Part shown: positions 1-64,000 of the stretch, one piece after another
Layout of the letters: each line of letters starts with the position of its first letter
Position numbering within the stretch: the stretch's first letter is position 1
Source of the DNA: Terriglobia bacterium
GTDB taxonomy: Bacteria; Acidobacteriota; Terriglobia; Bryobacterales; Bryobacteraceae
NCBI GenBank assembly: GCA_021324615.1
Contig: JAJPIT010000057.1
Span: 1-64,000 of the forward strand
Direction: 5' to 3'
DNA length: 64,000 bases
Position numbers and translations under genes: made by a program
The notes under the pieces: model-generated
The model's database searches: none
The model's input: only the letters and a program-made list of their open reading frames with translations
What the model was told of the DNA's origin: nothing

Positions 1-43
1 TCACCTTGATCCGTTGTAATTGCTTCTGACTCAATGTCACCAT
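1..43 (-). CDS. Transposase, N-terminal fragment (ISNCY-like), cut by window edge
   Basis: The minus strand opens a frame that runs off the window start and reads (MVT)LSQKQLQRIKV. This resembles the first residues of ISNCY-type transposases, which begin with a short Ser-rich stretch followed by a helix-turn-helix. A Shine-Dalgarno AAAGGAG (minus strand, 50-44) sits 9 bases before a TTG at 34-32 and directly abuts the ATG at 43-41, so the TTG is the likelier start. Only about a dozen residues are visible, so the family call is tentative. Confidence 0.5.
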   Translation of the reverse strand, partial: MVTLSQKQLQRIKV

Positions 44-52
44 CTCCTTTCA

Positions 53-101
53 GGGGTGACAGAATCGCTGGCCTGTTAGGGGGTGACAAAATCGCTGGCC
101 T
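53..101. repeat. Two tandem 22-bp direct repeats at an IS end
   Basis: GGGGTGACAGAATCGCTGG at 53-71 recurs as GGGGTGACAAAATCGCTGG at 80-98. With the shared trailing CCT the copies span 53-74 and 80-101, 27 bp apart and differing at one base. They lie between the divergent transposase start and the promoter of the next gene. This is the expected place for transposase-binding terminal repeats, so the IS probably ends near 80-101. Confidence 0.55.
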
Positions 102-123
102 ACATCAGAGTTGAGAAAAACCG

Positions 124-150
124 TTGACAAGAAGCCGGATCAGATATAAA
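124..150 (+). promoter_or_regulatory. Sigma70-type promoter candidate for the TonB receptor gene
   Basis: TTGACA at 124-129 and TATAAA at 145-150 are separated by 15 bp, slightly short of the preferred 16-18. The site lies just outside the IS repeats and gives a leader of roughly 100 bases before the start at 259. Confidence 0.45.
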
Positions 151-258
151 CTCAACCGGAATGGTGGGGCTCTTCTACCGAATGGTCGGTCGTTGCCGGG
201 AGTGGAAATCCTCACTTTGCAGTGAGATCTGAAGTTCGGCTTCGGGAGAAAACGTGCC

Positions 259-3200
259 ATGTCGAAACGTTGGATTTGCATTCTGTGCGCCGTACTTTTA
301 GGATTTGCGGCCTTGCTGCTGGCCCAGGCGCCGACCGGTGTGATCACCGGCGTCGTCACCGATGAAACGGGAGCCGTGATTCCCAACGCGACGGTGACAA
401 TTACGAATAAGGCGACGGGCGTGGAGCGCGTCGCAACGACGAACGCAGAGGGTTTGTACAGCGCTCCCGCGCTGCCGGCGGGAGACTATTCGATCAAGGT
501 GGAGGCGCGGGGGTTTAAGATCTCGGTTCGCGACGCCACTCTCACGGTGGGCGGGCAGACGCAGGTCAACATGCCGATGTCGCTCGGAACGGCCGCCGAG
601 ACGGTGACGGTGGAAGCCGCGACGGCGCAGATCAATTATGAGAGCCACACCGTCGAAGGCGTGATTCCCCGGGCCGAGATTCAGGATCTGCCGCTCAACG
701 GGCGGAGTTACCTGCAACTGGCCGGGCTGGAGCCGGGAGTCACGATCGCATCCGGAACGCCGGCGCAGTTCAATGCGATTTTCACGGTCAGCGTGCTGGG
801 AGCAGGCAACCGCACCGTGGTCACCGTCGACGGAGGCAATGTTTCCGACAACATCGACGTGGGCGGCGGGATGTCGTCCATGAATTTCTCCCAGGAGATG
901 GTGCAGGAGTTCCAGGTCTCGGAAGTGAATTTCGATCTGGCGACGCCGATCGCCGCCGGCGGCGCGATCAATATGGTGACCCGCTCCGGCACCAACGATT
1001 TCCATGGCAGCGGGTATTTCTTTTTCCGGGATCATAACATGGCCGCCTATCCGTCGCTGCGCCGCGCCTGCGATCCGCTGAACGCCGCGCCAGCCTGTTT
1101 CACCCAGGGGCCAAATTCCGCGGCGGTGAACAAATTGAACAATCCGTTCTTTGCGCGGCGCAACCCGGGAGCCTCCCTCGGCGGGCCGATCAAGAAGGAT
1201 AAGCTCTTCTTTTTCTTCAACTACGAGTATCAGAATCAGGTTCAGGCGCTGGCCATTCAGAGCACCGATCCGGCGTTCTCCCCCATTCTTGGGACCTACG
1301 GCAGCCCCTACGTCGACAAGACGATCAGCCTGCGGATCGACGACCACATCAGTGCCAAACACAATCTGATGTTCCGCTATTCGCACGACGGCAACACCGG
1401 ATTTGGACAGGCGCTGGAGTTCGGCGATCCCTCCAACTGGGCGCGCAACACCAACTGGGCCGACCAGGCGATGCTCGGGCTGACCAGCACCTTCACGCCC
1501 ACCATCGTGAACGACTTCCGGGTTCAGTACAACTATTGGAATAATCATAATAATCAGGCGGTTCCTTCGGATTGCTCGTTGCCGTGCGTCGCCGGATCTC
1601 TTCCCAACGTTTTTACGTTCCTGGGATCCAATATGCCGGCGATCGGTCCGAATTTTAACGCTCCGCAGGCGCGCAACACCCGGCGCTACGAGTTCATCGA
1701 ATCCTTAAGCTGGCAGAAGGGCACGCACCGGTTGAAGTTCGGCGGCGACCTGAACCCGACCAATTCCGCGGGCTTGTGGGGGTTCTGTACGCCGATGTGT
1801 GTGGGCGCGTTTTCGCCGACCTATGTGCGGCAGACGCTGCTGCCGGTGGTCGGCCCGGCCACCTTCAACGCGCTGTTCCCCACGCTGCCCGTGCAGCTTA
1901 AAAGCGACGCTGACGTTTTAAATCTTCCGGTGCTGAATATTAACAGCAGCATCTTCAGCGGCATCGGCGTGGGCAACGTCACCACGCCGGCCGCCTACGA
2001 CTACTCGCAGGCGCGCAATCTGAATCAATACCGCGCCTACTTCCAGGATGTGTGGAAGATCCGCCCGAACTTCACGCTGAACTATGGCCTCGCCTGGAAC
2101 GCGCAGGTTGGTTTTTATAATAATTATGTGCCGCGACCGCAGTATCTGGCTCCGATTCTGGGCGCGAACAATCTGGGCGGCACGCGCAACAACACCAAAG
2201 AGTTTCAACCCGCCTTCGGTTTTGCCTGGAGTCCGTTCCGCGACGGCAAGACGGTGATCCGCGGCGGCGCGGGAATTTACTGGGACAGCACGCCGGGATA
2301 TTACAAGCTGCGCGAGATGGCTTCCATCGGGCCTCCGGGAAGCGCGCGGAACACCCTGGCCGCCAGCGCCTTTACCAATCCCTATCCCACCGGCACGATT
2401 ATCAATTTCAACACCGGCCAACCGATTCCGCAGGGAGCGCCACTTCCGCTGAGCGCTCTCACGAACATGACTATCGGGCAGTTCGTGAACGCCATCAATC
2501 AGGAGCTGCCGAGCGTGGCCGCGGTTCTGGCGCCGTCCAATACGCCGCGCAGTGGACCGTTCCCGTATCCGAATATCAACTACGCCAAGCAAGGCGTCGA
2601 AATCTATCCCCAGAATTTCCCGCTGGCGCGGAGCTATCAAACCTCGATCGGGATTCAGCGCGAGCTGCCCTGGGGTATGGTGATTACCGCGGATTGGGCG
2701 CGGCGGCAGGGCGAGAATGTCAGTCTGGGCGAGGTCGATCAGAATCTGTTCGCGCGCTATCTCGGCACGCCGACCCCGGTTCCGGTGATTCCGCTTTGCA
2801 AGACTGCGCCGGATTTCAATCCGGCCGACGAGTGCTCCACCGGGACGATCACGTTTTGGACGGATCAGGGCCGCGCGGTCTATGACGGATTACTGGTGAA
2901 GGCACAAAAGCGGCTGGCGCACCGGCTCCAGTTCCAGGTCTCATATGCCTTCCAAAAGGCGCTCTCCGAGTCAGTCTGGAACGACGCGAATTGGATGGCG
3001 GGTTATGGACAATATCTGCCGCATCATAACCTGAATATCGCCGGCACCTACAATCTGCCCTGGGGATTCGCAATCAGCATGAACTCCTCGATCATCAGCA
3101 GAACGCCGCAGACGGCGACCGTGCCGAGCCTGGATCTGCCCGGCACCGTGCCCGCCGGCAATAACGAACCGTTGCCCGGGCTCGCCTACGGCTGCCTGGC

Positions 3201-3609
3201 GGCCTCCTGCGGAAAGGCCGCTTTGCAGGCGGCGGTCAATGCCTATAATTCGAGCATCGTGGGAACAAAGAACGCGCAGGGAGCCACGATCACCTCCTCG
3301 ATCATCCTGCCGCAGAATTACGAGTTCGGCGATCCGACCCTCACGCAGGACTTCCGGCTGACGAAAGTGTTCACCGTCAAGGAGCGTTACCGGTTTACCA
3401 TCCTGGGCGAGATGTTCAACGCCTTCAACATCGCTAACTTGAGCGGTTATTCTTTTTCGCTCGATACCGGCAAGGCGGGCAGTGTCTGCCAGCAGGGCGG
3501 GCAAGCCGGCATCTCCTGCAACTTCGGCCAACCGACACAGCGCGTGAATCAGACCTTCGGCTCGGCGGGTCCGAGAGCGGTGCAGGTCGGCGCGAGATTT
3601 TCGTTCTAA
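259..3609 (+). CDS. Oar-like TonB-dependent receptor with carboxypeptidase-regulatory domain
   Basis: A 1116-residue outer-membrane protein. A signal peptide (about residues 1-23, ending ALLLAQA) is followed by a carboxypeptidase-regulatory-like Ig fold (about 25-110, GVVTDETGAVIPNATVTI). A plug-like region follows (EIQDLPLNGRSYLQLAGL near 135-155), then a long beta-barrel that ends in a C-terminal Phe (ARFSF), as is typical of outer-membrane barrels. This architecture is strongly expanded in Acidobacteriota, where substrates are mostly unknown; import or binding of complex organic matter is inferred. The ATG at 259 has a GGGAGA Shine-Dalgarno about 10 bases upstream. It stands alone, bounded upstream by an IS end and downstream by a GC hairpin. 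Confidence 0.9.
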   Translation: MSKRWICILCAVLLGFAALLLAQAPTGVITGVVTDETGAVIPNATVTITNKATGVERVATTNAEGLYSAPALPAGDYSIKVEARGFKISVRDATLTVGGQTQVNMPMSLGTAAETVTVEAATAQINYESHTVEGVIPRAEIQDLPLNGRSYLQLAGLEPGVTIASGTPAQFNAIFTVSVLGAGNRTVVTVDGGNVSDNIDVGGGMSSMNFSQEMVQEFQVSEVNFDLATPIAAGGAINMVTRSGTNDFHGSGYFFFRDHNMAAYPSLRRACDPLNAAPACFTQGPNSAAVNKLNNPFFARRNPGASLGGPIKKDKLFFFFNYEYQNQVQALAIQSTDPAFSPILGTYGSPYVDKTISLRIDDHISAKHNLMFRYSHDGNTGFGQALEFGDPSNWARNTNWADQAMLGLTSTFTPTIVNDFRVQYNYWNNHNNQAVPSDCSLPCVAGSLPNVFTFLGSNMPAIGPNFNAPQARNTRRYEFIESLSWQKGTHRLKFGGDLNPTNSAGLWGFCTPMCVGAFSPTYVRQTLLPVVGPATFNALFPTLPVQLKSDADVLNLPVLNINSSIFSGIGVGNVTTPAAYDYSQARNLNQYRAYFQDVWKIRPNFTLNYGLAWNAQVGFYNNYVPRPQYLAPILGANNLGGTRNNTKEFQPAFGFAWSPFRDGKTVIRGGAGIYWDSTPGYYKLREMASIGPPGSARNTLAASAFTNPYPTGTIINFNTGQPIPQGAPLPLSALTNMTIGQFVNAINQELPSVAAVLAPSNTPRSGPFPYPNINYAKQGVEIYPQNFPLARSYQTSIGIQRELPWGMVITADWARRQGENVSLGEVDQNLFARYLGTPTPVPVIPLCKTAPDFNPADECSTGTITFWTDQGRAVYDGLLVKAQKRLAHRLQFQVSYAFQKALSESVWNDANWMAGYGQYLPHHNLNIAGTYNLPWGFAISMNSSIISRTPQTATVPSLDLPGTVPAGNNEPLPGLAYGCLAASCGKAALQAAVNAYNSSIVGTKNAQGATITSSIILPQNYEFGDPTLTQDFRLTKVFTVKERYRFTILGEMFNAFNIANLSGYSFSLDTGKAGSVCQQGGQAGISCNFGQPTQRVNQTFGSAGPRAVQVGARFSF

Positions 3610-3625
3610 ATTCGTTTTCGCAACA

Positions 3626-3647
3626 CCCCCGGCATTCATGCCGGGGG
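3626..3647 (+). terminator. GC-rich hairpin after the TonB receptor gene
   Basis: CCCCCGGCAT (3626-3635) is the exact reverse complement of ATGCCGGGGG (3638-3647), separated by two bases. No U-tract follows, so it is either a stem-loop transcription end or an mRNA-stabilising hairpin. Confidence 0.5.
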
Positions 3648-3736
3648 TAAAGGCGAGAGCTGAAATCACTCCGCGCGTCTTTGTTTTCATCGCGTCTCGA
3701 AACGTGGTAAGGTACATCCTTTCGAGGCATTTCTTC

Positions 3737-4051
3737 ATGTTCAAATCCGCACGACCCATCGCGCTCCTGTTCTGCGCCGTTCCTTTTCTCTATCCCCAAG
3801 CTCACGAACCGCTGAAGCCGACCGACGCGGCGTTCCGCGGCATGCGCTACCGCAATATCGGCCCGTTTCGCGGAGGGCGGTCGCTGGCCGTGGCGGGAAT
3901 TCCAGGCGATCCGTTCACGTATTATTTCGGCGCGGCGGGCGGCGGAGTCTGGAAATCGACCGATGGAGCGGTCACCTGGTCGCCGATCTTCGACCACGAA
4001 GCCTCGTTTTCCATCGGCGCGCTGGCGGTGTCCCTTCCGATCCCAATGTGA
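3737..4051 (+). CDS. Asp-box (sortilin/VPS10-like) protein, N-terminal part of a frameshifted gene
   Basis: This piece carries the start and export signal of the large protein continued in the frame beginning at 4048. The ATG at 3737 begins MFKSARPIALLFCAVPFLY, a signal peptide. It is followed by RYRNIGPFRGGRS and the first Asp-box repeat (KSTDGAVTW), as in secreted sortilin-like proteins. After SIGALAV the reading frame is lost: codons for S-P-S-D-P-N-V are expected, but one base is missing near 4032-4034, so this frame ends at 4051. An extended -10 (TG-G-TAAGGT, 3705-3713) lies upstream. The longer frame from 3638 is rejected because the signal peptide starts at 3737. Confidence 0.75.
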   Translation: MFKSARPIALLFCAVPFLYPQAHEPLKPTDAAFRGMRYRNIGPFRGGRSLAVAGIPGDPFTYYFGAAGGGVWKSTDGAVTWSPIFDHEASFSIGALAVSLPIPM

Positions 4052-6915
4052 TTTACGTGGGCACCGGCGAGACGGCCCTGCGCGGCGATATCGCACAGGG
4101 CGACGGCGTCTACAAGTCGATCGACGCGGGAAAGACCTGGAAAAACATCGGATTGCGCGACTCGCGCGCGATCGGGAAAATTCTGGTTCATCCCAAAAAT
4201 CCGGATATCGTCTATGTTGCGGCGCTGGGACATACTTTCGGCTCAAACGCCGAGCGCGGCGTATTCCGCACGCTGGATGGCGGAAAAACGTGGGAAAAGG
4301 TGCTGTATAAGGACGAAAATACCGGCGCAATCGACCTTTCTTTCGATCCCAACAATCCCAATATTATTTTCGCGTCGATGTGGCAGGCGCGGCGGTCGCC
4401 GTGGGGATTCGAAAGCGGAGGGCCCGGCAGCGGCTTGTACCGGTCCGCCGACGCGGGCGCGACCTGGAAGGAAGTAACCGGCGGCGGATTGCCTCCCAAG
4501 CCGTGGGGCAAAAGCGGCGTGGCGGTGGCGGCCAACTCGGATCGCGTGTATTTCCTGCTTCAATCCAAGGAAGGCAACGGATTATACCGGTCCGACGACG
4601 GGGGCTCGCGCTGGCAGCGCGTCAATGATCAGCGGGAATGGATCCAGCGCGCGTTTTATTACATGCACATTTTCGCGGACCCCAAAAATCCCGATCAGGT
4701 TTATATTTTAAACGTCCAGTTCGGCAAATCGACCGACGGCGGGCGCACCTTCAACCGCCTCCGCCCGCCGCACGGCGACAATCACGCGCTGTGGATCGAT
4801 CCCACGAATACGAATCGCATGATTTCGGGCGACGACGGCGGCGCGACGGTTTCGGTGGATGGCGGAAAACACTGGTCGCCGCAGGATAATCAGCCGACCG
4901 CGCAGTTTTATCACGTGATCACCGATAATCGCTTCCCTTATTACGTTTACGGGGCGCAGCAGGATAATTCCACGGTCGCCATCGCCAGCCGCAGCGATTC
5001 CGGACGTATCGACAAGCCCGACTGGTATCCGGTAGGCGGCGGCGAATCGGGCTACATCGCGCCGGACCCCCGCGATCCGCTGATCGTTTACGCGGGCAGC
5101 TACGAAGGCACGCTCACGCGCTTCGATAAACACACCGGGCAGAATAAGAATGTTTCGCCGTGGCCGGAAATTACCGACGGCGAGGGCGCGGCGAATCTGA
5201 AGCATCGCTTCCAGTGGACCGCTCCGACGCTGATTTCGCCCCACGATCCCACCGTTCTCTATCACGGCGGCGAGATGCTGTTCAAGTCCACCGATGAGGG
5301 CATGCACTGGACCCCGATCAGCCCGGATCTGACGCGCAACGACAAATCCAAGCAGGTGGCCGCGGGCGGCCAGATCGATCTGGACGACACCGGAACGGAA
5401 TATTACGACGTCATTTTCGCGATTGCGGAATCGCCGATCACCAAGGGCGAGATCTGGTGCGGGACCGACGACGGGCTGGTCCAGTTGACGCGCGATGGCG
5501 GAAAAACGTGGACCAACGTGACGCCGAAGGACCTGCCGGAGTGGAGCCGGATCAGCATTATCGACGCGTCGCCGCACGATCCGGCGACGGCGTACGTTGC
5601 GGCGAATCATTATCAGCTCGACGATCTGCATCCCTATATTTACAAGACGAACGATTACGGAAAGACCTGGACCAAGATCACCGACGGCATCCCCGAGGAC
5701 GTTTTCGCGCGCGCGGTGCGCGAGGATCCCAAGCGCAGGGGCCTGCTTTACGCTGGAACAGAATCGGGCGTTTTTGTTTCTTTCAACGACGGCCAGAAGT
5801 GGCAGCCGTTCAATCTGAATCTGCCGACCACGCCGGTCCACGATCTGATGGTCCACGGCGACGACCTGGTGCTGGCGACGCACGGGCGGGCCTTTTGGAT
5901 TCTGGACGATCTTTCGCCGCTGCGCCAGTACAACGATCAGATCGCCGCCAGCGAGGTGCATCTGTATAATCCTTCGCCGGCGATGCGCTATTACGGCGGA
6001 GGCCGCGGGGGCGGCGGGCGAGGCGGCCCGGCGACCGCGGGTGAAAATCCGCCGGGCGGCGCGACGATTTATTACTACCTGAAGACGGTTCCCAAGGGCG
6101 AGATCGCGATTGAAATCCTCGATGCGTCGGGAAAGCCGGTACGCCGGTATTCAAATCAGAAACAGGTGCGGGTCGATCAGCCGCTCGAGCCGGACGCCGA
6201 GCGTCCCCGGCGTGAATTGGAGCCGGTGGCCGGGCTGAATCGCTTCCAGTGGGACCTGCGATACGAGCCGGTGCCGCAGGTGCCGAATTATTCGTTGTTC
6301 CTGTATTCGCGCGGCGAATATGGCCCGCTGGCGCTGCCCGGCAAGTATACGGTGAAGCTGACGGCGGGCGGCAAGGAGTATACGGCGCCGCTGGAGGTGA
6401 CGCTCGATCCGCGGATTAAAGTTCCGATGGAGGATTTGAGAAAGCAGTTCGACCTGCTGACGCGGATCCACCGCGATCTGGCGAATCTTTACAACACCGT
6501 GAACCAGATGCAGGATGTTCGCGGGCAGCTCCAGGGACTGCAGACGAGACTGCCGGCAAGCGCGGCGGCGGTGGCCAAGGCCGCCGAAGAGCTGGACAAA
6601 AAGATCGCGGCCGCCGAAGACGTGCTGGTGAATTTCAAGATTACGTCGAGTGAGGATTCGCTCGCCTATCCGCTGGCGCTGGACGGGAAGTTGAGCGTGC
6701 TGGCGACGACAGTCGCCGGCACTTCGGATTCTGCGCCAACCGAGCCGGAGCAGGAACATTTTCAGGAATTGAGCGCGAAGCTCGACAAAGATTTATCGCA
6801 ATGGGGCCATATCCTGGCGGCGGATCTGGCGGCGTTCCAGAAGCTCGCTTCGCAGCAGGGGTTGCAGACGGTGGTGGTGAAACCGATCGGAACGGCGCCG
6901 TCCCGGGAGAAGTAG
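4048..6915 (+). CDS. Asp-box (sortilin/VPS10-like) repeat protein, main body of a frameshifted gene
   Basis: This is the remaining 955 residues of the protein that starts at 3737; the nominal start here is only the first Met after the frameshift. It contains many Asp-box beta-hairpins (KSIDAGKTW, RTLDGGKTW, RSADAGATW, KSTDGGRTF, VSVDGGKHW, KTNDYGKTW) of a multi-bladed propeller like sortilin or xyloglucanase-type BNR proteins. A Gly/Arg-rich loop (GGGRGGGGRGG, near residue 655) follows, then a FlgD/Ig-like sandwich and a C-terminal helical region. Proteins of this type are common, secreted and functionally uncharacterised in Acidobacteriota. Total length with the N-terminal piece is about 1060 residues. 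Whether the break is real or a sequencing error cannot be judged here. Confidence 0.85.
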   Translation: MIYVGTGETALRGDIAQGDGVYKSIDAGKTWKNIGLRDSRAIGKILVHPKNPDIVYVAALGHTFGSNAERGVFRTLDGGKTWEKVLYKDENTGAIDLSFDPNNPNIIFASMWQARRSPWGFESGGPGSGLYRSADAGATWKEVTGGGLPPKPWGKSGVAVAANSDRVYFLLQSKEGNGLYRSDDGGSRWQRVNDQREWIQRAFYYMHIFADPKNPDQVYILNVQFGKSTDGGRTFNRLRPPHGDNHALWIDPTNTNRMISGDDGGATVSVDGGKHWSPQDNQPTAQFYHVITDNRFPYYVYGAQQDNSTVAIASRSDSGRIDKPDWYPVGGGESGYIAPDPRDPLIVYAGSYEGTLTRFDKHTGQNKNVSPWPEITDGEGAANLKHRFQWTAPTLISPHDPTVLYHGGEMLFKSTDEGMHWTPISPDLTRNDKSKQVAAGGQIDLDDTGTEYYDVIFAIAESPITKGEIWCGTDDGLVQLTRDGGKTWTNVTPKDLPEWSRISIIDASPHDPATAYVAANHYQLDDLHPYIYKTNDYGKTWTKITDGIPEDVFARAVREDPKRRGLLYAGTESGVFVSFNDGQKWQPFNLNLPTTPVHDLMVHGDDLVLATHGRAFWILDDLSPLRQYNDQIAASEVHLYNPSPAMRYYGGGRGGGGRGGPATAGENPPGGATIYYYLKTVPKGEIAIEILDASGKPVRRYSNQKQVRVDQPLEPDAERPRRELEPVAGLNRFQWDLRYEPVPQVPNYSLFLYSRGEYGPLALPGKYTVKLTAGGKEYTAPLEVTLDPRIKVPMEDLRKQFDLLTRIHRDLANLYNTVNQMQDVRGQLQGLQTRLPASAAAVAKAAEELDKKIAAAEDVLVNFKITSSEDSLAYPLALDGKLSVLATTVAGTSDSAPTEPEQEHFQELSAKLDKDLSQWGHILAADLAAFQKLASQQGLQTVVVKPIGTAPSREK

Positions 6916-7011
6916 CCAGCCCTTCGTTCGCGCCGGGGATCGGACATCAACCCCAAAGAGACCCGCATCGGCGGGCCGCCTGTCCATCAGCCGCACCGCC
7001 CGACGCGGACG

Positions 7012-7020
7012 TGTTATCCT
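7012..7020 (+). promoter_or_regulatory. Extended -10 element of the creatininase-family gene
   Basis: TG-T-TATCCT fits the TGnTAnnnT extended -10 pattern and lies 22 bases before the ATG at 7043, which also has a GGGAG Shine-Dalgarno. The same TGnTAnCCT form recurs in front of several other genes in this window. Confidence 0.45.
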
Positions 7021-7042
7021 TCGACGCTGGGAGCTTATTAAA

Positions 7043-7915
7043 ATGCGTAGGTTCAAATCACCGATCTGCTTGCTGACACTTGCCGCGGCGGGCGCCTTCG
7101 GCCAGGCGCCCACCGATCTCGTCGATTTCGGGATGATGACATGGCCCGAGGTCAAAGCCGCACTCGCCGCCGGAAAGACGACGGCGCTGGTCTATAACGG
7201 CGGAACCGAGCAGCGCGGTCCGCAATGCGTCAACGGAGGCCACACTTTGATGGCGCAGGCGACGGTGCTCGAGATCGCGCGAAGATTGGGCAATGCCATT
7301 GCCGCTCCGGTGCTTCCGTTTTCTCCCAACAACGCCAGCCCGAATCTTCCGGGCACCATCGGCCTGACTCCGGAACTGTTCGCGGCGATCAACGAGCGCG
7401 TCGCCGAGCAACTGATCATCACCGGATTCAAAAACGTGGTGTTGATGGGCGATCATGGCGGCGGCCAGCAGCAACTTGGCGAAGTGGCGAAAAAGCTCAG
7501 CGAAAAGTACGCGGACAAGGGCATCAAAGTGGTGTGGGCGGATGAGGTTTACGCCAAGGCCAACGAGGATTTCGATAAATGGCTGGAGGCGAACGGATAC
7601 CCCTATAGTACGCACGCCGGCATTCCGGACACCTCGGAGATGCTCTATCTGGGCGGCGATAAAGGATGGGTGCGGAAGGATCTGATTCCGACTGCGGTCG
7701 GCGATCCGGCGCGGCGCGGAACGGGCGACGGCGGAGGCCGCGGACGCGGAGGACGCGGCCGAGGTCCGGCGGATCCCAACGCCCCGCCGCGGGTCAACAA
7801 CGGAATCCAGGGGGACGCCCGCAGGTCCACCGCCGAGCTGGGGCAGAAACTGTTCAATATGAAGGTCGATTACGCAGTGCGCCAGATTCACGAGCTATTG
7901 GGCGACGCGAAGTGA
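7043..7915 (+). CDS. Creatininase-family (creatinine amidohydrolase-like) secreted protein
   Basis: A 290-residue protein with a signal peptide (LTLAAAGAFGQA). The creatininase fold is marked by GGTEQRGP (near 52-59), LMGDHGGGQ (near 135) and STHAGIPDTSEML (near 192), corresponding to the family motifs EQHGPH, NGHGGN and HAGxxETS. Family members are metal-dependent amidohydrolases acting on cyclic or formyl amides. One usual metal-ligand His (EQHG) is Arg here, so activity and substrate are uncertain. A Gly/Arg-rich insertion (GGGRGRGGRGRG) follows the core, echoing the loop in the preceding protein. It ends convergently with the next gene at a shared hairpin. Confidence 0.8.
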   Translation: MRRFKSPICLLTLAAAGAFGQAPTDLVDFGMMTWPEVKAALAAGKTTALVYNGGTEQRGPQCVNGGHTLMAQATVLEIARRLGNAIAAPVLPFSPNNASPNLPGTIGLTPELFAAINERVAEQLIITGFKNVVLMGDHGGGQQQLGEVAKKLSEKYADKGIKVVWADEVYAKANEDFDKWLEANGYPYSTHAGIPDTSEMLYLGGDKGWVRKDLIPTAVGDPARRGTGDGGGRGRGGRGRGPADPNAPPRVNNGIQGDARRSTAELGQKLFNMKVDYAVRQIHELLGDAK

Positions 7916-7939
7916 GCGGGGTTTACGCGCAACCCGCTC
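7914..7939. terminator. Bidirectional hairpin between convergent genes
   Basis: GAGCGGGGTT (7914-7923) pairs with AACCCGCTC (7931-7939) around a 7-base loop with one bulged G. It covers the stop codons of both converging genes. Confidence 0.45.
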
Positions 7940-9092
7940 CCTCCAGCCACGGATAGCGCCAGATCACGCTTTCATCGACCTCGACGCCGAGCCCCGGAGC
8001 GCGGGGCACGACCAGCTCGCCCCGTTCGATCGCGAGCGGCTGCTTGAGGATCTCCGCGGCGAGCGGAAACGGATAGGCAAAGCTCCGGATGCCGGTGGAA
8101 TAGCACGGATACTCGAGCCAGCGGACGACGCTTTCCGGCCAGCACACGCCCAGGTGCGCGGCGGCGGCGAGCTCCAGCCCGGTGCCCCAACTGTGGAAGG
8201 CGAAACGCATGCCGGCGCGCGCGATATCGGGAAAAAGGCGGCGCGCGGTCGCGTAGCCTCCCTGCGAGACGAGGTCCATCTGGACGTAATCGACGGCGCC
8301 GCGCTCGATCAGGTCCAGCAAGCGCAGCTCGTTTGGTTCATGCTCGCCGCCGGCGAGCGGAGCGAGATTGAGCTGCTTCAGGCGGATGTAGGCGTCGTGA
8401 TCGTCGGGCGGCAGCGGCTCCTCCAGCCAGCGGATGCGCGATTCGGCCATTTCGGCGGCGACGCGCTCCACCGTCGCGGCCGGATAGCTGTGTCGGCCGA
8501 TGCGCCACCAGGCGTGAGCATCCACCATGATTTCGAAATCTGGGCCGGAGCGGCCGCGCACCGCGCGCACGGCAGCGACGTCGGCCTGCGGGCCGCGGCC
8601 GGCGCGCATTTTATATCCGCGGAATCCCATTTCGCGCGCCGCCTCCGCTTCCGCCGCGCACTCCTCCGCTGGACGGTATAGCCCGGCGCTGGCATACAGC
8701 CGGATGCGGTCGCGGACGCGGCCGCCGATCAGCTCGCTGACGGGAACGCCGCGAATCTTGCCCGCCAGATCATACAGCGCAATTTCCACCGCGCCGAAAA
8801 TGCGGCTGGTTTCGGCTTCCGATCCGGGCCCCTGTTGAAAAGCGGCGCGCAGGGCGTCGGGATCTTCGGGCGAACGTCCGAGCAGAAAAGGAGCGATCAG
8901 ACGGTCGATTGTCTGCTTGACGGAAAGCGCGGGCGGGCCGGGCGCGTAGCCGAAGATGCCTTCATCGCTGGCGATCCGGATCAGCATCGCATCGCGCTTG
9001 AAAATCGTCATTTGTTCTGGCCCGCCGGGAAGCCGGATGGGTTCGGGCAGGGGATAGGAGAGCAGATACGCTTCAACGGAGCTGATCTTCAT
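7923..9092 (-). CDS. Mandelate racemase/muconate lactonizing enzyme family protein (enolase superfamily)
   Basis: A 389-residue enolase-superfamily protein. The N-terminal capping domain starts MKISSVEAYLLSYPL. The barrel carries the GYKMRAGRG Lys motif, metal-ligand motifs VDAHAWW (Asp), WLEEPLPPDD (Glu) and AGGEHEPNE (Glu), and a late His (FAFHSWGTG). This set suits proton abstraction from a carboxylate carbon, as in mandelate racemase-type sugar-acid dehydratases or racemases; the substrate cannot be read from sequence. The ATG at 9092 is preferred over an upstream extension because the conserved N-terminus begins there. A -10-like TAGAAT (minus, 9117-9112) lies about 20 bases upstream. 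Confidence 0.85.
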   Translation of the reverse strand: MKISSVEAYLLSYPLPEPIRLPGGPEQMTIFKRDAMLIRIASDEGIFGYAPGPPALSVKQTIDRLIAPFLLGRSPEDPDALRAAFQQGPGSEAETSRIFGAVEIALYDLAGKIRGVPVSELIGGRVRDRIRLYASAGLYRPAEECAAEAEAAREMGFRGYKMRAGRGPQADVAAVRAVRGRSGPDFEIMVDAHAWWRIGRHSYPAATVERVAAEMAESRIRWLEEPLPPDDHDAYIRLKQLNLAPLAGGEHEPNELRLLDLIERGAVDYVQMDLVSQGGYATARRLFPDIARAGMRFAFHSWGTGLELAAAAHLGVCWPESVVRWLEYPCYSTGIRSFAYPFPLAAEILKQPLAIERGELVVPRAPGLGVEVDESVIWRYPWLEGAGCA

Positions 9093-9233
9093 GGCGGGAC
9101 GGGCCGCTACAATTCTACCGCGCGATCGGCGCTGAAACTGGGCGCCCGGCGGGATTTTCCGGGGGAAGGATCCGGCAACCCGGCGCATCCAAGCGCGGCC
9201 CTTTGGGCACGGACGCGGAGGAGCCGGGATTGA

Positions 9234-10205
9234 TCAGCCGAGAAGGCCGCCATGTCCCAGGCAGGCAACTTCCCAGCCCGAGACCCGGTAGCGGGCCAGC
9301 AGCGGCGGCAGCACCAGATCGATGACGTTGGGTTTGGCGGAGCGGTAGCAGCCCGGCGAGGAGAGGATCGGGATATCGTCTTTATATCCGAGCAGGAAAA
9401 GGTTGCCGGGCTCGACCGGCGCAAGGAAGCGCTCGATATGGCAGCCGATGTGAGTCATGGCGCGCCCGATCGCGTCTTCCGGGCCGGCCGGTGAGGTGGT
9501 GGAGGCAACCAGAATGACGGTTGGACGGGCGCGTACCAGGTGTTCCAGGCTTCGCGCCACCGCAGCTTCCTCTTCCAGGCAGGCCAGCGCGAACGCCGGC
9601 GCGGTGTGAAAATGCTCCAACCGCTGCCGCATGATACTTTCAAAGAGCTGGCGCGCGCGGTCGCTGTGAATCGGATCGGTATAGAGAACGGCGACGGAGG
9701 GGTTCCGGATCGGCCGCGCCTGCAAGATCGGGCCGCGCTCGCGAAGCATGTTGATCACGGTCTCCAGTTGCGGCCGCGGGACGGCGAAGGGCGCGCTTTT
9801 GACCGTGGCGATCCGCTGGCCGGCCCGGGCCATGCTGAAGTTTACGCCGGTGGCGATCACGACGCTGGCCACGCAGTTGATCTGCCGGAGCAGTTCATCA
9901 TCCACCAGCAGGCAGCAATCCTCGGTGGCGAAGAGATTCGCGCGGCCGCCGGCGGCGAGCCGGATCTCCAGGCAGCCGCATCCGATCTCTCCCGCAGCCT
10001 GGCAGACGGCGTCGTCCTCGCCGATTTCCCCATCTTCAAGCTCGGTAACCCATACTTCGTTCAGCCCCTCGGTTTCGAGCAGCCGGATGTCCTCCTCGCT
10101 CAGCATGTGACCTTTGGCCAGGAGTTTGCGGCCGCCGGGACGAAAGATGGTGGAGCACAGGATCCTGCCCGTGGATGCCTTCACACTTATGGTTTGTGCT
10201 TTCAT
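9234..10205 (-). CDS. Molybdopterin-binding-domain (MoeA/MoaB-like) protein
   Basis: A 323-residue cytoplasmic protein. The N-terminal region (VKASTGRILCSTIF...LLAKGHMLSEEDIRLL) resembles the entry domain of MoeA/MogA-like molybdopterin-binding proteins. The second half has the MoCF-like fold, with VILVASTTSPAGPEDAIGRAM and ILSSPGCYRSAKPNVIDLV (related to LPGxPxS/AK). A role in molybdenum-cofactor handling is inferred from the fold; a molybdoenzyme (sulfite oxidase) is encoded at 21373. The ATG at 10205 has an excellent Shine-Dalgarno (GGGAGG, 5 bases upstream), so the longer frame to 10256 is rejected. It lies 136 bp downstream of argA on the same strand. Confidence 0.7.
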   Translation of the reverse strand: MKAQTISVKASTGRILCSTIFRPGGRKLLAKGHMLSEEDIRLLETEGLNEVWVTELEDGEIGEDDAVCQAAGEIGCGCLEIRLAAGGRANLFATEDCCLLVDDELLRQINCVASVVIATGVNFSMARAGQRIATVKSAPFAVPRPQLETVINMLRERGPILQARPIRNPSVAVLYTDPIHSDRARQLFESIMRQRLEHFHTAPAFALACLEEEAAVARSLEHLVRARPTVILVASTTSPAGPEDAIGRAMTHIGCHIERFLAPVEPGNLFLLGYKDDIPILSSPGCYRSAKPNVIDLVLPPLLARYRVSGWEVACLGHGGLLG

Positions 10206-10341
10206 CAGACCTCCCTTCACGGACGGGTTTTCGCGCGGCCTTCGCTCTCCGTCCATTTACAACTATTCTGCGTATTAGTGGAAGAATACCAGGAATTTTC
10301 TCACAAATCGAGATTTTTTTTAGGGAAAGCGCGCCGCTCCA

Positions 10342-10872
10342 TTACTTGCGCAGGCGGGGTACCGGCGCCGTCTCGATTTGCACCAGTGGCGGCGCGAGCC
10401 GCAAGGGAGATGCGGGCTTAAGCGGTTTGAGCATGGCGATTTCATCGCAGGCCTGGAACTTCGGGCAGCGCAGGCAGTCCTTCCAGGCCTTGAGCGGCAG
10501 CTCTCCGCGATCCACTTCGGAAAATCCGAGCTTGGAAAAGAATCCGTCGACGTAGGTAAACGCAAAGATCTCCGCCAGATCGTACTGGCGGGCCTCGGCC
10601 TCCAGGGCCTCGACGAGCAGGCGCCCGATGCCTCGCGTCTTCGCCTCCGGCGCCACCGCCAGGCTGCGGATCTCGCCGGACTGCGGAGTGTAAAAATGAA
10701 GCGCTCCGCAGCCGACGATGGCGCCGTTTTCGCAAGCGACCATGAAGTCCCGGATATTTTCGGCCATCTCGAACTCGGTGCGCGGCAGCATGATGCCATT
10801 TCGGGCATAACCGTTGATCAATTCGGTAATGGGCCGAATATCGGAGAGTGTTGCTTTGCGAATCTCTGCCAT
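10342..10872 (-). CDS. argA: N-acetylglutamate synthase-type GNAT acetyltransferase
   Basis: A 176-residue GNAT protein with the acetyl-CoA loop EAKTRGIGRLLVEAL (R/Q-x-x-G-x-G/A form). The tail GFSEVDRGELPLKAWKDCLRC followed by PKFQACDEIAM is characteristic of short stand-alone ArgA-like N-acetyltransferases, which catalyse the first step of arginine synthesis (acetyl-CoA + glutamate). Its ATG directly follows the TGA of argB, and it is the third gene of the argC-argB-argA operon, which supports this role over a generic GNAT. The C-terminus is extended and Pro-rich. Confidence 0.8.
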   Translation of the reverse strand: MAEIRKATLSDIRPITELINGYARNGIMLPRTEFEMAENIRDFMVACENGAIVGCGALHFYTPQSGEIRSLAVAPEAKTRGIGRLLVEALEAEARQYDLAEIFAFTYVDGFFSKLGFSEVDRGELPLKAWKDCLRCPKFQACDEIAMLKPLKPASPLRLAPPLVQIETAPVPRLRK

Positions 10873-11637
10873 TCAGCTTATAAAAGTGCCGATTTCGGCG
10901 CGATCCATGAGTTTTTGGATGATTCCTGGATGGGATCCGGGCGCGATCACGACTTCGGGAACGCCATTTTCCAATGCGGAAAGAGCGGCTTCCAATTTGA
11001 CCTGCATCCCGCCCGTTGCCGCTCCGGAACAGATCAACTGGCGCGCCAGCGGGGCGGAAAGGGCCGGAAGGATCCGGCCGAAGCCGTCCCGCACACCCTC
11101 CACATCGGTGAGGAAAAAGAGCTTATCTGCCCGAAGCGCGGATGCGCAGGCGGCGGCCATCTGATCCCCGTTGATGTTGTAGATCGCGCCGCGAGCGTCG
11201 CCGGCGACGCAGGCGATCACCGGCAGATAGCCCTCGCGCAGTAAAATTTCCAGAAGCCTCGAGTCGGAATGGGCCGGGCGGCCGACGTGTCCCAGTTCGG
11301 CATCGGCCGGAGAAGCGTCCAACAGGCCGGCATCGATTCCGGTCAGACCTACCGGCAGCGCTCCTCCGGCGCGCAGGGCGGAAACGAGCGTCGAATTCAC
11401 GCTTCCCGCGAAAATTTTGAGGACCGCGTCCAGAATTTCGGGCGTCGTCACGCGCTGGCCATTGACGAACCGGCTTTCGATGCCGCACGCTTCGAGGTAT
11501 CGCGTCATCTGCCTGCCGCCGCCGTGGACCACCACCACTGCGGCGTGGTTGCGCAGCGCGGCGATCTCGCCAGCCAGGCGCTGGCGCTCCCGGCCGGAGT
11601 CCAGCAGAGTTCCGCCGAGCTTGACCAGGATCTTCAA
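10873..11637 (-). CDS. argB: Acetylglutamate kinase
   Basis: A 254-residue amino-acid-kinase-fold protein that phosphorylates N-acetylglutamate, the second step of arginine synthesis. Seen are KLGGTLLD (P-loop-like Lys-Gly-Gly at the N-terminus), VVVHGGGRQMTR (substrate loop), NGQRVTTPEIL, YNINGDQMAA and ATGGMQVKLEAAL (conserved Lys of the active site). Length matches short ArgB enzymes. The start overlaps the argC stop by 4 bases (ATGA), so the genes are translationally coupled. Confidence 0.95.
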   Translation of the reverse strand: MKILVKLGGTLLDSGRERQRLAGEIAALRNHAAVVVVHGGGRQMTRYLEACGIESRFVNGQRVTTPEILDAVLKIFAGSVNSTLVSALRAGGALPVGLTGIDAGLLDASPADAELGHVGRPAHSDSRLLEILLREGYLPVIACVAGDARGAIYNINGDQMAAACASALRADKLFFLTDVEGVRDGFGRILPALSAPLARQLICSGAATGGMQVKLEAALSALENGVPEVVIAPGSHPGIIQKLMDRAEIGTFIS

Positions 11638-12653
11638 AGCAGCCCCGCCGTTTCTTCGAATCCGAGCGCGATGTTCATGTTCTGCACCGCCTGTCCGGCC
11701 GCGCCCTTGCCCAGATTATCAATCGCCGCGACAACAACCCCGCGCCCGCCGCGCGCATCGAAGTGGATCCCCAGATCGCAGAAGTTGGTCCGGGCGACCG
11801 CGCGCAGATCGGGCGCCTGCCCGGATGGATAAAGGCGGATGAAAGGTTCGTTCGCGTAGGCGCGCTGATAAATCTCCAGGATCTCCTCCGCCGATCCGGC
11901 GCCGCGCGCGCGAAAATAAATCGTCTCCAGAATGCCGCGATCAAGCGGGAGAAGCTGCGCGGTGAAGCTCAGCTCGGACTCCTCCAGGCCGGAGGTGCGA
12001 AGAATCTCCGGCACGTGGCGGTGATCCAGGACCGCGTAGGCCGAAACGTTCTCGGTGACCTCGCAGAAGCTGGTTTTCAGCGACGGCTTCCGCCCCGCGC
12101 CGCTCACGCCGCTTTTTGCGTCGCACACCACTCCCGATGCGCGGTCGATCACGCCGGCGCGGACCAGCGGCCGCAGGGCCAGATTGGCGGCGGTGGGATA
12201 ACATCCGGGATTGGCGATCAGCCGCGCCTGGGCGATGCGCGCGCGGCAAAATTCCGGCAGACCGTAAGCGGCTTCGGCGAGAAGATCGGGCGCCCGGTGA
12301 GGTTCTTTGTACCAGCGCTCGAAATTTGCGGCGGCGCCGAGGCGGAAGGCGCCGCTCAGATCGATGACCGCCGCGCCGGTTTCGAGCAGCGCCGGGGCGA
12401 GGTCCATGGAAACGTCGGCGGGCGTTGCCAGAAACACGGCGGCGAGTCCGGCGGCTTTGACGGACTCCGCGGTGCAGGGCATTCGCTTCAGCCCGCGGCC
12501 GTTCCACGGTCCGCGGCGCTCCCCGGATTCGCGGTGCTCGAGCAGGACCGGCTCGACGGCAGGATGGCGCGAGAGGATGCGGACCAGTTCGGCTCCGCTG
12601 TAGCCGGTAAATCCGGCGATGCCGGCCAGAGTTGGCGATGAGTAATTATTCAC
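11634..12653 (-). CDS. argC: N-acetyl-gamma-glutamyl-phosphate reductase
   Basis: A 339-residue NADP-dependent reductase for the third arginine-biosynthetic step. It has an N-terminal Rossmann motif (GFTGYSGAELVRIL), the catalytic Cys in ANPGCYPTAA, and the substrate-binding KSGVSGAGRKP and DHRHVPEI motifs. It is the first gene of the operon. The chosen GTG at 12653 has no Shine-Dalgarno and lies 11 bases after a perfect TATAAT, so the transcript is probably leaderless or nearly so. Two ARG-box-like palindromes overlap the promoter and start codon, indicating repression by ArgR with arginine. Confidence 0.93.
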   Translation of the reverse strand: MNNYSSPTLAGIAGFTGYSGAELVRILSRHPAVEPVLLEHRESGERRGPWNGRGLKRMPCTAESVKAAGLAAVFLATPADVSMDLAPALLETGAAVIDLSGAFRLGAAANFERWYKEPHRAPDLLAEAAYGLPEFCRARIAQARLIANPGCYPTAANLALRPLVRAGVIDRASGVVCDAKSGVSGAGRKPSLKTSFCEVTENVSAYAVLDHRHVPEILRTSGLEESELSFTAQLLPLDRGILETIYFRARGAGSAEEILEIYQRAYANEPFIRLYPSGQAPDLRAVARTNFCDLGIHFDARGGRGVVVAAIDNLGKGAAGQAVQNMNIALGFEETAGLL

Positions 12654-12672
12654 TATAATGAATAATTATACT
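12639..12672 (-). promoter_or_regulatory. argC promoter overlapped by two ARG-box-like operators
   Basis: On the plus strand TGAGTAATTATTCA (12639-12652) differs from the ArgR consensus half-sites TGAAT-N4-ATTCA at one base. TGAATAATTATACT (12659-12672) differs at two. Spacing is about two helical turns, like the paired ARG boxes of enterobacterial arg operons. A TATAAT (minus strand, 12670-12665) lies inside the second box. The only AT-rich patch in this GC-rich neighbourhood is this one. Confidence 0.65.
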
Positions 12673-13153
12673 ACGAGCGCTGTTCGCTCACAGACCGCTC
12701 GGCCAGCTCGCCCACGATCGGCAGTTTGTATTTTTCGCCGTGACTGGCCTTGATGATCATGAAAATCCAGGCGGCGAAGACCAGCAGTTGCAAAAAATGG
12801 GTAAACAGGCTGTGCATGGGGAAGGCGCCGCGCCAATCGGAGAGATAGAGCGCGGGCGAGACCACCCACTCCACCATCAGCCAGGCGACGAAGAGATATA
12901 AACCCTGGAAGGCGTGGAAACGGGTGCCGGAGTCGCGGCGAAAACGCTCGCTGGCCAGGACGACGATCGCGGCGATCCAGCCGACCATTGGGATGTAGCA
13001 CAGCAGCGCGGCGTTGCGGCCGCTGATGCCGGCCATCGGATCCGGGTGGGGGACGTTGCCGGCCGGCGCGCCGGTCGGCTGGCGCGTACCGCACCTGCCG
13101 CAGAAGATGTCCGCATCGCCGACCCGGTTTCCACAGTGGGGACAAAACGGCAT
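12671..13153 (-). CDS. Zinc-ribbon membrane protein, DUF4870-like
   Basis: A 160-residue protein. The N-terminal zinc ribbon has two CxxC knuckles (FCPHCG and FCGRCG), followed by a short linker and three hydrophobic segments (ALLCYIPMVGWIAAIVV, GLYLFVAWLMVEWVV and FLQLLVFAAWIFMII). These resemble the DUF4870/TIC20-like small membrane domain (RDSGTRFHAFQGLYL). Function is unknown. The ATG at 13153 is preferred to an in-frame TTG at 13162. It is followed by the argC promoter after only a few bases but is probably not part of the arg operon. Confidence 0.8.
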   Translation of the reverse strand: MPFCPHCGNRVGDADIFCGRCGTRQPTGAPAGNVPHPDPMAGISGRNAALLCYIPMVGWIAAIVVLASERFRRDSGTRFHAFQGLYLFVAWLMVEWVVSPALYLSDWRGAFPMHSLFTHFLQLLVFAAWIFMIIKASHGEKYKLPIVGELAERSVSEQRS

Positions 13154-13208
13154 TTCTATCAATTGCTACGATACGCCAGCGTCCCCGGTTCCCGCCAGCG
13201 CGGGCGGC

Positions 13209-14705
<1,497 letters not shown>

Positions 14706-14764
14706 GTCCTCAGCTTAGCCGGAGAAAGGGGCGAGCCGCACAGAGGTCCGGATCACATTCGCGG

Positions 14765-15628
14765 TCAAGCGCGGGCCGGGGCTTGCGGCGCGAGGGTAAG
14801 CTCGGCCTGCTCCAGCAGAGTTTCAAGGGAAACCGGGCGGTGCGCGTCGAAGATCGCTCTGCCGACGGCGATGCGGTGCGCTTCGGCGGCGGCGTGAATT
14901 CTGATCCAGGCCTGTTCGAGCGATTCGGCGCCGGTTTCCAGCACCGCGATGGCGAAGCGCTGCTCGCCGATGCGGGCCACCACGTCGATCGATCCGGCGA
15001 TGGCGCGCAGCCGGTCGGCCGCTTCGACCAGCGCCAGATCGCGGCGCTGATCCCCAAAGGCCAGTGACAACTCGCCCAGGTTCTTCGGTTCGGCGATCAC
15101 GATCAGCAGGCGGCGCCCGAGACGGTCCGCCAGGCGGCGGTCGCGGTCGGCGAAGGCGAAGAATCCGCCGCGGTTGGGAAGACCGGTGAGCGAGTCGACC
15201 ACCGAGGCGGCGCGCGTTGCGGTGATCAGGCGGTGCCGCTCGAGCGAGGCGCGGATCGCGTGGGCCAGCGGAGCGCAGTCGATCTCGCCCCGGACCAGGA
15301 AGTCCTGCGCTCCTTCGCGGATCATCTTCAGCGCCAGGCTCCATTCGCCGGGCGCGATCAGCAGCACGATGGGAATGTGGGCGGCGGCGCCGTGAATCCG
15401 CCGGAACGTTTCGATGCCCCTGGAGTCGGGCAGATCGCAGTTGAGAAGAATCACATCGAAGAGATCGTTGGCGGCAGCCGTGCAGGCTTCGGCGAGCGTG
15501 GCGGCGTGGACCGTCTCGATAGGCATCCAGGTGTCCCAGAACCGGCCGTCGGCGATCTCGGCCAGGGCATCCCGGAGGAAGGCCGCGTCTTCCGCGGCCG
15601 TTTCGACGAGCAGTACGCGAAGATTCAT
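14765..15628 (-). CDS. Pseudo-receiver fused to a degenerate GGDEF domain
   Basis: A 287-residue protein with response-regulator plus diguanylate-cyclase architecture, but both domains have lost key residues. In the receiver (1-125) the acidic pair is VET instead of VDD, and the phospho-acceptor position in ILLNCDLPDS is Asn instead of Asp. In the GGDEF-like half (about 140-280, DSLTGLPNRGGFF) the signature is IGEQR instead of GGDEF. The fold is retained, so it may act as a binding or scaffold protein. The start is secure: AAGGAGG lies 6 bases upstream of the ATG at 15628. A sigma54 activator lies 105 bp upstream on the same strand. Confidence 0.8.
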   Translation of the reverse strand: MNLRVLLVETAAEDAAFLRDALAEIADGRFWDTWMPIETVHAATLAEACTAAANDLFDVILLNCDLPDSRGIETFRRIHGAAAHIPIVLLIAPGEWSLALKMIREGAQDFLVRGEIDCAPLAHAIRASLERHRLITATRAASVVDSLTGLPNRGGFFAFADRDRRLADRLGRRLLIVIAEPKNLGELSLAFGDQRRDLALVEAADRLRAIAGSIDVVARIGEQRFAIAVLETGAESLEQAWIRIHAAAEAHRIAVGRAIFDAHRPVSLETLLEQAELTLAPQAPARA

Positions 15629-15732
15629 GCGCGACCTCCTTGGGGCGGATTGTCCAGGCTCGTAGATTAGTGCCGGCCGGGTAGGGAAGTTCTCACGGGG
15701 GGAAGGGCCGATGCGAAGCGCGATGTAGCCTC

Positions 15733-16755
15733 TTAACGATTCTCCATGTGGTATTCCTTCAGCTTGCGGTAAAGCGTCGTGCGGCCGATACCGAGCAGGT
15801 GTGCGGCGATGGCGCGATCGCCCTTGGTATATTCGAGGGCGTTCAAGATCGCGCGCCGTTCCAGTTCGGCCAGCGGAATGACGCCGCTCGGGCCGGCAAC
15901 CGGATCGGGCACGGGCGGCGGAGCCGGGGCCGCAAGCGTCTGCGCCGGGGCGGCCTGGGGAGGAGCGGCCGCCGCCGCCGTCAGATACTGCGATTTTTTC
16001 TGCAAGATGAAATTTTGCAGATTGGACGGCAAATCCGCGACGTGCAATAGAGGTCCGGAGTTGATGGCGACCATGTGCTGGATGCAGTTTTCCAGTTCCC
16101 GAACGTTCCCCGGCCAGTCGTAGCTGAGCAGCACCTCCATGGCTTCGGCGGTGATCGTGTAATTTCCGCCGACGCGCGCCAGGAAATGGTTGATCAGAGC
16201 GGGAATATCCTCGCGGCGCTCGCGCAGCGGAGCCAGGCGGATGTTGATCACGTTGAGCCGGAAATAAAGGTCGCGCCGGAACGTCCCCTTTTCCACTTCC
16301 TTGGCCAGGTCGCGGTTGGTCGCGGCGATGATGCGGAAATCCGAGCGCCGGGTGGTCACCGAGCCGACCGGGCGAAACTCCTTTTCCTGCAACACGCGGA
16401 GCAGTTTGGCCTGGAGATCGAGCGGAAGCTCTCCGATTTCATCGAACAGCGCCGTCCCCCCGTTGGCGCTTTCGATCAAGCCGATCTTTGCCGACGCGGC
16501 GCCGGTAAACGCGCCCTTTACGTGGCCAAACAGCTCGCTCTCCATGAGCGGTCCGACCATTGAGGAACAATCGATTGTGACGAACGGTCCCTGCGCGCTT
16601 ATATTATGGATAGCGCGGGCGACGACTTCCTTGCCGGTTCCCGTCTCGCCCAGAAGCAGCGCCGGCCATCGGCATTTGCCCAGCTTTTGAATAAGATGCA
16701 GCACCTGACGGGTGCGGGGCGACTGCCCCACCAGGATATGTCGGGTCTCGTCCAT
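15733..16755 (-). CDS. Sigma54-dependent transcriptional activator without receiver domain
   Basis: A 340-residue NtrC-type activator. The AAA+ domain comes first: Walker A GETGTGKE, sigma54-contacting GAFTGA loop, Walker B TALFDEIGELP, RRDLYFRLNV and DWPGNVRELEN. An Ala/Pro-rich linker (AAAAAPPQAAPAQ) follows, then a Fis-type helix-turn-helix (AIAAHLLGIGRTTLYRKLKEY). There is no N-terminal sensor or receiver, so activity must be set by level or a partner protein. The ATG at 16755 is taken as start because the family core begins right after; a TTG at 16800 would add 15 residues. Target promoters are unknown. Confidence 0.88.
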   Translation of the reverse strand: MDETRHILVGQSPRTRQVLHLIQKLGKCRWPALLLGETGTGKEVVARAIHNISAQGPFVTIDCSSMVGPLMESELFGHVKGAFTGAASAKIGLIESANGGTALFDEIGELPLDLQAKLLRVLQEKEFRPVGSVTTRRSDFRIIAATNRDLAKEVEKGTFRRDLYFRLNVINIRLAPLRERREDIPALINHFLARVGGNYTITAEAMEVLLSYDWPGNVRELENCIQHMVAINSGPLLHVADLPSNLQNFILQKKSQYLTAAAAAPPQAAPAQTLAAPAPPPVPDPVAGPSGVIPLAELERRAILNALEYTKGDRAIAAHLLGIGRTTLYRKLKEYHMENR

Positions 16756-16902
16756 GGTAGGAAGTGCCAAATTGGCTTCGTAATGTAGTGTGTTGAGCAA
16801 AGATAAACTCTACGCTCGATTTGAAACTTCTTCAACACCCGCCCAGTGAGACGCGGGGATAAGTCTGTTGAGGGCGGGTGCCCCCCGCCTATAGGGGTAG
16901 CG

Positions 16903-17583
16903 CTATGGATCGGGCACGACGACGGCCTCACCGGCGGCGGCCCGGACCTTTTCGGCCAACTGTTTCGCCTGATCGAGGGAAAGCGAGCGCCCGATGAGTA
17001 CCCGCCAAACCGTCCCCGGGGATTCGACGCGCGTTTCCGGAAACTGCTCGCGCAGGGACTCAGCGAAGGAAGCGGCGCGGTCCGCGGTGGAGAAGGCGCC
17101 GGCCTGAACCGCATAGAGTCCGGCCGCGGGTATGGCGGCGGGCGCCGGCTGTGGGTCCGGTTGCGGGATGGAGCGCGGCGGCGGGATCACCTTCAGTTTG
17201 ACGCGGGCGGTTCCCGGTCCGAGCATGTCGATTTCGCGCGCGGCGGCCAGCGAGAGATCGATGATGCGATGGCGAACGAACGGTCCGCGGTCGTTCACGC
17301 GCACGTCGACTTTTTTTCCGTTGTCGAGATCGGTCACTTCCACCCACGTGTTGAACGGGAAGGTGCGGTGCGCGGCGGTGAACTGCTCCATGTCGTAAAT
17401 TTCGCCGGAAGCGGCGGGCCGGCCGTGGTAGGGAACGCCGTACCAACTGGCGATTCCTTTTTGCGTCGTGCCGATCTTCACGGCGGCGGGAGTCCGCGGC
17501 GAGGCGCGGCGCGCGCAGCCGGAGAGCGCGGCGGCCAGCGCGCCGATCAGCGCCGCACCCGCATGAATACGGCCTCGGAACAC
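16903..17583 (-). CDS. rlpA: RlpA-family septal-ring lytic transglycosylase lipoprotein with SPOR domain
   Basis: A 226-residue lipoprotein. The signal ends in lipobox LSGC (Cys about 23). The double-psi beta-barrel domain has ASWYGVPYHGRPAASGE, TAAHRTFPFNTWV and VRVNDRGPF...IIDLS, the RlpA signature that cleaves denuded peptidoglycan at the septum. A Pro-rich linker leads to a C-terminal SPOR domain (LYAVQAGAFSTADRAASFAES) that binds such glycan. The GTG at 17583 has no Shine-Dalgarno and lies 7 bases after TAGAAT (minus, 17596-17591), suggesting a leaderless mRNA. Confidence 0.9.
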   Translation of the reverse strand: MFRGRIHAGAALIGALAAALSGCARRASPRTPAAVKIGTTQKGIASWYGVPYHGRPAASGEIYDMEQFTAAHRTFPFNTWVEVTDLDNGKKVDVRVNDRGPFVRHRIIDLSLAAAREIDMLGPGTARVKLKVIPPPRSIPQPDPQPAPAAIPAAGLYAVQAGAFSTADRAASFAESLREQFPETRVESPGTVWRVLIGRSLSLDQAKQLAEKVRAAAGEAVVVPDP

Positions 17584-17590
17584 AAAAACA

Positions 17591-17596
17591 ATTCTA
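17591..17596 (-). promoter_or_regulatory. -10 element of a probable leaderless rlpA transcript
   Basis: TAGAAT on the minus strand ends 7 bases before the GTG start of rlpA. That is the usual distance between a -10 box and the transcription start, and no ribosome-binding site is present. Confidence 0.4.
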
Positions 17597-17678
17597 TCCG
17601 ATTGCGTTTGATTCGTTCCGGCCGTCTCCGCCGGCGGCGGAAGCGAGGGCGCGCGCGGGCCGATGATGCATTTTTTTC

Positions 17679-17707
17679 TTGACTTTCAAATGAAACCACC
17701 TTATAAA
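17679..17707 (+). promoter_or_regulatory. Near-consensus sigma70 promoter of the Lys-rich peptide gene
   Basis: TTGACT (17679-17684) and TATAAA (17702-17707) are separated by exactly 17 bp, the best-matching housekeeping promoter seen in the window. The inferred transcript starts near 17714 and carries a short hairpin (arms about 17720-17728 and 17731-17739) in its leader. Confidence 0.7.
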
Positions 17708-17767
17708 GGGGACACAACCGCGCTCTTCCAAGAGCTGCGAAATTTGATGTAAGGGGAGAATCAATCG

Positions 17768-17833
17768 ATGAAGAACGCAACCAAGAAGAAAGCGCCTGCC
17801 AAGAAGAAGGCTGCTCCGAAGAAAAAGAAGTAG
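17768..17833 (+). CDS. 21-residue lysine-rich basic peptide
   Basis: A short frame encoding 21 residues, 11 of them Lys, the rest mainly Ala and Pro: MKNATKKKAPAKKK followed by AAPKKKK. This resembles the tails of histone H1-like and other nucleic-acid-binding proteins. It is a complete gene: near-consensus promoter at 17679-17707, Shine-Dalgarno AAGGGGAG (17751-17758) 9 bases before the ATG, TAG stop, and a strong rho-independent terminator at 17871-17901. No cysteine or hydrophobic segment is present. Binding to DNA, RNA or another polyanion is inferred from charge only; an RNA role for the same transcript is also possible. Confidence 0.7.
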   Translation: MKNATKKKAPAKKKAAPKKKK

Positions 17834-17870
17834 CCCGGCAGGCTCGACAAGTTCGAGTTCCATCCCATCC

Positions 17871-17901
17871 GGCCCCGAGAAATCGGGGCCGTTTTTATTT
17901 T
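17871..17901 (+). terminator. Rho-independent terminator
   Basis: GGCCCCGA (17871-17878) and TCGGGGCC (17883-17890) form a perfect 8-bp stem closed by a GAAA tetraloop, followed by GTTTTTATTTT. It ends the Lys-rich peptide transcript. Confidence 0.9.
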
Positions 17902-17912
17902 GCGCTCGACCT

Positions 17913-18800
17913 TCAGGAGGCCTGGCCGAAGAGCCTGGCGACCGCCGCGCGCAACTCTTCATACCGCATGGCGCCGGGATGATACATGCGCACGATGCCG
18001 GAGCGGTCGACCAGCACCAGCGTGGGCGTGGTGCTGGCGCCGTAGCGGAGGAAGTTTTCCTCGTTCACCGGCGCGGGCGAGGTGAGAATGGCCGAATAGC
18101 GCTCCTGCCGGATCTTCTCGATGTAGCGAAGCTCCACCTCGGGCGGCGCCTCCTCTCCGGATCCGATGTAGCCGTAGCGCCGGGTGGGCGCGACCAGCGC
18201 CAGCCCCTTCGGCCCGAACTCCTGCAGGATGCGGGCCAGCACCGGAGCCTCGGCTTTACAATCCATGCACCAGTGCGCCCAGAAAAAGATCAGCACCGGC
18301 CTGCCCTTGGGCAGCGAGACGGCTTGCAGGGCGGGAGCGGGGCGGCCTTCCATCGTCAGCAGGTTGAGATTCTTTTGGATGCGCGTGCGGATCGAGGTCG
18401 AATAAAATCTTTTGAGCTGATCCTGAAGGTAAGCGACCGCTTCGCTGCGCTGATGGCGCGCGGCAAGGACGTTGGCTTCCACTTCGATCGCCGCCCCGAG
18501 CGCGACCGGCAGCGAAGGGTCGTCGTCGAGCTTGCGGTTCTTCAGCGCGGCCGTCGAGAGCTGATACGTTTCGCTGGCGAACTTTTCGGCGGCGTCGTAG
18601 TTCTTCAATTGAAGCTCGGCGCGGCCCATCCAGCTCAGCGCTTCCAGCCACTCCGGGGTGGCGCCGGAGGAGGAACGGTAGGCGTCGAGCATCCGCGTCG
18701 CTCCGGCGAAGTCGTTCCGGGCGATTGCGCCGCGCACCTCCGCGACGATATTGGCCCAAGCGAGGCCGGCCGCAAGGACCAGCGGCAGAAGAAATTTCAC
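17913..18800 (-). CDS. TlpA/ResA-like thioredoxin-fold protein with N-terminal helical region
   Basis: A 295-residue exported protein. The signal peptide (MKFLLPLVLAAGLAWA) is followed by a TPR-like helical region (about 20-155, EWLEALSWMGRAELQLKNYD). A thioredoxin domain comes next, with the redox motif FFWAHWCMDCKAEAP and the cis-Pro stretch TTPTLVLVDRSGIV. It probably acts in periplasmic thiol chemistry. The GTG at 18800 has a strong GGAGGAGG Shine-Dalgarno. It lies 12 bp downstream of the SDR gene on the same strand, so the two are likely co-transcribed. Confidence 0.85.
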   Translation of the reverse strand: MKFLLPLVLAAGLAWANIVAEVRGAIARNDFAGATRMLDAYRSSSGATPEWLEALSWMGRAELQLKNYDAAEKFASETYQLSTAALKNRKLDDDPSLPVALGAAIEVEANVLAARHQRSEAVAYLQDQLKRFYSTSIRTRIQKNLNLLTMEGRPAPALQAVSLPKGRPVLIFFWAHWCMDCKAEAPVLARILQEFGPKGLALVAPTRRYGYIGSGEEAPPEVELRYIEKIRQERYSAILTSPAPVNEENFLRYGASTTPTLVLVDRSGIVRMYHPGAMRYEELRAAVARLFGQAS

Positions 18801-18812
18801 GCGCCTCCTCCT

Positions 18813-19562
18813 CTACATTGAGGATAACAAGTAGCCCCCGTCGGCCACGATGGTCTGGCCGGTCACGTAGGAAGAGGCGCTGCTGGCCAGCATCAGCGCC
18901 ACTTCAGCGATCTCCTGCGGCTGGCCGAGGTGCTTGATGGGCTGCGCGCCGAGCTGTTTTTCGCGGCGCTGGTCGTCCTTCCAGTAATACTCGCTGAGAA
19001 CCGTCTGGATCAGGCCGGGAGCGATGGCGTTCACCCGCACGCCGCAGGGCCCGAGCTCGACCGCGTAGGATTTGGTCATCATGATCAGCGCGGCTTTGGT
19101 CATGCTGTACAGCAGGCTGTGAAACTGCGGGCGCAAGCCGGCGATGGAGGCGATGTTGATGATGGCTCCTTCGCCGCGCTGGCACATTCCCGGCGCCACC
19201 AGCTTGATCAGGCGGAAGGCGCTCTTCAAATTGATGTCGATCATCTTGTCGAACTGGCCTTCTTCGATCTCCAGGCACGGGCCTTGCTGGATGTTGGTCG
19301 CGGCGTTATTCACCAGAATGTCGATGCGGCCGAAGCGCGCGGTGGTCTCGCTCACCAGTTTTTCCAGATCGCCGGCGCGGCCCACATGACAGGCGAGCGG
19401 CGTGATCAGGGGGCCGATTTCGCCTGCTACCCGGTCCAGCGTTTCCTGCTTGCGCCCGGCGATGACCCCTTGGGCGCCTTCGCGGGCGAAGGTTTCGGCG
19501 ATGGCCCGGCCGATGCCGCGGCTCGCTCCGGTGATGATCGCGACTTTATTCTGAAGCACCAT
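18813..19562 (-). CDS. Short-chain dehydrogenase/reductase
   Basis: A 249-residue classical SDR oxidoreductase. Seen are the NAD(P) motif TGASRGIGRAIA, the NNA motif (LVNNAATN), catalytic Ser in NIASIAG and YxxxK in YSMTKAALIM, and the C-terminal VTGQTIVADGGY. It resembles FabG/glucose-dehydrogenase-like members; the substrate is unknown. The ATG at 19562 has no Shine-Dalgarno but lies 8 bases after an extended -10 (TG-C-TATCCT, minus 19579-19571), so its message is probably leaderless. It is divergent from the kinase gene. Confidence 0.88.
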   Translation of the reverse strand: MVLQNKVAIITGASRGIGRAIAETFAREGAQGVIAGRKQETLDRVAGEIGPLITPLACHVGRAGDLEKLVSETTARFGRIDILVNNAATNIQQGPCLEIEEGQFDKMIDINLKSAFRLIKLVAPGMCQRGEGAIINIASIAGLRPQFHSLLYSMTKAALIMMTKSYAVELGPCGVRVNAIAPGLIQTVLSEYYWKDDQRREKQLGAQPIKHLGQPQEIAEVALMLASSASSYVTGQTIVADGGYLLSSM

Positions 19563-19570
19563 GCCGAGAC

Positions 19571-19579
19571 AGGATAGCA
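19571..19579 (-). promoter_or_regulatory. Extended -10 of the SDR-tlpA transcript
   Basis: TGCTATCCT on the minus strand fits TGnTAnnnT and ends 8 bases before the ATG at 19562. Confidence 0.45.
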
Positions 19580-19638
19580 GAGCCGCGGGTGGCTCCGGCG
19601 CGCCGTGCGGGGACCGGTCGGGGAGGGGACGCATACGC

Positions 19639-19644
19639 TAAAAT
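19639..19644 (+). promoter_or_regulatory. -10 element of the kinase gene
   Basis: TAAAAT ends 12 bases before the GTG at 19657, with no Shine-Dalgarno between them. The predicted leader is about five bases or none. Confidence 0.35.
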
Positions 19645-19656
19645 AGCCTCATACTC

Positions 19657-21372
<1,716 letters not shown>

Positions 21373-22722
21373 ATGTCACATACCCGGCGAAACTTCTTCC
21401 TGCTTGCCGGCGGCGCCCTCGCCGCGGCGCAGGACCCTAAGAATATGGTGGTGCGCTCGGCGCGCCCGGAGGATCTGGAGATGCCGCTTTCCGGATTCGC
21501 CGATTACCTCACGCCCGCCGATCACTTCTTCGTCCGAACGCATGTCTATGTTCCCGCGGTGAACATGAGCGAATGGCGATTGAAGGTGGAAGGTTCGGTG
21601 CAGACGCCGCTCACCCTGGCCATGGACGATCTGCGGAAGATGCCGGCCGTCGAACTGATCGCGGTGACCGAGTGCGCGGGCAACAGCCGCAGCTTCTTCA
21701 ATCCGCATGTTCCCGGGTTGCAGTGGGGCTGGGGCGGCGTGGCGAACGCGCGGTGGCGCGGCGTGCGGCTGGCCGAGGTTTTACAGCGCGCCGGCGTCCG
21801 CCCATCCGCGGTGGAGGTGTTGTTGGACGGCGCCGACGAACCGATCGGGACCATGCAGGACTTCCGGCGCTCCATCCCGTTGCGCAAGGCGCTGCACCCG
21901 GATACGATCCTCGCCTATGAGATGAACGGCGAGCCTGTGCCGTTAAAGCACGGCTTCCCGCTCAGGCTGGTGGCGCCCGGATGGGCCAGCGATTCCTGGG
22001 TGAAGTGGGTCACCTCCCTGAACGTGCTGGATAAGCCGTGGGACGGGTTCTGGATGAAGAACGCCTACCGCAAGCCGGATCACGCGGTGGCGCCGGGGAC
22101 GTCGCTTACGCCGGAGCAGATGGTCCCGGTGACCAGCCTGCGCGTAAAGACGGTGATCGCATCGCCTGCCGCCAATTGGGCCAGGCCGGGCGAGCCGGTG
22201 CGAATCGCCGGCGTTTCCTGGAGCGGCGATGCGGGACCGGTGACCTCGGTTGAGGTTTCCACCGATGCGGGCCGCACGTGGAAAGCCGCGAGGTTGTACC
22301 CGGGGCAGAAGACCAAGTACGGATGGCGGCAATGGGATTTTTCGTGGACGCCGGAGCGGGAAGCCTATTACACCATCATGGCCCGGGCGCGCGACGCCGC
22401 GGGAGACACGCAGCCGTTGGCGCAGGAGTGGAATCCGGGCGGTTATGGATGGAATGTGGCGCCTTCCCTCGGCATCCGCGTGCAGGCGCAGGCGCCGGAG
22501 GCGGCGAATCCGCCGGTTTCGCCCGCGCATCCCGAGCCGCCTCCCGGCTTCCGCGCTTCCTGTTTGCAGTGCCACGGAACGGATGTCATCGAGCAGCAGC
22601 ATCTCACGCGCGCCCAGTGGGACCGCGAGATTACGAAAATGACCGGCTGGGGCGCGCGGGTGAACGCGCAGGACCGCGAGCTTCTGCTCAATTACTTATC
22701 CGGCGCGTTTGGCGCGAAGTAG
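21373..22722 (+). CDS. Sulfite oxidase-family molybdoenzyme fused to a C-terminal cytochrome c domain
   Basis: A 449-residue protein. An N-terminal RRNFFLLAGGALAAAQ Tat-type signal suits a cofactor-loaded periplasmic enzyme. The molybdopterin domain has the molybdenum-ligand Cys in VTECAGNSRSFF and conserved KHGFPLRLVAPGW; the Mo-co dimerisation Ig-like domain follows (VSTDAGRTWKAA). The last 60 residues hold one haem c site (CLQCHGTD) and a downstream Met (KMTGWG) as likely sixth ligand. The protein thus looks like a single-chain version of sulfite:cytochrome c oxidoreductase (SorA + SorB), although the true substrate is not proven. It directly follows the kinase. Confidence 0.85.
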   Translation: MSHTRRNFFLLAGGALAAAQDPKNMVVRSARPEDLEMPLSGFADYLTPADHFFVRTHVYVPAVNMSEWRLKVEGSVQTPLTLAMDDLRKMPAVELIAVTECAGNSRSFFNPHVPGLQWGWGGVANARWRGVRLAEVLQRAGVRPSAVEVLLDGADEPIGTMQDFRRSIPLRKALHPDTILAYEMNGEPVPLKHGFPLRLVAPGWASDSWVKWVTSLNVLDKPWDGFWMKNAYRKPDHAVAPGTSLTPEQMVPVTSLRVKTVIASPAANWARPGEPVRIAGVSWSGDAGPVTSVEVSTDAGRTWKAARLYPGQKTKYGWRQWDFSWTPEREAYYTIMARARDAAGDTQPLAQEWNPGGYGWNVAPSLGIRVQAQAPEAANPPVSPAHPEPPPGFRASCLQCHGTDVIEQQHLTRAQWDREITKMTGWGARVNAQDRELLLNYLSGAFGAK

Positions 22723-22726
22723 CGCG

Positions 22727-23710
22727 CTATTGCGTGCGGGTGCGGTCGAAGCCGCCTTGCGGCCGATAACCGGGGCGGCACTGCACCCGGTATTTTTTGG
22801 CCGCGTCGCTCAACACTTCCACCGTAATGCGGCGGAAGCCTTCGTTCGGGTTCGGCTGCGGATAATACGTCACCGTATAGGAGTTGCCGAGATCCTCCCG
22901 GATGCTCTCAAACGCCTCCACCTGTTTCTGCCAGGTCTTGGCAAAATACGATTTGCCGCCGGTGCGGTTGGTGATGCGCTTGAACACGCTGGAAGAGATG
23001 GGATCCTTGTTCACGTCGCTGGTCGAGATGACATAAATGGGGATGCCTTCATCCTCGGCCACCGCCTGCACGTCGCTGGGCGCGACCATGCTGGCGTTGT
23101 CGGGGCCGTTGGAAAACACGATCACCACCTTGCGCCCGGAGACCTTGGCGGCGTCGCGAAGGGTCAGCAGCAGGCAGTTATAAAGAGCCGAATCGTCCCC
23201 GGCGACGGCTTTGCGCAGCCCGAAGATGGCCTCGTTGCGCTCGCGGCTGAGCGGCGCGTCGCGCTTGAGGTTGCGGCTGTAAGTATAGACCGCCACCGAA
23301 TCGGCGCGGTCCAGTCCGCGGATGAAGTCAGCGATGGCGTCGGAGGCGTAGACGAAGCCGCGGTACATATAGTTGCTGGTGTCGAAGAGCACGAAAACGT
23401 TGGTGCCGACGAACGCGTCGGCGCGGCCCTCGGCCTTCCCCTCGGCAGAAACCGGGATCGGCTTCAAACTGCCGTCTTCGGCCACTTCCACCGGTGGCTT
23501 GTTGCCTTCGGCGAAGGTGGCGATCTTTTGCGGGATGCCGTCTTCGAGAATGCGGAAATCCTTGGGCTTCAGCCCGTTGATGTAGTGGCCTTTGTTATCG
23601 GTGATCTGAAAGCTCAAGACCACCAGGTCGACTTTCACCCGGAACGTCGGCCGGTCCTGGGCCCACGCGCCGGCGGCCATCAAGATGAGAAGAGCACCTT
23701 TGCGAATCAC
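22727..23710 (-). CDS. VWFA-related secreted protein (TIGR03436-like)
   Basis: A 327-residue protein with a signal peptide (GALLILMAAGAWAQ). The N-terminal strand region RVKVDLVVLSFQITDNKG...LKPKDFRILEDG is typical of acidobacterial VWFA-related proteins. The von Willebrand A domain that follows has MIDAS-like VFVLFDTSNYMYRGF (third Ser position replaced by Tyr), ALYNCLLLTL and VVIVFSNGPDN. A role in extracellular protein binding is inferred. The start is a GTG. It lies 16 bp downstream of the 1123-residue gene on the same strand, forming a two-gene unit, and ends convergently with the sulfite oxidase gene. Confidence 0.85.
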   Translation of the reverse strand: MIRKGALLILMAAGAWAQDRPTFRVKVDLVVLSFQITDNKGHYINGLKPKDFRILEDGIPQKIATFAEGNKPPVEVAEDGSLKPIPVSAEGKAEGRADAFVGTNVFVLFDTSNYMYRGFVYASDAIADFIRGLDRADSVAVYTYSRNLKRDAPLSRERNEAIFGLRKAVAGDDSALYNCLLLTLRDAAKVSGRKVVIVFSNGPDNASMVAPSDVQAVAEDEGIPIYVISTSDVNKDPISSSVFKRITNRTGGKSYFAKTWQKQVEAFESIREDLGNSYTVTYYPQPNPNEGFRRITVEVLSDAAKKYRVQCRPGYRPQGGFDRTRTQ

Positions 23711-23726
23711 AAAACCCCCGAATCGA

Positions 23727-26700
23727 TCAATTTACCGATGCCTCCGCCAGCAACTGTTTGCGGGTCTTCTCGCGCACTTCTTCCCCCACCAGACGAAGCG
23801 AGCGCAACAGCGCCGGCCAGTCCTCCAGATGCGTGGCGAAAATCCGCTCCACCGTTTCCTCGGTCCACTCCGGGATCCGCACGTTCAGTTCCGCCGGACG
23901 GAGATGCGTCTGATCGGCCAGCGCGGCGTAGTACAGAAGATTTGACTGCCAGCTTTCCGCGAGAATCCGGCTGGAGTAACCCATCAGCGTCGGGAAGGTG
24001 CGCAGCCTCAGCAGCTCCGGCTGGTAGGAATTGGCAAGGGTGGGCTTGGGAGTGCCGAAAGCCCGCGAAATGGCGCGATCGGAAAGCTGGTCGGGCGCCT
24101 GCGCCGCGAGTTTGCGAATGTCGGCGGCCAGCGGCGAATCGCGGTCCGTGCCGAGCAGGTCCTCCGCCAGCCAGTACATCTCCGCTGGAACGACGTGGTC
24201 CAGGGCGCCCTTGACATCGCCGGCGGCCAGCAGTCTTTCGATCGTCTCCAGGCGGGCCGGGGCGGCGTACGGCTCCAGCGCGGCGATCACCTCGGAGCGG
24301 CGCCGCGCGTCGAGCGCGCTTTCGGCCAGCAGTGTCTCCGCGTAGGCCATATGCAGGCCGACCCAGTGCAACTGCGCCGGCGTGACATTCCACCAGCGGG
24401 GAACCACCGCGCACAGGATCATCTGCGGCACCAGGTCGCCCCAGATCAGAGCCTGCTCCCGCGTGGGGATCAGGAAATTTTGCTCCGCTTCGGCCAGCGC
24501 GTAGGGCAGCGAGGCCAGCGATCCGACCAGCCGGCCGCCGGCGTTGGCGGGCCGGCCCGTTCCGAACACCTCCGTCGCCTTCCAGGTCTGGCCGGAGCCG
24601 GGGATGCCGACAAAATCGTGGCTTCGGACAAACAGGGCGTTGGTCCGCAGCACCTGCGCCGCAGGCGGGGCGTAATGAATATAGTTGAAGCCGACCAGCG
24701 TGTCGCGCAGAAACGGCGCCAGCGAGCCGCGCAGGTCCTTCAGCTTTTGCGGGTCGCTGGCGGCGTGTTCGATTGCGGCGCGCAGGTTCAGCTTGCGCTC
24801 CGTCTCGATGTGCTTGTCGGTGTAGTAGCCGAACGACATCGAGTTGCGCTCCACCGTGGTCATGGTGTTCCGCGGCAGATCGATCTCGGAAATGCGCGTG
24901 GCCAGCTTGCCGGCCAGCGCGGTGTCCAGCTTCTGGCCGCGGGCGACGCTTTCCAGATTGTCCGCTAGATCGAAGAGCGTGTTCAGCGGGATCAGCTTCT
25001 GCGCCTCGAAGATGCGGATCATGTCTTCCACGATCTGCTGGCGCGCCTCGGAGTCCTCGTCTCCCGCGCCGCCCGCCAGCAGGTCCATCATGCGGTCCTG
25101 CGGCGACAGCTTCTCCGGGGAGTGGCTGGCGGCGAGCAACAGCTCGACGCCGCCACGGCCGGCGTCAAAGATGTCGCGGTCGCCCTGAATCCTGGCAAAA
25201 GGCGCGAGAATGCGGGAAAGCGTCTGATCGGCGTCGGCCTCGGCGATCGATCCCTGCCGCGTCAAGATTTGCCACAAGCCGGCCAGCGACTGCATGGTGC
25301 CGGCGGCGTCCGCTTTCATCCCTGGATCGCGAATCTGGTTGAGCGCGTGGGCGGCGTCCAGATATTGCAGGATGGTTCGATCGCTCAGCGACGGCGCTTC
25401 CGCAAACAGAGAGTACTGCGCGTTCATCAGGCGGAAATCCCGCGCCAGCCGATCCACCGTCGCCGTCTCCAGCGGCTTCGTCCGGTTGCGCTCCACGTCG
25501 CTCAGGGCCATGAAGATCTTCAGCGGCTCGTTTTCCACCGTCTTCCGGCACAAGGCGAACAAAGCTTCCAGCACATCGTCGGCGTCCCTCCAGTTGGGCG
25601 CCGCGCGGGTGAGCTTGGCGTCATACTTGCCCAGCGGATGATTCGCAAACAGGCTTTTCCAGACCTCCAGGCCGCCGGGCAGATGGGGCCTGCCGTCCGG
25701 ATCCAGGCGCAGCCGCGTGGTGAGCAGCAGCATGTCCGTATTGGACCGGAACACCGGGCGCGCCGGTCCGGGACTGGTCACGCGGCCGCGGATCGCCGCG
25801 TAAAATCGCTTCAGGCGATCGGGCTCAGTCAGATAAATCTTCACCGGACCGTTCAGGCGCGCCAGCGCGTCGAAATAACTGGCCAGCCATCCATCGTCAC
25901 GCGCCGCCAGTTTCTCGAAAAACGCCGCCCCCTTCTCCGGACTCGCGCCGGCCAGATCCGCCCAGGCCTTTTCGCTGCGTGCGCCGCCGGGGACCACCGC
26001 CTTGCCGTTGCGGATCTCAAACATCGCCCCGAAAAAGTCGATCACGTGGGCGTAGATTTTCAGCCGCGCGGCGGGAATCTCGGCGCGCAGCGTGTCCGCC
26101 GTTTCCGGCTCCAGCTTGGAAAGGGCCAGATACAGGCGGCATACCGCGGGATCGGAGATGAAGTAGTCGATGAACGGGCCGGCGGACTTGTCCTTGGCCG
26201 GCTGCCAGTAGTCCGCGCTGTAAAGAACCGGCACGCGCGTCGGATGATAATCGAGCCTGAAGGGGCGGTTGGTCCGCAGCGCCTGTTCCAGCTCGGCCAG
26301 CGGGAAACCGGAGTCGATGGTCAGAAACGCGCGCGAGGCGTTCACCGTCTCCAGCACCAGGTCGGAGCCGCAGCCGCCGCGCATCCGGTAGCCGAGCACG
26401 CGCAGCAGATCCCCGGTCTGCGTCGAGTCGCAGGTTTCGATCTTGATGATTTTGGAATCGCCGCTCAGGCGCTCCAGCTCGCGCGCCTGCGATAAATAGC
26501 GGACCACCAGCTTCAAATATTCGGTCTGATCCAACGCCTCATTGGAGTTGCCGGCCTGATACCCGTTGGTCACCACGTTGCGCGCCAGCGCGCCCAGCAG
26601 ATCCTGGGCAGGGAGGTCCGGCGAGAGCGCGGCCATGCGCGCGAAGGAATGCAGAGGCCCGGGGATTTCGATGTAATTCTCCGGCGGCCGCGCGGGCGGA

Positions 26701-27098
26701 TTGCCCAGCGCAAGTCCGGAGCCGCCGGCGGCGTTATAAGCCGCCAGATGTTTTTCGGCCGCGGCCTGATCGCCCGCGATCAGATCCAGAAGAGCCTCGC
26801 GCCGCGCCACCGCCGCGCGCTCGGAGCCGGGCGCGTTGCTTCGTTCCAGCGCCTCTTCCAGTCTGGCGTAAGCCGGCCGTGCCCCCGGATCGCGATGGCG
26901 GTCCAGGAACTCCGCGTAGGCGCGCAAAGCCGCGATGCTTTGCGGATTCTCCCGCGCCGCTTTTTCCAGGCGGGCGCGCGCCCCGGCGGCGTCGCCTTTC
27001 ACTTCAAGCTGCCAGGCTTCCGACGCCGGATCCTGCGCGGCGACCCTCATCGCCACGGGCCCCAACGTTACGCACAGCAGCAGACCGGAGAGTCGCAT
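23727..27098 (-). CDS. Large secreted protein of unknown function (1123 residues)
   Basis: No family is recognised. The ATG at 27098 has a near-perfect Shine-Dalgarno (AGGAGG, 7 bases upstream) and starts a signal peptide (SGLLLCVTLGPVAMRVAA). An N-terminal TPR-like region follows (AARENPQSIAALRAYAEFLDR). The rest is mostly helical, soluble and rich in Ala, Leu and Arg. It contains local landmarks: a Cys pair region (ETCDSTQTGDLLRVLGYR, RGGCGSD), an ETVNASRAFLTIDSG stretch and FGYYTDKHIETERKL. No transmembrane segment or catalytic motif is evident. It is followed by the VWFA-related gene after 16 bp, suggesting joint function. Confidence 0.8.
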   Translation of the reverse strand: MRLSGLLLCVTLGPVAMRVAAQDPASEAWQLEVKGDAAGARARLEKAARENPQSIAALRAYAEFLDRHRDPGARPAYARLEEALERSNAPGSERAAVARREALLDLIAGDQAAAEKHLAAYNAAGGSGLALGNPPARPPENYIEIPGPLHSFARMAALSPDLPAQDLLGALARNVVTNGYQAGNSNEALDQTEYLKLVVRYLSQARELERLSGDSKIIKIETCDSTQTGDLLRVLGYRMRGGCGSDLVLETVNASRAFLTIDSGFPLAELEQALRTNRPFRLDYHPTRVPVLYSADYWQPAKDKSAGPFIDYFISDPAVCRLYLALSKLEPETADTLRAEIPAARLKIYAHVIDFFGAMFEIRNGKAVVPGGARSEKAWADLAGASPEKGAAFFEKLAARDDGWLASYFDALARLNGPVKIYLTEPDRLKRFYAAIRGRVTSPGPARPVFRSNTDMLLLTTRLRLDPDGRPHLPGGLEVWKSLFANHPLGKYDAKLTRAAPNWRDADDVLEALFALCRKTVENEPLKIFMALSDVERNRTKPLETATVDRLARDFRLMNAQYSLFAEAPSLSDRTILQYLDAAHALNQIRDPGMKADAAGTMQSLAGLWQILTRQGSIAEADADQTLSRILAPFARIQGDRDIFDAGRGGVELLLAASHSPEKLSPQDRMMDLLAGGAGDEDSEARQQIVEDMIRIFEAQKLIPLNTLFDLADNLESVARGQKLDTALAGKLATRISEIDLPRNTMTTVERNSMSFGYYTDKHIETERKLNLRAAIEHAASDPQKLKDLRGSLAPFLRDTLVGFNYIHYAPPAAQVLRTNALFVRSHDFVGIPGSGQTWKATEVFGTGRPANAGGRLVGSLASLPYALAEAEQNFLIPTREQALIWGDLVPQMILCAVVPRWWNVTPAQLHWVGLHMAYAETLLAESALDARRRSEVIAALEPYAAPARLETIERLLAAGDVKGALDHVVPAEMYWLAEDLLGTDRDSPLAADIRKLAAQAPDQLSDRAISRAFGTPKPTLANSYQPELLRLRTFPTLMGYSSRILAESWQSNLLYYAALADQTHLRPAELNVRIPEWTEETVERIFATHLEDWPALLRSLRLVGEEVREKTRKQLLAEASVN

Positions 27099-27264
27099 CG
27101 GCTGCCTCCTATACTTGGCCTTATAATTTATCACTCTTTCGAGCTTCGGTTGAGCACACCCTGGGCGGGATTGCGCTTGCACGAAGGACAGACGCTCGCA
27201 AGGCGAAAACATTTCCCCATTCCGCTTCAAACCCGGTCTCTGTAATGAAGCATACTCTTCTGGT

Positions 27265-27270
27265 TATAAT
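27265..27270 (+). promoter_or_regulatory. TATAAT -10 box of the 88-residue secreted protein gene
   Basis: A consensus TATAAT lies 68 bases upstream of the ATG at 27339; no clear -35 is seen. The divergent gap 27099-27338 otherwise contains no supportable gene. Confidence 0.4.
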
Positions 27271-27338
27271 CTGGTACGGCCGTAACCAAATTCGAAGGAA
27301 ACCAACGGCCGGCTGACCGATCAGGAGAAATCACAAAA

Positions 27339-27605
27339 ATGAAGAAGAACTTCTTGCGATTTGCACCGTGGGTGGCGCTGCTTGCCTTGGGCGTCATCGC
27401 CACTCCGCGCTACGCCAACACCGCCCCGCCGCCCGAGCCGCATCCGCATATTCGCGCCGCCATCAACGAGCTGCGGGAGGCGCGCGCCGAGCTCCAGCAC
27501 GCCGCGCACGATTTTTGCGGCCATCGCGCCGACGCGTTACGCGATACCCAGGTCGCCCTGAATCAGCTTCAGGAAGCCCTTCGCTGCCCGGCCGCGAATC
27601 GATAG
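27339..27605 (+). CDS. Small secreted helical protein
   Basis: An 88-residue protein with a signal peptide (MKKNFLRFAPWVALLALGVIA) and a mature part that is one or two amphipathic helices (INELREARAELQHAAHDF, ALRDTQVALNQLQEALRC) with two Cys and several His. AGGAGA Shine-Dalgarno lies upstream. Short proteins with this layout are frequent in acidobacterial genomes; function is unknown. Confidence 0.75.
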   Translation: MKKNFLRFAPWVALLALGVIATPRYANTAPPPEPHPHIRAAINELREARAELQHAAHDFCGHRADALRDTQVALNQLQEALRCPAANR

Positions 27606-27704
27606 AATCACGCTGGTCGCGTTTATGGCCGCGGCTTTCGCCCCCCGTCGTGCATGAAAGACGCGGCCTTAACGTTTCTGATACCCTGGGGGCAGGGTTG
27701 TTCT

Positions 27705-28055
27705 ATGATCCTTCGGATCAGGCTCCCCAGGGGCCGGCCGGTGGAGCGCCGCCTCGGCAAAAACCGGCATGTCGCGCTCGCTTTAGCCGCGATGTGTACG
27801 CCGCTCGCGTTGATGGCTTATGTTCTGGGCTGCTGGCGATTGGCCGCCGACATGGGATTGGCCAGCGAGTTCGCCCTCAGCGGGCTGTTTTCGCATTGGC
27901 AGGTTTGGATGATCGCCGGAGTCGCTCTGCAATCTGCCGGAGCGGCCCTGAATCGCTATGGCCTGGGTTCCCGCCTCCCTATCCCGCGCGTATTGCCGTC
28001 CTGTCCGCGGGTGGCCAAGGAACCGGCGCGGCCCCGGAAAGTCAGCGCGCCCTGA
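27705..28055 (+). CDS. Small membrane protein of unknown function
   Basis: A 116-residue protein (from ATG 27705) with two hydrophobic segments (LALAAMCTPLALMAYVLGCW and VWMIAGVALQSAGAAL) and basic ends. An upstream in-frame ATG at 27654 lies before an extended -10 (TGATACCCT, 27679-27687), so the start at 27705 is more likely. No family recognised. Confidence 0.5.
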   Translation: MILRIRLPRGRPVERRLGKNRHVALALAAMCTPLALMAYVLGCWRLAADMGLASEFALSGLFSHWQVWMIAGVALQSAGAALNRYGLGSRLPIPRVLPSCPRVAKEPARPRKVSAP

Positions 28056-28070
28056 GACCGCGGCATTTTT

Positions 28071-28099
28071 TTAACTTTCGGGCGCGGCCATGATACCCT
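28071..28099 (+). promoter_or_regulatory. Promoter of the mazG-GNAT-racemase operon
   Basis: TTAACT (28071-28076) and an extended -10 TG-A-TACCCT (hexamer 28094-28099) are spaced 17 bp, 28 bases before the mazG ATG. Confidence 0.5.
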
Positions 28100-28127
28100 G
28101 AAAATTTCGTTCCCGTCTTCGTGCATC

Positions 28128-28907
28128 ATGGAGCAGAGTCCCACTGCGGGCCCGGAGTTTGATCGCCTGGTCGAAATCATGCGGCGGCTGCGCGCCCCCG
28201 GCGGCTGCCCCTGGGATCGCGAGCAGAATTTTGATACCATCAAACCCTATCTGCTCGAAGAGGCCTACGAAGTGCTGGATGCGATCGACGCGCGGGACTG
28301 GCCGGCGCTGGCCGAGGAACTGGGCGATCTGCTGCTTCAGCCCGTCTTTTTCGCGCAAATGGCGGCCGAAGCGGGACACTTCACCATCGCCGATTCGCTG
28401 CGCGCCATCAACGAAAAACTCATCCGCCGCCATCCGCACGTCTTCGCGGCGGGCGACGCGAAAACCGCCGGCGACGTCAAGCGCCGCTGGGAGGAGATCA
28501 AGGCGGAAGAAAAGCCGCGCAAAACCGGGCTGCTCGACGGGATCCCCCGCGCGCTGCCGGCGCTGGTCGAAGCCCGGCAGATCTCTTCGCGCGCCGCCGG
28601 CGCCGGATTCGATTGGGAAAATGTCGAGCAGGTTTTCGAAAAGCTCGGCGAGGAAGTGCAAGAGCTGCGCAACGCCGCCGGCGCCGACTCGATCGAAGGC
28701 GAAATCGGTGATCTGCTGTTCGTCATCGTCAACATCGCGCGATTTTTTAACCTGGACCCCGAGCAGGCGCTGCGCAAAACCAACGCGAAATTCCGCCGCC
28801 GCTTCGCGCACGTCGAGCGCGGCTTGGAGGCGCGCGGCAAAAGCCCGCGCCAGGCCACGCTCGGCGAAATAGAAGAGTTGTGGCAGGACTCCAAGCGCCA
28901 TGATTGA
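28128..28907 (+). CDS. mazG: Nucleoside triphosphate pyrophosphohydrolase MazG
   Basis: A 259-residue protein with the tandem MazG layout. The first domain has LRAPGGCPWDREQ, LLEEAYEVLDAI and ELGDLLLQPVFF (EExxE...ExxD metal-binding set). The second has FEKLGEEVQEL and EIGDLLFVIVNIARF. It hydrolyses NTPs to NMP and pyrophosphate (house-cleaning). Length matches full-size bacterial MazG. Its end overlaps the next gene by 8 bases. Confidence 0.94.
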   Translation: MEQSPTAGPEFDRLVEIMRRLRAPGGCPWDREQNFDTIKPYLLEEAYEVLDAIDARDWPALAEELGDLLLQPVFFAQMAAEAGHFTIADSLRAINEKLIRRHPHVFAAGDAKTAGDVKRRWEEIKAEEKPRKTGLLDGIPRALPALVEARQISSRAAGAGFDWENVEQVFEKLGEEVQELRNAAGADSIEGEIGDLLFVIVNIARFFNLDPEQALRKTNAKFRRRFAHVERGLEARGKSPRQATLGEIEELWQDSKRHD

Positions 28908-29634
28908 AATTCGCGAGCTGCGAACACACGGCGAGTTCGCGGAGGCCGTCCGCCTCCAGCAGCTCATCTGGGGATTCGATGAAGTGGAGCTGATGCCGGT
29001 CCGCCTGTTCGTCACCGCCACCAAGGTCGGCGGGCAGGCGTTCGGCGCCTTCGATCGCGGCTGCATGATCGGGTTTTGCCTGGCCATTCCGGGAATCAAG
29101 CCGGGCGGCCAGTGCTATCTGCACAGCCACATGCTGGGAGTCAAGGCGGAGTACCGCAATGCCGGAGTGGGGCGAATGTTGAAGCTGGAACAGCGCCGGG
29201 ACGCCTTGTCGCGCGGCATCGAGCTGATGGAGTGGACCTTCGATCCGCTGGAGATCAAGAACGCGTACTTCAACATCGAGCGGCTGGGAACCATCGTGCG
29301 CCGTTATGTCTTGAACCAATACGGCACCACCACCAGCAGGCTGCACGCCGGCCTGCCCACTGACCGCTGCGTTCCCGAGTGGTGGATGGCCTCGCCGCGG
29401 ACCGAGGCGATCCTCAGCGGCGCGCCGCGCCAGCGCGAGCCGGAGCTGGCCCGCATCTCGATTCCCAGCGAGATTTACTCGATCAAGGAGAATGATCCCG
29501 CGCGCGCCCGCGAAATCCAGGCCCGCGTAAGCGATCAGTTCCAGCAATATTTCGCCCAAGGCCTGGCCGTCACCGGATTCGAGCGCACGCCGGAAGCGGG
29601 CAGCTATATCTTTTCCAAATGGGATTCCAAATAG
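28900..29634 (+). CDS. GNAT-superfamily acyltransferase (COG3375-like)
   Basis: A 244-residue predicted GNAT protein (IRELRTHGEFAEAVRLQQL start; acyl-CoA region LGVKAEYRNAGVGRMLKLEQ; MEWTFDPLEIKNAYFN). COG3375-type proteins occur beside OSBS/N-acylamino-acid racemase genes. In the pathway described in Geobacillus kaustophilus the GNAT enzyme succinylates D-amino acids before racemisation. Here it overlaps the racemase-like gene by 16 bases, supporting such a pairing. Acyl donor and acceptor are inferred, not seen. Confidence 0.82.
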   Translation: MIEIRELRTHGEFAEAVRLQQLIWGFDEVELMPVRLFVTATKVGGQAFGAFDRGCMIGFCLAIPGIKPGGQCYLHSHMLGVKAEYRNAGVGRMLKLEQRRDALSRGIELMEWTFDPLEIKNAYFNIERLGTIVRRYVLNQYGTTTSRLHAGLPTDRCVPEWWMASPRTEAILSGAPRQREPELARISIPSEIYSIKENDPARAREIQARVSDQFQQYFAQGLAVTGFERTPEAGSYIFSKWDSK

Positions 29635-30734
29635 AGCAAATCACGCTGCGGCAGATCCGCATGCCGCTGGTGCATTTCTTTGAAACCAGCTTCGGCCGCA
29701 CCTATGAGCGCCACATGGTGCTCATCGAGGCGCGCAGCGAAGGTTTATCGGGCTGGGGCGAGATCACGGCGGGCGAAAATCCGTTTTACAACGAGGAGTG
29801 GACCGAATCGGCCTGGCTGATCGCGCGGGACTTCGTCGCGCCGCGCGTTGTAAAGCACACCTTCGAGAGCGCCGGCCAGGTCGCCGAACGCACCGAGCAC
29901 ATCCGCGGCCACCGCATGGCGCGCGGCGGCGTCGAGGCCGCCATCTGGGATCTGGAAGCACGGCGCAACGGCGTTCCCCTGGCCAGGCAGATCGGCGGAG
30001 CCTCGCGCGCGGAGATCGATTGCGGGGTCTCGATCGGCATTCAGGAGTCGGTTGATCAACTTCTTCAGAAGATCGAGGCCGAAGTAGACGCCGGTTACCA
30101 GCGGATCAAAATGAAGATCAAGCCCGGCTGGGACGTCGACGTGATCCGGCAAGTGCGCCGCGCGTTTCCGAAAATCCGCCTGATGGCCGATGCCAACTCG
30201 GCCTACACGCTGGCCGACGCCCCGCTTTTGAAGCGCCTGGATGAGTTCGATCTGATGATGATCGAGCAGCCGCTCGCCCACGACGAGATCATCGATCACG
30301 CCGAGCTGCAAGCGCAGTTGAAAACGCCCATCTGCCTGGACGAATGCATCCGCAGCGCGCATCAGGCCGAGCAGGCCATCCGCCTGAAGGCCTGCGGCGT
30401 CATCAATATCAAGCTCGGCCGCGTCGGCGGCTTCCGGGAAGCCCGGCGCGTTCATGACGTCGCGCAGCGGCACGGCATCCCCGTCTGGTGCGGCGGGATG
30501 CTCGAATCCGGCATCGGGCGCGCGCACAACATCGCGCTTTCCACGCTGCCCAACTTCGTTCTGCCGGGCGACGTATCGGCCAGCAAACGCTATTGGAAGC
30601 GCGACATCATCTCGCCCGCCGTCGAAGTATCGCCGCGCGGGACCATCACCGTGCCGCAAGGCCCCGGTTTCGGCTACGACATCGATCACGATTTTCTGGA
30701 TTCGATCACCGTGCGCCGGGAGTCGGTCGGCTAG
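29619..30734 (+). CDS. o-Succinylbenzoate synthase / N-acylamino-acid racemase family protein
   Basis: A 371-residue enolase-superfamily enzyme of the MenC/NSAR group. It has the first acid-base Lys in RIKMKIKPG, metal ligands in LMADANSAY (Asp), MMIEQPL (Glu) and CLDECI (Asp), and the opposing Lys in INIKLGRVGG. The same active site supports o-succinylbenzoate synthesis (menaquinone) and N-succinylamino-acid racemisation. The coupled GNAT gene favours the racemase role, but menC function or both cannot be excluded; no other men gene is in the window. Confidence 0.88.
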   Translation: MGFQIEQITLRQIRMPLVHFFETSFGRTYERHMVLIEARSEGLSGWGEITAGENPFYNEEWTESAWLIARDFVAPRVVKHTFESAGQVAERTEHIRGHRMARGGVEAAIWDLEARRNGVPLARQIGGASRAEIDCGVSIGIQESVDQLLQKIEAEVDAGYQRIKMKIKPGWDVDVIRQVRRAFPKIRLMADANSAYTLADAPLLKRLDEFDLMMIEQPLAHDEIIDHAELQAQLKTPICLDECIRSAHQAEQAIRLKACGVINIKLGRVGGFREARRVHDVAQRHGIPVWCGGMLESGIGRAHNIALSTLPNFVLPGDVSASKRYWKRDIISPAVEVSPRGTITVPQGPGFGYDIDHDFLDSITVRRESVG

Positions 30735-30769
30735 GCCGGCCCATGCGCATGCATCGGATACCGCCGTAA

Positions 30770-32062
30770 ATGAACGATTTTTTTCAGCTCCTCCGCCGCA
30801 ACCGCAACTACCGGTTCACCTGGTCCGGGCAGGTGGTCAGCGAGGTCGGCGATAATTTCAACAACATCGCCGTGTTCAGCCTGGCGCTGGCCAATACCGG
30901 CTCGGGGCTGGTGGTCGCGCTGATCCTGATTGCGCGCGCGATTCCCGCCGTCGCCGCCGGCCCCATCGCCGGAGTTCTGCTCGACCGCTGGGATCGCCGC
31001 CGCATCATGATCGCCAGCGATCTGACGCGCGCGGTGGTCGCGCTGCTGTTCATTTTCGCCATCCCGCCCGGCCGCACCTGGCTGCTTTACGCGCTCAGCG
31101 GCGCCCTGATGTTCGCCTCGCCGTTCTTCACCAGCGGCCGCGCCTCGATTCTGCCCGCCATCGCCACCCGCGACGATCTGCACACCGCCAATTCGCTGAC
31201 CCAGCTCACCCAGTGGTCCACCACCACCATCGGCGCCTTTCTCGGAGGATTTTCGGTCAGCGCGTTCGGTTATAAAATCGCGTTCGTCTTCAACGCCATC
31301 TCATTTCTTTTTTCGGCGTGGTGCATCTGGCATCTGCGCGTCGAAAAAGGCTTCAAGGCCGAACGCCGCGGCCTGGCCGAAGATAAAGTGGTCCGGCCCT
31401 GGCATGAATACGCCGAGGGACTGCGCTATATGCGTTCCTCGCCGTTGATTCTGGCCATCGGCCTGGTCGCGGTCGGCTGGGCGACCGGCGGAGGCGCCGC
31501 CCAGATTCTCTTCAGCCTCTTCGGCGAGCAGGTGTTTCACCGCGGCGCCGCCGGAATCGGGATCATCTGGGGCTGCGCCGGCCTGGGCCTGGTTGCCGGC
31601 GCGGTGTTCGCCCACCGCCTGGGACGGAAGCTCAGCTTCAACGGATACAAGCGCACCATCTCCATCTGCTATGTGATTCATGGCGGCGCTTATATTCTGT
31701 TCAGCCAGTCGCCGACCTTCGCGCTGGCGCTGGTCTTCATCGCGCTGTCGCGCGCCGCGGTGGCGGTCAGCTCCGTGCTCAACTTTTCGCAGCTCCTGCG
31801 CCACGTCTCCGATGAGTTTCGCGGCCGCGTCTTTTCGACCGTCGAAACCTGGACCTGGCTGACCATGATGCTCTCCATGGGCATCGCCGGACTGGCGACC
31901 GTCCACGTTTCCCCGCGCCTGATCGGCGCCTGGAGCGGCGTGCTCAGCTCCACCACGGCGGTCTTCTGGGCGTGGGCCAACCTGGCCGGACGATTGCCCG
32001 AACCGGAGCTGGCCGGCGTCGATCCGGATGAGGTGGAAGTGCACGGCGATCCCACGGTGTAA
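30770..32062 (+). CDS. Major facilitator superfamily transporter
   Basis: A 430-residue protein with about 12 hydrophobic segments and the loop 2-3 motif GVLLDRWDRRRIMI. It belongs to the MFS_3/enterobactin-exporter-like branch (start RNRNYRFTWSGQVVSEVGDNF). The transported compound is unknown. It lies 35 bp after the racemase-like gene on the same strand and is followed almost immediately by an SDR gene. Confidence 0.88.
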   Translation: MNDFFQLLRRNRNYRFTWSGQVVSEVGDNFNNIAVFSLALANTGSGLVVALILIARAIPAVAAGPIAGVLLDRWDRRRIMIASDLTRAVVALLFIFAIPPGRTWLLYALSGALMFASPFFTSGRASILPAIATRDDLHTANSLTQLTQWSTTTIGAFLGGFSVSAFGYKIAFVFNAISFLFSAWCIWHLRVEKGFKAERRGLAEDKVVRPWHEYAEGLRYMRSSPLILAIGLVAVGWATGGGAAQILFSLFGEQVFHRGAAGIGIIWGCAGLGLVAGAVFAHRLGRKLSFNGYKRTISICYVIHGGAYILFSQSPTFALALVFIALSRAAVAVSSVLNFSQLLRHVSDEFRGRVFSTVETWTWLTMMLSMGIAGLATVHVSPRLIGAWSGVLSSTTAVFWAWANLAGRLPEPELAGVDPDEVEVHGDPTV

Positions 32063-32072
32063 AGATAAAGAT

Positions 32073-32780
32073 GTGTCTGCTCTCGATGGCCGCGTGATCC
32101 TGGTGACCGGCGCCGCGAAACGGATCGGCCGGGGGATCGCGCTGCGCCTGGCCGGCGAAGGCGCGCGCCTGGTGATCCACTACCATAGATCGGAGGCCGA
32201 AGCCCGCGCCACCGCGGCCGAATGCGGCAACGCCCGGCTGATCCGCGCCAACCTGGAGAGCGTCCCGGAAATTGAACGGATGTTCCAGGAAGTGGGGCCG
32301 CTCGACGCCCTGGTCAACAACGCCGCGCGCTTTTCCACCATCGATCCGCTACAGGTCACCGAAGCCGATTGGGATTTCATTCACGCGGTGAATCTGAAGG
32401 CGACGTTCTTCTGCTGCCAGCAGGCGGCGCGCGCCATGCTCGCCGGCGATGGCGGCCGCATCGTCAATATCAGCTCGCTCGGCGGCATCCGGCCCTGGTC
32501 CGGCAACGCCCACTACTGCGCTTCGAAGGCCGGCGTGATTATGCTGACGCGCGCGCTGGCCAAGGCGTTCGCGCCGAAAGTCACGGTCAATTCAGTGGCG
32601 CCCGGCGTCATTGCGTTCGGCGAGCCCGATCCGCGCGCCCGGCATCTCATCGAAAAGACGCCGGCCCGGCGCGCGGGCACCGCCGATGAGGTCGCCGGCG
32701 CCGTCCTGTATTTTCTGACCGCGACGAATTTTGTCACCGGGCAGGTGATCGCCGTCGATGGCGGGTTGAGCCAGAAATGA
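32073..32780 (+). CDS. Short-chain dehydrogenase/reductase (pteridine-reductase-like)
   Basis: A 235-residue SDR. The cofactor motif is TGAAKRIGRGIALRLAG with the basic residue typical of NADPH-preferring pteridine-reductase-like members, followed by VNNAARF, Ser in NISSLGG, YCASKAG (YxxxK) and VTGQVIAVDGG. The GTG at 32073 is preferred because the longer frame from 32028 would overlap the MFS gene by 35 bases and add a non-homologous tail. It ends with ATGA overlap to the next gene. Confidence 0.82.
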   Translation: MSALDGRVILVTGAAKRIGRGIALRLAGEGARLVIHYHRSEAEARATAAECGNARLIRANLESVPEIERMFQEVGPLDALVNNAARFSTIDPLQVTEADWDFIHAVNLKATFFCCQQAARAMLAGDGGRIVNISSLGGIRPWSGNAHYCASKAGVIMLTRALAKAFAPKVTVNSVAPGVIAFGEPDPRARHLIEKTPARRAGTADEVAGAVLYFLTATNFVTGQVIAVDGGLSQK

Positions 32781-34000
32781 TCCGCGCCGCTATCGTTTTC
32801 ATTCTGGCCGCTCTGCCGTGCGCGGCATATTCGGCGCTTTCCCATGAAGCCGTGATCGACTCGGCGTGGGAAAAGGAAATCGTCCCCCTGCTGGCGCGCA
32901 AATTTCCCGGCGCCACCGCCGATGATTTGAAGCGCGCCCACGCCTACGCCTACGGCGGCGCGCAGATCCAGGACATGGGATATTTCCCGTTCAGCTCGCA
33001 CGCCTTCAGCGATCTGACCCATTACGTCCGCAGCGGCGATTTCGTCCAGGCCATGCTCGGCGACGCGCAGTCGATCGAGGAGTACGCCTTCGCACTGGGC
33101 GCGCTGGCGCACTACGTCTCCGACAATCACGGGCATCCCGCGGTGAACCGGGCCACGGCCATGATTTATCGCGGCCTCCGGCGCAAATACGGCGCGGCGG
33201 TGACCTATGAGGACGATCCCGCCGATCATCTCAAGACCGAATTTTCCTTCGACGTGGTGCAGGTCGCGCGCGGCCTCTACGCCTCGGATCAGTATCACGA
33301 TTTCATCGGCTTCGAGGTTTCAAAGCCGCTGCTTGAACGCGCCTTTCGCGATACCTACGGCATCGATCTAAAGGAAATTTTCGGCTCGCTCGACCTCGGC
33401 ATCGGAACCTATCGCTTCACCCTCGGCAAAGTGATCCCGGAGATGACCCGCGTCGCCTGGGATTCCAAACGCTCCGATATCGAGAAACTGGCGCCCGGAA
33501 TTACCCGGTCGCGCTTCGTTTACGCCCTGCCGCGCGCCAGATATGAGAAGGACTGGGATCGGACCTACCGCCGGCCGGGATTCTTTACCCGCCTGCTGGC
33601 GTTCGTCTTCCGCTTCATACCCACCGTGGGGCCGTTTAAAGTCCTGAAGTTCAAACCGGTGCCGGAGGCCGCCGAGCGCGATTTTCTGAAAAGCTTCGAC
33701 GTGACGGTGGCCGATTACCGCGCGCTGATCCAAAGGTCACGGGCGGGCCCTTTCACGCTGCCTAATACCAATCTCGACACCGGCGAAGCCACCCAGCCGG
33801 ATCGCTATCGCCTGGCGGACCGCACCTACGCCTTGTGGCTGGATCATCTGGCCCAGGGCCAATTTGCGGGCTTGACACCGGAGATGCGCGCGAATCTGGA
33901 AAAATACTTCGCCCGCGCCAACCGGGCGCGGCTGCCGGAGAAAACCAGAGCCGAGCTGGAGCAGTTGAAGTCCGTTCGCCCGCCGGCGGGCGCGAATTAG
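32777..34000 (+). CDS. Zinc-dependent phospholipase C-family-like secreted protein
   Basis: A 407-residue protein with a signal peptide (IVFILAALPCAAYSA) and a zinc-dependent phospholipase C/S1-P1-like helical core. His and Asp residues occur in SALSHEAVIDSAWE, GAQIQDMGYFPFSSHAFSDLTHYV and ALAHYVSDNHGHPAVNR. These suggest a multi-zinc site; phospholipid or phosphoester hydrolysis is inferred. The C-terminal half (from about 240) is basic with a hydrophobic stretch (FTRLLAFVFRFIP). It is coupled to the SDR by a 4-base overlap and ends convergently at a hairpin. Confidence 0.75.
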   Translation: MIRAAIVFILAALPCAAYSALSHEAVIDSAWEKEIVPLLARKFPGATADDLKRAHAYAYGGAQIQDMGYFPFSSHAFSDLTHYVRSGDFVQAMLGDAQSIEEYAFALGALAHYVSDNHGHPAVNRATAMIYRGLRRKYGAAVTYEDDPADHLKTEFSFDVVQVARGLYASDQYHDFIGFEVSKPLLERAFRDTYGIDLKEIFGSLDLGIGTYRFTLGKVIPEMTRVAWDSKRSDIEKLAPGITRSRFVYALPRARYEKDWDRTYRRPGFFTRLLAFVFRFIPTVGPFKVLKFKPVPEAAERDFLKSFDVTVADYRALIQRSRAGPFTLPNTNLDTGEATQPDRYRLADRTYALWLDHLAQGQFAGLTPEMRANLEKYFARANRARLPEKTRAELEQLKSVRPPAGAN

Positions 34001-34016
34001 CCTAATTCGCCGGCGG
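33980..34016. terminator. Bidirectional hairpin between convergent genes
   Basis: CGAATTAG (33993-34000) and CTAATTCG (34002-34009) form an inner stem, extended by CCGCCGG (33980-33986) with CCGGCGG (34010-34016) across a 6-base bulge. It spans both stop codons. Confidence 0.5.
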
Positions 34017-34598
34017 TTTGGGATGTTTCAGCCGCGCCACATCGTCGGCAAGCTGCCGCGCGACTTTTTCCGCTACATCTGCGCTCGCGCCGCGGTACCG
34101 GGCGCCCGTGCTTTCCTGCGTGGTGGCCCAGATCACGTCGCCGTCTTTATTCACCAGGCGCACGGTGGCGAAGGCCTCGTGGCGCCGCTCGTGGATGTTG
34201 GAAGAATTTTCTTCGCCCACGCCGACGTTGATGGCGCGGCTGCTGCGCGACTCATAGCCCGAGCCCACGCCGTTGTAGCGCCCGCTGGTGCTCGATCCCG
34301 AGCTGCTGGAGGCGCCTCCGCGCACGTTGATGCCTTCGGACGTCTGGAACACGTCGGTGAAGATCAGATCCTCGGCGGCCCCGCGCATCACCAGGTCCGC
34401 GCGGTCCGGATTTTCGGTGATGATGTAGAGCTTGGTGCCTTCCAGGCTGCTGATGATCAGATCGCGCATTTGCGCGGCGGTCTCGCCGCCCGTCAGCCGG
34501 TCGACATAAATCCGCTTGCCCGTCAGAAGCTGCGGCGACAGATCGTCCTGCGCGAAAACTCCGCAGGATACCAGGATCCCCAGGGCCGCCAGTTTCAT
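34002..34598 (-). CDS. Secreted protein of unknown function
   Basis: A 198-residue protein with a signal peptide (MKLAALGILVSCGVFA). An N-terminal alpha/beta region (GKRIYVDRLTGGETAAQMRDLIISSL, RADLVMRG) is vaguely like CsgG/TolB-type N-terminal folds. A Ser/Gly-rich loop (GGASSSSGSSTSGRYNG) and a C-terminal strand region (ATVRLVNKDGDVIWATTQES) follow. It overlaps the gene upstream by 4 bases, so the two secreted proteins are co-translated. Function unknown. Confidence 0.75.
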   Translation of the reverse strand: MKLAALGILVSCGVFAQDDLSPQLLTGKRIYVDRLTGGETAAQMRDLIISSLEGTKLYIITENPDRADLVMRGAAEDLIFTDVFQTSEGINVRGGASSSSGSSTSGRYNGVGSGYESRSSRAINVGVGEENSSNIHERRHEAFATVRLVNKDGDVIWATTQESTGARYRGASADVAEKVARQLADDVARLKHPKPPAN

Positions 34599-35035
34599 CC
34601 CTTGCCCGCCTTGCGCGCCTCCTCGTCCTGATATTGGATTCGCAGCCCGGTCCGCGCTTCCAGGCTCACCAGCGTGGCTCGAATATCGTTCTTATCCACC
34701 CGGAACACCAGCGCCTGATGCCGGCCGTCCTCATCCACATAGCCCAGGCTCAAAAAATGCTTGCGCCGCTTGCTGAGCAGGAACATCGGCGAAATGACCG
34801 CCGCCATCAGCAGCCTTCGATCCACTTTTTGCCCGTATTCGAGGCTTTCAATCTTGTCGTAGGCGATCCGGATTTGCCCTTTCTTCGCGTAAAAGGCGAA
34901 GTATTGCGGATCGCGCACGTCGATGGCGCCCGCTTCGCCGCTTTGCAACTGCGCCGCGGTGCCGCCGACGTATTCAGCGCGGCTCTGCGCGTCGGCGAGC
35001 GTGGCCACCGCGAGGATCGCAGCGATCAGGCGCAT
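34595..35035 (-). CDS. Small secreted protein of unknown function
   Basis: A 146-residue protein with a signal peptide (MRLIAAILAVATLADA). The mature part (YVGGTAAQLQSGEAGAIDVRD...IRIAYDKIESLEYGQKVDRR) resembles a small beta-domain with a short hydrophobic segment (LLMAAVISPMFLL). It is upstream of and overlaps the 34598 gene (ATGA). It is divergent from the 35089 gene, with 53 bp between the starts. Confidence 0.75.
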   Translation of the reverse strand: MRLIAAILAVATLADAQSRAEYVGGTAAQLQSGEAGAIDVRDPQYFAFYAKKGQIRIAYDKIESLEYGQKVDRRLLMAAVISPMFLLSKRRKHFLSLGYVDEDGRHQALVFRVDKNDIRATLVSLEARTGLRIQYQDEEARKAGKG

Positions 35036-35065
35036 ACAGGATAGTTGGACGAAGCCGGCAAATTT

Positions 35066-35080
35066 CTCAGGTATCCTGAG
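35066..35080. promoter_or_regulatory. Palindrome overlapping a -10-like element
   Basis: CTCAGG-TAT-CCTGAG is a perfect 6-bp inverted repeat. Its centre contains TATCCT (35072-35077), 11 bases upstream of the ATG at 35089. This arrangement suits a repressor site over the promoter of the divergent pair. Confidence 0.35.
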
Positions 35081-35088
35081 AATTACCC

Positions 35089-36312
35089 ATGCAGCAGGAA
35101 GTGGTGGAAGCCGAAGGACATCTGATCGACTCGCACCTGATGGAGCAGATCTTCGACGCCGTCGTCCAGCACCAGGGCCAGTTTGAAGTGGAGCAGTTCC
35201 GCATCGGACGCACCAACGCCGAGCCGTCCTATCTTCGCTTGAAGGTGGAAACCGACCAGATGCCGCAGCTTCTGGCCCGGCTGCTCGAATTGGGCTGCGC
35301 GCCGGTGGATTCCGGCGACGCGCGGCTGGCCCGGGTCGAACGCGATTGCTGCGCTCCGGAGGATTTTTATTCGACCACCAACCACCGCACGCTGATCCGC
35401 CTCCGCGGCGAGTGGATCGAAGTCGAAAACCAGCGGATGGACGCCCTGATCGTGGTCGCCGGGCGCCGCGCGGTCTGCCGCAGACTGCGCGATCTGCGCG
35501 CCGGCGATCAGGTAGTGGCCGGAATGCGCGGCATCCGCGTGATCCCCGAATCGAAGGAGCGCGACCGGCTGGCGTTCGCCTTCATGAGCACGGAAATCTC
35601 CTCGGAGCGCCAGGTGGAAACCGCGGTGCGCCAGACCGCGGCGCTGATGGAGCAGGCGCGGGCCGCCGGCCAGCGCATCATCGTCGTCGCCGGACCGGTG
35701 GTCATTCACACCGGCGGGGCCCGGGCGCTTTCCAAGCTGATTCGCGAGGGATGGGTGGATGCGCTGCTGGCGGGAAATGCGCTTGGCGTTCACGATATCG
35801 AAGCCTCGCTGTTCGGAACCTCGCTCGGCGTGCGGCAGAGCGACGGACGCCAGGAGGAGCACGGCCACCGCAACCACATGCGCGCGATCAACGCGATATA
35901 TCATGCTGGCGGCATCGCCAAGGCAGTGGAAAGCGGGCGTTTAAAGAGCGGCGTGATGTACGAAGCGGTGAAGGCGGCAATCCCCTTCGTGCTCGCCGGA
36001 AGCTTGCGCGACGACGGCCCGCTGCCGGACACCATCACCGACATGAACCGCGCGCAGGATGCCTATGCCGAGCAGCTCCAGGGCGCCGGCCTGGTTCTCT
36101 GCTGCGGGTCGATGCTGCATTCGATCGCCGTCGGCAATATGCTCCCAAGCTGGGTGAAAATCGTCTGCGTGGACATTAATCCGGCGGTGGCGGCCAAGGT
36201 GAGCGACCGCGGCACCGGCCAGGCGATCGGCGTCGTCACCGACGTCGGATTGTTCCTGGATCTGTTATCGCGCGAAGTCGAAGGCGTGCGGCGGCTATCG
36301 GCAAGGAAATGA
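35089..36312 (+). CDS. TIGR00300-family (LOR/SDH domain) protein, ornithine-cyclodeaminase-like
   Basis: A 407-residue protein of the TIGR00300 LOR/SDH family. The N-terminal small domain (EGHLIDSHLMEQIFD) and LOR/SDH-like second half (VVAGPVVIHTGGARALSKL, DALLAGNALGVHDIEASLFGTSLG, LAGSLRDDGPLPDT) are evident; a nucleotide-binding region lies near AGLVLCCGSMLHSIAVGNM. An archaeal member was shown to be an alternative ornithine cyclodeaminase, and cyanobacterial ArgZ/AgrE proteins fuse such a domain to an arginine dihydrolase. That fusion partner is absent here. Ornithine-to-proline conversion is thus a hypothesis. It overlaps queF by 4 bases. Confidence 0.8.
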   Translation: MQQEVVEAEGHLIDSHLMEQIFDAVVQHQGQFEVEQFRIGRTNAEPSYLRLKVETDQMPQLLARLLELGCAPVDSGDARLARVERDCCAPEDFYSTTNHRTLIRLRGEWIEVENQRMDALIVVAGRRAVCRRLRDLRAGDQVVAGMRGIRVIPESKERDRLAFAFMSTEISSERQVETAVRQTAALMEQARAAGQRIIVVAGPVVIHTGGARALSKLIREGWVDALLAGNALGVHDIEASLFGTSLGVRQSDGRQEEHGHRNHMRAINAIYHAGGIAKAVESGRLKSGVMYEAVKAAIPFVLAGSLRDDGPLPDTITDMNRAQDAYAEQLQGAGLVLCCGSMLHSIAVGNMLPSWVKIVCVDINPAVAAKVSDRGTGQAIGVVTDVGLFLDLLSREVEGVRRLSARK

Positions 36313-36707
36313 AACGCCAATACACCGACGAACACGCCGAGGCCGGCGTCAAAGCTGATCTGCCCGAAATCGAAACCTGGCCGAACCAGTTCCCCACCGG
36401 ATATGAAATCGAGATCGTCATGCCGGAGTTTACCTCGGTCTGCCCCAAAACCGGCCTGCCCGATTCGGGCGTTCTGACGCTTCGCTATGTGCCCGATAAG
36501 CGCTGCCTAGAGCTGAAATCGCTCAAAATGTACACGATTTCGTATCGAAATCTGGGTATTTTTCAGGAAAACGCGGTGAACCGGATGCTGGCCGATATCG
36601 TGAAGGCGGCGCGCCCGCATGCGGCGACGCTGATCGGCGAATTTTCGCCGCGCGGCGGCGTTCGCACGAAAATCACCGCGACGTGGAGCCGCAAACGTGC
36701 GCGATGA
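36309..36707 (+). CDS. queF: NADPH-dependent 7-cyano-7-deazaguanine reductase
   Basis: A 132-residue unimodular QueF of the T-fold. The active-site Cys is in EFTSVCPKTGLPD, and the QueF motif region ELKSLKMYTISYRN is followed by FQENAVNRML. It reduces preQ0 to preQ1 in queuosine tRNA modification. Length matches short bacterial QueF. It is translationally coupled (ATGA) to the TIGR00300 gene and overlaps the methyltransferase start by 11 bases; no other queuosine gene is in the window. Confidence 0.95.
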   Translation: MKRQYTDEHAEAGVKADLPEIETWPNQFPTGYEIEIVMPEFTSVCPKTGLPDSGVLTLRYVPDKRCLELKSLKMYTISYRNLGIFQENAVNRMLADIVKAARPHAATLIGEFSPRGGVRTKITATWSRKRAR

Positions 36708-38133
36708 AGAGCTGACGGCCGTAATTCGCGAGGTGCGGGAGAAGATCCGCGCGCGCTACCCGGAAGGCGCGCGCGGGCTGGAGGGCGTCGGCGCGGCGGA
36801 TTTGACCCCGCTGCTGCACGCCCGCGACGCGGCGGAGGCCAAGGTCGCCGCTATCGGCACGGTGAATCCGCGCCCGCCGGGGTTCAAAAATTCAATCATT
36901 CAGTTTTTCAAAAGAGCCATCGCGCGTGCTCTGGACTGGCACGTTCGCGAGCAGGTGGAGTTCAATCGCGGGGCCATGATGTGCGTTCAGGCGGCGATGG
37001 ACGCACTCGCCGAAACCGGCCGTTCGATGGTCGCGATGGCCTCTCACCATCAGGCGCTGCGGGAAGAAATGCTGTCCCATGTCCAGACGCTGCGCGAGGA
37101 GATGCGCGGGCTGCGGTCGGAAATGGAGGGACTGCTTTGCGAGGCGCGGGAGCTCAAGGACATCCGCAATCATTGGGCCCAGTGGCGGGTGGGTTTCGAA
37201 GACCGCCGCGACGCGAGCGAAATTCACCTGCTGCGCACCATTTCGGAGTTGCAGGGAGCGTTCCAGCACCGCGTCACGCTGCTCGAGCAAAGCTTCCGCG
37301 AGCTGGCGCGGCAGCAGCACGCCTCGTTTACCGAGGCCTTGGAGCGCAACACGCTTGACGTGCAGAAACGATTGTGGCGCGATCTGGAAGAGATCCGCGG
37401 CCGCTACGAAAAGCTGATTCACCAGGAGTTGAAGCTGATCCGGCAGAAAATGGCCCTGGCGCCGCCGGAGCCGCCGGCCCAGCCGCTGAGGGAGCAGCGG
37501 ATTGCGATCGACTGGTTCCGGTTCGCCGACGTGTTTCGCGGGCCCGAGGAGCGGATCCGCGAGCACCAGAAGCTGTATCTGGCCAAATTCGCCGGGTCGG
37601 CGGAGATTCTGGATGTGGGCTGCGGGCGCGGCGAATTTCTTGAAATTGCGCGCCAGGCCGGATTTTCCGTGCGCGGCATCGACCGCAGCGGGGAGTCGAT
37701 CGCCCTTTGCCGCGGCAAGGGCCTTCCCGCCGAACGCGCCGATCTGTTCGAGTATCTGGAGGCGCAGCCCGATCGGTCGATCGGCGGCGTGTATTGTTCG
37801 CAGGTGGTGGAGCATCTGCCGCCGGAGCGGCTGCCGGATCTGGTGAACCTGCTGGCGAAAAAGATGTCGCGCGGCGCGCTGGCGGCGATCGAAACGCCGA
37901 ATCCGGAGTGCCTGGCGATTTTCGCCACGCATTTCTATATCGATCCGACCCATACGCGTCCGGTTCCGCCGGCGCTGCTGCGGTTTTACATGGAAGAGGC
38001 CGGATTCGTAAACATTGAGATCGAGCGGCTATCGCCGGCGGCCGATTCGCTGCCCTCGCTGGGCGAGCTGCCGGCCGCGTTTCGCGAAGCGTTCTTCGGC
38101 GGCCTGGACTACGCGATTTTCGGCCGCGCTTGA
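36697..38133 (+). CDS. Class I SAM methyltransferase with long N-terminal coiled coil
   Basis: A 478-residue protein. Residues 1-100 are partly basic with VREKIRARYPEG. Residues about 110-255 form a long coiled coil (ALREEMLSHVQTLREEMRGL, EIRGRYEKLIHQELKLIR). The C-terminal Rossmann methyltransferase has motif I EILDVGCGRGEFLEIA, GIDRSG, and SQVVEHLPPERL. It resembles methyltransferase-coiled-coil proteins near polysaccharide genes (WbdD-like order reversed), but no glycan cluster is adjacent. Start is GTG. Its last 25 bases overlap the convergent response regulator gene. Confidence 0.82.
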   Translation: MRDEELTAVIREVREKIRARYPEGARGLEGVGAADLTPLLHARDAAEAKVAAIGTVNPRPPGFKNSIIQFFKRAIARALDWHVREQVEFNRGAMMCVQAAMDALAETGRSMVAMASHHQALREEMLSHVQTLREEMRGLRSEMEGLLCEARELKDIRNHWAQWRVGFEDRRDASEIHLLRTISELQGAFQHRVTLLEQSFRELARQQHASFTEALERNTLDVQKRLWRDLEEIRGRYEKLIHQELKLIRQKMALAPPEPPAQPLREQRIAIDWFRFADVFRGPEERIREHQKLYLAKFAGSAEILDVGCGRGEFLEIARQAGFSVRGIDRSGESIALCRGKGLPAERADLFEYLEAQPDRSIGGVYCSQVVEHLPPERLPDLVNLLAKKMSRGALAAIETPNPECLAIFATHFYIDPTHTRPVPPALLRFYMEEAGFVNIEIERLSPAADSLPSLGELPAAFREAFFGGLDYAIFGRA

Positions 38134-38456
38134 ACGGCCGCGATCAGCGCTTCCGACCGCGCCGGCTTTTCCAGCACCGTCTCCACCCAGGCGGCTTCCG
38201 GCCGCCCCTCCAGATCCGCGCGGTTTCCGCACAGCACGATCACGCGCACTCCGGCGGAATGAAATTCGCGGATCAGCGCGAGACCGTCCTCGACGCGCGG
38301 CAGCCGCAGATCGAGCATGGCGATTTCCACGCCGGGCAAAGCGCGCGCTGCACTCGCCGTGGAGGCGGTGAGGACCTGGTGGCCCGCGCGCTCCAGAATC
38401 AACTTTCGAATTTCCAGCGCGGCGGCGTCGTCGTCCACCAGCAGCAGGCGCGGCAT
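38109..38456 (-). CDS. Single-domain response regulator
   Basis: A 115-residue receiver-only protein. Key residues are present: acidic pair in LLLVDDDAAAL, phospho-acceptor Asp in IAMLDLRLPRVEDG, and Lys in VLEKPARSEAL. Without an output domain it probably works by phosphotransfer or protein contact. It overlaps the convergent methyltransferase gene by 25 bases and the upstream membrane-anchored protein by one base. Confidence 0.88.
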   Translation of the reverse strand: MPRLLLVDDDAAALEIRKLILERAGHQVLTASTASAARALPGVEIAMLDLRLPRVEDGLALIREFHSAGVRVIVLCGNRADLEGRPEAAWVETVLEKPARSEALIAAVQARPKIA

Positions 38457-38947
38457 CAGGAAAACTTGATGCCCGCGATCACCAGCGACGGCATCGCGTG
38501 ATTCCAGCTTTCGGGAATTTCGTCGAAGGGGAGCCGGAACGCTTTGGTCTCGCCCGGCTTCAGCCCTCCGTTTTTGGGACTGACGATGGGGACGCGCTGG
38601 CGCAGCACGAGCTGCCCGTAGGCGTCGCGGAAGATGCAGTACAGGTCGATTTGATCCACGGCGCGATCTCCGGTATTCGTGATTTTTCCGTCGATCTCCA
38701 CCACCACCTGGTTGAAGTAGCTCTGATTGGCCTGCATCTCCACGCCGGAAAGCTGCAAATTGCGCACGTAAGCTTTCGCTTCGGGCGTCAGGGGAATATC
38801 GCGCGGCGCGTGCTTCGTCAGATATTGCAAATAAAAGTAGAGCGTTCCACCGAGGGCGACCACCGCCGCCAGCACATAAAGCGGCAGCTTCGCCATCGGC
38901 TGTTTCCGCGGCGGCGCCGTGGGAAAATTCAAACGCTCAATGGCCAC
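38456..38947 (-). CDS. Membrane-anchored beta-sandwich protein
   Basis: A 163-residue protein. After a short basic N-terminus comes one transmembrane helix (LPLYVLAAVVALGGTLYFYL). The extracytoplasmic beta-sandwich that follows (EIDGKITNTGDRAVDQIDLYC, LKPGETKAFRL) is like the FxLYD/DUF2393-type domains. Function unknown. Its start overlaps the tldE stop region by 11 bases, so it belongs to the tldD-tldE-orf-response-regulator run. Confidence 0.75.
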   Translation of the reverse strand: MAIERLNFPTAPPRKQPMAKLPLYVLAAVVALGGTLYFYLQYLTKHAPRDIPLTPEAKAYVRNLQLSGVEMQANQSYFNQVVVEIDGKITNTGDRAVDQIDLYCIFRDAYGQLVLRQRVPIVSPKNGGLKPGETKAFRLPFDEIPESWNHAMPSLVIAGIKFS

Positions 38948-40277
38948 TGATGGTCATCTCCCCGATGAGCAGCGTGGGCGCGGCGATGGAGGAGCGAAAT
39001 TCCAGATCGGAGCCCGCCTGCCGCAAATCCATCAACATTTGTTTCAGGTTTCCCGCGATGGTGATCCCGGAAACAGGATACGCCAGCTCGCCACTCTCGA
39101 TCCACAGGCCCGCCGCGCCGGCCGAATAATCGCCGGTCACGGTGTTGGCGCCGCCGCCGATCAGCTCGGTGACATACAGCCCGGCCTTTACGCCGGCGAT
39201 CATCTGCTCCGGCGTTTGCGGGCCCGCTTCGATATAGAAGTTTCCGGGCCCCACGCCCGCGTCGCCGCTGAATCCACGCGAAGCGTTGCCGGTGGTCTTC
39301 ATTCCCAGCTTGCGCGCGGTATAGGTATTCAGCAGGTAGCTCCGGAGCACGCCGCGCTCGATCACCACGGTGCGGCGCGAAGCGACGCCCTCATCGTCGA
39401 ACGGCGAGCTGCCGAACAGCCCGGGCAGGGTCGCGTCGTCGATTACGGTGAGGGCCTCGGAGGCGATTTTTTCTCCGAGCATGCCGGTCAAAAAAGAAGC
39501 GTGCCGGTAGATCGACGATCCGCTGACGGCGTCAAAGATCTCGCCGAGCAGCGCGCGGGCGGTGCGCGGCTCGAACACCACGGCAGCGCGCTGGGTGGCG
39601 ATCTTCCGCGGATTGAGGCGGCGCAGCGCCCGTTCGGCGGCCTTGCGCCCGACCCGTTCGGGGCTCTCCAGCCCGGCGACCGCTCGCGCCGAGCTGTACC
39701 AATAATCGCGTTCGGCCGATCCGTTTTGCGCCGCCACCGGCTGGGCGGCCAGGCCGCAGCTCGAAGTGCAATAGCTGCCGACGAAGCCGAGCGAATTGGC
39801 GAAGACGCGCGTGCCGAGGTGCGATTCAAAGGACGCACCCTTTGAGTTGCTCACGCGGGGATCAGCCGCCAGCGCGCTCGCTTCGGCGGCGACCGCCTGC
39901 TCGATCTTCCATTGCGTGGGCAGGGCGGCGACGGCGGGATCGTAAAGAGCCAGGTCGCCTTCGAACCTTCCGCATGCCTCCGGCAAGCCGGCGTGCGGAT
40001 CTTCGGCGGTGATTTTCGCCAGCTCCAGCGCGGCCTGGACCATTCTGGCGATGCCGTCCTTTGAAAAATCGGAGGTGTAAGACGATCCGCTGCGGCGGCC
40101 GGCCAGGACTCGAATGCCGGCGCCGCGCGAGGCCGCTTCCTTCAGGCTTTCCATTTCACGCATCCGCACGTTGACTTCGAATTCCGCGCCATCGGAGATG
40201 GTGCACTCGGCGGCGGTGGCGCCGGATTGGAGCGCCAGATCGACGGCGCCGGCCGCGATCTTTTCGAGCTCGGTCAC
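38937..40277 (-). CDS. tldE: TldE/PmbA-family protein (non-catalytic partner of TldD)
   Basis: A 446-residue PmbA/TldE protein with the family's N-terminal domain (ATAAECTISDGAEFEVNVR) and C-terminal barrel (SGSSIYRHASFLTGMLGEK, SPFDDEGVASRRTVVIERGV, GDYSAGAAGLWIESGE). It lacks the zinc-binding HExxxH, as expected for the TldE subunit of the TldD/TldE heterodimer. That complex trims unstructured peptides and matures peptides such as microcin B17. It overlaps the tldD stop by 4 bases. Confidence 0.92.
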   Translation of the reverse strand: MTELEKIAAGAVDLALQSGATAAECTISDGAEFEVNVRMREMESLKEAASRGAGIRVLAGRRSGSSYTSDFSKDGIARMVQAALELAKITAEDPHAGLPEACGRFEGDLALYDPAVAALPTQWKIEQAVAAEASALAADPRVSNSKGASFESHLGTRVFANSLGFVGSYCTSSCGLAAQPVAAQNGSAERDYWYSSARAVAGLESPERVGRKAAERALRRLNPRKIATQRAAVVFEPRTARALLGEIFDAVSGSSIYRHASFLTGMLGEKIASEALTVIDDATLPGLFGSSPFDDEGVASRRTVVIERGVLRSYLLNTYTARKLGMKTTGNASRGFSGDAGVGPGNFYIEAGPQTPEQMIAGVKAGLYVTELIGGGANTVTGDYSAGAAGLWIESGELAYPVSGITIAGNLKQMLMDLRQAGSDLEFRSSIAAPTLLIGEMTISGH

Positions 40278-41707
40278 GCCGCGGTTCCTCCCACGGTCAT
40301 GCGGTCGAGCTTCAAGGTCGGGATGCCGACGCCGACCGGCACGTGCTGGCCCTCCTTGGAGCAGATGCCGACGCCTTCGTCGAGCTTCAGATCGTTGCCG
40401 ACCATGCTGACGTACTTCAGCGCTTCCGGCCCGTTGCCGATCAGCGTCGCGCCGCGCAGCGGACGCGTGAGCCGGCCGCCTTCGATCAGATAGCTTTCGC
40501 TCGCCGCGAAAACGAAGTTGCCGGAAGTGATGTCCACCTGCCCGCCGCCGAAGTTGGCGCAGTAAATTCCCTTGGGCACGGAGCGGATGATTTCCTCGGG
40601 ATCACTTTCGCCGGCAAGCATGTAAGTATTGGTCATGCGGGGCATGGGGATCTGCTGGTAACTTTCGCGGCGGCCGCTGCCGGTCGGGGTGGAGCGCATC
40701 AGGCGGCTGGAAAGCTGGTCCTGCAGATATCCGCGCAGCACGCCATTTTCGATCAGGACGTTGCGCTGCGTGGCGATGCCTTCATCGTCCATGTTGATCG
40801 ATCCGCGGCGGGAGCCGAGGGTGCCGTCATCGATTACGGTGCAGAGCGGGCTGGCCACGCGCTGGCCGATTCGTCCCGCGAAAGCGGAAACGCCCTTGCG
40901 GTTGAAGTCGGCTTCAAGGCCGTGGCCGACGGCTTCATGCAGCAAAATTCCCGGCCATCCCGGGCCCAGCACGACGGTCATTTCCCCGGCCGGAGCTTCC
41001 CCCGCGCCGAGCTGGACGACGGCCTGCCGCGCGGCTTCGCGGGCGAAATACTCCGGAGTTTTTTCGTTGAGAAAATAATCGAGCGTCACGCGGCCGCCGC
41101 CGCCGGAATGTCCCTGCTGCGGCGGCCCGCCGTTGTGGCGCGCCAGGACTGTAACGCTGATGCGGGCCATGGGCTGGCGGTCGAAGGCGAGGCGTCCTTC
41201 GCTGGTGGCGATCAGCACGTGGCGCAGGCTGTCGGCGTAGGCCGCCTGCACCTGGAACACGCGTGAATCGTAGGCTCGCGCGGCGCGGTCGGCGCGCTGG
41301 ATCAGGTCGGCCCGTTCGGCGAGGCTGGCTTCGTTGGGCGCGCGCAGCATCGGATAGAGATTGTGGCGCGGCGGTTCTTCAAAGCCGGTGGTGACGATGC
41401 TGGCCGGTCCGCGGGCGATGCAGGCGGCCACGCGCGCCGCCTTGCGGATTTTTTCCGGACTCAGGTCGTCGCTGTAAGCGTAGCCGGTGCGCTCGCCGGC
41501 GATCACCCGCACGCCCACGCCGAGCGTGACGCCTTGCGCCGCGCTCTTGAGAATAGATTCCTCCATGCGGAGCGAGCAGGTGGAGAGATATTCGAAGTAC
41601 AGATCCGCGTAGTCGCCGCCGGCCGAGAGCGCATCGCTCAGATAATTCTGAAGATCGCGTTCGGTGAGTCCGAAACGTGACGCGAAAAACGACTCAGAGA
41701 GCGGCAT
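40274..41707 (-). CDS. tldD: TldD metalloprotease
   Basis: A 477-residue catalytic subunit with the zinc motif LLHEAVGHGLEADF (HExxxH), INMDDEGIATQRNVLIENGV, and the C-terminal ESYLIEGGRLTRPLRGATLIGNG split across the conserved barrel. Together with TldE it forms a heterodimeric protease. The ATG at 41707 has no Shine-Dalgarno and lies 6 bases after an extended -10 (TG-T-TACCCT, minus 41722-41714), implying a leaderless mRNA. It is divergent from the M16 peptidase gene. Confidence 0.93.
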   Translation of the reverse strand: MPLSESFFASRFGLTERDLQNYLSDALSAGGDYADLYFEYLSTCSLRMEESILKSAAQGVTLGVGVRVIAGERTGYAYSDDLSPEKIRKAARVAACIARGPASIVTTGFEEPPRHNLYPMLRAPNEASLAERADLIQRADRAARAYDSRVFQVQAAYADSLRHVLIATSEGRLAFDRQPMARISVTVLARHNGGPPQQGHSGGGGRVTLDYFLNEKTPEYFAREAARQAVVQLGAGEAPAGEMTVVLGPGWPGILLHEAVGHGLEADFNRKGVSAFAGRIGQRVASPLCTVIDDGTLGSRRGSINMDDEGIATQRNVLIENGVLRGYLQDQLSSRLMRSTPTGSGRRESYQQIPMPRMTNTYMLAGESDPEEIIRSVPKGIYCANFGGGQVDITSGNFVFAASESYLIEGGRLTRPLRGATLIGNGPEALKYVSMVGNDLKLDEGVGICSKEGQHVPVGVGIPTLKLDRMTVGGTAA

Positions 41708-41713
41708 ACTTCG

Positions 41714-41722
41714 AGGGTAACA
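41714..41722 (-). promoter_or_regulatory. Extended -10 of a probable leaderless tldD transcript
   Basis: TGTTACCCT on the minus strand ends 6 bases before the tldD ATG, placing the transcription start at or next to the A of the start codon. Confidence 0.45.
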
Positions 41723-41804
41723 TCCGCGCCTGGATTTCCACAGAAGAGCGGCGCAGCGCCTTGCATGGGAAATCCGGCGGGCGGTTTCTCCGCGCGGCGG
41801 ACGT

Positions 41805-41810
41805 TATAAT
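41805..41810 (+). promoter_or_regulatory. -10 element of a probable leaderless M16 peptidase transcript
   Basis: A perfect TATAAT ends 7 bases before the ATG at 41818, and no ribosome-binding site lies between. Confidence 0.5.
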
Positions 41811-41817
41811 TCCAGTC

Positions 41818-44535
41818 ATGAAGCCATTTACGCTCGCGCTCCTGCTGGCCTTCGGCGCCGCGGCGCAGACTTTACCGCCGGGAATGACGAAAGTCACCTC
41901 GGTGGAAGGGATCACCGAGTACCGGCTGGCCAATGGTCTGCGCATCCTGATCTTTCCCGATCCGTCGAAGACCACCGCGACCGTCAATATGACCTATCTG
42001 GTGGGATCGCGGCAGGAAGGCGCCGGCGAGCGCGGCATGGCGCATCTGCTCGAGCACATGCTGTTCAAGGGCAGCACCAGGCACACCAACATCCCGCAGG
42101 AGCTGACCGAGCACGGCTCGCGCCCGAACGGCACGACAAGCTGGGACCGGACCAATTATTTCGAGACATTTCAGGCGACCGACGAAAATTTGAAATGGGC
42201 GCTCGATCTGGAAGCCGATCGAATGGTCAATTCGTTTATTCGCAAATCGGATTGGGATTCCGAGTACACCGTGGTCCGCAATGAGTTTGAGATGGGCGAA
42301 AACAATCCGATCGGGGTGCTGTTTGAGCGCGCCTTATCGGCGGCCTATATCTGGCATCCTTACGGGCACTCGCCGATCGGCGCCCGCTCCGATATTGAAA
42401 ATGTCCCGATCGAGCGGTTGCAGGCTTTTTATCGCAAGTATTATCAGCCCGACAACGCGGTCTTGACGGTGGCGGGGAACATTGACGAAGCCAAGGTTCT
42501 GCCGCTGATCGCGCAGGATTTCGGGCCGATTCCGGCGCCGTCGCGGAAGCTGGAGGCCCCCTACACGGTGGAGCCGCCGCAGGATGGCGAGCGCGAGGTG
42601 ACGCTGCGCCGCGTGGGAAACATCCAGGCGCTGCTGGCGGTCTATCACGTCCCGGCCGGATCGGATCCGGATTTTCCGGCCATCGACGTGCTGGCCGGAA
42701 TTTTGAGCGACAATCCTTCGGGGCGCCTGTATAAGGCTCTGGTGGACAGCAAGAAAGCATCGGAAGTGATTGGCTTCGATCAACAGTTGAATGAGCCGGG
42801 AACGTTGATTTTAGGCGCGGTGCTGAATCCGCAGCAGTCGCTTGAGGAAGCGCGCAAAATTCTGCTGGACACGGTGGACAACATCGTTAAGGAACCGCCG
42901 AGCCGGGAAGAGGTCGAGCGGGCCAAGCAGCATCAGTTGAAGGACATCGAGCTTCAGCTTCGCAACTCCGAGCAAGTCGGGCTGTTTTTGAGCGAATGGG
43001 CCAGCATGGGCGACTGGCGGCTGCTGTTCCTCGACCGCGATCGTTTGCGCAAGGTGACGCCGGAAGATGTTTCGCGGGTGGCCAGGGCGTATTTGAAGAG
43101 CTCCAATCGCACGCTGGCGGAGTTTATTCCGGATCCGCATCCGGACCGGAGCATTATTCCGGCCAAGGTGGATCTGGCGGCCGAGCTGAAAAATTATCAC
43201 GGCGACGCGGCCATGGCGCAGGGCGAAGCGTTCGATCCGTCGCCGGCCAATATCGAATCGCGCACGCTGCGGTCGAAGCTCGGCAACGGAATGACGCTGG
43301 CGCTGCTTTCCAAGAAGACGCGCGGGGCGAGCGTGAACGCGCGGCTGGCGCTGCACTACGGAACCATCGAAAGCCTGAAGGGCAAGGAAGCCGCGGCCTC
43401 GCTCGCTGTGGCGACGCTGATGCGCGGAACGGAGAAAAAGAACCGGCAGCAGATCCAGGATGAGCTGGACCGGCTGAAGGCGCGGGTGAGGATCAACGGC
43501 GGCGCCACCGGCGCAACGGTCACGATCGAGACCGTGCGCGAGAATTTTCCCGACGTGCTGCGCCTGGTCGCTGAAATTTTACGGCAGCCGGCGTTTCCCG
43601 CCTCGGAATTTGAGCAGATCCGCACGGAGCGGATTACTGGCGAAGAGAACAACAAGGGCGAGCCGCAGGCGCTCGCCGTGGCCCAGTTGGGGCAACTGCT
43701 GTATCCGCATCCGGAGGGCGATGTGCGCCGTTCGATGATGCCGGAAGAGCAGATCGCGGCGCTCCGGGCGGCCACACTGGAAGACGCCAGGAAGTTTTAT
43801 CGCGATTTCGTGGGAGGGTCCCACGCGGAGTTCGCCGCGGTGGGCGATTTCGATGCGAAACAGATCGCGGCTTTGATGGGCGAGTTGTTCGGCGACTGGA
43901 AGTCGCCGGCGGCCTTTGCCCGCGTGACCGATCCTTATCAAAAGATTCCGCCGTCGAGCAGGACGATCGAGACGCCGGATAAGGAGAACGCGGCGTTTAT
44001 GGCCGGCCTGCGGCTGAACCTTTCCACGCAGGATGCCGATTACGCGCCGCTGGTGCTGGCGAATTACATGTTAGGCGGCGGATTTCTGAATTCGCGGCTG
44101 GCGGTCCGCATCCGGCAGAAAGAAGGCTTGAGCTATGGCATCGGATCGGGCTTCAGCGCGGATCCGAAGGTGAACAACGGCGCGCTACGCATCTACGCTA
44201 TCGCCGCGCCGCAAAACATGGGGAAGGTGGAAGCCGCCACGCGGGAAGAGATCGAACGGGCGGTAAAGGGCGGGTTCACACCGGAAGAGGTCGCGGCGGC
44301 CAAGTCCGGGTTCCTGCAATCGCGCAAAGTGGACCGGTCCGAGGACGCGGGCCTGGCGGCGCTGCTGGCGGCGCGGGACTTCGAGGGCCGGACGCTCGCC
44401 TACGACGCGGAACTGGAGAAAAGGATCGCGGCGTTGACGCCAGCCGAGATTCAGGAAGCGATGCGGCGCAATGTCGACGCCTCGCAACTGGTGGTGGTTA
44501 AGGCGGGGGATTTTAGCAAAGCGAAGCCGCAGTGA
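41818..44535 (+). CDS. M16-family zinc metallopeptidase, fused N- and C-terminal halves
   Basis: A 905-residue secreted peptidase with a signal peptide (MKPFTLALLLAFGAAAQ). The active N-terminal M16 domain has the inverted zinc motif HLLEHMLFKG (HxxEH) and the distal Glu region EYTVVRNEFEMGE. The C-terminal inactive M16 domain begins near 480 (RTLRSKLGNGMTLALLSKK) and ends with the Arg/Tyr region RIRQKEGLSYGIGSGF. It likely degrades peptides in the periplasm or outside. The frame is open from 41677, but the signal peptide fixes the start at 41818. Its stop overlaps the deaminase start. Confidence 0.93.
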   Translation: MKPFTLALLLAFGAAAQTLPPGMTKVTSVEGITEYRLANGLRILIFPDPSKTTATVNMTYLVGSRQEGAGERGMAHLLEHMLFKGSTRHTNIPQELTEHGSRPNGTTSWDRTNYFETFQATDENLKWALDLEADRMVNSFIRKSDWDSEYTVVRNEFEMGENNPIGVLFERALSAAYIWHPYGHSPIGARSDIENVPIERLQAFYRKYYQPDNAVLTVAGNIDEAKVLPLIAQDFGPIPAPSRKLEAPYTVEPPQDGEREVTLRRVGNIQALLAVYHVPAGSDPDFPAIDVLAGILSDNPSGRLYKALVDSKKASEVIGFDQQLNEPGTLILGAVLNPQQSLEEARKILLDTVDNIVKEPPSREEVERAKQHQLKDIELQLRNSEQVGLFLSEWASMGDWRLLFLDRDRLRKVTPEDVSRVARAYLKSSNRTLAEFIPDPHPDRSIIPAKVDLAAELKNYHGDAAMAQGEAFDPSPANIESRTLRSKLGNGMTLALLSKKTRGASVNARLALHYGTIESLKGKEAAASLAVATLMRGTEKKNRQQIQDELDRLKARVRINGGATGATVTIETVRENFPDVLRLVAEILRQPAFPASEFEQIRTERITGEENNKGEPQALAVAQLGQLLYPHPEGDVRRSMMPEEQIAALRAATLEDARKFYRDFVGGSHAEFAAVGDFDAKQIAALMGELFGDWKSPAAFARVTDPYQKIPPSSRTIETPDKENAAFMAGLRLNLSTQDADYAPLVLANYMLGGGFLNSRLAVRIRQKEGLSYGIGSGFSADPKVNNGALRIYAIAAPQNMGKVEAATREEIERAVKGGFTPEEVAAAKSGFLQSRKVDRSEDAGLAALLAARDFEGRTLAYDAELEKRIAALTPAEIQEAMRRNVDASQLVVVKAGDFSKAKPQ

Positions 44536-45017
44536 ACGCCGGAGATTGCGGGACGAATCCGTTTATGGCGCGGGCGATCGAGCTGGCGGTGGAGAATGTG
44601 CGCTCCGGACGCGGCGGGCCCTTCGGTGCGGTGGTGGTGCGGGGGCAGCGGATCGTGGCGGAGGGAACCAACTCGGTGACATCGGCCAACGATCCGACGG
44701 CGCACGCCGAGATGGTGGCGATTCGCGCGGCCTGCTCCGCGCTGAAGACGTTCCGGCTCGACGACTGTGAAATTTTCAGCACCTGCGAGCCGTGCCCGAT
44801 GTGTCTGGGGGCGATTTATTGGGCGCGGCTCAAAGCGGTTTACTTCGGCGGGACGGCCGCGGACGCGGCGGCGGCGGGCTTCGATGACGCGTTTATTTAT
44901 AAGGAGATCGCGGCTCCCATGGCCGAGCGGTCCATCCCGTTCCGGCAGATGATGCGCGGCGAGGCCCTAGGCGCCTTTCGCGAATGGTCGTTGAAGCCGG
45001 ACCGGGTGCGGTATTAG
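44532..45017 (+). CDS. Guanine-deaminase-like CDA-fold nucleoside deaminase
   Basis: A 161-residue zinc deaminase with HAEMVAIRAA (catalytic His-Glu) and TCEPCPMCLGAIYWARLK (two zinc Cys). The downstream YFGGTAADAAAAGFDDAFIYKEI matches Bacillus-type GuaD better than tRNA adenosine deaminase TadA. It would convert guanine to xanthine plus ammonia. The GTG start overlaps the M16 stop (GTGA). Confidence 0.88.
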   Translation: MNAGDCGTNPFMARAIELAVENVRSGRGGPFGAVVVRGQRIVAEGTNSVTSANDPTAHAEMVAIRAACSALKTFRLDDCEIFSTCEPCPMCLGAIYWARLKAVYFGGTAADAAAAGFDDAFIYKEIAAPMAERSIPFRQMMRGEALGAFREWSLKPDRVRY

Positions 45018-45071
45018 CGGCGCCGGGCCGCGGCTCTAAAGACATCGCGCGGATCTGGCGAATAGACAGGA

Positions 45072-46679
45072 GTGACCCATCCGCAGGCGATTGCGGCGGC
45101 CGCGCCGGACAAGGTTCAGATCGAGGATCTCCTGCAACGGCGCTGGATGCGGCTGCTGATCCCCTCCTTTTCCGACCTTTTCTTTCTGGCGATTCTCGTC
45201 TGGGTCTTCGCCGCGGGCAAATTCGGGTGGAAAGGACTGCTGGGCGATGGCGATGCGGGCTGGCACATCCGCACCGGCCAGTGGATCCTGGCGCATCATG
45301 CGGTTCCGCACCGGGATCTGTATTCGTTCTCCAAAGCCGGTGCGCCGTGGTACGCCTGGGAGTGGTTGAGCGATGTTATTTACGCTCTGCTGTTCGGGTG
45401 GGCCGGGCTGAAGGCGGTGGTTCTGATGGCGGCGGTGGTGTGCGCGGCGTTTGCGACCATCCTGATTCGCCGGATGGCCGCCGGAGGGACGCACATTCTG
45501 GTCGCGCTGCTGGTGGCGCTCGCCGGGGAGGGCGCGGCGTCGATTCATTTTTTGGCGCGGCCGCATATTTTCACGCTGCTGCTGATTTCGCTATCGATGT
45601 GGATCATCGAAGCGGACCGGAGAAACCAGACGCGCTGGATCTGGGCGCTGATTCCGATCGCGCTGGTATGGACGAATCTGCACGGCGGATTTCTGGCGCT
45701 GATCGCCGTGGCCGGACTGACCGCGGCGGGCTCGGCGGCCGAGCGGAGATGGCGCGGCGCGGTGCGCTATGCAGCGGTGACGTGCGGGTGCGCGGCGGTT
45801 TCGCTGGTGAATCCCTACGGCATTCAGTTGCACCGGCATGTCGAGGAATATTTGCGGTCGGATTGGATCCGGAACTGGATTCAGGAGTTTCAATCGCCCA
45901 TCTTCCGCGGCGAGTCGATGCTGCAGTTTGAGGCGCTGATGTTTCTCGGGCTGATCGCCGCAGGAATGATGTTCAGACGGCGGCAGATGGTCGAGGGGTT
46001 GTGGGTTCTGTTCTTCGCGCATGAAGCGCTATCGAGCGTGCGGCACGTGCCGGTGTTTGTGGCGGTGTGCGCTCCGGCGATCGCGGCGAATCTGAGCGAT
46101 TGGTATCGCGGCTGGACGGCGCGCGTGAAGAAGAATTCGCTGCCGGGCATCCTGAATCAGATCGCCGAAGACGCCGCGCGCGGCTTCCGGCGCGGCAGCG
46201 TCTGGCCCGCTGTTGCCGTCATTGTGCTCGCCTTTCTGAACCGTCCGATACCGTGGCCGCAGGACTTTCCCGAGGAGATCTTCCCGGTAAAGCTGGTGCA
46301 CGATCATCCGGCGGAGATTCTCAACGCGCGCACTCTTACGACCGATCAATGGGCGGACTACCTGATTTTCGTCAATCCCAATCAGAAGGTCTTCATCGAC
46401 GGCCGCAGCGATTTTTATGGCCGAGAGATCGGGGATTCTTACCTGCATATGACCGGCGGACGCTGGGATTGGGAGCAGATTCTGGATCAATTCGGCTTCC
46501 GCTCGGCGCTGCTTCCGGTGGAGATGCCGCTCGCTCAACTGCTCAAGACCGATCCGAAGTGGCAGATTGTCGAGGATGACGGGAAGGCGATTTTGTTTGT
46601 GCGGAAAGCGGAAGTCGGGGAGCGGCAAACGCAAGCCGGACTTCAGGATAGAACCGGGGGATCTCCTTCTGCACTCTGA
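45072..46679 (+). CDS. Multi-pass membrane protein, GT-C glycosyltransferase-like
   Basis: A 535-residue protein with roughly 10 hydrophobic segments. The first external loop has LLGDGDAGWHIRTGQWIL, with acidic residues placed like the catalytic Asp of GT-C lipid-linked-sugar transferases. VFIDGRSDFYGREI lies in the soluble C-terminal part (about 420-520). Similar proteins are usually annotated as hypothetical in Acidobacteriota. The GTG at 45072 directly follows AGGA, closer than usual, so the true start may be downstream. It precedes the tad locus on the same strand. Confidence 0.7.
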   Translation: MTHPQAIAAAAPDKVQIEDLLQRRWMRLLIPSFSDLFFLAILVWVFAAGKFGWKGLLGDGDAGWHIRTGQWILAHHAVPHRDLYSFSKAGAPWYAWEWLSDVIYALLFGWAGLKAVVLMAAVVCAAFATILIRRMAAGGTHILVALLVALAGEGAASIHFLARPHIFTLLLISLSMWIIEADRRNQTRWIWALIPIALVWTNLHGGFLALIAVAGLTAAGSAAERRWRGAVRYAAVTCGCAAVSLVNPYGIQLHRHVEEYLRSDWIRNWIQEFQSPIFRGESMLQFEALMFLGLIAAGMMFRRRQMVEGLWVLFFAHEALSSVRHVPVFVAVCAPAIAANLSDWYRGWTARVKKNSLPGILNQIAEDAARGFRRGSVWPAVAVIVLAFLNRPIPWPQDFPEEIFPVKLVHDHPAEILNARTLTTDQWADYLIFVNPNQKVFIDGRSDFYGREIGDSYLHMTGGRWDWEQILDQFGFRSALLPVEMPLAQLLKTDPKWQIVEDDGKAILFVRKAEVGERQTQAGLQDRTGGSPSAL

Positions 46680-46738
46680 CTTCCCTCCGGTGGTTCGCCT
46701 TAGTCCTGGCTCTTGTATCGGTACTGCTCTGAGGTAAA

Positions 46739-46790
46739 GCCGCCCCGGAACCAAGGTCCTAAGCGACCGGGGGCTTAAGGAGCGGCGGCC
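46739..46790 (+). promoter_or_regulatory. Structured, possibly switching leader before the tad locus
   Basis: GCCGCC (46739-46744) can pair with GGCGGC (46784-46789), while the overlapping CCCCGG (46743-46748) can instead pair with CCGGGG (46767-46772). A third stem, CCTAAG with CTTAAGG, lies between. The competing pairings share bases, as in attenuators or riboswitches. No known riboswitch class could be matched by eye. Confidence 0.35.
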
Positions 46791-46835
46791 TAATGAAAAC
46801 CTCCGAGACCGCCGAAGAACAAGCTAAGAGCGTCC

Positions 46836-47102
46836 ATGAAACTCCAGAACTCCGGAAGACGCGGCAAAGCCCCGATGCGGATCCCGCAGATCCCGATGGA
46901 GTGGATGGATCCGATGAGCTGGCGGCTGCCGTCGGGGAAAGCGCTGGCGGAGTTTTGGCTCCAGGCGGGGTTTCTGGCGCCCTTGATGATCGGCTCTCCG
47001 GGGATGCGGAGAAGGGCGAAACGGCCAGCGCCGGCGGTGCTGGCGGCGAACAAGATTGAGGAGGGGCCGGATCAATCCGGCAACTTTCGGGAAACGAGAT
47101 GA
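46836..47102 (+). CDS. Possible small protein at the head of the tad locus
   Basis: An 88-residue frame whose stop overlaps the cpaA start (ATGA) and whose third codon positions are strongly G/C, like real genes here. The product is basic with a short hydrophobic middle (LAEFWLQAGFLAPLMIG). A competing frame (46793-47059) has a better Shine-Dalgarno but poor codon bias. No homology recognised and no type IV pilin motif; it may be non-coding. Confidence 0.4.
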   Translation: MKLQNSGRRGKAPMRIPQIPMEWMDPMSWRLPSGKALAEFWLQAGFLAPLMIGSPGMRRRAKRPAPAVLAANKIEEGPDQSGNFRETR

Positions 47103-47557
47103 CGGCGCAGATCTGGATCGCGATTCTGGTGGGCGTGGCGGCGATCGTCGATGACCTGAGACGCCGCCGGATTGCGAACTGGATTCCGGTGGCCGCGCTG
47201 GCCGGCGGGTTCGGCTGGCAGGTCGGCCAGCACGGCGCCTGGGGGGCCTTGCAGGCGGTTTCGGGAGCGGCCGCGGGATTCGCGGTTTTTTTGATTTTTT
47301 ATTGGCTCGGCGGGATGGGCGGAGGCGATGTGAAGTTGATGGCCGGATTCGGCGCGCTGCTGGGATGGCCGGGCGTGTTGTGGGCCGCGCTGTGGACCGC
47401 GTTTGCCGGCGGAATCCTGGCCGTGGCGGCGCTGGCCGGGAAGGCGGCGTGGCGCCGGATCCGCGGCGGGGAAAGAGAAAACGGGGAAAAGGAATCGATC
47501 CCCTACGCACCGGCGATCGCGCTGGGCGTGTGGCTGGCGCTGGTTCCGAAGGGATGA
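47099..47557 (+). CDS. cpaA: Prepilin peptidase CpaA/TadV
   Basis: A 152-residue polytopic aspartyl peptidase. The first catalytic Asp is in AAIVDDLRRRRI and the second in GGMGGGDVKLMAGFGALLG (GxGD motif). It lacks the N-methylation domain, as in TadV/CpaA enzymes that process Flp pilins. It opens the recognisable tad block; 16 bp separate it from cpaB. Confidence 0.9.
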   Translation: MTAQIWIAILVGVAAIVDDLRRRRIANWIPVAALAGGFGWQVGQHGAWGALQAVSGAAAGFAVFLIFYWLGGMGGGDVKLMAGFGALLGWPGVLWAALWTAFAGGILAVAALAGKAAWRRIRGGERENGEKESIPYAPAIALGVWLALVPKG

Positions 47558-47573
47558 GGCTGGAGGAAAAAAT

Positions 47574-48467
47574 ATGGATCGCAGGTTTCTCACCGTGCTG
47601 GGCGTCAGCCTGGTTTTCGCGCTGGTGGTTTCCAGCGTGTTTTACCAGATGACGGCGCGTTCGACCACTACCAAGAACGACAACACCGCCACGCGGGATG
47701 TGGTGGTGGCGACGCATCCGATGGGTGTCGGGGTCATGGTCAAGCCGGCGGACGTGAAGGTGGTCAAGATCGCCGCCGACGCGTTTCCCAAGGGCGCTTT
47801 CAGCAAGGTGGAAGATGTGCTGGACCGTCCGGTGATCTCCAACATTCTGCTGGATGAGCCGATTCTCGAAGGACGCCTGGCGGCCAAGGGCAGCGGGCTG
47901 GGGCTGGCGCCGACGATTCCGGTGGGGATGCGCGCGGTGACGGTGCGGGTAAACGACGTCGCCTCGGTGGCCGGGTTCGTTCTGCCGGGCATGCACGTCG
48001 ACGTGCTGGTGACGGGTCACCCGCCCAACGGCGATACCGACATGACCACCACGGTGCTGCAAAACATGCTGGTGCTGTCGGCCGGGCAGACCATGCAGCC
48101 GGATGCGCGCGGCAATGCCATCAACGCCCCGACGGTGACGCTGCTGGCCACTCCCGAGCAGGCCGAGACGCTGACCCTGGCGGGCAACGACGGGCGAATC
48201 CAATTGGTGCTGCGAAATTCGAGCGATCAGACCGTGGAGAAGACGCCGGGGACCATGGTCAGCGAGCTGTACAGCGGCCACCGTCCGGCGCTGAAGCCGG
48301 AAGCGGCGCCGAAGCCGCGGCCGAGGCCGGTGGCCAAGGCTGCTCCGGTCCCGACGCCGGCGGTCGCCTCCGCGCCCCCGCCGCCTCTGCCGCCCGACCA
48401 GATCGTGGTGATCCGCGGAACCCAGCGCACCGTGGAGACCATACCGAACGGAGCGTCGAAGAACTGA
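47574..48467 (+). CDS. cpaB: Flp pilus assembly protein CpaB/RcpC
   Basis: A 297-residue protein with one N-terminal membrane helix (FLTVLGVSLVFALVVSSVFY), an SAF domain (VVVATHPMGVGVMVKPADVKVVKI) and the RcpC-type second domain (VGMRAVTVRVNDVASVAGFVLPG). A Pro/Ala-rich C-terminal tail follows. It is a periplasmic component associated with the pilus secretin. The ATG at 47574 has a GGAGGA Shine-Dalgarno; the longer frame from 47403 overlaps cpaA and is rejected. Confidence 0.92.
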   Translation: MDRRFLTVLGVSLVFALVVSSVFYQMTARSTTTKNDNTATRDVVVATHPMGVGVMVKPADVKVVKIAADAFPKGAFSKVEDVLDRPVISNILLDEPILEGRLAAKGSGLGLAPTIPVGMRAVTVRVNDVASVAGFVLPGMHVDVLVTGHPPNGDTDMTTTVLQNMLVLSAGQTMQPDARGNAINAPTVTLLATPEQAETLTLAGNDGRIQLVLRNSSDQTVEKTPGTMVSELYSGHRPALKPEAAPKPRPRPVAKAAPVPTPAVASAPPPPLPPDQIVVIRGTQRTVETIPNGASKN

Positions 48468-48507
48468 TGGGGACCCCGGGCCTGTGCCATTGAACGAGGA
48501 ACTGAAC

Positions 48508-49875
48508 ATGACCAGATCGAAAATGATTTGCTTGTTTGCGCCGCTTGCCTTGGCCGCCGCGCTTGGGGCGCAAAGCGCCGAGGACCTTCGCCTCACCGTG
48601 GGCAAAAGCGTCGTGATCGATTATCCCTCCGACATCCGGCAGATCTCGACCAGCAATCCGGACGTCATCGACGCCAGCCCGGTCACCACGCGCGAACTGC
48701 TGATGCATGCCAAGGGGCTGGGCAACGCCACCATGATCGTGTGGAGCAAGGACGGCCGCCGCACCTTCTACAACGTCACCGTGGACATGAACCTGGATCC
48801 GCTCAAGCGCGCGCTGCGCGAATCCTTCCCGAATGAAAAAATCGTTCCGGTCAGTTCCCGCGACACGATCACCCTGGACGGCCAGGTGACCAGCAAGGAG
48901 GTTCAGGACCGGGCGGCGGTGATCGCAGCGTCCTTCGCCAAGACGGTGGTCAACAATCTGCAACTGAACGCGCCGGCCCCGCCGGTGGACAAGCAGGTGC
49001 TGCTGCGGGTGCGCTTTGCGGAGCTTGACCGCAGCAAGGAACTGCAATACGGCGTGAACCTGTTCGGCCTCGCGGGCCAGACCCAGGCGGGAACCGGCAC
49101 GGGACAGTTTTCCCCGCTCAACCTCACCGGAACGTCCCAGGTGCAGGGCGGAACGGCCCTGGTCGGAGGAATTCAAGGAACGCAGGGCAGCAGCATCATC
49201 ACCATCTCCAAGGCGCTGAGTATCTTCGCCTTCGATCCGAAGTTGAATCTGGGCGCGCTGATTCAGGCGCTGCAAAGCGAGAATATTCTGCAAACGCTGG
49301 CCGAGCCGAATCTGGTCACCACCAACGGCAAGGAAGCCTCGTTTTTGGTGGGCGGCGAATTCCCGGTGCCGGTGCTGCAAGGAGGCGCCAACTCCGGCGC
49401 GGTGACCGTGCAGTACCGCGAGTTCGGCATCCGGCTGATCTTCACCCCCCTGATCACGCCGAACCACACCATCAAGATGCATCTGCATCAGGAAGTTTCC
49501 GCGCTCGACTACAGCAACGCCGTGGTGCTCAACGGCTTCACGATTCCCGGCCTGACCTCGCGCAAGGCCGAGACGGACGTCGAGCTGGGAGAAGGACAGA
49601 GCTTCGTGATTGCGGGCCTGGTGAACAATCAGGAGACCGAGGCTTTCCAGAAGATCCCGGTCCTGAGCAGCCTGCCGATCTTCGGCTCGCTGTTCAAATC
49701 CAAGGACGAGAAAAAGAACCGCACCGACCTGGTGGTGCTGGTGACGCCGGAAATCACCGAGCCGCTGGGGGTGAGCGACGCCAAGCCGGATCTGTACATG
49801 CCGCGCGATTTTCTGGTGCGGCTGGACGCCAACACGGCGGCGCAGACGCAGAAGAAATCGAAGAAGAGCAACTGA
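48508..49875 (+). CDS. cpaC: Tad pilus secretin CpaC/RcpA
   Basis: A 455-residue outer-membrane secretin. It has a signal peptide (MICLFAPLALAAALGA), a pilus N-terminal domain (LRLTVGKSVVIDYPSDIRQIS), a BON-like region (ITLDGQVTSKEVQDRA) and the secretin C domain (TLAEPNLVTTNGKEASFLVGGEFPVPV, VELGEGQSFVIAGLV, VLSSLPIFGSLFKS). It forms the channel through which the pilus leaves the cell. The start at 48508 follows GAGGA by 8 bases. Confidence 0.92.
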   Translation: MTRSKMICLFAPLALAAALGAQSAEDLRLTVGKSVVIDYPSDIRQISTSNPDVIDASPVTTRELLMHAKGLGNATMIVWSKDGRRTFYNVTVDMNLDPLKRALRESFPNEKIVPVSSRDTITLDGQVTSKEVQDRAAVIAASFAKTVVNNLQLNAPAPPVDKQVLLRVRFAELDRSKELQYGVNLFGLAGQTQAGTGTGQFSPLNLTGTSQVQGGTALVGGIQGTQGSSIITISKALSIFAFDPKLNLGALIQALQSENILQTLAEPNLVTTNGKEASFLVGGEFPVPVLQGGANSGAVTVQYREFGIRLIFTPLITPNHTIKMHLHQEVSALDYSNAVVLNGFTIPGLTSRKAETDVELGEGQSFVIAGLVNNQETEAFQKIPVLSSLPIFGSLFKSKDEKKNRTDLVVLVTPEITEPLGVSDAKPDLYMPRDFLVRLDANTAAQTQKKSKKSN

Positions 49876-49891
49876 AGCCGAGGACCACGGG

Positions 49892-51085
49892 GTGCACGTG
49901 CAGAACGAGCCGGAACTCCTAGCGGTGCTGATCGCGCCCGACCGCGAGCTGGCGCGCGAGTTTCTGGACACTGTTGGCCGGACGCGGGCCTTCCAGATCC
50001 TGGCGGACCTCAAGAGTTATCCGCCGCAGCAGACGCTGGAGATCCGCGCGCGGCAGCTCAAGCCGCAGGTGGTTTTGCTCGATCTGGCCACCGATCTGGC
50101 CGCGGCGACGGAGCTGATCAAAGCGGTGACGCAGATGACGCCCCCGTTGCAGGTGGTCGGGCTGCACACGCGCAACGACGCGACGGCGATCCTGCAATCG
50201 CTGCGCGCCGGCGCGGTGGAGTTTCTGTACTCGCCGTTTGACCCGGCGACGCAGCGCGACGCCGTCGCGCGCCTCCGGAAGCTGTGCGTGGTGGAAGCCC
50301 GGCAGGAACCAGAGCTGGGCGTCGTGGTCGGATTCGCCAGCTCGAAGCCGGGCTCGGGCGCCTCCACGGTGGCGACGCAAACGGCCTTTGCCCTGCACCG
50401 GGTGAGCGGAAAGAAAGTTCTGCTGGCGGACTTCGATCTGACCGGCGGCACCATCGGGTTCTACCTGAAACTGAGCCATAACTACTCGCTGCTGGACGCC
50501 TTGCAGCACGCCGGGCACCTGGACCTGGCGCTGTGGAATTCGCTGACGGTGAACTGCGGCGGCCTGGATATTCTGCCCGCCCCGGCGGCGCCCTACGCCG
50601 ATCCAATCGACGGAGGGCAGCTTCGCATTTTAATCGATCACGCCCGGCAGATGTACGACTGGGTGATTCTCGACCTGCCGAGCGTGTTCCAGCGCATCTC
50701 GCTGATGGCGATCTCCGAATGCGAGCGCGCGTTTCTGGTCTCGACCGGAGAGCTGCCCAGCCTGCACCTGACCGTGAAGGCGCTGAAGCTGGTGGATCAT
50801 CTGGGCTTCCCCAAGGATCGCTTCCAGGTGGTGGTGAACCGCGTGGACAAGCGCGTGGATATCGGAGTCGCGGACATGGAAAAACTTTTCGGCACGCCGG
50901 TGCACGCGGTTTTGCCGAACGACTATTTCTCGCTGCATCGGGTGGTGACGCTCGGCCAGCCGCTGGGCGCCGAAGGCGAGCTGGGGCGCTCGATTGAGAG
51001 CGTGGCCAAGCGGCTGAGCGGAGTCGCCGGCGCGGCGCGCAAATCGCCGCCGGCGGCGTTGAAGCCGGCGTTTTCGCAGGCCTGA
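49892..51085 (+). CDS. cpaE: CpaE/TadZ-type pilus localisation ATPase
   Basis: A 397-residue protein with an N-terminal receiver-like domain (LAVLIAPDRELAREF, VVLLDLATDL) and a MinD/ParA-type ATPase. The ATPase has the deviant Walker A FASSKPGSGASTVATQTA, the switch region LLADFDLTGGTIGFYLK and WVILDLPSVFQ. CpaE/TadZ positions Tad machinery in the cell. GTG start. 16 bp separate it from cpaC and 18 from cpaF. Confidence 0.9.
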   Translation: MHVQNEPELLAVLIAPDRELAREFLDTVGRTRAFQILADLKSYPPQQTLEIRARQLKPQVVLLDLATDLAAATELIKAVTQMTPPLQVVGLHTRNDATAILQSLRAGAVEFLYSPFDPATQRDAVARLRKLCVVEARQEPELGVVVGFASSKPGSGASTVATQTAFALHRVSGKKVLLADFDLTGGTIGFYLKLSHNYSLLDALQHAGHLDLALWNSLTVNCGGLDILPAPAAPYADPIDGGQLRILIDHARQMYDWVILDLPSVFQRISLMAISECERAFLVSTGELPSLHLTVKALKLVDHLGFPKDRFQVVVNRVDKRVDIGVADMEKLFGTPVHAVLPNDYFSLHRVVTLGQPLGAEGELGRSIESVAKRLSGVAGAARKSPPAALKPAFSQA

Positions 51086-51103
51086 AGGTTGTGAACGGAG
51101 TTT

Positions 51104-52471
51104 ATGTTTTCGACGATAGATAACGGGTCCAAGAATAATCAACAGATCTCCTGGGAACAGCGGCTGCTGAAGAACTCGGCGCGGCCCAAGACGAGCCTGA
51201 AGCCGGAGTATCAGGAACTGAAGTTCACGCTGCATCGCAAGCTGGTGGACAAGATCAATCTGGAAGCGCTGGCCACCATCGACAACCAGCGCATCCGCAG
51301 CGAGGTCCGCCAGGCGGTGATCGCCTTGATCGACGCCGAGCCGACGCTGCTCAGCGCGCTCGAAAAACAACAGATCAGCGACGAGGTTCTCGATGAAGTT
51401 TTCGGCCTGGGCCCTCTCGAGCCGCTGCTTCAGGATCCTACCATCTCCGACATTCTGGTCAACACCTACAAGCAGGTCTACGTGGAGCGGCGCGGATTGC
51501 TGGAGCTGACCAGCGTCACCTTCCGCGACGACCAGCACCTTCTGCGCATCATCGATAAGATCGTCAGCCAGGTGGGACGGCGCATCGACGAATCGACGCC
51601 GATGGTGGACGCGCGCTTAAGCGACGGATCGCGCGTCAACGCCATCATTCCTCCGCTGGCGGTGGACGGACCGCTGCTCTCGATCCGGCGGTTTTCCACC
51701 GACAAGCTGATGCCGGCGGATCTGGTGGAGCGCAAAGCGATGACGCCGGGCATGATGGAGCTGCTGGAGGCGGCGGTGAAGGCCAAGATGAACATCATCG
51801 TCGCCGGCGGCACGGGCGCCGGAAAGACCACGCTGCTCAACGCGCTTTCGGCGTTCATCAGCGGCAAGGAGCGGATCGTCACTATCGAAGACGCGGCCGA
51901 GTTGCAGTTGAAGCAGCCGCATGTGGCGCGGCTGGAAACGCGGCCGCCGAATATCGAGGGGCACGGCGCCGTGCGGCAGCGCGAGCTGCTGGTGAACAGC
52001 CTGCGCATGCGCCCGGACCGCATCATCGTCGGCGAAGTCCGCGGCGAGGAGGCCCTGGACATGCTGCAAGCCATGAACACTGGCCACGACGGTTCGCTGA
52101 CGACGGTGCACGCCAACTCCCCGCGCGACGCCGTTTCGCGCCTGGAGGTGATGGTGTCGCTGGCCAACGCCAACATGCAGCTTACTTCGATCCGGCAGCA
52201 GATCGCCAGCGCGGTGAATCTGCTGGTGCAGGCCGCGCGACTGAGCGACGGCTCGCGCCGCGTGGTCTCGCTGACGGAGGTGACCGGTATGGAAGGCGAA
52301 ATCGTGACGCTCCAGGATCTGTTCGTGTTCGAAAAGCGCGGGTTGGATCCGGACGGGAAGGTGGTGGGTCGGTTCGCCGCCACCGGCATCCGTCCCAAGT
52401 TCTACGAGAAGCTGCTCAGCGCCGGCATCCGTTTGCGGCCGGACCTGTTTGACGAAGTGATGGAGGTCTGA
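51104..52471 (+). CDS. cpaF: Tad secretion ATPase CpaF/TadA
   Basis: A 455-residue type II/IV secretion hexameric ATPase. It has the N-terminal helical region with [21 protein letters not shown], Walker [16 protein letters not shown], Asp box [12 protein letters not shown], Walker [20 protein letters not shown] and the His box [14 protein letters not shown]. It powers pilin extrusion from the cytoplasmic face. Confidence 0.96.
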
Positions 52472-52474
52472 GGC

Positions 52475-53449
52475 ATGGGCTTGATCGGTTTCGTGATTTT
52501 GGTCTGGGCCGCGGCCATCGCCGGCTGGTTCCTGGTGTCGAAGTACGTCAAGTCGTCCGACGTGGACCGCATCAAGGCGCGCCTGGCGGGCACCAGCAAG
52601 GGAAAGACAAAAAAAGCGAAGAGCGACGGCAAGCCCAGCGTCATCCAGCAGGAGCAGGTGGTCAAGAACCGGCTGGCGCATCTGCTGGTCGAAAAATGGA
52701 ATCTGGCGCCGCGGCTGGGGACGCTGCTCGAACAGGCGGGGTTGAACTGGCCGCCGGCCCGGCTGGTGCAGATGAACATCGTCTGCTTCGCCGTGGGATT
52801 CGCCTTCGGATGGATCGTTTTGCCGGTCGCGCGCGGGGCCGCGCTGCTGACCGGGGTGGCCGCGGCGGCCGGCCCGTTCGTGTACGTGTACCTGAAGCGC
52901 AAGGCGCGGCTGCGGCGGTTCGAATCGATCTTTCCGGACGCGCTGGAGTTCGTTTCGCGGTCCATGCGCGCCGGCCATGCCTTTTCGGTTTCGCTCGAAA
53001 TGATTCATCGCGAGTTTCAGGAGCCCGTGGCGGGCGAGTTCCGGCGGACGTTTGAGGAACACAACCTCGGCCTGCCGATCGAGATCGCGCTGCAAAAACT
53101 GGCCACCCGCGTCCCCTCCCTCGATGTGCATTTCTTCGTTTCCGCGGTGCTGCTGCAAAAGCGCACCGGCGGCAATCTGGCGGAGATTCTGGACAAGCTC
53201 GCCTATGTGATCCGCGAGCGCTTCAAGCTGCGCGGGCGGATCCGCGCGGTGAGCGCGCACGGCCGCATGACTGCCACCGCGCTCAGCGCGATCCCCCTGG
53301 TGGTCGCCGTCCTGATGTTTTACACCAACCCGGACTACGTGAAGTTTTTCTTTACCGACGACACCGGCAACATCCTGCTGGTGTCCGCCGTCGCGCTCCA
53401 GGTGGTCGGCTATCTGATCATGAAAAAGATCGTGAATATCGAGGTCTAG
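52475..53449 (+). CDS. tadB: Tad inner-membrane platform protein TadB
   Basis: A 324-residue T2SF-type protein with an N-terminal helix (FVILVWAAAIAGWFLV), a basic cytoplasmic region, a second membrane pair (MNIVCFAVGFAFGWIVL), the GspF domain (FPDALEFVSRSMRAGHAFSVS, TGGNLAEILDKLAYVI) and C-terminal helices. With TadC it forms the inner-membrane base for the CpaF ATPase. Spacing to neighbours is 3 bp on each side. Confidence 0.93.
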   Translation: MGLIGFVILVWAAAIAGWFLVSKYVKSSDVDRIKARLAGTSKGKTKKAKSDGKPSVIQQEQVVKNRLAHLLVEKWNLAPRLGTLLEQAGLNWPPARLVQMNIVCFAVGFAFGWIVLPVARGAALLTGVAAAAGPFVYVYLKRKARLRRFESIFPDALEFVSRSMRAGHAFSVSLEMIHREFQEPVAGEFRRTFEEHNLGLPIEIALQKLATRVPSLDVHFFVSAVLLQKRTGGNLAEILDKLAYVIRERFKLRGRIRAVSAHGRMTATALSAIPLVVAVLMFYTNPDYVKFFFTDDTGNILLVSAVALQVVGYLIMKKIVNIEV

Positions 53450-53452
53450 ACC

Positions 53453-54367
53453 ATGTTTCTTGTCACCGTGCTGCTGTTCATCGCGCTGGCCGTGGCGGTC
53501 GCGCTGGCCGGAATGAAGATGTACGTGCGGCCCAAGGAAGCGATGGAGCGGGTGGCCGGGGGCATCGAGCCGGCCGAACAGATCCCGGCGCACCCCAGCC
53601 TGGCCTTTCACGATCTCATCAAGAAGCTGGGCAACATCGTTCCGCAGTCGCCCAAGGACGTCACGGTGATGCAGCGCCGGCTGATCCGCGCCGGCATGCG
53701 CGGCGAGAATTCGCTGAAGATCCTCTACGGCGCCAAAGTCGCCTGCGGAGTGGCGCTGCCGCTGATTGCCGCCGTCGCCCTTGCCGGTTCCGGGGTCGAA
53801 GCGGGAAACAAGTTCGGAACCGTGCTGATCGCCGCCGCGGTCGGCTTCTTCGGGCCGAACGAGTATGTGCGCCGGGTGGCCGCGCGCCGCCAGCGGGAGA
53901 TCGCGCGCGGGCTGCCGAATGCGCTCGATCTGCTGGTGGTTTGCGTTGAAAGCGGCCTCGGCCTGGATCAGGCGATCCTTCAGGTTTCCAAAGAACTGGA
54001 TCAGGCGCATCCGGAGATCAGCGAAGAGTTCGGTCTGGTCAATCTGGAGCTGAAAGCGGGCAAGCGCCGTGTCGAGGCTCTGCGCAACCTTGCCGAGCGC
54101 ACCGGCGTGGACGATCTGAAGAAACTGGTCGCGGTGCTGATTCAAGCCGACCGTTTCGGAACCGGCGTCGCGCAAAGCTTGCGGGCTCACGCCGACTTTA
54201 TGCGCGTCCAGGCGCGCCAGGTGGCCGAGGAGAAGGCCGCCAAGCTCGGCGTGAAGCTGGTGTTCCCGATTTTCTTCTGCATCCTGCCGTCGCTGTTCGT
54301 GGTGACGGTGGGGCCCGTCATTGTAAAGATCATGCGGGAGCTGCTGCCCATGATGAACAACATCTGA
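53453..54367 (+). CDS. tadC: Tad inner-membrane platform protein TadC
   Basis: A 304-residue T2SF-type protein, paralogue of TadB. It has an N-terminal helix (FLVTVLLFIALAVAVALAGM), a central membrane pair (VACGVALPLIAAVALAG, FGTVLIAAAVGFFGP), the GspF domain (LPNALDLLVVCVESGLGLDQAI, DRFGTGVAQSLRAHADFM) and a C-terminal helix (FPIFFCILPSLFVVTV). It is the last recognised core gene of the tad block; no pilin, TadD, TadE or TadF gene follows. Confidence 0.93.
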   Translation: MFLVTVLLFIALAVAVALAGMKMYVRPKEAMERVAGGIEPAEQIPAHPSLAFHDLIKKLGNIVPQSPKDVTVMQRRLIRAGMRGENSLKILYGAKVACGVALPLIAAVALAGSGVEAGNKFGTVLIAAAVGFFGPNEYVRRVAARRQREIARGLPNALDLLVVCVESGLGLDQAILQVSKELDQAHPEISEEFGLVNLELKAGKRRVEALRNLAERTGVDDLKKLVAVLIQADRFGTGVAQSLRAHADFMRVQARQVAEEKAAKLGVKLVFPIFFCILPSLFVVTVGPVIVKIMRELLPMMNNI

Positions 54368-54386
54368 AACCGGCGGGCGCCCGGAA

Positions 54387-54410
54387 GCCGGCGGCGTTTA
54401 AGGCGCCGGC
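54387..54410 (+). terminator. GC hairpin after tadC
   Basis: GCCGGCG (54387-54393) pairs with CGCCGGC (54404-54410) around a 10-base loop, without a U-tract. A smaller hairpin (CCTAA 54444-54448, TTAGG 54451-54455) follows. The rest of 54368-54501 shows no gene. Confidence 0.4.
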
Positions 54411-54501
54411 TCGGACTCGCGCGCCGAATGCTTTTAGTACCCGCCTAAAGGTTAGGACTAGAAGCGCCGAATTGATTCTTGTCAGGAAAGGAGAGGAAAC
54501 G

Positions 54502-54594
54502 ATGGACACTTCCACTGTTCGAATCGTTTGTGCCGTGCTGGCGGTCCTGTTTTTGGGGATCATCGTGCTGCGCCGCAAGAAGAACGCTGAGTAA
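54502..54594 (+). CDS. 30-residue single-span membrane peptide in the tad locus
   Basis: A short frame (ATG 54502, TAA 54592-54594) with a strong Shine-Dalgarno region (AAAGGAGAGG, 54488-54497). The product starts MDTSTVRIVCAVLAVLFLG, continues through one hydrophobic helix and ends in a basic tail (LRRKKNAE). This inside-positive layout suits a small bitopic membrane protein. It lacks the class IVb prepilin cleavage motif (G-x4-E-Y/F), so it is not an obvious Flp pilin. It lies between tadC and the beta-propeller gene. Confidence 0.6.
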   Translation: MDTSTVRIVCAVLAVLFLGIIVLRRKKNAE

Positions 54595-54753
54595 GCAGGC
54601 GAGGGATGCGGGAGCAATCGAGGGGAGCGCGCGTACGCGCTTGAAGGGTGTGAAGGCGGAGCGGCGCGGGCTTGGTTTGGAAGGCGCGGGCCCGCGCCGT
54701 TCCCCAAGTGAGTTGTGGAGGAGAGAAGTTACCGGAGGGACGGAGTTCAAGTT

Positions 54754-57700
54754 ATGTCTCGGAAAACTTGGGTTAAGGTGATTACGGGCGCGGTTGCCGC
54801 TGCCGCGGCGGCGCTGGGAGCCACCTTCGGCACGGTGGTGCCGATCGGCGGCCAGGCGACCGATATCGCTCTCGATGAAGCGCGCGGCGTTCTCTACATC
54901 GCTAATTTCACCGCCAACCGCATCGATGTCATGCAACTGGCCAATCACACCATCCAGACGTCGATCAACGTCAATCCCAACCCCAGCTCGATCTCGCTGT
55001 CGCCCGACGGCCACTGGCTGCTGGTCGCGCATTACGGCAACCACAGCGCGCCGGCCAGCCAGACCAACGCCCTTACCTTGATCGATCTGACGGCCGACAA
55101 CTCCAAGCAGGTGATCTCGCTCGGCAATCCGCCGCTCGGCGTCGCCTTCGGAATCGACGACAACGCCCTGGTCGTCACCACCAATGAATTTATCCAGTTC
55201 AATCCGGCGCTCGGCACCACGCAGACGCTGCAAACCATCGCGCAGGTCGCCACCAACGCGATTCCGCAGCCGCCCGCGACTTTCGCCAATCAGTTCGCGC
55301 AAGCCTCGGTCGCGGCATCGCGCGACGGCCTGACCATCGCCGGTTTCGGCGGCACCAGCCCCTACCTGCTGTTCCGCTACAACGTCGGGACCAAGGTGAT
55401 TACGGGTTCCTTTTACACTTCGCAGCCGCCGGCCGGCCCGCGTGTGGTCAGCCTCGCCGACGACGGATCGCTCGCTACCTTTGGCTGGTGGGTCGTCGAC
55501 TCGAAGCTGAATACGCTGGCGCAATGGGGCAACCCCGCCGGACTGCTGAGCGTCGGCACGACGGTCATCGATTCCTCGCGCAGCTTGATCTACGCGCAGA
55601 TTCCGCCCACCGGAACCCCTTCGGTGGCCAACACCAATCCGCCCACGCTGATGATCAATGACTGGGACAATCTCACCGTGGAGGATCAGCTTTATCTGCC
55701 GGAAAACTTCGCCGGGAAGGCGCTGCTCAGCAGCGATCACAACACCATTTACGGCATCTCCGATAGCGGCGTGATGATTCTTCCGATCGGCAGTCTGGCC
55801 AGCTATCCGCGCCTGAAAGCGACCACGCCCGATCTGGTCTTCCGCGGCAACTTCTGCGACCGCAGCGTCAATACCCAGACGCTGACCATCGTCGATCCGG
55901 GCGGCGGAAACACGCCCTTCTCGATTTCCGCCCCCAGCGGCATCCGCGTTTCGCCGTCGAGCGGCGTGACGCCGGCGGTGGTTTCCGTCTCGGTGGATCC
56001 GAACGCCTTCGCCAACCAGAAAGGCACGGTGGCCGCAGCGTTGACCATCAGTTCCAGTGTGGCGATCAACTTTCCGGTGCCGGTGCGGGTGCTGATCAGC
56101 TCGCCCGATCCTTCACAGCGCGGCTCCTTCGTCGATATTCCCGGCCGCGTCGTGGATATCGCCGCCGATCCCAAACGCCAGGTCTATTACGTCCTGCGCC
56201 AGGATCAGAATCAGGTCTTGGTGTACAGTGAAGGCAATAACGCCCTGCAAGCGATCCTTCGCACCTGCACCACGCCGACCAGCATGGCGATCACCTTCGA
56301 CCAGCAGAATCTTCTGGTCGGCTGCGATAACTCGCATTACATGAATGTTTTCGATCTGGACCTGCTCCAGGCGCAGACGCCGGTGTATCTGCCCTGGGAT
56401 TACGTCGAAAGCATCGCGGCTTCGTCCAATGCGATTCTGGCTATGGTGCGGACCGCCGACGGATCGGGTCCCAAGATCGATCAGATCGACCTGACCACGC
56501 ATTCGGCCAGCCGCCTGCCTACGCTGGGCGTGTGGCAGAACCAGTTGGCGCAGGATACCGTGCTCACCAGTTCGAGCAACGGCGCCAATATTCTGGCGGC
56601 AAGTGCGGACGGCTCCGTGCTGATTTATAGCGCGGTGGCGGGAACCTTCACCGTGTCGCGGCACGATTTCACGAGTCTCAGCGGTTCTTACGCCGCTTCA
56701 AATTTCAATCAATACGAGGTGGGCAATCATTTGCTGGACAGCTCCGGCGTGCCGACGATGACCCTCTCGACCAGCACCGGTTCGCCTTCAGGATTCGCCT
56801 TCGTCAATCAGACCGGATATTTCACGACGGCTCCCAACACCTCCAGCCCGGGAACCATCGCCCAGGTAGATACGGTGCGGGGTACGTCGATCCAGCCCAC
56901 GGCCATGATCGAGGCGCCGATTCTCGGCAACGGAGCCTTGACCGCCTCCAACAGCCAGAGCTGCACTTCCAACACCACCACAACCGCCACCAACACCATC
57001 ACAACGCTAACCTGCGTGACCGGAACCACGGAAACGCAGACGGTCACCACGTGCCCGCTGAATTCCACAAACAACTGCAACACCACGAATACGGTGGGCA
57101 CTCTGGGCAGCCCGAGCTTCGGCCTGTTCTCCCCCTCGGTCTATTCGGCCTTTACGCGCAGCCTGGCTCCGCTGCCGGATCAAAGCGAGATCGTAGCGCT
57201 GACCACCTCCGGCTTCACGGTGCTGCCGTGGAGCTACGCCGCCTCGGTCGCCGCGCCGCAGATCACCAAAGTCGCCAGCGCCGCCGACGGCTCCTCGCCG
57301 GTCGCACCGGGCGGCCTGATTTCGATCTTCGGCAACCAGCTCAATCCGACCAATCTGGCCACCAGCCAGATTCCGCTGCCCACCGCGCTGGCCAACAGTT
57401 GCCTGACCGTGAACGGCCAGCCGGTGCCGCTGATCTTCGTTTCTCCGACCCAGATCAACGCGCAGATGCCCACCGAAGCGGTGGGTGCGGTGACGCTGAA
57501 TGTGCACACGCCCGGCGGCGTGAGCGACAACTACAATATGACCGTGAATCCGACCGCCCCGGCCGTGTTCAGGAGCGGCGTCGCCGGCCCGCAGACCAAT
57601 CTGCCGACGGTGGTTCGCGACGCCAATAACACCCTGGTGACCGATTCCAATCCGATCCATCGCGGCGACAGCGTGACCATCTATCTGACCGGCATCGGCC

Positions 57701-57951
57701 AGACTGCGCCGGTGGTCGGCGACGGCCTGCCTGCCCCGGTGAACCCGCTGGCGATCGCGGTTCAGCCGCCGGTCGTGCAGTTAGGCGGCGTGAATCTGCC
57801 GGTGAATTTCGCCGGCCTGGCGCCCGGGCAGATCGGCGTGGGCCAGATCAACGTAACCATTCCCGGCAATGTTCCGGAAGGATTGAACATGCCGCTGACC
57901 ATTAGTCAGGGCGGCTCGGTGCAGGCGCTGTCGTTGCGCGTCGTGCAATAG
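54754..57951 (+). CDS. Secreted beta-propeller protein with TIGR03437-type C-terminus
   Basis: A 1065-residue exported protein. An N-terminal hydrophobic signal (ITGAVAAAAAALGATFG) precedes a YVTN/YncE-like beta-propeller (VVPIGGQATDIALDEARGVL, NPSSISLSPDGHWLLVAHYG). An Ig-like/BACON-like domain sits near 360-450 (SISAPSGIRVSPSSG), then a second propeller. A Thr/Asn-rich segment with several Cys occurs near 740-790. The C-terminal region (GGLISIFGNQLNP, FVSPTQINAQMPTEA, VTIYLTGIGQTAPVVGDG) matches the TIGR03437 domain found almost only in Solibacter relatives. Surface or extracellular placement is inferred. The ATG at 54754 is chosen over 54715 for its signal peptide and upstream GGAG. Confidence 0.82.
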   Translation: MSRKTWVKVITGAVAAAAAALGATFGTVVPIGGQATDIALDEARGVLYIANFTANRIDVMQLANHTIQTSINVNPNPSSISLSPDGHWLLVAHYGNHSAPASQTNALTLIDLTADNSKQVISLGNPPLGVAFGIDDNALVVTTNEFIQFNPALGTTQTLQTIAQVATNAIPQPPATFANQFAQASVAASRDGLTIAGFGGTSPYLLFRYNVGTKVITGSFYTSQPPAGPRVVSLADDGSLATFGWWVVDSKLNTLAQWGNPAGLLSVGTTVIDSSRSLIYAQIPPTGTPSVANTNPPTLMINDWDNLTVEDQLYLPENFAGKALLSSDHNTIYGISDSGVMILPIGSLASYPRLKATTPDLVFRGNFCDRSVNTQTLTIVDPGGGNTPFSISAPSGIRVSPSSGVTPAVVSVSVDPNAFANQKGTVAAALTISSSVAINFPVPVRVLISSPDPSQRGSFVDIPGRVVDIAADPKRQVYYVLRQDQNQVLVYSEGNNALQAILRTCTTPTSMAITFDQQNLLVGCDNSHYMNVFDLDLLQAQTPVYLPWDYVESIAASSNAILAMVRTADGSGPKIDQIDLTTHSASRLPTLGVWQNQLAQDTVLTSSSNGANILAASADGSVLIYSAVAGTFTVSRHDFTSLSGSYAASNFNQYEVGNHLLDSSGVPTMTLSTSTGSPSGFAFVNQTGYFTTAPNTSSPGTIAQVDTVRGTSIQPTAMIEAPILGNGALTASNSQSCTSNTTTTATNTITTLTCVTGTTETQTVTTCPLNSTNNCNTTNTVGTLGSPSFGLFSPSVYSAFTRSLAPLPDQSEIVALTTSGFTVLPWSYAASVAAPQITKVASAADGSSPVAPGGLISIFGNQLNPTNLATSQIPLPTALANSCLTVNGQPVPLIFVSPTQINAQMPTEAVGAVTLNVHTPGGVSDNYNMTVNPTAPAVFRSGVAGPQTNLPTVVRDANNTLVTDSNPIHRGDSVTIYLTGIGQTAPVVGDGLPAPVNPLAIAVQPPVVQLGGVNLPVNFAGLAPGQIGVGQINVTIPGNVPEGLNMPLTISQGGSVQALSLRVVQ

Positions 57952-58022
57952 CCACCCTTAATTCAACCAGAGCACCGCGCTATTCAGGAAACCGCGGGCG
58001 ATTTTTGAGGAAAGAGGTAAAT

Positions 58023-58673
58023 ATGAAGTCAGTTCGTATGCTGGTGGTGTCCATGGCCATGCTCGTGCCGGCGGCGTTCGCTCAGCGATGGGAGGCCGGC
58101 GGCGGCGCCGGAGGCGGGTTCTATACTTCGCAAACCGTCACCGCGCCGGCCGGATCGGCGACGGCCAAGATCGACAGCAACCTGGCGGCCGGCCTGTGGC
58201 TGGGCAACAATAGCGCGGGCGCCTGGGGCGGGGAACTGCGCGGCGATTTTCAGCTCGGCTCGCTCGAGGTGAACCAGGGCGGAACCAAAGCCACCTTCGC
58301 GGCGCGATCCTACGCCTTCCACTACGATCTGTTGTGGCACTCCCGGCCCTCCGGATCGAAGATCCGGCCGTTCCTCGCCGCCGGAGCGGGCGTCAAGATT
58401 TATCAGGGTACCGGCGCGCAGGTGGCCTACCAGCCGCTGAGCAACTTCGCGCTGCTTACCCAGGCGCAGGATCTGACGCCGCTGGTCAGCGCCGGCGGCG
58501 GCGTGAAGTTTCAGCTTTCGCCGCACATGCAGCTCCGCGCCGAGATCCACGATTACCTGACCACCTTCCCCAAGCAGGTGATCGCGCCGGCCCAGGGAGC
58601 CCGGATCGGCGGATGGCTACAGGACTTCGTTCCCACCATCGGCGTGAGCTATACCTCGTCCGCCGGCAGATAG
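58023..58673 (+). CDS. Outer-membrane beta-barrel protein
   Basis: A 216-residue protein with a signal peptide (MKSVRMLVVSMAMLVPAAFA). Alternating aromatic/Gly strands are typical of small OmpA-like or OprF-like barrels (GGGAGGGFYTSQTVTAP, FLAAGAGVKIYQGTG, LVSAGGGVKFQLSPHMQLRAE). It starts 71 bp after the propeller gene with GAAAGAGG upstream, and may be co-transcribed. Function unknown; the extension to 58005 adds only MRKEVN and is rejected. Confidence 0.8.
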   Translation: MKSVRMLVVSMAMLVPAAFAQRWEAGGGAGGGFYTSQTVTAPAGSATAKIDSNLAAGLWLGNNSAGAWGGELRGDFQLGSLEVNQGGTKATFAARSYAFHYDLLWHSRPSGSKIRPFLAAGAGVKIYQGTGAQVAYQPLSNFALLTQAQDLTPLVSAGGGVKFQLSPHMQLRAEIHDYLTTFPKQVIAPAQGARIGGWLQDFVPTIGVSYTSSAGR

Positions 58674-58714
58674 AGCGCCTAATCGATCTGTTCTGAACCG
58701 CCGATATCTCCGCT

Positions 58715-59047
58715 ATGGATGGATTCCAAGGCACGCCGCTGAACATGACTACCCTGCTGGTGGTGGCCCTGGCCTTCGTCTCCCTGTTCCTGATTTTCCG
58801 CAAGCGCTACGACAGCAATCTTCCGCTGCTGTTTTATGGCGTGGCGGTGGTGTTCAGCAACTTATCGGACCGCGAAGTGAATCCCTATCTTCTTTATACC
58901 GGCCTGATCTTCGCGTTGTTGCTCCGCTTCGAGTTTCTGAACTCGGCCTTTTCCAAACTCATCGCCTTTCTGTCCATTGGATCGATGAGCCTGATCATCT
59001 GGGTCTTTCTGGCCGAAGTCTTTGGCGACGGATCCCCGCCCTTCTAG
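58715..59047 (+). CDS. Small polytopic membrane protein
   Basis: A 110-residue protein with about four hydrophobic segments (MTTLLVVALAFVSLFLIF, LPLLFYGVAVVF, YLLYTGLIFALLLRF, LIAFLSIGSMSLIIWVFLA). Resembles conserved small hypothetical membrane proteins of Acidobacteriota. An internal Met at residue 11 (58745) is an alternative start. Function unknown. Confidence 0.65.
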   Translation: MDGFQGTPLNMTTLLVVALAFVSLFLIFRKRYDSNLPLLFYGVAVVFSNLSDREVNPYLLYTGLIFALLLRFEFLNSAFSKLIAFLSIGSMSLIIWVFLAEVFGDGSPPF

Positions 59048-59090
59048 CGCCGAAACCCGGGGCGCGATCCTGGTCGGCGGACGCGCAGCC

Positions 59091-59594
59091 CTAAATGAAC
59101 ATCTCCTCGTCCGCCGTCGCGTGGATAGGGCCGTCCCGCCTTCCGCGCAGCAGATAGTTCACGCCGGCGCGGATCCCCGCGGCCACGCCCTGGATCTCCC
59201 GCAGCGGCTTCATCACCCCGTTGTGCACCACCGCAACCGCGTGCTGGGCGCGCTGCATGGTGTCGTCGATCACCATCTCGGCCCGTTCCAATTGCACTTT
59301 GGCGCGCGCGGTGGCATCCTCCAGCACTTCATCCACGCGCGCCAACTGCTTCTTGGCGGAATCGAGAATTTCGTTGGTCTTCACCGTAATGTCGTGGATC
59401 TGCGTCCTGCTGTCTTCAACCACCGCGCGCGAGCTCTCCACCAGGGCGTCGATCTTGGGCAGCAGCGGCCGGGTCCGTTCTTCGAGCGACCTGGCCGCGC
59501 GGTAAATTCCGAACAACATTCCGGCCTGGATGCACAAGGCCACGGCGGCGATAAAGACGAACGCCGCGATGATCATCAGCAGGGTCTGGTCCAT
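59091..59594 (-). CDS. Membrane-anchored coiled-coil protein, DUF948-like
   Basis: A 167-residue protein. One N-terminal membrane helix (LLMIIAAFVFIAAVALCIQAG) is followed by an extended helical region (IDALVESSRAVVEDSRTQIHDI, EVLEDATARAKVQLERAEMVI) like DUF948/YtxG-type envelope proteins. It follows the YtxH gene by 18 bp, an arrangement common for ytxH/ytxG-like pairs linked to envelope stress. Exact role unknown. Confidence 0.78.
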   Translation of the reverse strand: MDQTLLMIIAAFVFIAAVALCIQAGMLFGIYRAARSLEERTRPLLPKIDALVESSRAVVEDSRTQIHDITVKTNEILDSAKKQLARVDEVLEDATARAKVQLERAEMVIDDTMQRAQHAVAVVHNGVMKPLREIQGVAAGIRAGVNYLLRGRRDGPIHATADEEMFI

Positions 59595-59612
59595 AATCGT
59601 TGATTTGACACT

Positions 59613-59927
59613 TTATTGTCCGGGCGTGTTCCCGGGCGCATTTACCGGCGTGTTCACCGCTTCGCGGTAAGCCTGGCGGCCCGCGTCCACCGCTGCGCTC
59701 AGATTGTCTTTATGCCGCTGTATCGTCTGCTTGCCCCGTTCGATGGCCTCGGCGGCCTGCTCGCGCAGCTCCGCCCCACGTCGCTTGACGTAGTCCGCGC
59801 CCTCGTTGGCTTTGTTGCGCAGCATCTCCCGGGTCTCCTGGCCCGATTTCGGCGCGAACAGCACCCCCACCGCCACGCCTAAACCCAAACCGAGGAAAAA
59901 ATAAGAAATGCGATTGTCGTCCTCCAT
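59613..59927 (-). CDS. YtxH-domain protein
   Basis: A 104-residue protein with the YtxH hallmark: a Gly-rich membrane segment (YFFLGLGLGVAVGVLFAPKSG) followed by a charged amphipathic helix (ETREMLRNKANEGADYV) and a Pro/Asn-rich tail. Strong Shine-Dalgarno GGAAGGAG; a TGTAACCT -10-like element lies upstream. First gene of the two-gene unit with the DUF948-like protein. Confidence 0.85.
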   Translation of the reverse strand: MEDDNRISYFFLGLGLGVAVGVLFAPKSGQETREMLRNKANEGADYVKRRGAELREQAAEAIERGKQTIQRHKDNLSAAVDAGRQAYREAVNTPVNAPGNTPGQ

Positions 59928-60022
59928 TACGCTGCTCCTTCCGCTTTGAGGTTACACCATTTAAAGAATAGCAGTCGCGCCGCGCTTCTGCCGGTTGTAC
60001 GCTGGGAAGGAAACAGTTAACC

Positions 60023-60553
60023 GTGCCGCGCAATCGTAAGCCGCTTTCCCTGGAGGAACTGATGCACTACGCCGCGCGCGCGCTGTCGGCGCGGGCCCAG
60101 ACATCGGCAGAGCTGCGCGAAAAGCTGAAACGCCGCGCCGCGCGCCGCGAGGATGTGGACGAAGTGCTGCGCCGCCTCAAGGACTGCGGATTCCTCAACG
60201 ACAAGCGCTTCGCTGAATCATTCGCCGCCTGGCGCCGCGAAAATCAGGGCTTCGGCAAGGCGCGCGTCGTGCGCGACCTGATGGCCCGCCGCGTGGCTCC
60301 CGCGCTGGCGCGCCAGACGGCGGACGCCGCCTATGAATCCACGGACGAAATCGCTCTCATCGAAAAATTCCTGGAGCGAAAATTTCGAGGCAAGGACTTG
60401 CCGTCGCTCCTCACCCAGGAAAGAAATCTCGCCGCCGCGTATCGCAAATTGCGCGGCGCAGGCTTCAGCATGGGCAACTCCATTCGCGTGCTCAAGCGCT
60501 ACGCCGCCGAAGCGGATCGTCTGGAAGAAATGGAAAGCGCCGAAGAAACGTAA
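60023..60553 (+). CDS. recX: Regulatory protein RecX
   Basis: A 176-residue helical-repeat protein. Seen are AARALSARAQTSAELREKLKRR, VLRRLKDCGFLNDKRFAESF and the second repeat GKARVVRDLMARRVAP, then LIEKFLERKF and the third repeat AYRKLRGAGFS. RecX binds RecA filaments and limits recombinase activity. GTG start with an AAGGAA Shine-Dalgarno. recA is not in the window. Confidence 0.92.
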   Translation: MPRNRKPLSLEELMHYAARALSARAQTSAELREKLKRRAARREDVDEVLRRLKDCGFLNDKRFAESFAAWRRENQGFGKARVVRDLMARRVAPALARQTADAAYESTDEIALIEKFLERKFRGKDLPSLLTQERNLAAAYRKLRGAGFSMGNSIRVLKRYAAEADRLEEMESAEET

Positions 60554-60675
60554 TCAGCGATTGCCCAGCCAGCGCGCGGTGAACCAGGCAGGACGCCCCG
60601 CGCCACCTTCTTGGACGGCGCCGGACTTCTGCGCCCGCATGATCGCAGGCCGCCACGCAACGGGCGGCAACCATA

Positions 60676-60681
60676 TATAAT
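60676..60681 (+). promoter_or_regulatory. TATAAT -10 box of the Gfo/Idh/MocA gene
   Basis: A consensus TATAAT lies 30 bases upstream of the ATG at 60712, followed by the Shine-Dalgarno AAGGAG (60693-60698). No convincing -35 was seen. Confidence 0.45.
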
Positions 60682-60711
60682 GGCCGTCGATAAAGGAGCC
60701 TTGGCCTGTCT

Positions 60712-62076
60712 ATGTCCGACCGCACTTCCCGCAGATTTTTCATCGGCGCCGCCACCGCCGCCGCCGCGGCCCGCGTCTGGGGCGCAAACGACCGAATCAA
60801 CGTCGCCATCGTGGGACTCGGCGGACGCGGTTCCAGCCATCTCAACCTCTATTCCAAGCTGCCCGAAGCGCGCATCGCCGGCATCTGCGATATCGATCAG
60901 GCCGCGCGCGAGCGGGCCCAGGCCACTCTGATTCGCAACACCGGCGAATCCGCCAAGCTGTTCGAGGACATGCGCGACGCCTTCGCCGATCCCGGCATCG
61001 ACGCTGTCTCCATCGCAACCCCGAATCACTGGCATGCCCTGGCGGCGATCTGGGCGATGAAGGCCGGCAAGGACGTCTACGGCGAAAAACCGGCCTGCTA
61101 CAACATCTACGAAGGACAGCGGATGCTCCAGGTGGCGCGGGAAACCAGGCGGATGCTTCAGATCGGCTCGCAGCATCGCAGCACGCCGTTCAAGATGCGG
61201 GCCATGGAAGCGCTGCAAGGCGGCATCATCGGCAAAATCTATCTTTCCAAGGGTCTCTGCTATAAGCGCCGCGCCTCCATCGGCCACAAGGAGAATTCCC
61301 CGATTCCGGCCGGCGTCAACTGGGATCTGTTCCTGGGGCCCGCGCCGATGCGGCCCTTCAACGAACTCCGCTTTAAGTACAATTGGCACTGGTTTTGGGA
61401 CACCGGCAACGGCGATATCGGCAACCAGGGCGTCCATCAGATCGGCATCGCGCGTTGGGCACTGGGCGATCCCGCCTGGCCCAAATCCGCCTACGCCGAA
61501 GGCGGCAAGTTCGCCTATATCGACGATCAGGAAACGCCTAACACGCTTCTGGCGACCTACGATTACGGCGGGCGGCAGCTCGTCTTCGAGGTCCGCGGCT
61601 TGCTGACCGGAGGCGAAGGCGTGCCGGTGAAGCGTTCCACCGCAGCTCCCGCCGCCGGCGCCGTCGCGCCTCCCCAGGCACCCGCGCCCGTTTCCACCGC
61701 TCCCAAGAACGCCAAGCCGCTCGACATCATGATCGGCAACCTGTTCTACGGCACTGAAGGTTGGGCGGCCATGAACGATGAAGGATTTCAGGTGTTCAAG
61801 GGCGAAACCAACGAGCTCGTCCTGGAGGAACACAACGGCAAGGACGCCACCAGCCTGCACATGCAAAACTGGCTGGCCGCCTGCCGCTCGCGAAACTACA
61901 AAGAGCTTCACGACGAGATCGAAAACGCGGCGCTCAGCGCCGGTTTGTGTCACCTCGCCAACATCAGCTACCGCACCGGGCGGAAACTCACCATCGCGGA
62001 CGGACCGGAATTCGTCAACGACGACGACGCCAACAGGCTGATCACGCGCGATTATCGCCGGCCCTACGTGGTTTGA
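60712..62076 (+). CDS. Gfo/Idh/MocA-family oxidoreductase, Tat-exported
   Basis: A 454-residue protein with a twin-arginine signal (TSRRFFIGAATAAAAA). The NAD(P)-binding Rossmann domain has VAIVGLGGRGSSHL, ICDIDQAARERAQ, IATPNHWHALAAIWAMKAG and the catalytic-region GEKPACYN. The GFO_IDH_MocA C-terminal domain follows (HWFWDTGNGDIGNQGVHQIGI), with a Pro/Ala-rich insert near 305-340. Such exported members act on sugars or glycosidic bonds using tightly bound NAD; the substrate is unknown. It ends convergently with the serine hydrolase gene. Confidence 0.9.
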   Translation: MSDRTSRRFFIGAATAAAAARVWGANDRINVAIVGLGGRGSSHLNLYSKLPEARIAGICDIDQAARERAQATLIRNTGESAKLFEDMRDAFADPGIDAVSIATPNHWHALAAIWAMKAGKDVYGEKPACYNIYEGQRMLQVARETRRMLQIGSQHRSTPFKMRAMEALQGGIIGKIYLSKGLCYKRRASIGHKENSPIPAGVNWDLFLGPAPMRPFNELRFKYNWHWFWDTGNGDIGNQGVHQIGIARWALGDPAWPKSAYAEGGKFAYIDDQETPNTLLATYDYGGRQLVFEVRGLLTGGEGVPVKRSTAAPAAGAVAPPQAPAPVSTAPKNAKPLDIMIGNLFYGTEGWAAMNDEGFQVFKGETNELVLEEHNGKDATSLHMQNWLAACRSRNYKELHDEIENAALSAGLCHLANISYRTGRKLTIADGPEFVNDDDANRLITRDYRRPYVV

Positions 62077-62080
62077 GAAT

Positions 62081-63256
62081 CTACGGCGCGCTGACCGACG
62101 CCACAATCCTTTGGATCATCCCGTCGACGGCCTGGCCCGGCTCGTGCCAATGCCATACCAGTACGATGTCGTGCTCGGGGTCGATCCAAACCAGATTCCC
62201 GCCGTTTCCCACCGCGGCGAAGCTCGACCGCGGCCCGCTCGGCCACTGCTTCTGCTTGGTGTTCAGCCACCACAGATAGCCATAGTCGGGGCCGTGCGCC
62301 GATGGGGTGGTCGCTTCCTTGAGCCACTCCGCCGAAACGATCTGCTTGCCGTCCCACTGCCCGTGATTCAGAATTAACAGCCCGAATCGCGCCAGATCCT
62401 CGGAATTGATCCACAATCCCCCGCCCCAGCGCGTTCCTCCGCTGACCGACTCGACCGCTTTCCCGTGAATCTCCACCGTCGACTTCGCGCCATAGCCATG
62501 CCAGCTCCACTCATCTGACGCGCCGATCCTGTCCATCACGTTGGCCTTCAGCACCGACGGCAGACTCGTTCCGAAAACGCGCGCCAGCGACAGCGCCAGC
62601 CGATTGATGCGGACGTCGTTGTACTCGTAGTAAGTTCCCGGCTCGTGAATCTCGCGCGGCGGCCGCCGCCCGTTGCCGAACTCTTCTTCGCCCACGAAGT
62701 CCGCGTTCTTGCCGAACAGTTCGCCCTGCCACTCGCTTTCCTGCTGGAGATGATTTTTCCAGGTGATCTTGGCGTTATGTGGCGAATCGTAGCCGCCGTC
62801 GTGGACATACTCGGCAACCCGGTCGTTCACGCTGCGAATCAGCCCCTGGGAGAAAGCAAATGAGGCCGTGGTGGAGAGAAAACTTTTCGCCACGCTGTAC
62901 ACCGGATCGTTGGCCTTGGTGTCGCCGAACTCGGCGACGATGTAGCCATGCCGCAAAATAATTCCATTCGTGCCCGCGCGGCGCGAGGGAAGCGGCCCCA
63001 GCACCCTGCCGAAAGTGCGGACTTGGTCCCTTTCAAAATCCCATTTCGAACCGTGCGCCTCCGCCCAGGCTACCGCCTCTTTCAACTTCGCCGCATCCAT
63101 GCCCACCTGCTCCGGCGAGCGGCGCTGCCAGCTTCCCTTGGGCGGAAAATAGCCGCTCTGTCCGGCCAGCAAGGGGACCGCCGCGGCGGCCACCAGCCAC
63201 CGCGCCCATCTGAAAGGCCTCCCGTGTGCCTGCGCCATGTCTGAATAGTGTCTCAT
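62081..63256 (-). CDS. Beta-lactamase-family serine hydrolase
   Basis: A 391-residue protein with a signal peptide (ARWLVAAAAVPLLAG) and the class C beta-lactamase/esterase fold. The SxxK nucleophile is in PVYSVAKSFLST, the Tyr motif in YYEYNDVRINRL (YxN), and the third motif is probably GNGGNLVWIDPEHD. Substrate may be an ester, amide or peptidoglycan-type peptide. The ATG at 63256 is chosen; upstream frame to 63349 is unlikely because a TATATT -10-like stretch lies before 63256. An internal ATG at 63238 is possible. Confidence 0.85.
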   Translation of the reverse strand: MRHYSDMAQAHGRPFRWARWLVAAAAVPLLAGQSGYFPPKGSWQRRSPEQVGMDAAKLKEAVAWAEAHGSKWDFERDQVRTFGRVLGPLPSRRAGTNGIILRHGYIVAEFGDTKANDPVYSVAKSFLSTTASFAFSQGLIRSVNDRVAEYVHDGGYDSPHNAKITWKNHLQQESEWQGELFGKNADFVGEEEFGNGRRPPREIHEPGTYYEYNDVRINRLALSLARVFGTSLPSVLKANVMDRIGASDEWSWHGYGAKSTVEIHGKAVESVSGGTRWGGGLWINSEDLARFGLLILNHGQWDGKQIVSAEWLKEATTPSAHGPDYGYLWWLNTKQKQWPSGPRSSFAAVGNGGNLVWIDPEHDIVLVWHWHEPGQAVDGMIQRIVASVSAP

Positions 63257-63366
63257 ATTTTCTTCAATATATACACCGGGATACCGGGATCCGGCCGGCG
63301 CGCGGCCAGGCCCCGGCTCGCGGCGCATCCACGCTTTAAGTTGCCGCAAAACTAAGCCGATAATAT

Positions 63367-64000
63367 ATGAAAGAAGTCATGCGAGTTCTGATCGCCGACG
63401 ACAGCATCGTTTCCCGGCACCTGCTGGACGCGACTTTGCGGAAGTGGGGCTACGAAGTTGTCGTCGCCTGCGACGGCATTGAGGCCTGGGATTTGCTTCA
63501 ACTGCCCGACGCTCCCAAGCTGGTGATCCTCGACTGGGTCATGCCCGGCCTCACCGGACCGGAAGTCTGCCGCCGCATCCGCGAGCGCGCCAAGGAAAAA
63601 GATACCTATACCTATATCCTGCTTCTCACCTCCAAAAGCCTCAAGGAGGATCTGATCGAGGGCATGGAGTCGGGCGCCGACGATTACGTCACAAAGCCTT
63701 TCGACCAGCATGAGCTGAAAGCGCGGCTGCGCGCGGGAACCCGCATCATCGACCTGGAGCAGCAGCTGGTCACCGCGCGTGAAGAGCTGCGCGAGCAGGC
63801 CACTCGCGATTTTCTTACCCGCATCTGGAATCGATCCTCGATCCTGGATATTCTCCAGCGGGAGCTCGCCCGCGGCGGGCGCGAGCATCGTCCGGTCGGC
63901 GTGATTCTCGCCGACCTCGATCATTTCAAAGCGGTCAACGATACCTACGGCCACTTCGCCGGCGACGCCGTGCTGCTCGAGTTCGCGCGCCGCGTGCAGG
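63367..64000 (+). CDS. PleD-like response regulator with GGDEF domain, cut by window end
   Basis: At least 211 residues, open at the window end. The receiver has VLIADDSIVSRHLL (acidic pair), VILDWVMPGLTGPE (phospho-acceptor Asp) and DDYVTKPFDQHELKA (Lys), so it looks functional. A linker helix follows, then the start of a diguanylate cyclase: TRDFLTRIWNRSSIL, GVILADLDHFKAVNDTYGH (metal-binding Asp and substrate residues) and AGDAVLLEFARRVQ. The GGDEF signature itself lies beyond the window. The start may be ATG 63367 or the in-frame ATG 63379; GATAAT (63358-63363) lies just upstream. Confidence 0.88.
   Translation, partial: MKEVMRVLIADDSIVSRHLLDATLRKWGYEVVVACDGIEAWDLLQLPDAPKLVILDWVMPGLTGPEVCRRIRERAKEKDTYTYILLLTSKSLKEDLIEGMESGADDYVTKPFDQHELKARLRAGTRIIDLEQQLVTAREELREQATRDFLTRIWNRSSILDILQRELARGGREHRPVGVILADLDHFKAVNDTYGHFAGDAVLLEFARRVQ

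Follow-up and report, generated by a model that had tools for sequence, protein, structure and literature searches.

A conserved micro-gene for a lysine-rich peptide in the Terriglobia, a candidate free-standing polycation

A complete monocistronic unit occupies positions 17671-17901 on the plus strand of the window, a term used here for the entire 64,000-nucleotide stretch that was analysed. It comprises a promoter, a 5' hairpin, a Shine-Dalgarno sequence, a frame of 21 codons of which 11 specify lysine, and a terminator. The question raised by this locus is whether so short a frame is a gene for a peptide, whether its transcript acts as an RNA, and what the product might do.

The promoter (17671-17707), as read from the sequence, consists of a T-tract at 17671-17677, a -35 element TTGACT at 17679-17684, a 17-bp spacer and a -10 element TATAAA at 17702-17707. 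Its description as the best sigma70 promoter of the window was fair, yet it is tied with three others, a total of four sigma70-type sites with spacers of 16-18 bp scoring 10/12. The block TTTTTTCTTGACTTTC, in which the T-tract is joined to an extended -35 element, occurs a single time in the window against an expectation of 0.04, and the combination of T-tract, TTGAC and TATA is found once genome-wide. Across 40 diverse units the T-tract, CTTGAC and TATA were invariant or nearly so. A 5'-terminal leader hairpin, supported by folding and covariation, spans 17719-17739 and is followed by the Shine-Dalgarno sequence, or GGGAGAAU box, which reads GGGGAG at 17753-17758 (GGAGAA is invariant across 59 units) and lies 9 nt upstream of the ATG at 17768. 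The reading frame MKNATKKKAPAKKKAAPKKKK extends over 17768-17833, with codons at 17768-17830 and a TAG stop at 17831-17833. The intrinsic terminator (17870-17901) has a 9-bp stem within 17870-17891, a GAAA loop and a T-tail at 17892-17901, and equivalents are visible in nearly all relatives. The fold of the transcript was more stable than those of shuffled versions (z = -3.6). Each part of the unit described by the sequence-only reading, from promoter and 17-bp spacer through hairpin, Shine-Dalgarno sequence and lysine-rich frame to the GAAA-looped terminator, was found where that reading had placed it.

Two genes assigned using Pfam flank the unit on the minus strand and lie outside it: a divergent gene for an RlpA-like protein with DPBB and SPOR domains (16903-17583) and a convergent gene for a thioredoxin/TlpA-like protein (17913-18800). 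Since the T-tail is present on the plus strand only, the hairpin at 17870-17891 can be excluded as a terminator of the convergent gene. The unit was divergent from an upstream rlpA-like gene at 107 of 156 loci, and in many other genera the convergent position is taken by a Methyltransf_28 (PF02636) gene. The apparent absence of co-transcribed genes is evidence against a role as a leader peptide or attenuator. A conserved upstream mini-frame beginning at the GATG of GATGTTAGGG was also ruled out, its frame relative to the peptide differing between relatives.

The unit had been predicted to be too short for standard gene finders and was indeed missed by standard annotation. No match to Pfam was obtained for the peptide or for its 79- and 87-residue versions, and NCBIfam yielded only two matches, each to a single member, at E-values of 8-9.5. 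A profile of 40 peptides returned no match from the PDB at E-values up to 10, a test weakened by low complexity. Rfam models, applied at their gathering cut-offs and also at relaxed ones, gave no match in the window, nor at the unit in eight relatives. The peptide strings were not found in the papers searched. Small-ORF catalogues that accept frames of at least 30 nt exist (PMC11364881) and may hold some of these peptides anonymously.

Searching relatives for the same promoter-peptide-terminator block at the DNA level recovered the unit from 72 of 101 genomes, including all but one of the same genus. A covariance model extending from the promoter through codon 8 matched 212 of 250 genomes of the order, 211 of them in family f1 and one in family f2, almost always as a single copy; 19 genomes of f1 without a match were among those listed, and no unit was present among the listed genomes of sister family f3. 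Family f1 is probably the Bryobacteraceae, which NCBI taxonomy places in the class Terriglobia. A second model, built from family f11, matched 117 of 299 genomes of the class, and the same architecture, with peptides of this kind, could be read directly in loci of families f4, f6, f8, f10, f11, f93 and f94. When genome contigs with organism names were searched for the pattern, 97 records were obtained, nearly all labelled as Bryobacterales, Bryobacteraceae, Solibacteraceae or other Acidobacteriota. Outside the class, model matches were weak and fell mostly on promoters of unrelated genes. On this comparative sequence evidence, the micro-gene is old, single-copy and conserved across the Terriglobia. 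In another family of the phylum the T-tract TTGACTTT type of promoter precedes a frame resembling mraZ (L185, L188, L191). Family f80, also of this phylum, has a K-rich frame of 29 residues, MAAKKAAKKAPAKKAAKPAKKAAKKAAKK, behind a T-tract promoter (L331, the same place as L189), which would be either a distant member or a case of convergence.

Selection at the codon level was assessed using 18 frames from the same genus, with 200 shuffles of the alignment columns as the control. The frames exhibited a pS of 0.47 and a pN of 0.038, yielding a pN/pS of 0.08, a value as low as which was reached by none of the 200 shuffles (mean 1.04). Variable columns were distributed 4/2/16 over the first, second and third codon positions. 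In more divergent families, pN/pS was 0.30 for frames of 22 residues (shuffle minimum 0.46) and 0.17 for frames of 23 residues (shuffle minimum 0.43). Changes in frame length involved whole codons, and the frame was intact in 59 loci of f1, in dozens of genera and in most other families. The pN/pS of 0.08, unmatched by shuffling, indicates that the peptide is translated and selected, and these comparisons support a real protein-coding small gene under purifying selection.

The 249 loci collected gave 140 distinct peptides of 11-87 residues, usually 20-24, with an overall content of 48% lysine and 31% alanine and not one aspartate or glutamate; arginine and aromatic residues were almost absent. 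At least two of the last three residues are basic in all 140. The peptide gene and the polycationic product with signals for strong expression that the sequence-only reading had proposed are thus both supported, the first by codon selection, whole-codon length changes and the lack of acidic residues, the second by this composition together with the promoter, Shine-Dalgarno sequence and terminator. Peptides of the relatives matched at the DNA level begin MK[NSTYF]ATKK, continue as lysine blocks linked by alanine and proline, end in KKKK and are mostly 18-27 residues long. Those of other families include MAAKKKAKKKR of f6, with 11 residues, MATKKKAKKKKKH of f11, with 13, MKKSATKKAPKKKAAKKKKR of f10 and MKLATKKAAAKKKPAAKKKKK of f8. 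Repeat-expanded forms of 52, 76, 79 and 87 residues lie under the same promoter and leader, which indicates that length is loose and charge is kept. A lysine-rich composition and a basic end appear to matter more than exact sequence or length. Genomes of the same genus (L164, L168) also encode larger proteins of 169-184 residues in which an acidic N-terminal portion precedes a lysine-rich tail (MNDYRLS...DDDD...KKAAAK).

The reading preferred here, to which a probability of roughly one half is given, is that of a single-copy, class-wide micro-gene whose product would be a free-standing polycation of lysine, alanine, proline and threonine, devoid of acidic residues and acting by charge on a polyanion. 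Judged from the anatomy of the unit, transcription would be strong, the 5'-terminal hairpin would confer stability on the mRNA and translation would be efficient. The composition suggests a disordered peptide, comparable to a histone H1 tail lacking any folded domain, whose charge would neutralise or condense a polyanion such as rRNA or another RNA, the nucleoid or polyphosphate. Selection on composition is compatible with any of these partners; RNA or DNA would probably be coated by the peptide, and association with the nucleoid or with RNA may be envisaged. Composition in lysine, alanine and proline, disorder and expected polyanion binding are shared with the KPAA domains of AlgP and PhaF, with Hc1 and Hc2 and with the tails of HU. 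In contrast, the product of the micro-gene is the tail alone, mostly of 11-30 residues, with no folded domain and with its own promoter and terminator. DUF6496 proteins (PF20106) occur in the same genomes and have a MATKKxxKK start resembling that of the f11 peptides, but they have 85-126 residues, their C-terminal domain is conserved and their leader differs; one genome (G484) contains proteins of both types. Proteins of DUF6496 type in f11 (L347, L349-L354, L356) combine the MATKKxxKK start with long lysine-rich N-termini and are possibly a source or a sink of micropeptide sequence.

Of the other explanations, the one that survives best, although it is held only tentatively, is that the transcript of approximately 190 nt, with its 5' hairpin, exposed GGGAGAAU box and terminator, acts as a regulatory RNA in addition to encoding the peptide, the ORF having been lost several times while the RNA persisted. 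Hairpins near the 5' end commonly protect mRNAs, and the leader hairpin lies close to the predicted 5' end. In 59 sequences 95.9% of the cells of its five-pair core were paired, and its covariation score was 0.383 compared with 0.170 in shuffles, none of 500 reaching 0.383. Units that lack the ORF but still have the promoter, the hairpin, in most cases the GGGAGAAU box, and the terminator were found in genera g8 (L338-L340) and g68 (L367-L369) of f1, in g108 (L257-L265) and g106 (L332, L333) of f11 and in one species of g103 (L252). In several species of g8 and g108, all four of these elements surround sequence free of a lysine frame, with the hairpins rebuilt from different sequence. Within g108, from a small sample that includes near-identical pairs, the promoter was 85% identical and the GGGAGAAUAG box 100% identical, compared with 39%, approximately background, for the ORF remnant. 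Loss of the frame with persistence of these elements suggests that the RNA may also act alone, and that the peptide is dispensable in those lineages. The g68 losses, by contrast, look recent: start codon or frame has disappeared in three species and others have no unit at all, which fits decay. Variation of the box between other families is of the kind expected for a Shine-Dalgarno sequence (GGAGGAGAA in f6, GGAGGGAA in f10), and elsewhere the frame is strongly conserved. Units without the ORF represent either an RNA function of their own or successive steps of decay; some RNA role is favoured by how broadly they occur in g108 and g8, decay by the recent-looking g68 losses. The option of an RNA gene, which the sequence-only reading had kept beside the peptide, stands to the extent that RNA parts outlive the frame, but is countered by strong conservation of the frame elsewhere; the pattern named there as favouring an RNA gene, a broken frame with conserved RNA structure, is nearly reproduced in several lineages. 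The ORF-less units of f11 carry repeated AAGGCAACA motifs in the 3' region.

The small hairpin transcript, short frame and terminator are shared with SR1/SR1P and VcdRP, where RNA and peptide may both act; the micro-gene differs in that its peptide is conserved class-wide and its role as an RNA is putative. Acido-1, Acido-Lenti-1 and Solibacter-1 are candidate RNA motifs of the same phylum (PMC2864571). The Rfam models of the first two do not match the unit; Solibacter-1 has no Rfam accession in that paper. In one genome of f11, an Acido-Lenti-1 RNA (RF01687; L177:1164-1210) and the micro-gene are approximately 0.4 kb apart. A more far-reaching and rather doubtful proposal combines both products: a gene-encoded polyamine, in which a disordered core polylysine peptide of the Terriglobia, with a minimum of 11 residues (MAAKKKAKKKR), would be made in bulk to neutralise RNA or DNA and would be encoded on an RNA whose own conserved function lets it survive repeated losses of the peptide.

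A special case of the polycation explanation, unlikely in this specific form, is a peptide binding polyphosphate or granules as a free form of the AlgP/PhaF KPAA tail. The composition is close to that of the AlgP tail, and AlgP has been located on polyphosphate granules (PMC9239181), but the tail of AlgP has 154 residues and is joined to a folded domain. The tiny ribosomal proteins bL37, eL41-like and bTHX resemble the micropeptide in being very short, basic, overlooked by annotation and restricted to lineages; they are arginine-rich and of fixed length, whereas the micropeptide has variable blocks of lysine and alanine. A small constitutive ribosomal protein lodged in rRNA in the manner of bL37 or bTHX would account for the conserved promoter and single copy, and has a precedent in bL37, whose 24 residues were found in the mycobacterial ribosome only by density fitting (PMC5876184). 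Lengths of 11-87 residues and sliding lysine, alanine and proline blocks are nevertheless unfit for a fixed rRNA pocket, the near absence of arginine and aromatic residues also argues against it, as does the lack of the gene from some lineages, and such a protein is considered improbable. Titration of CsrA by the RNA through a GGGAGA box, suggested by a GGA motif close to the hairpin, is highly improbable and was rejected as a general function, since csrA is patchy within the genus (14 of 23 g1 genomes, G000-G022) and several genomes that keep the nearly universal unit, such as G011, listed as 100% complete, have no CsrA. A chance ORF between promoter and terminator, conceivable for a frame so short and of low complexity, is refuted by the pN/pS test and by conservation across the class.

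The micro-gene is class-wide and undescribed in family libraries, and the phylum to which it belongs is among the commonest in soil. With 11-13 codons in some families, it ranks, to our knowledge, with the shortest conserved protein genes of bacteria. Whether bare charge can be a conserved protein function even where there is no fold could be tested cleanly with this gene, and the lineages in which the peptide and RNA roles are seemingly separated provide a natural experiment.
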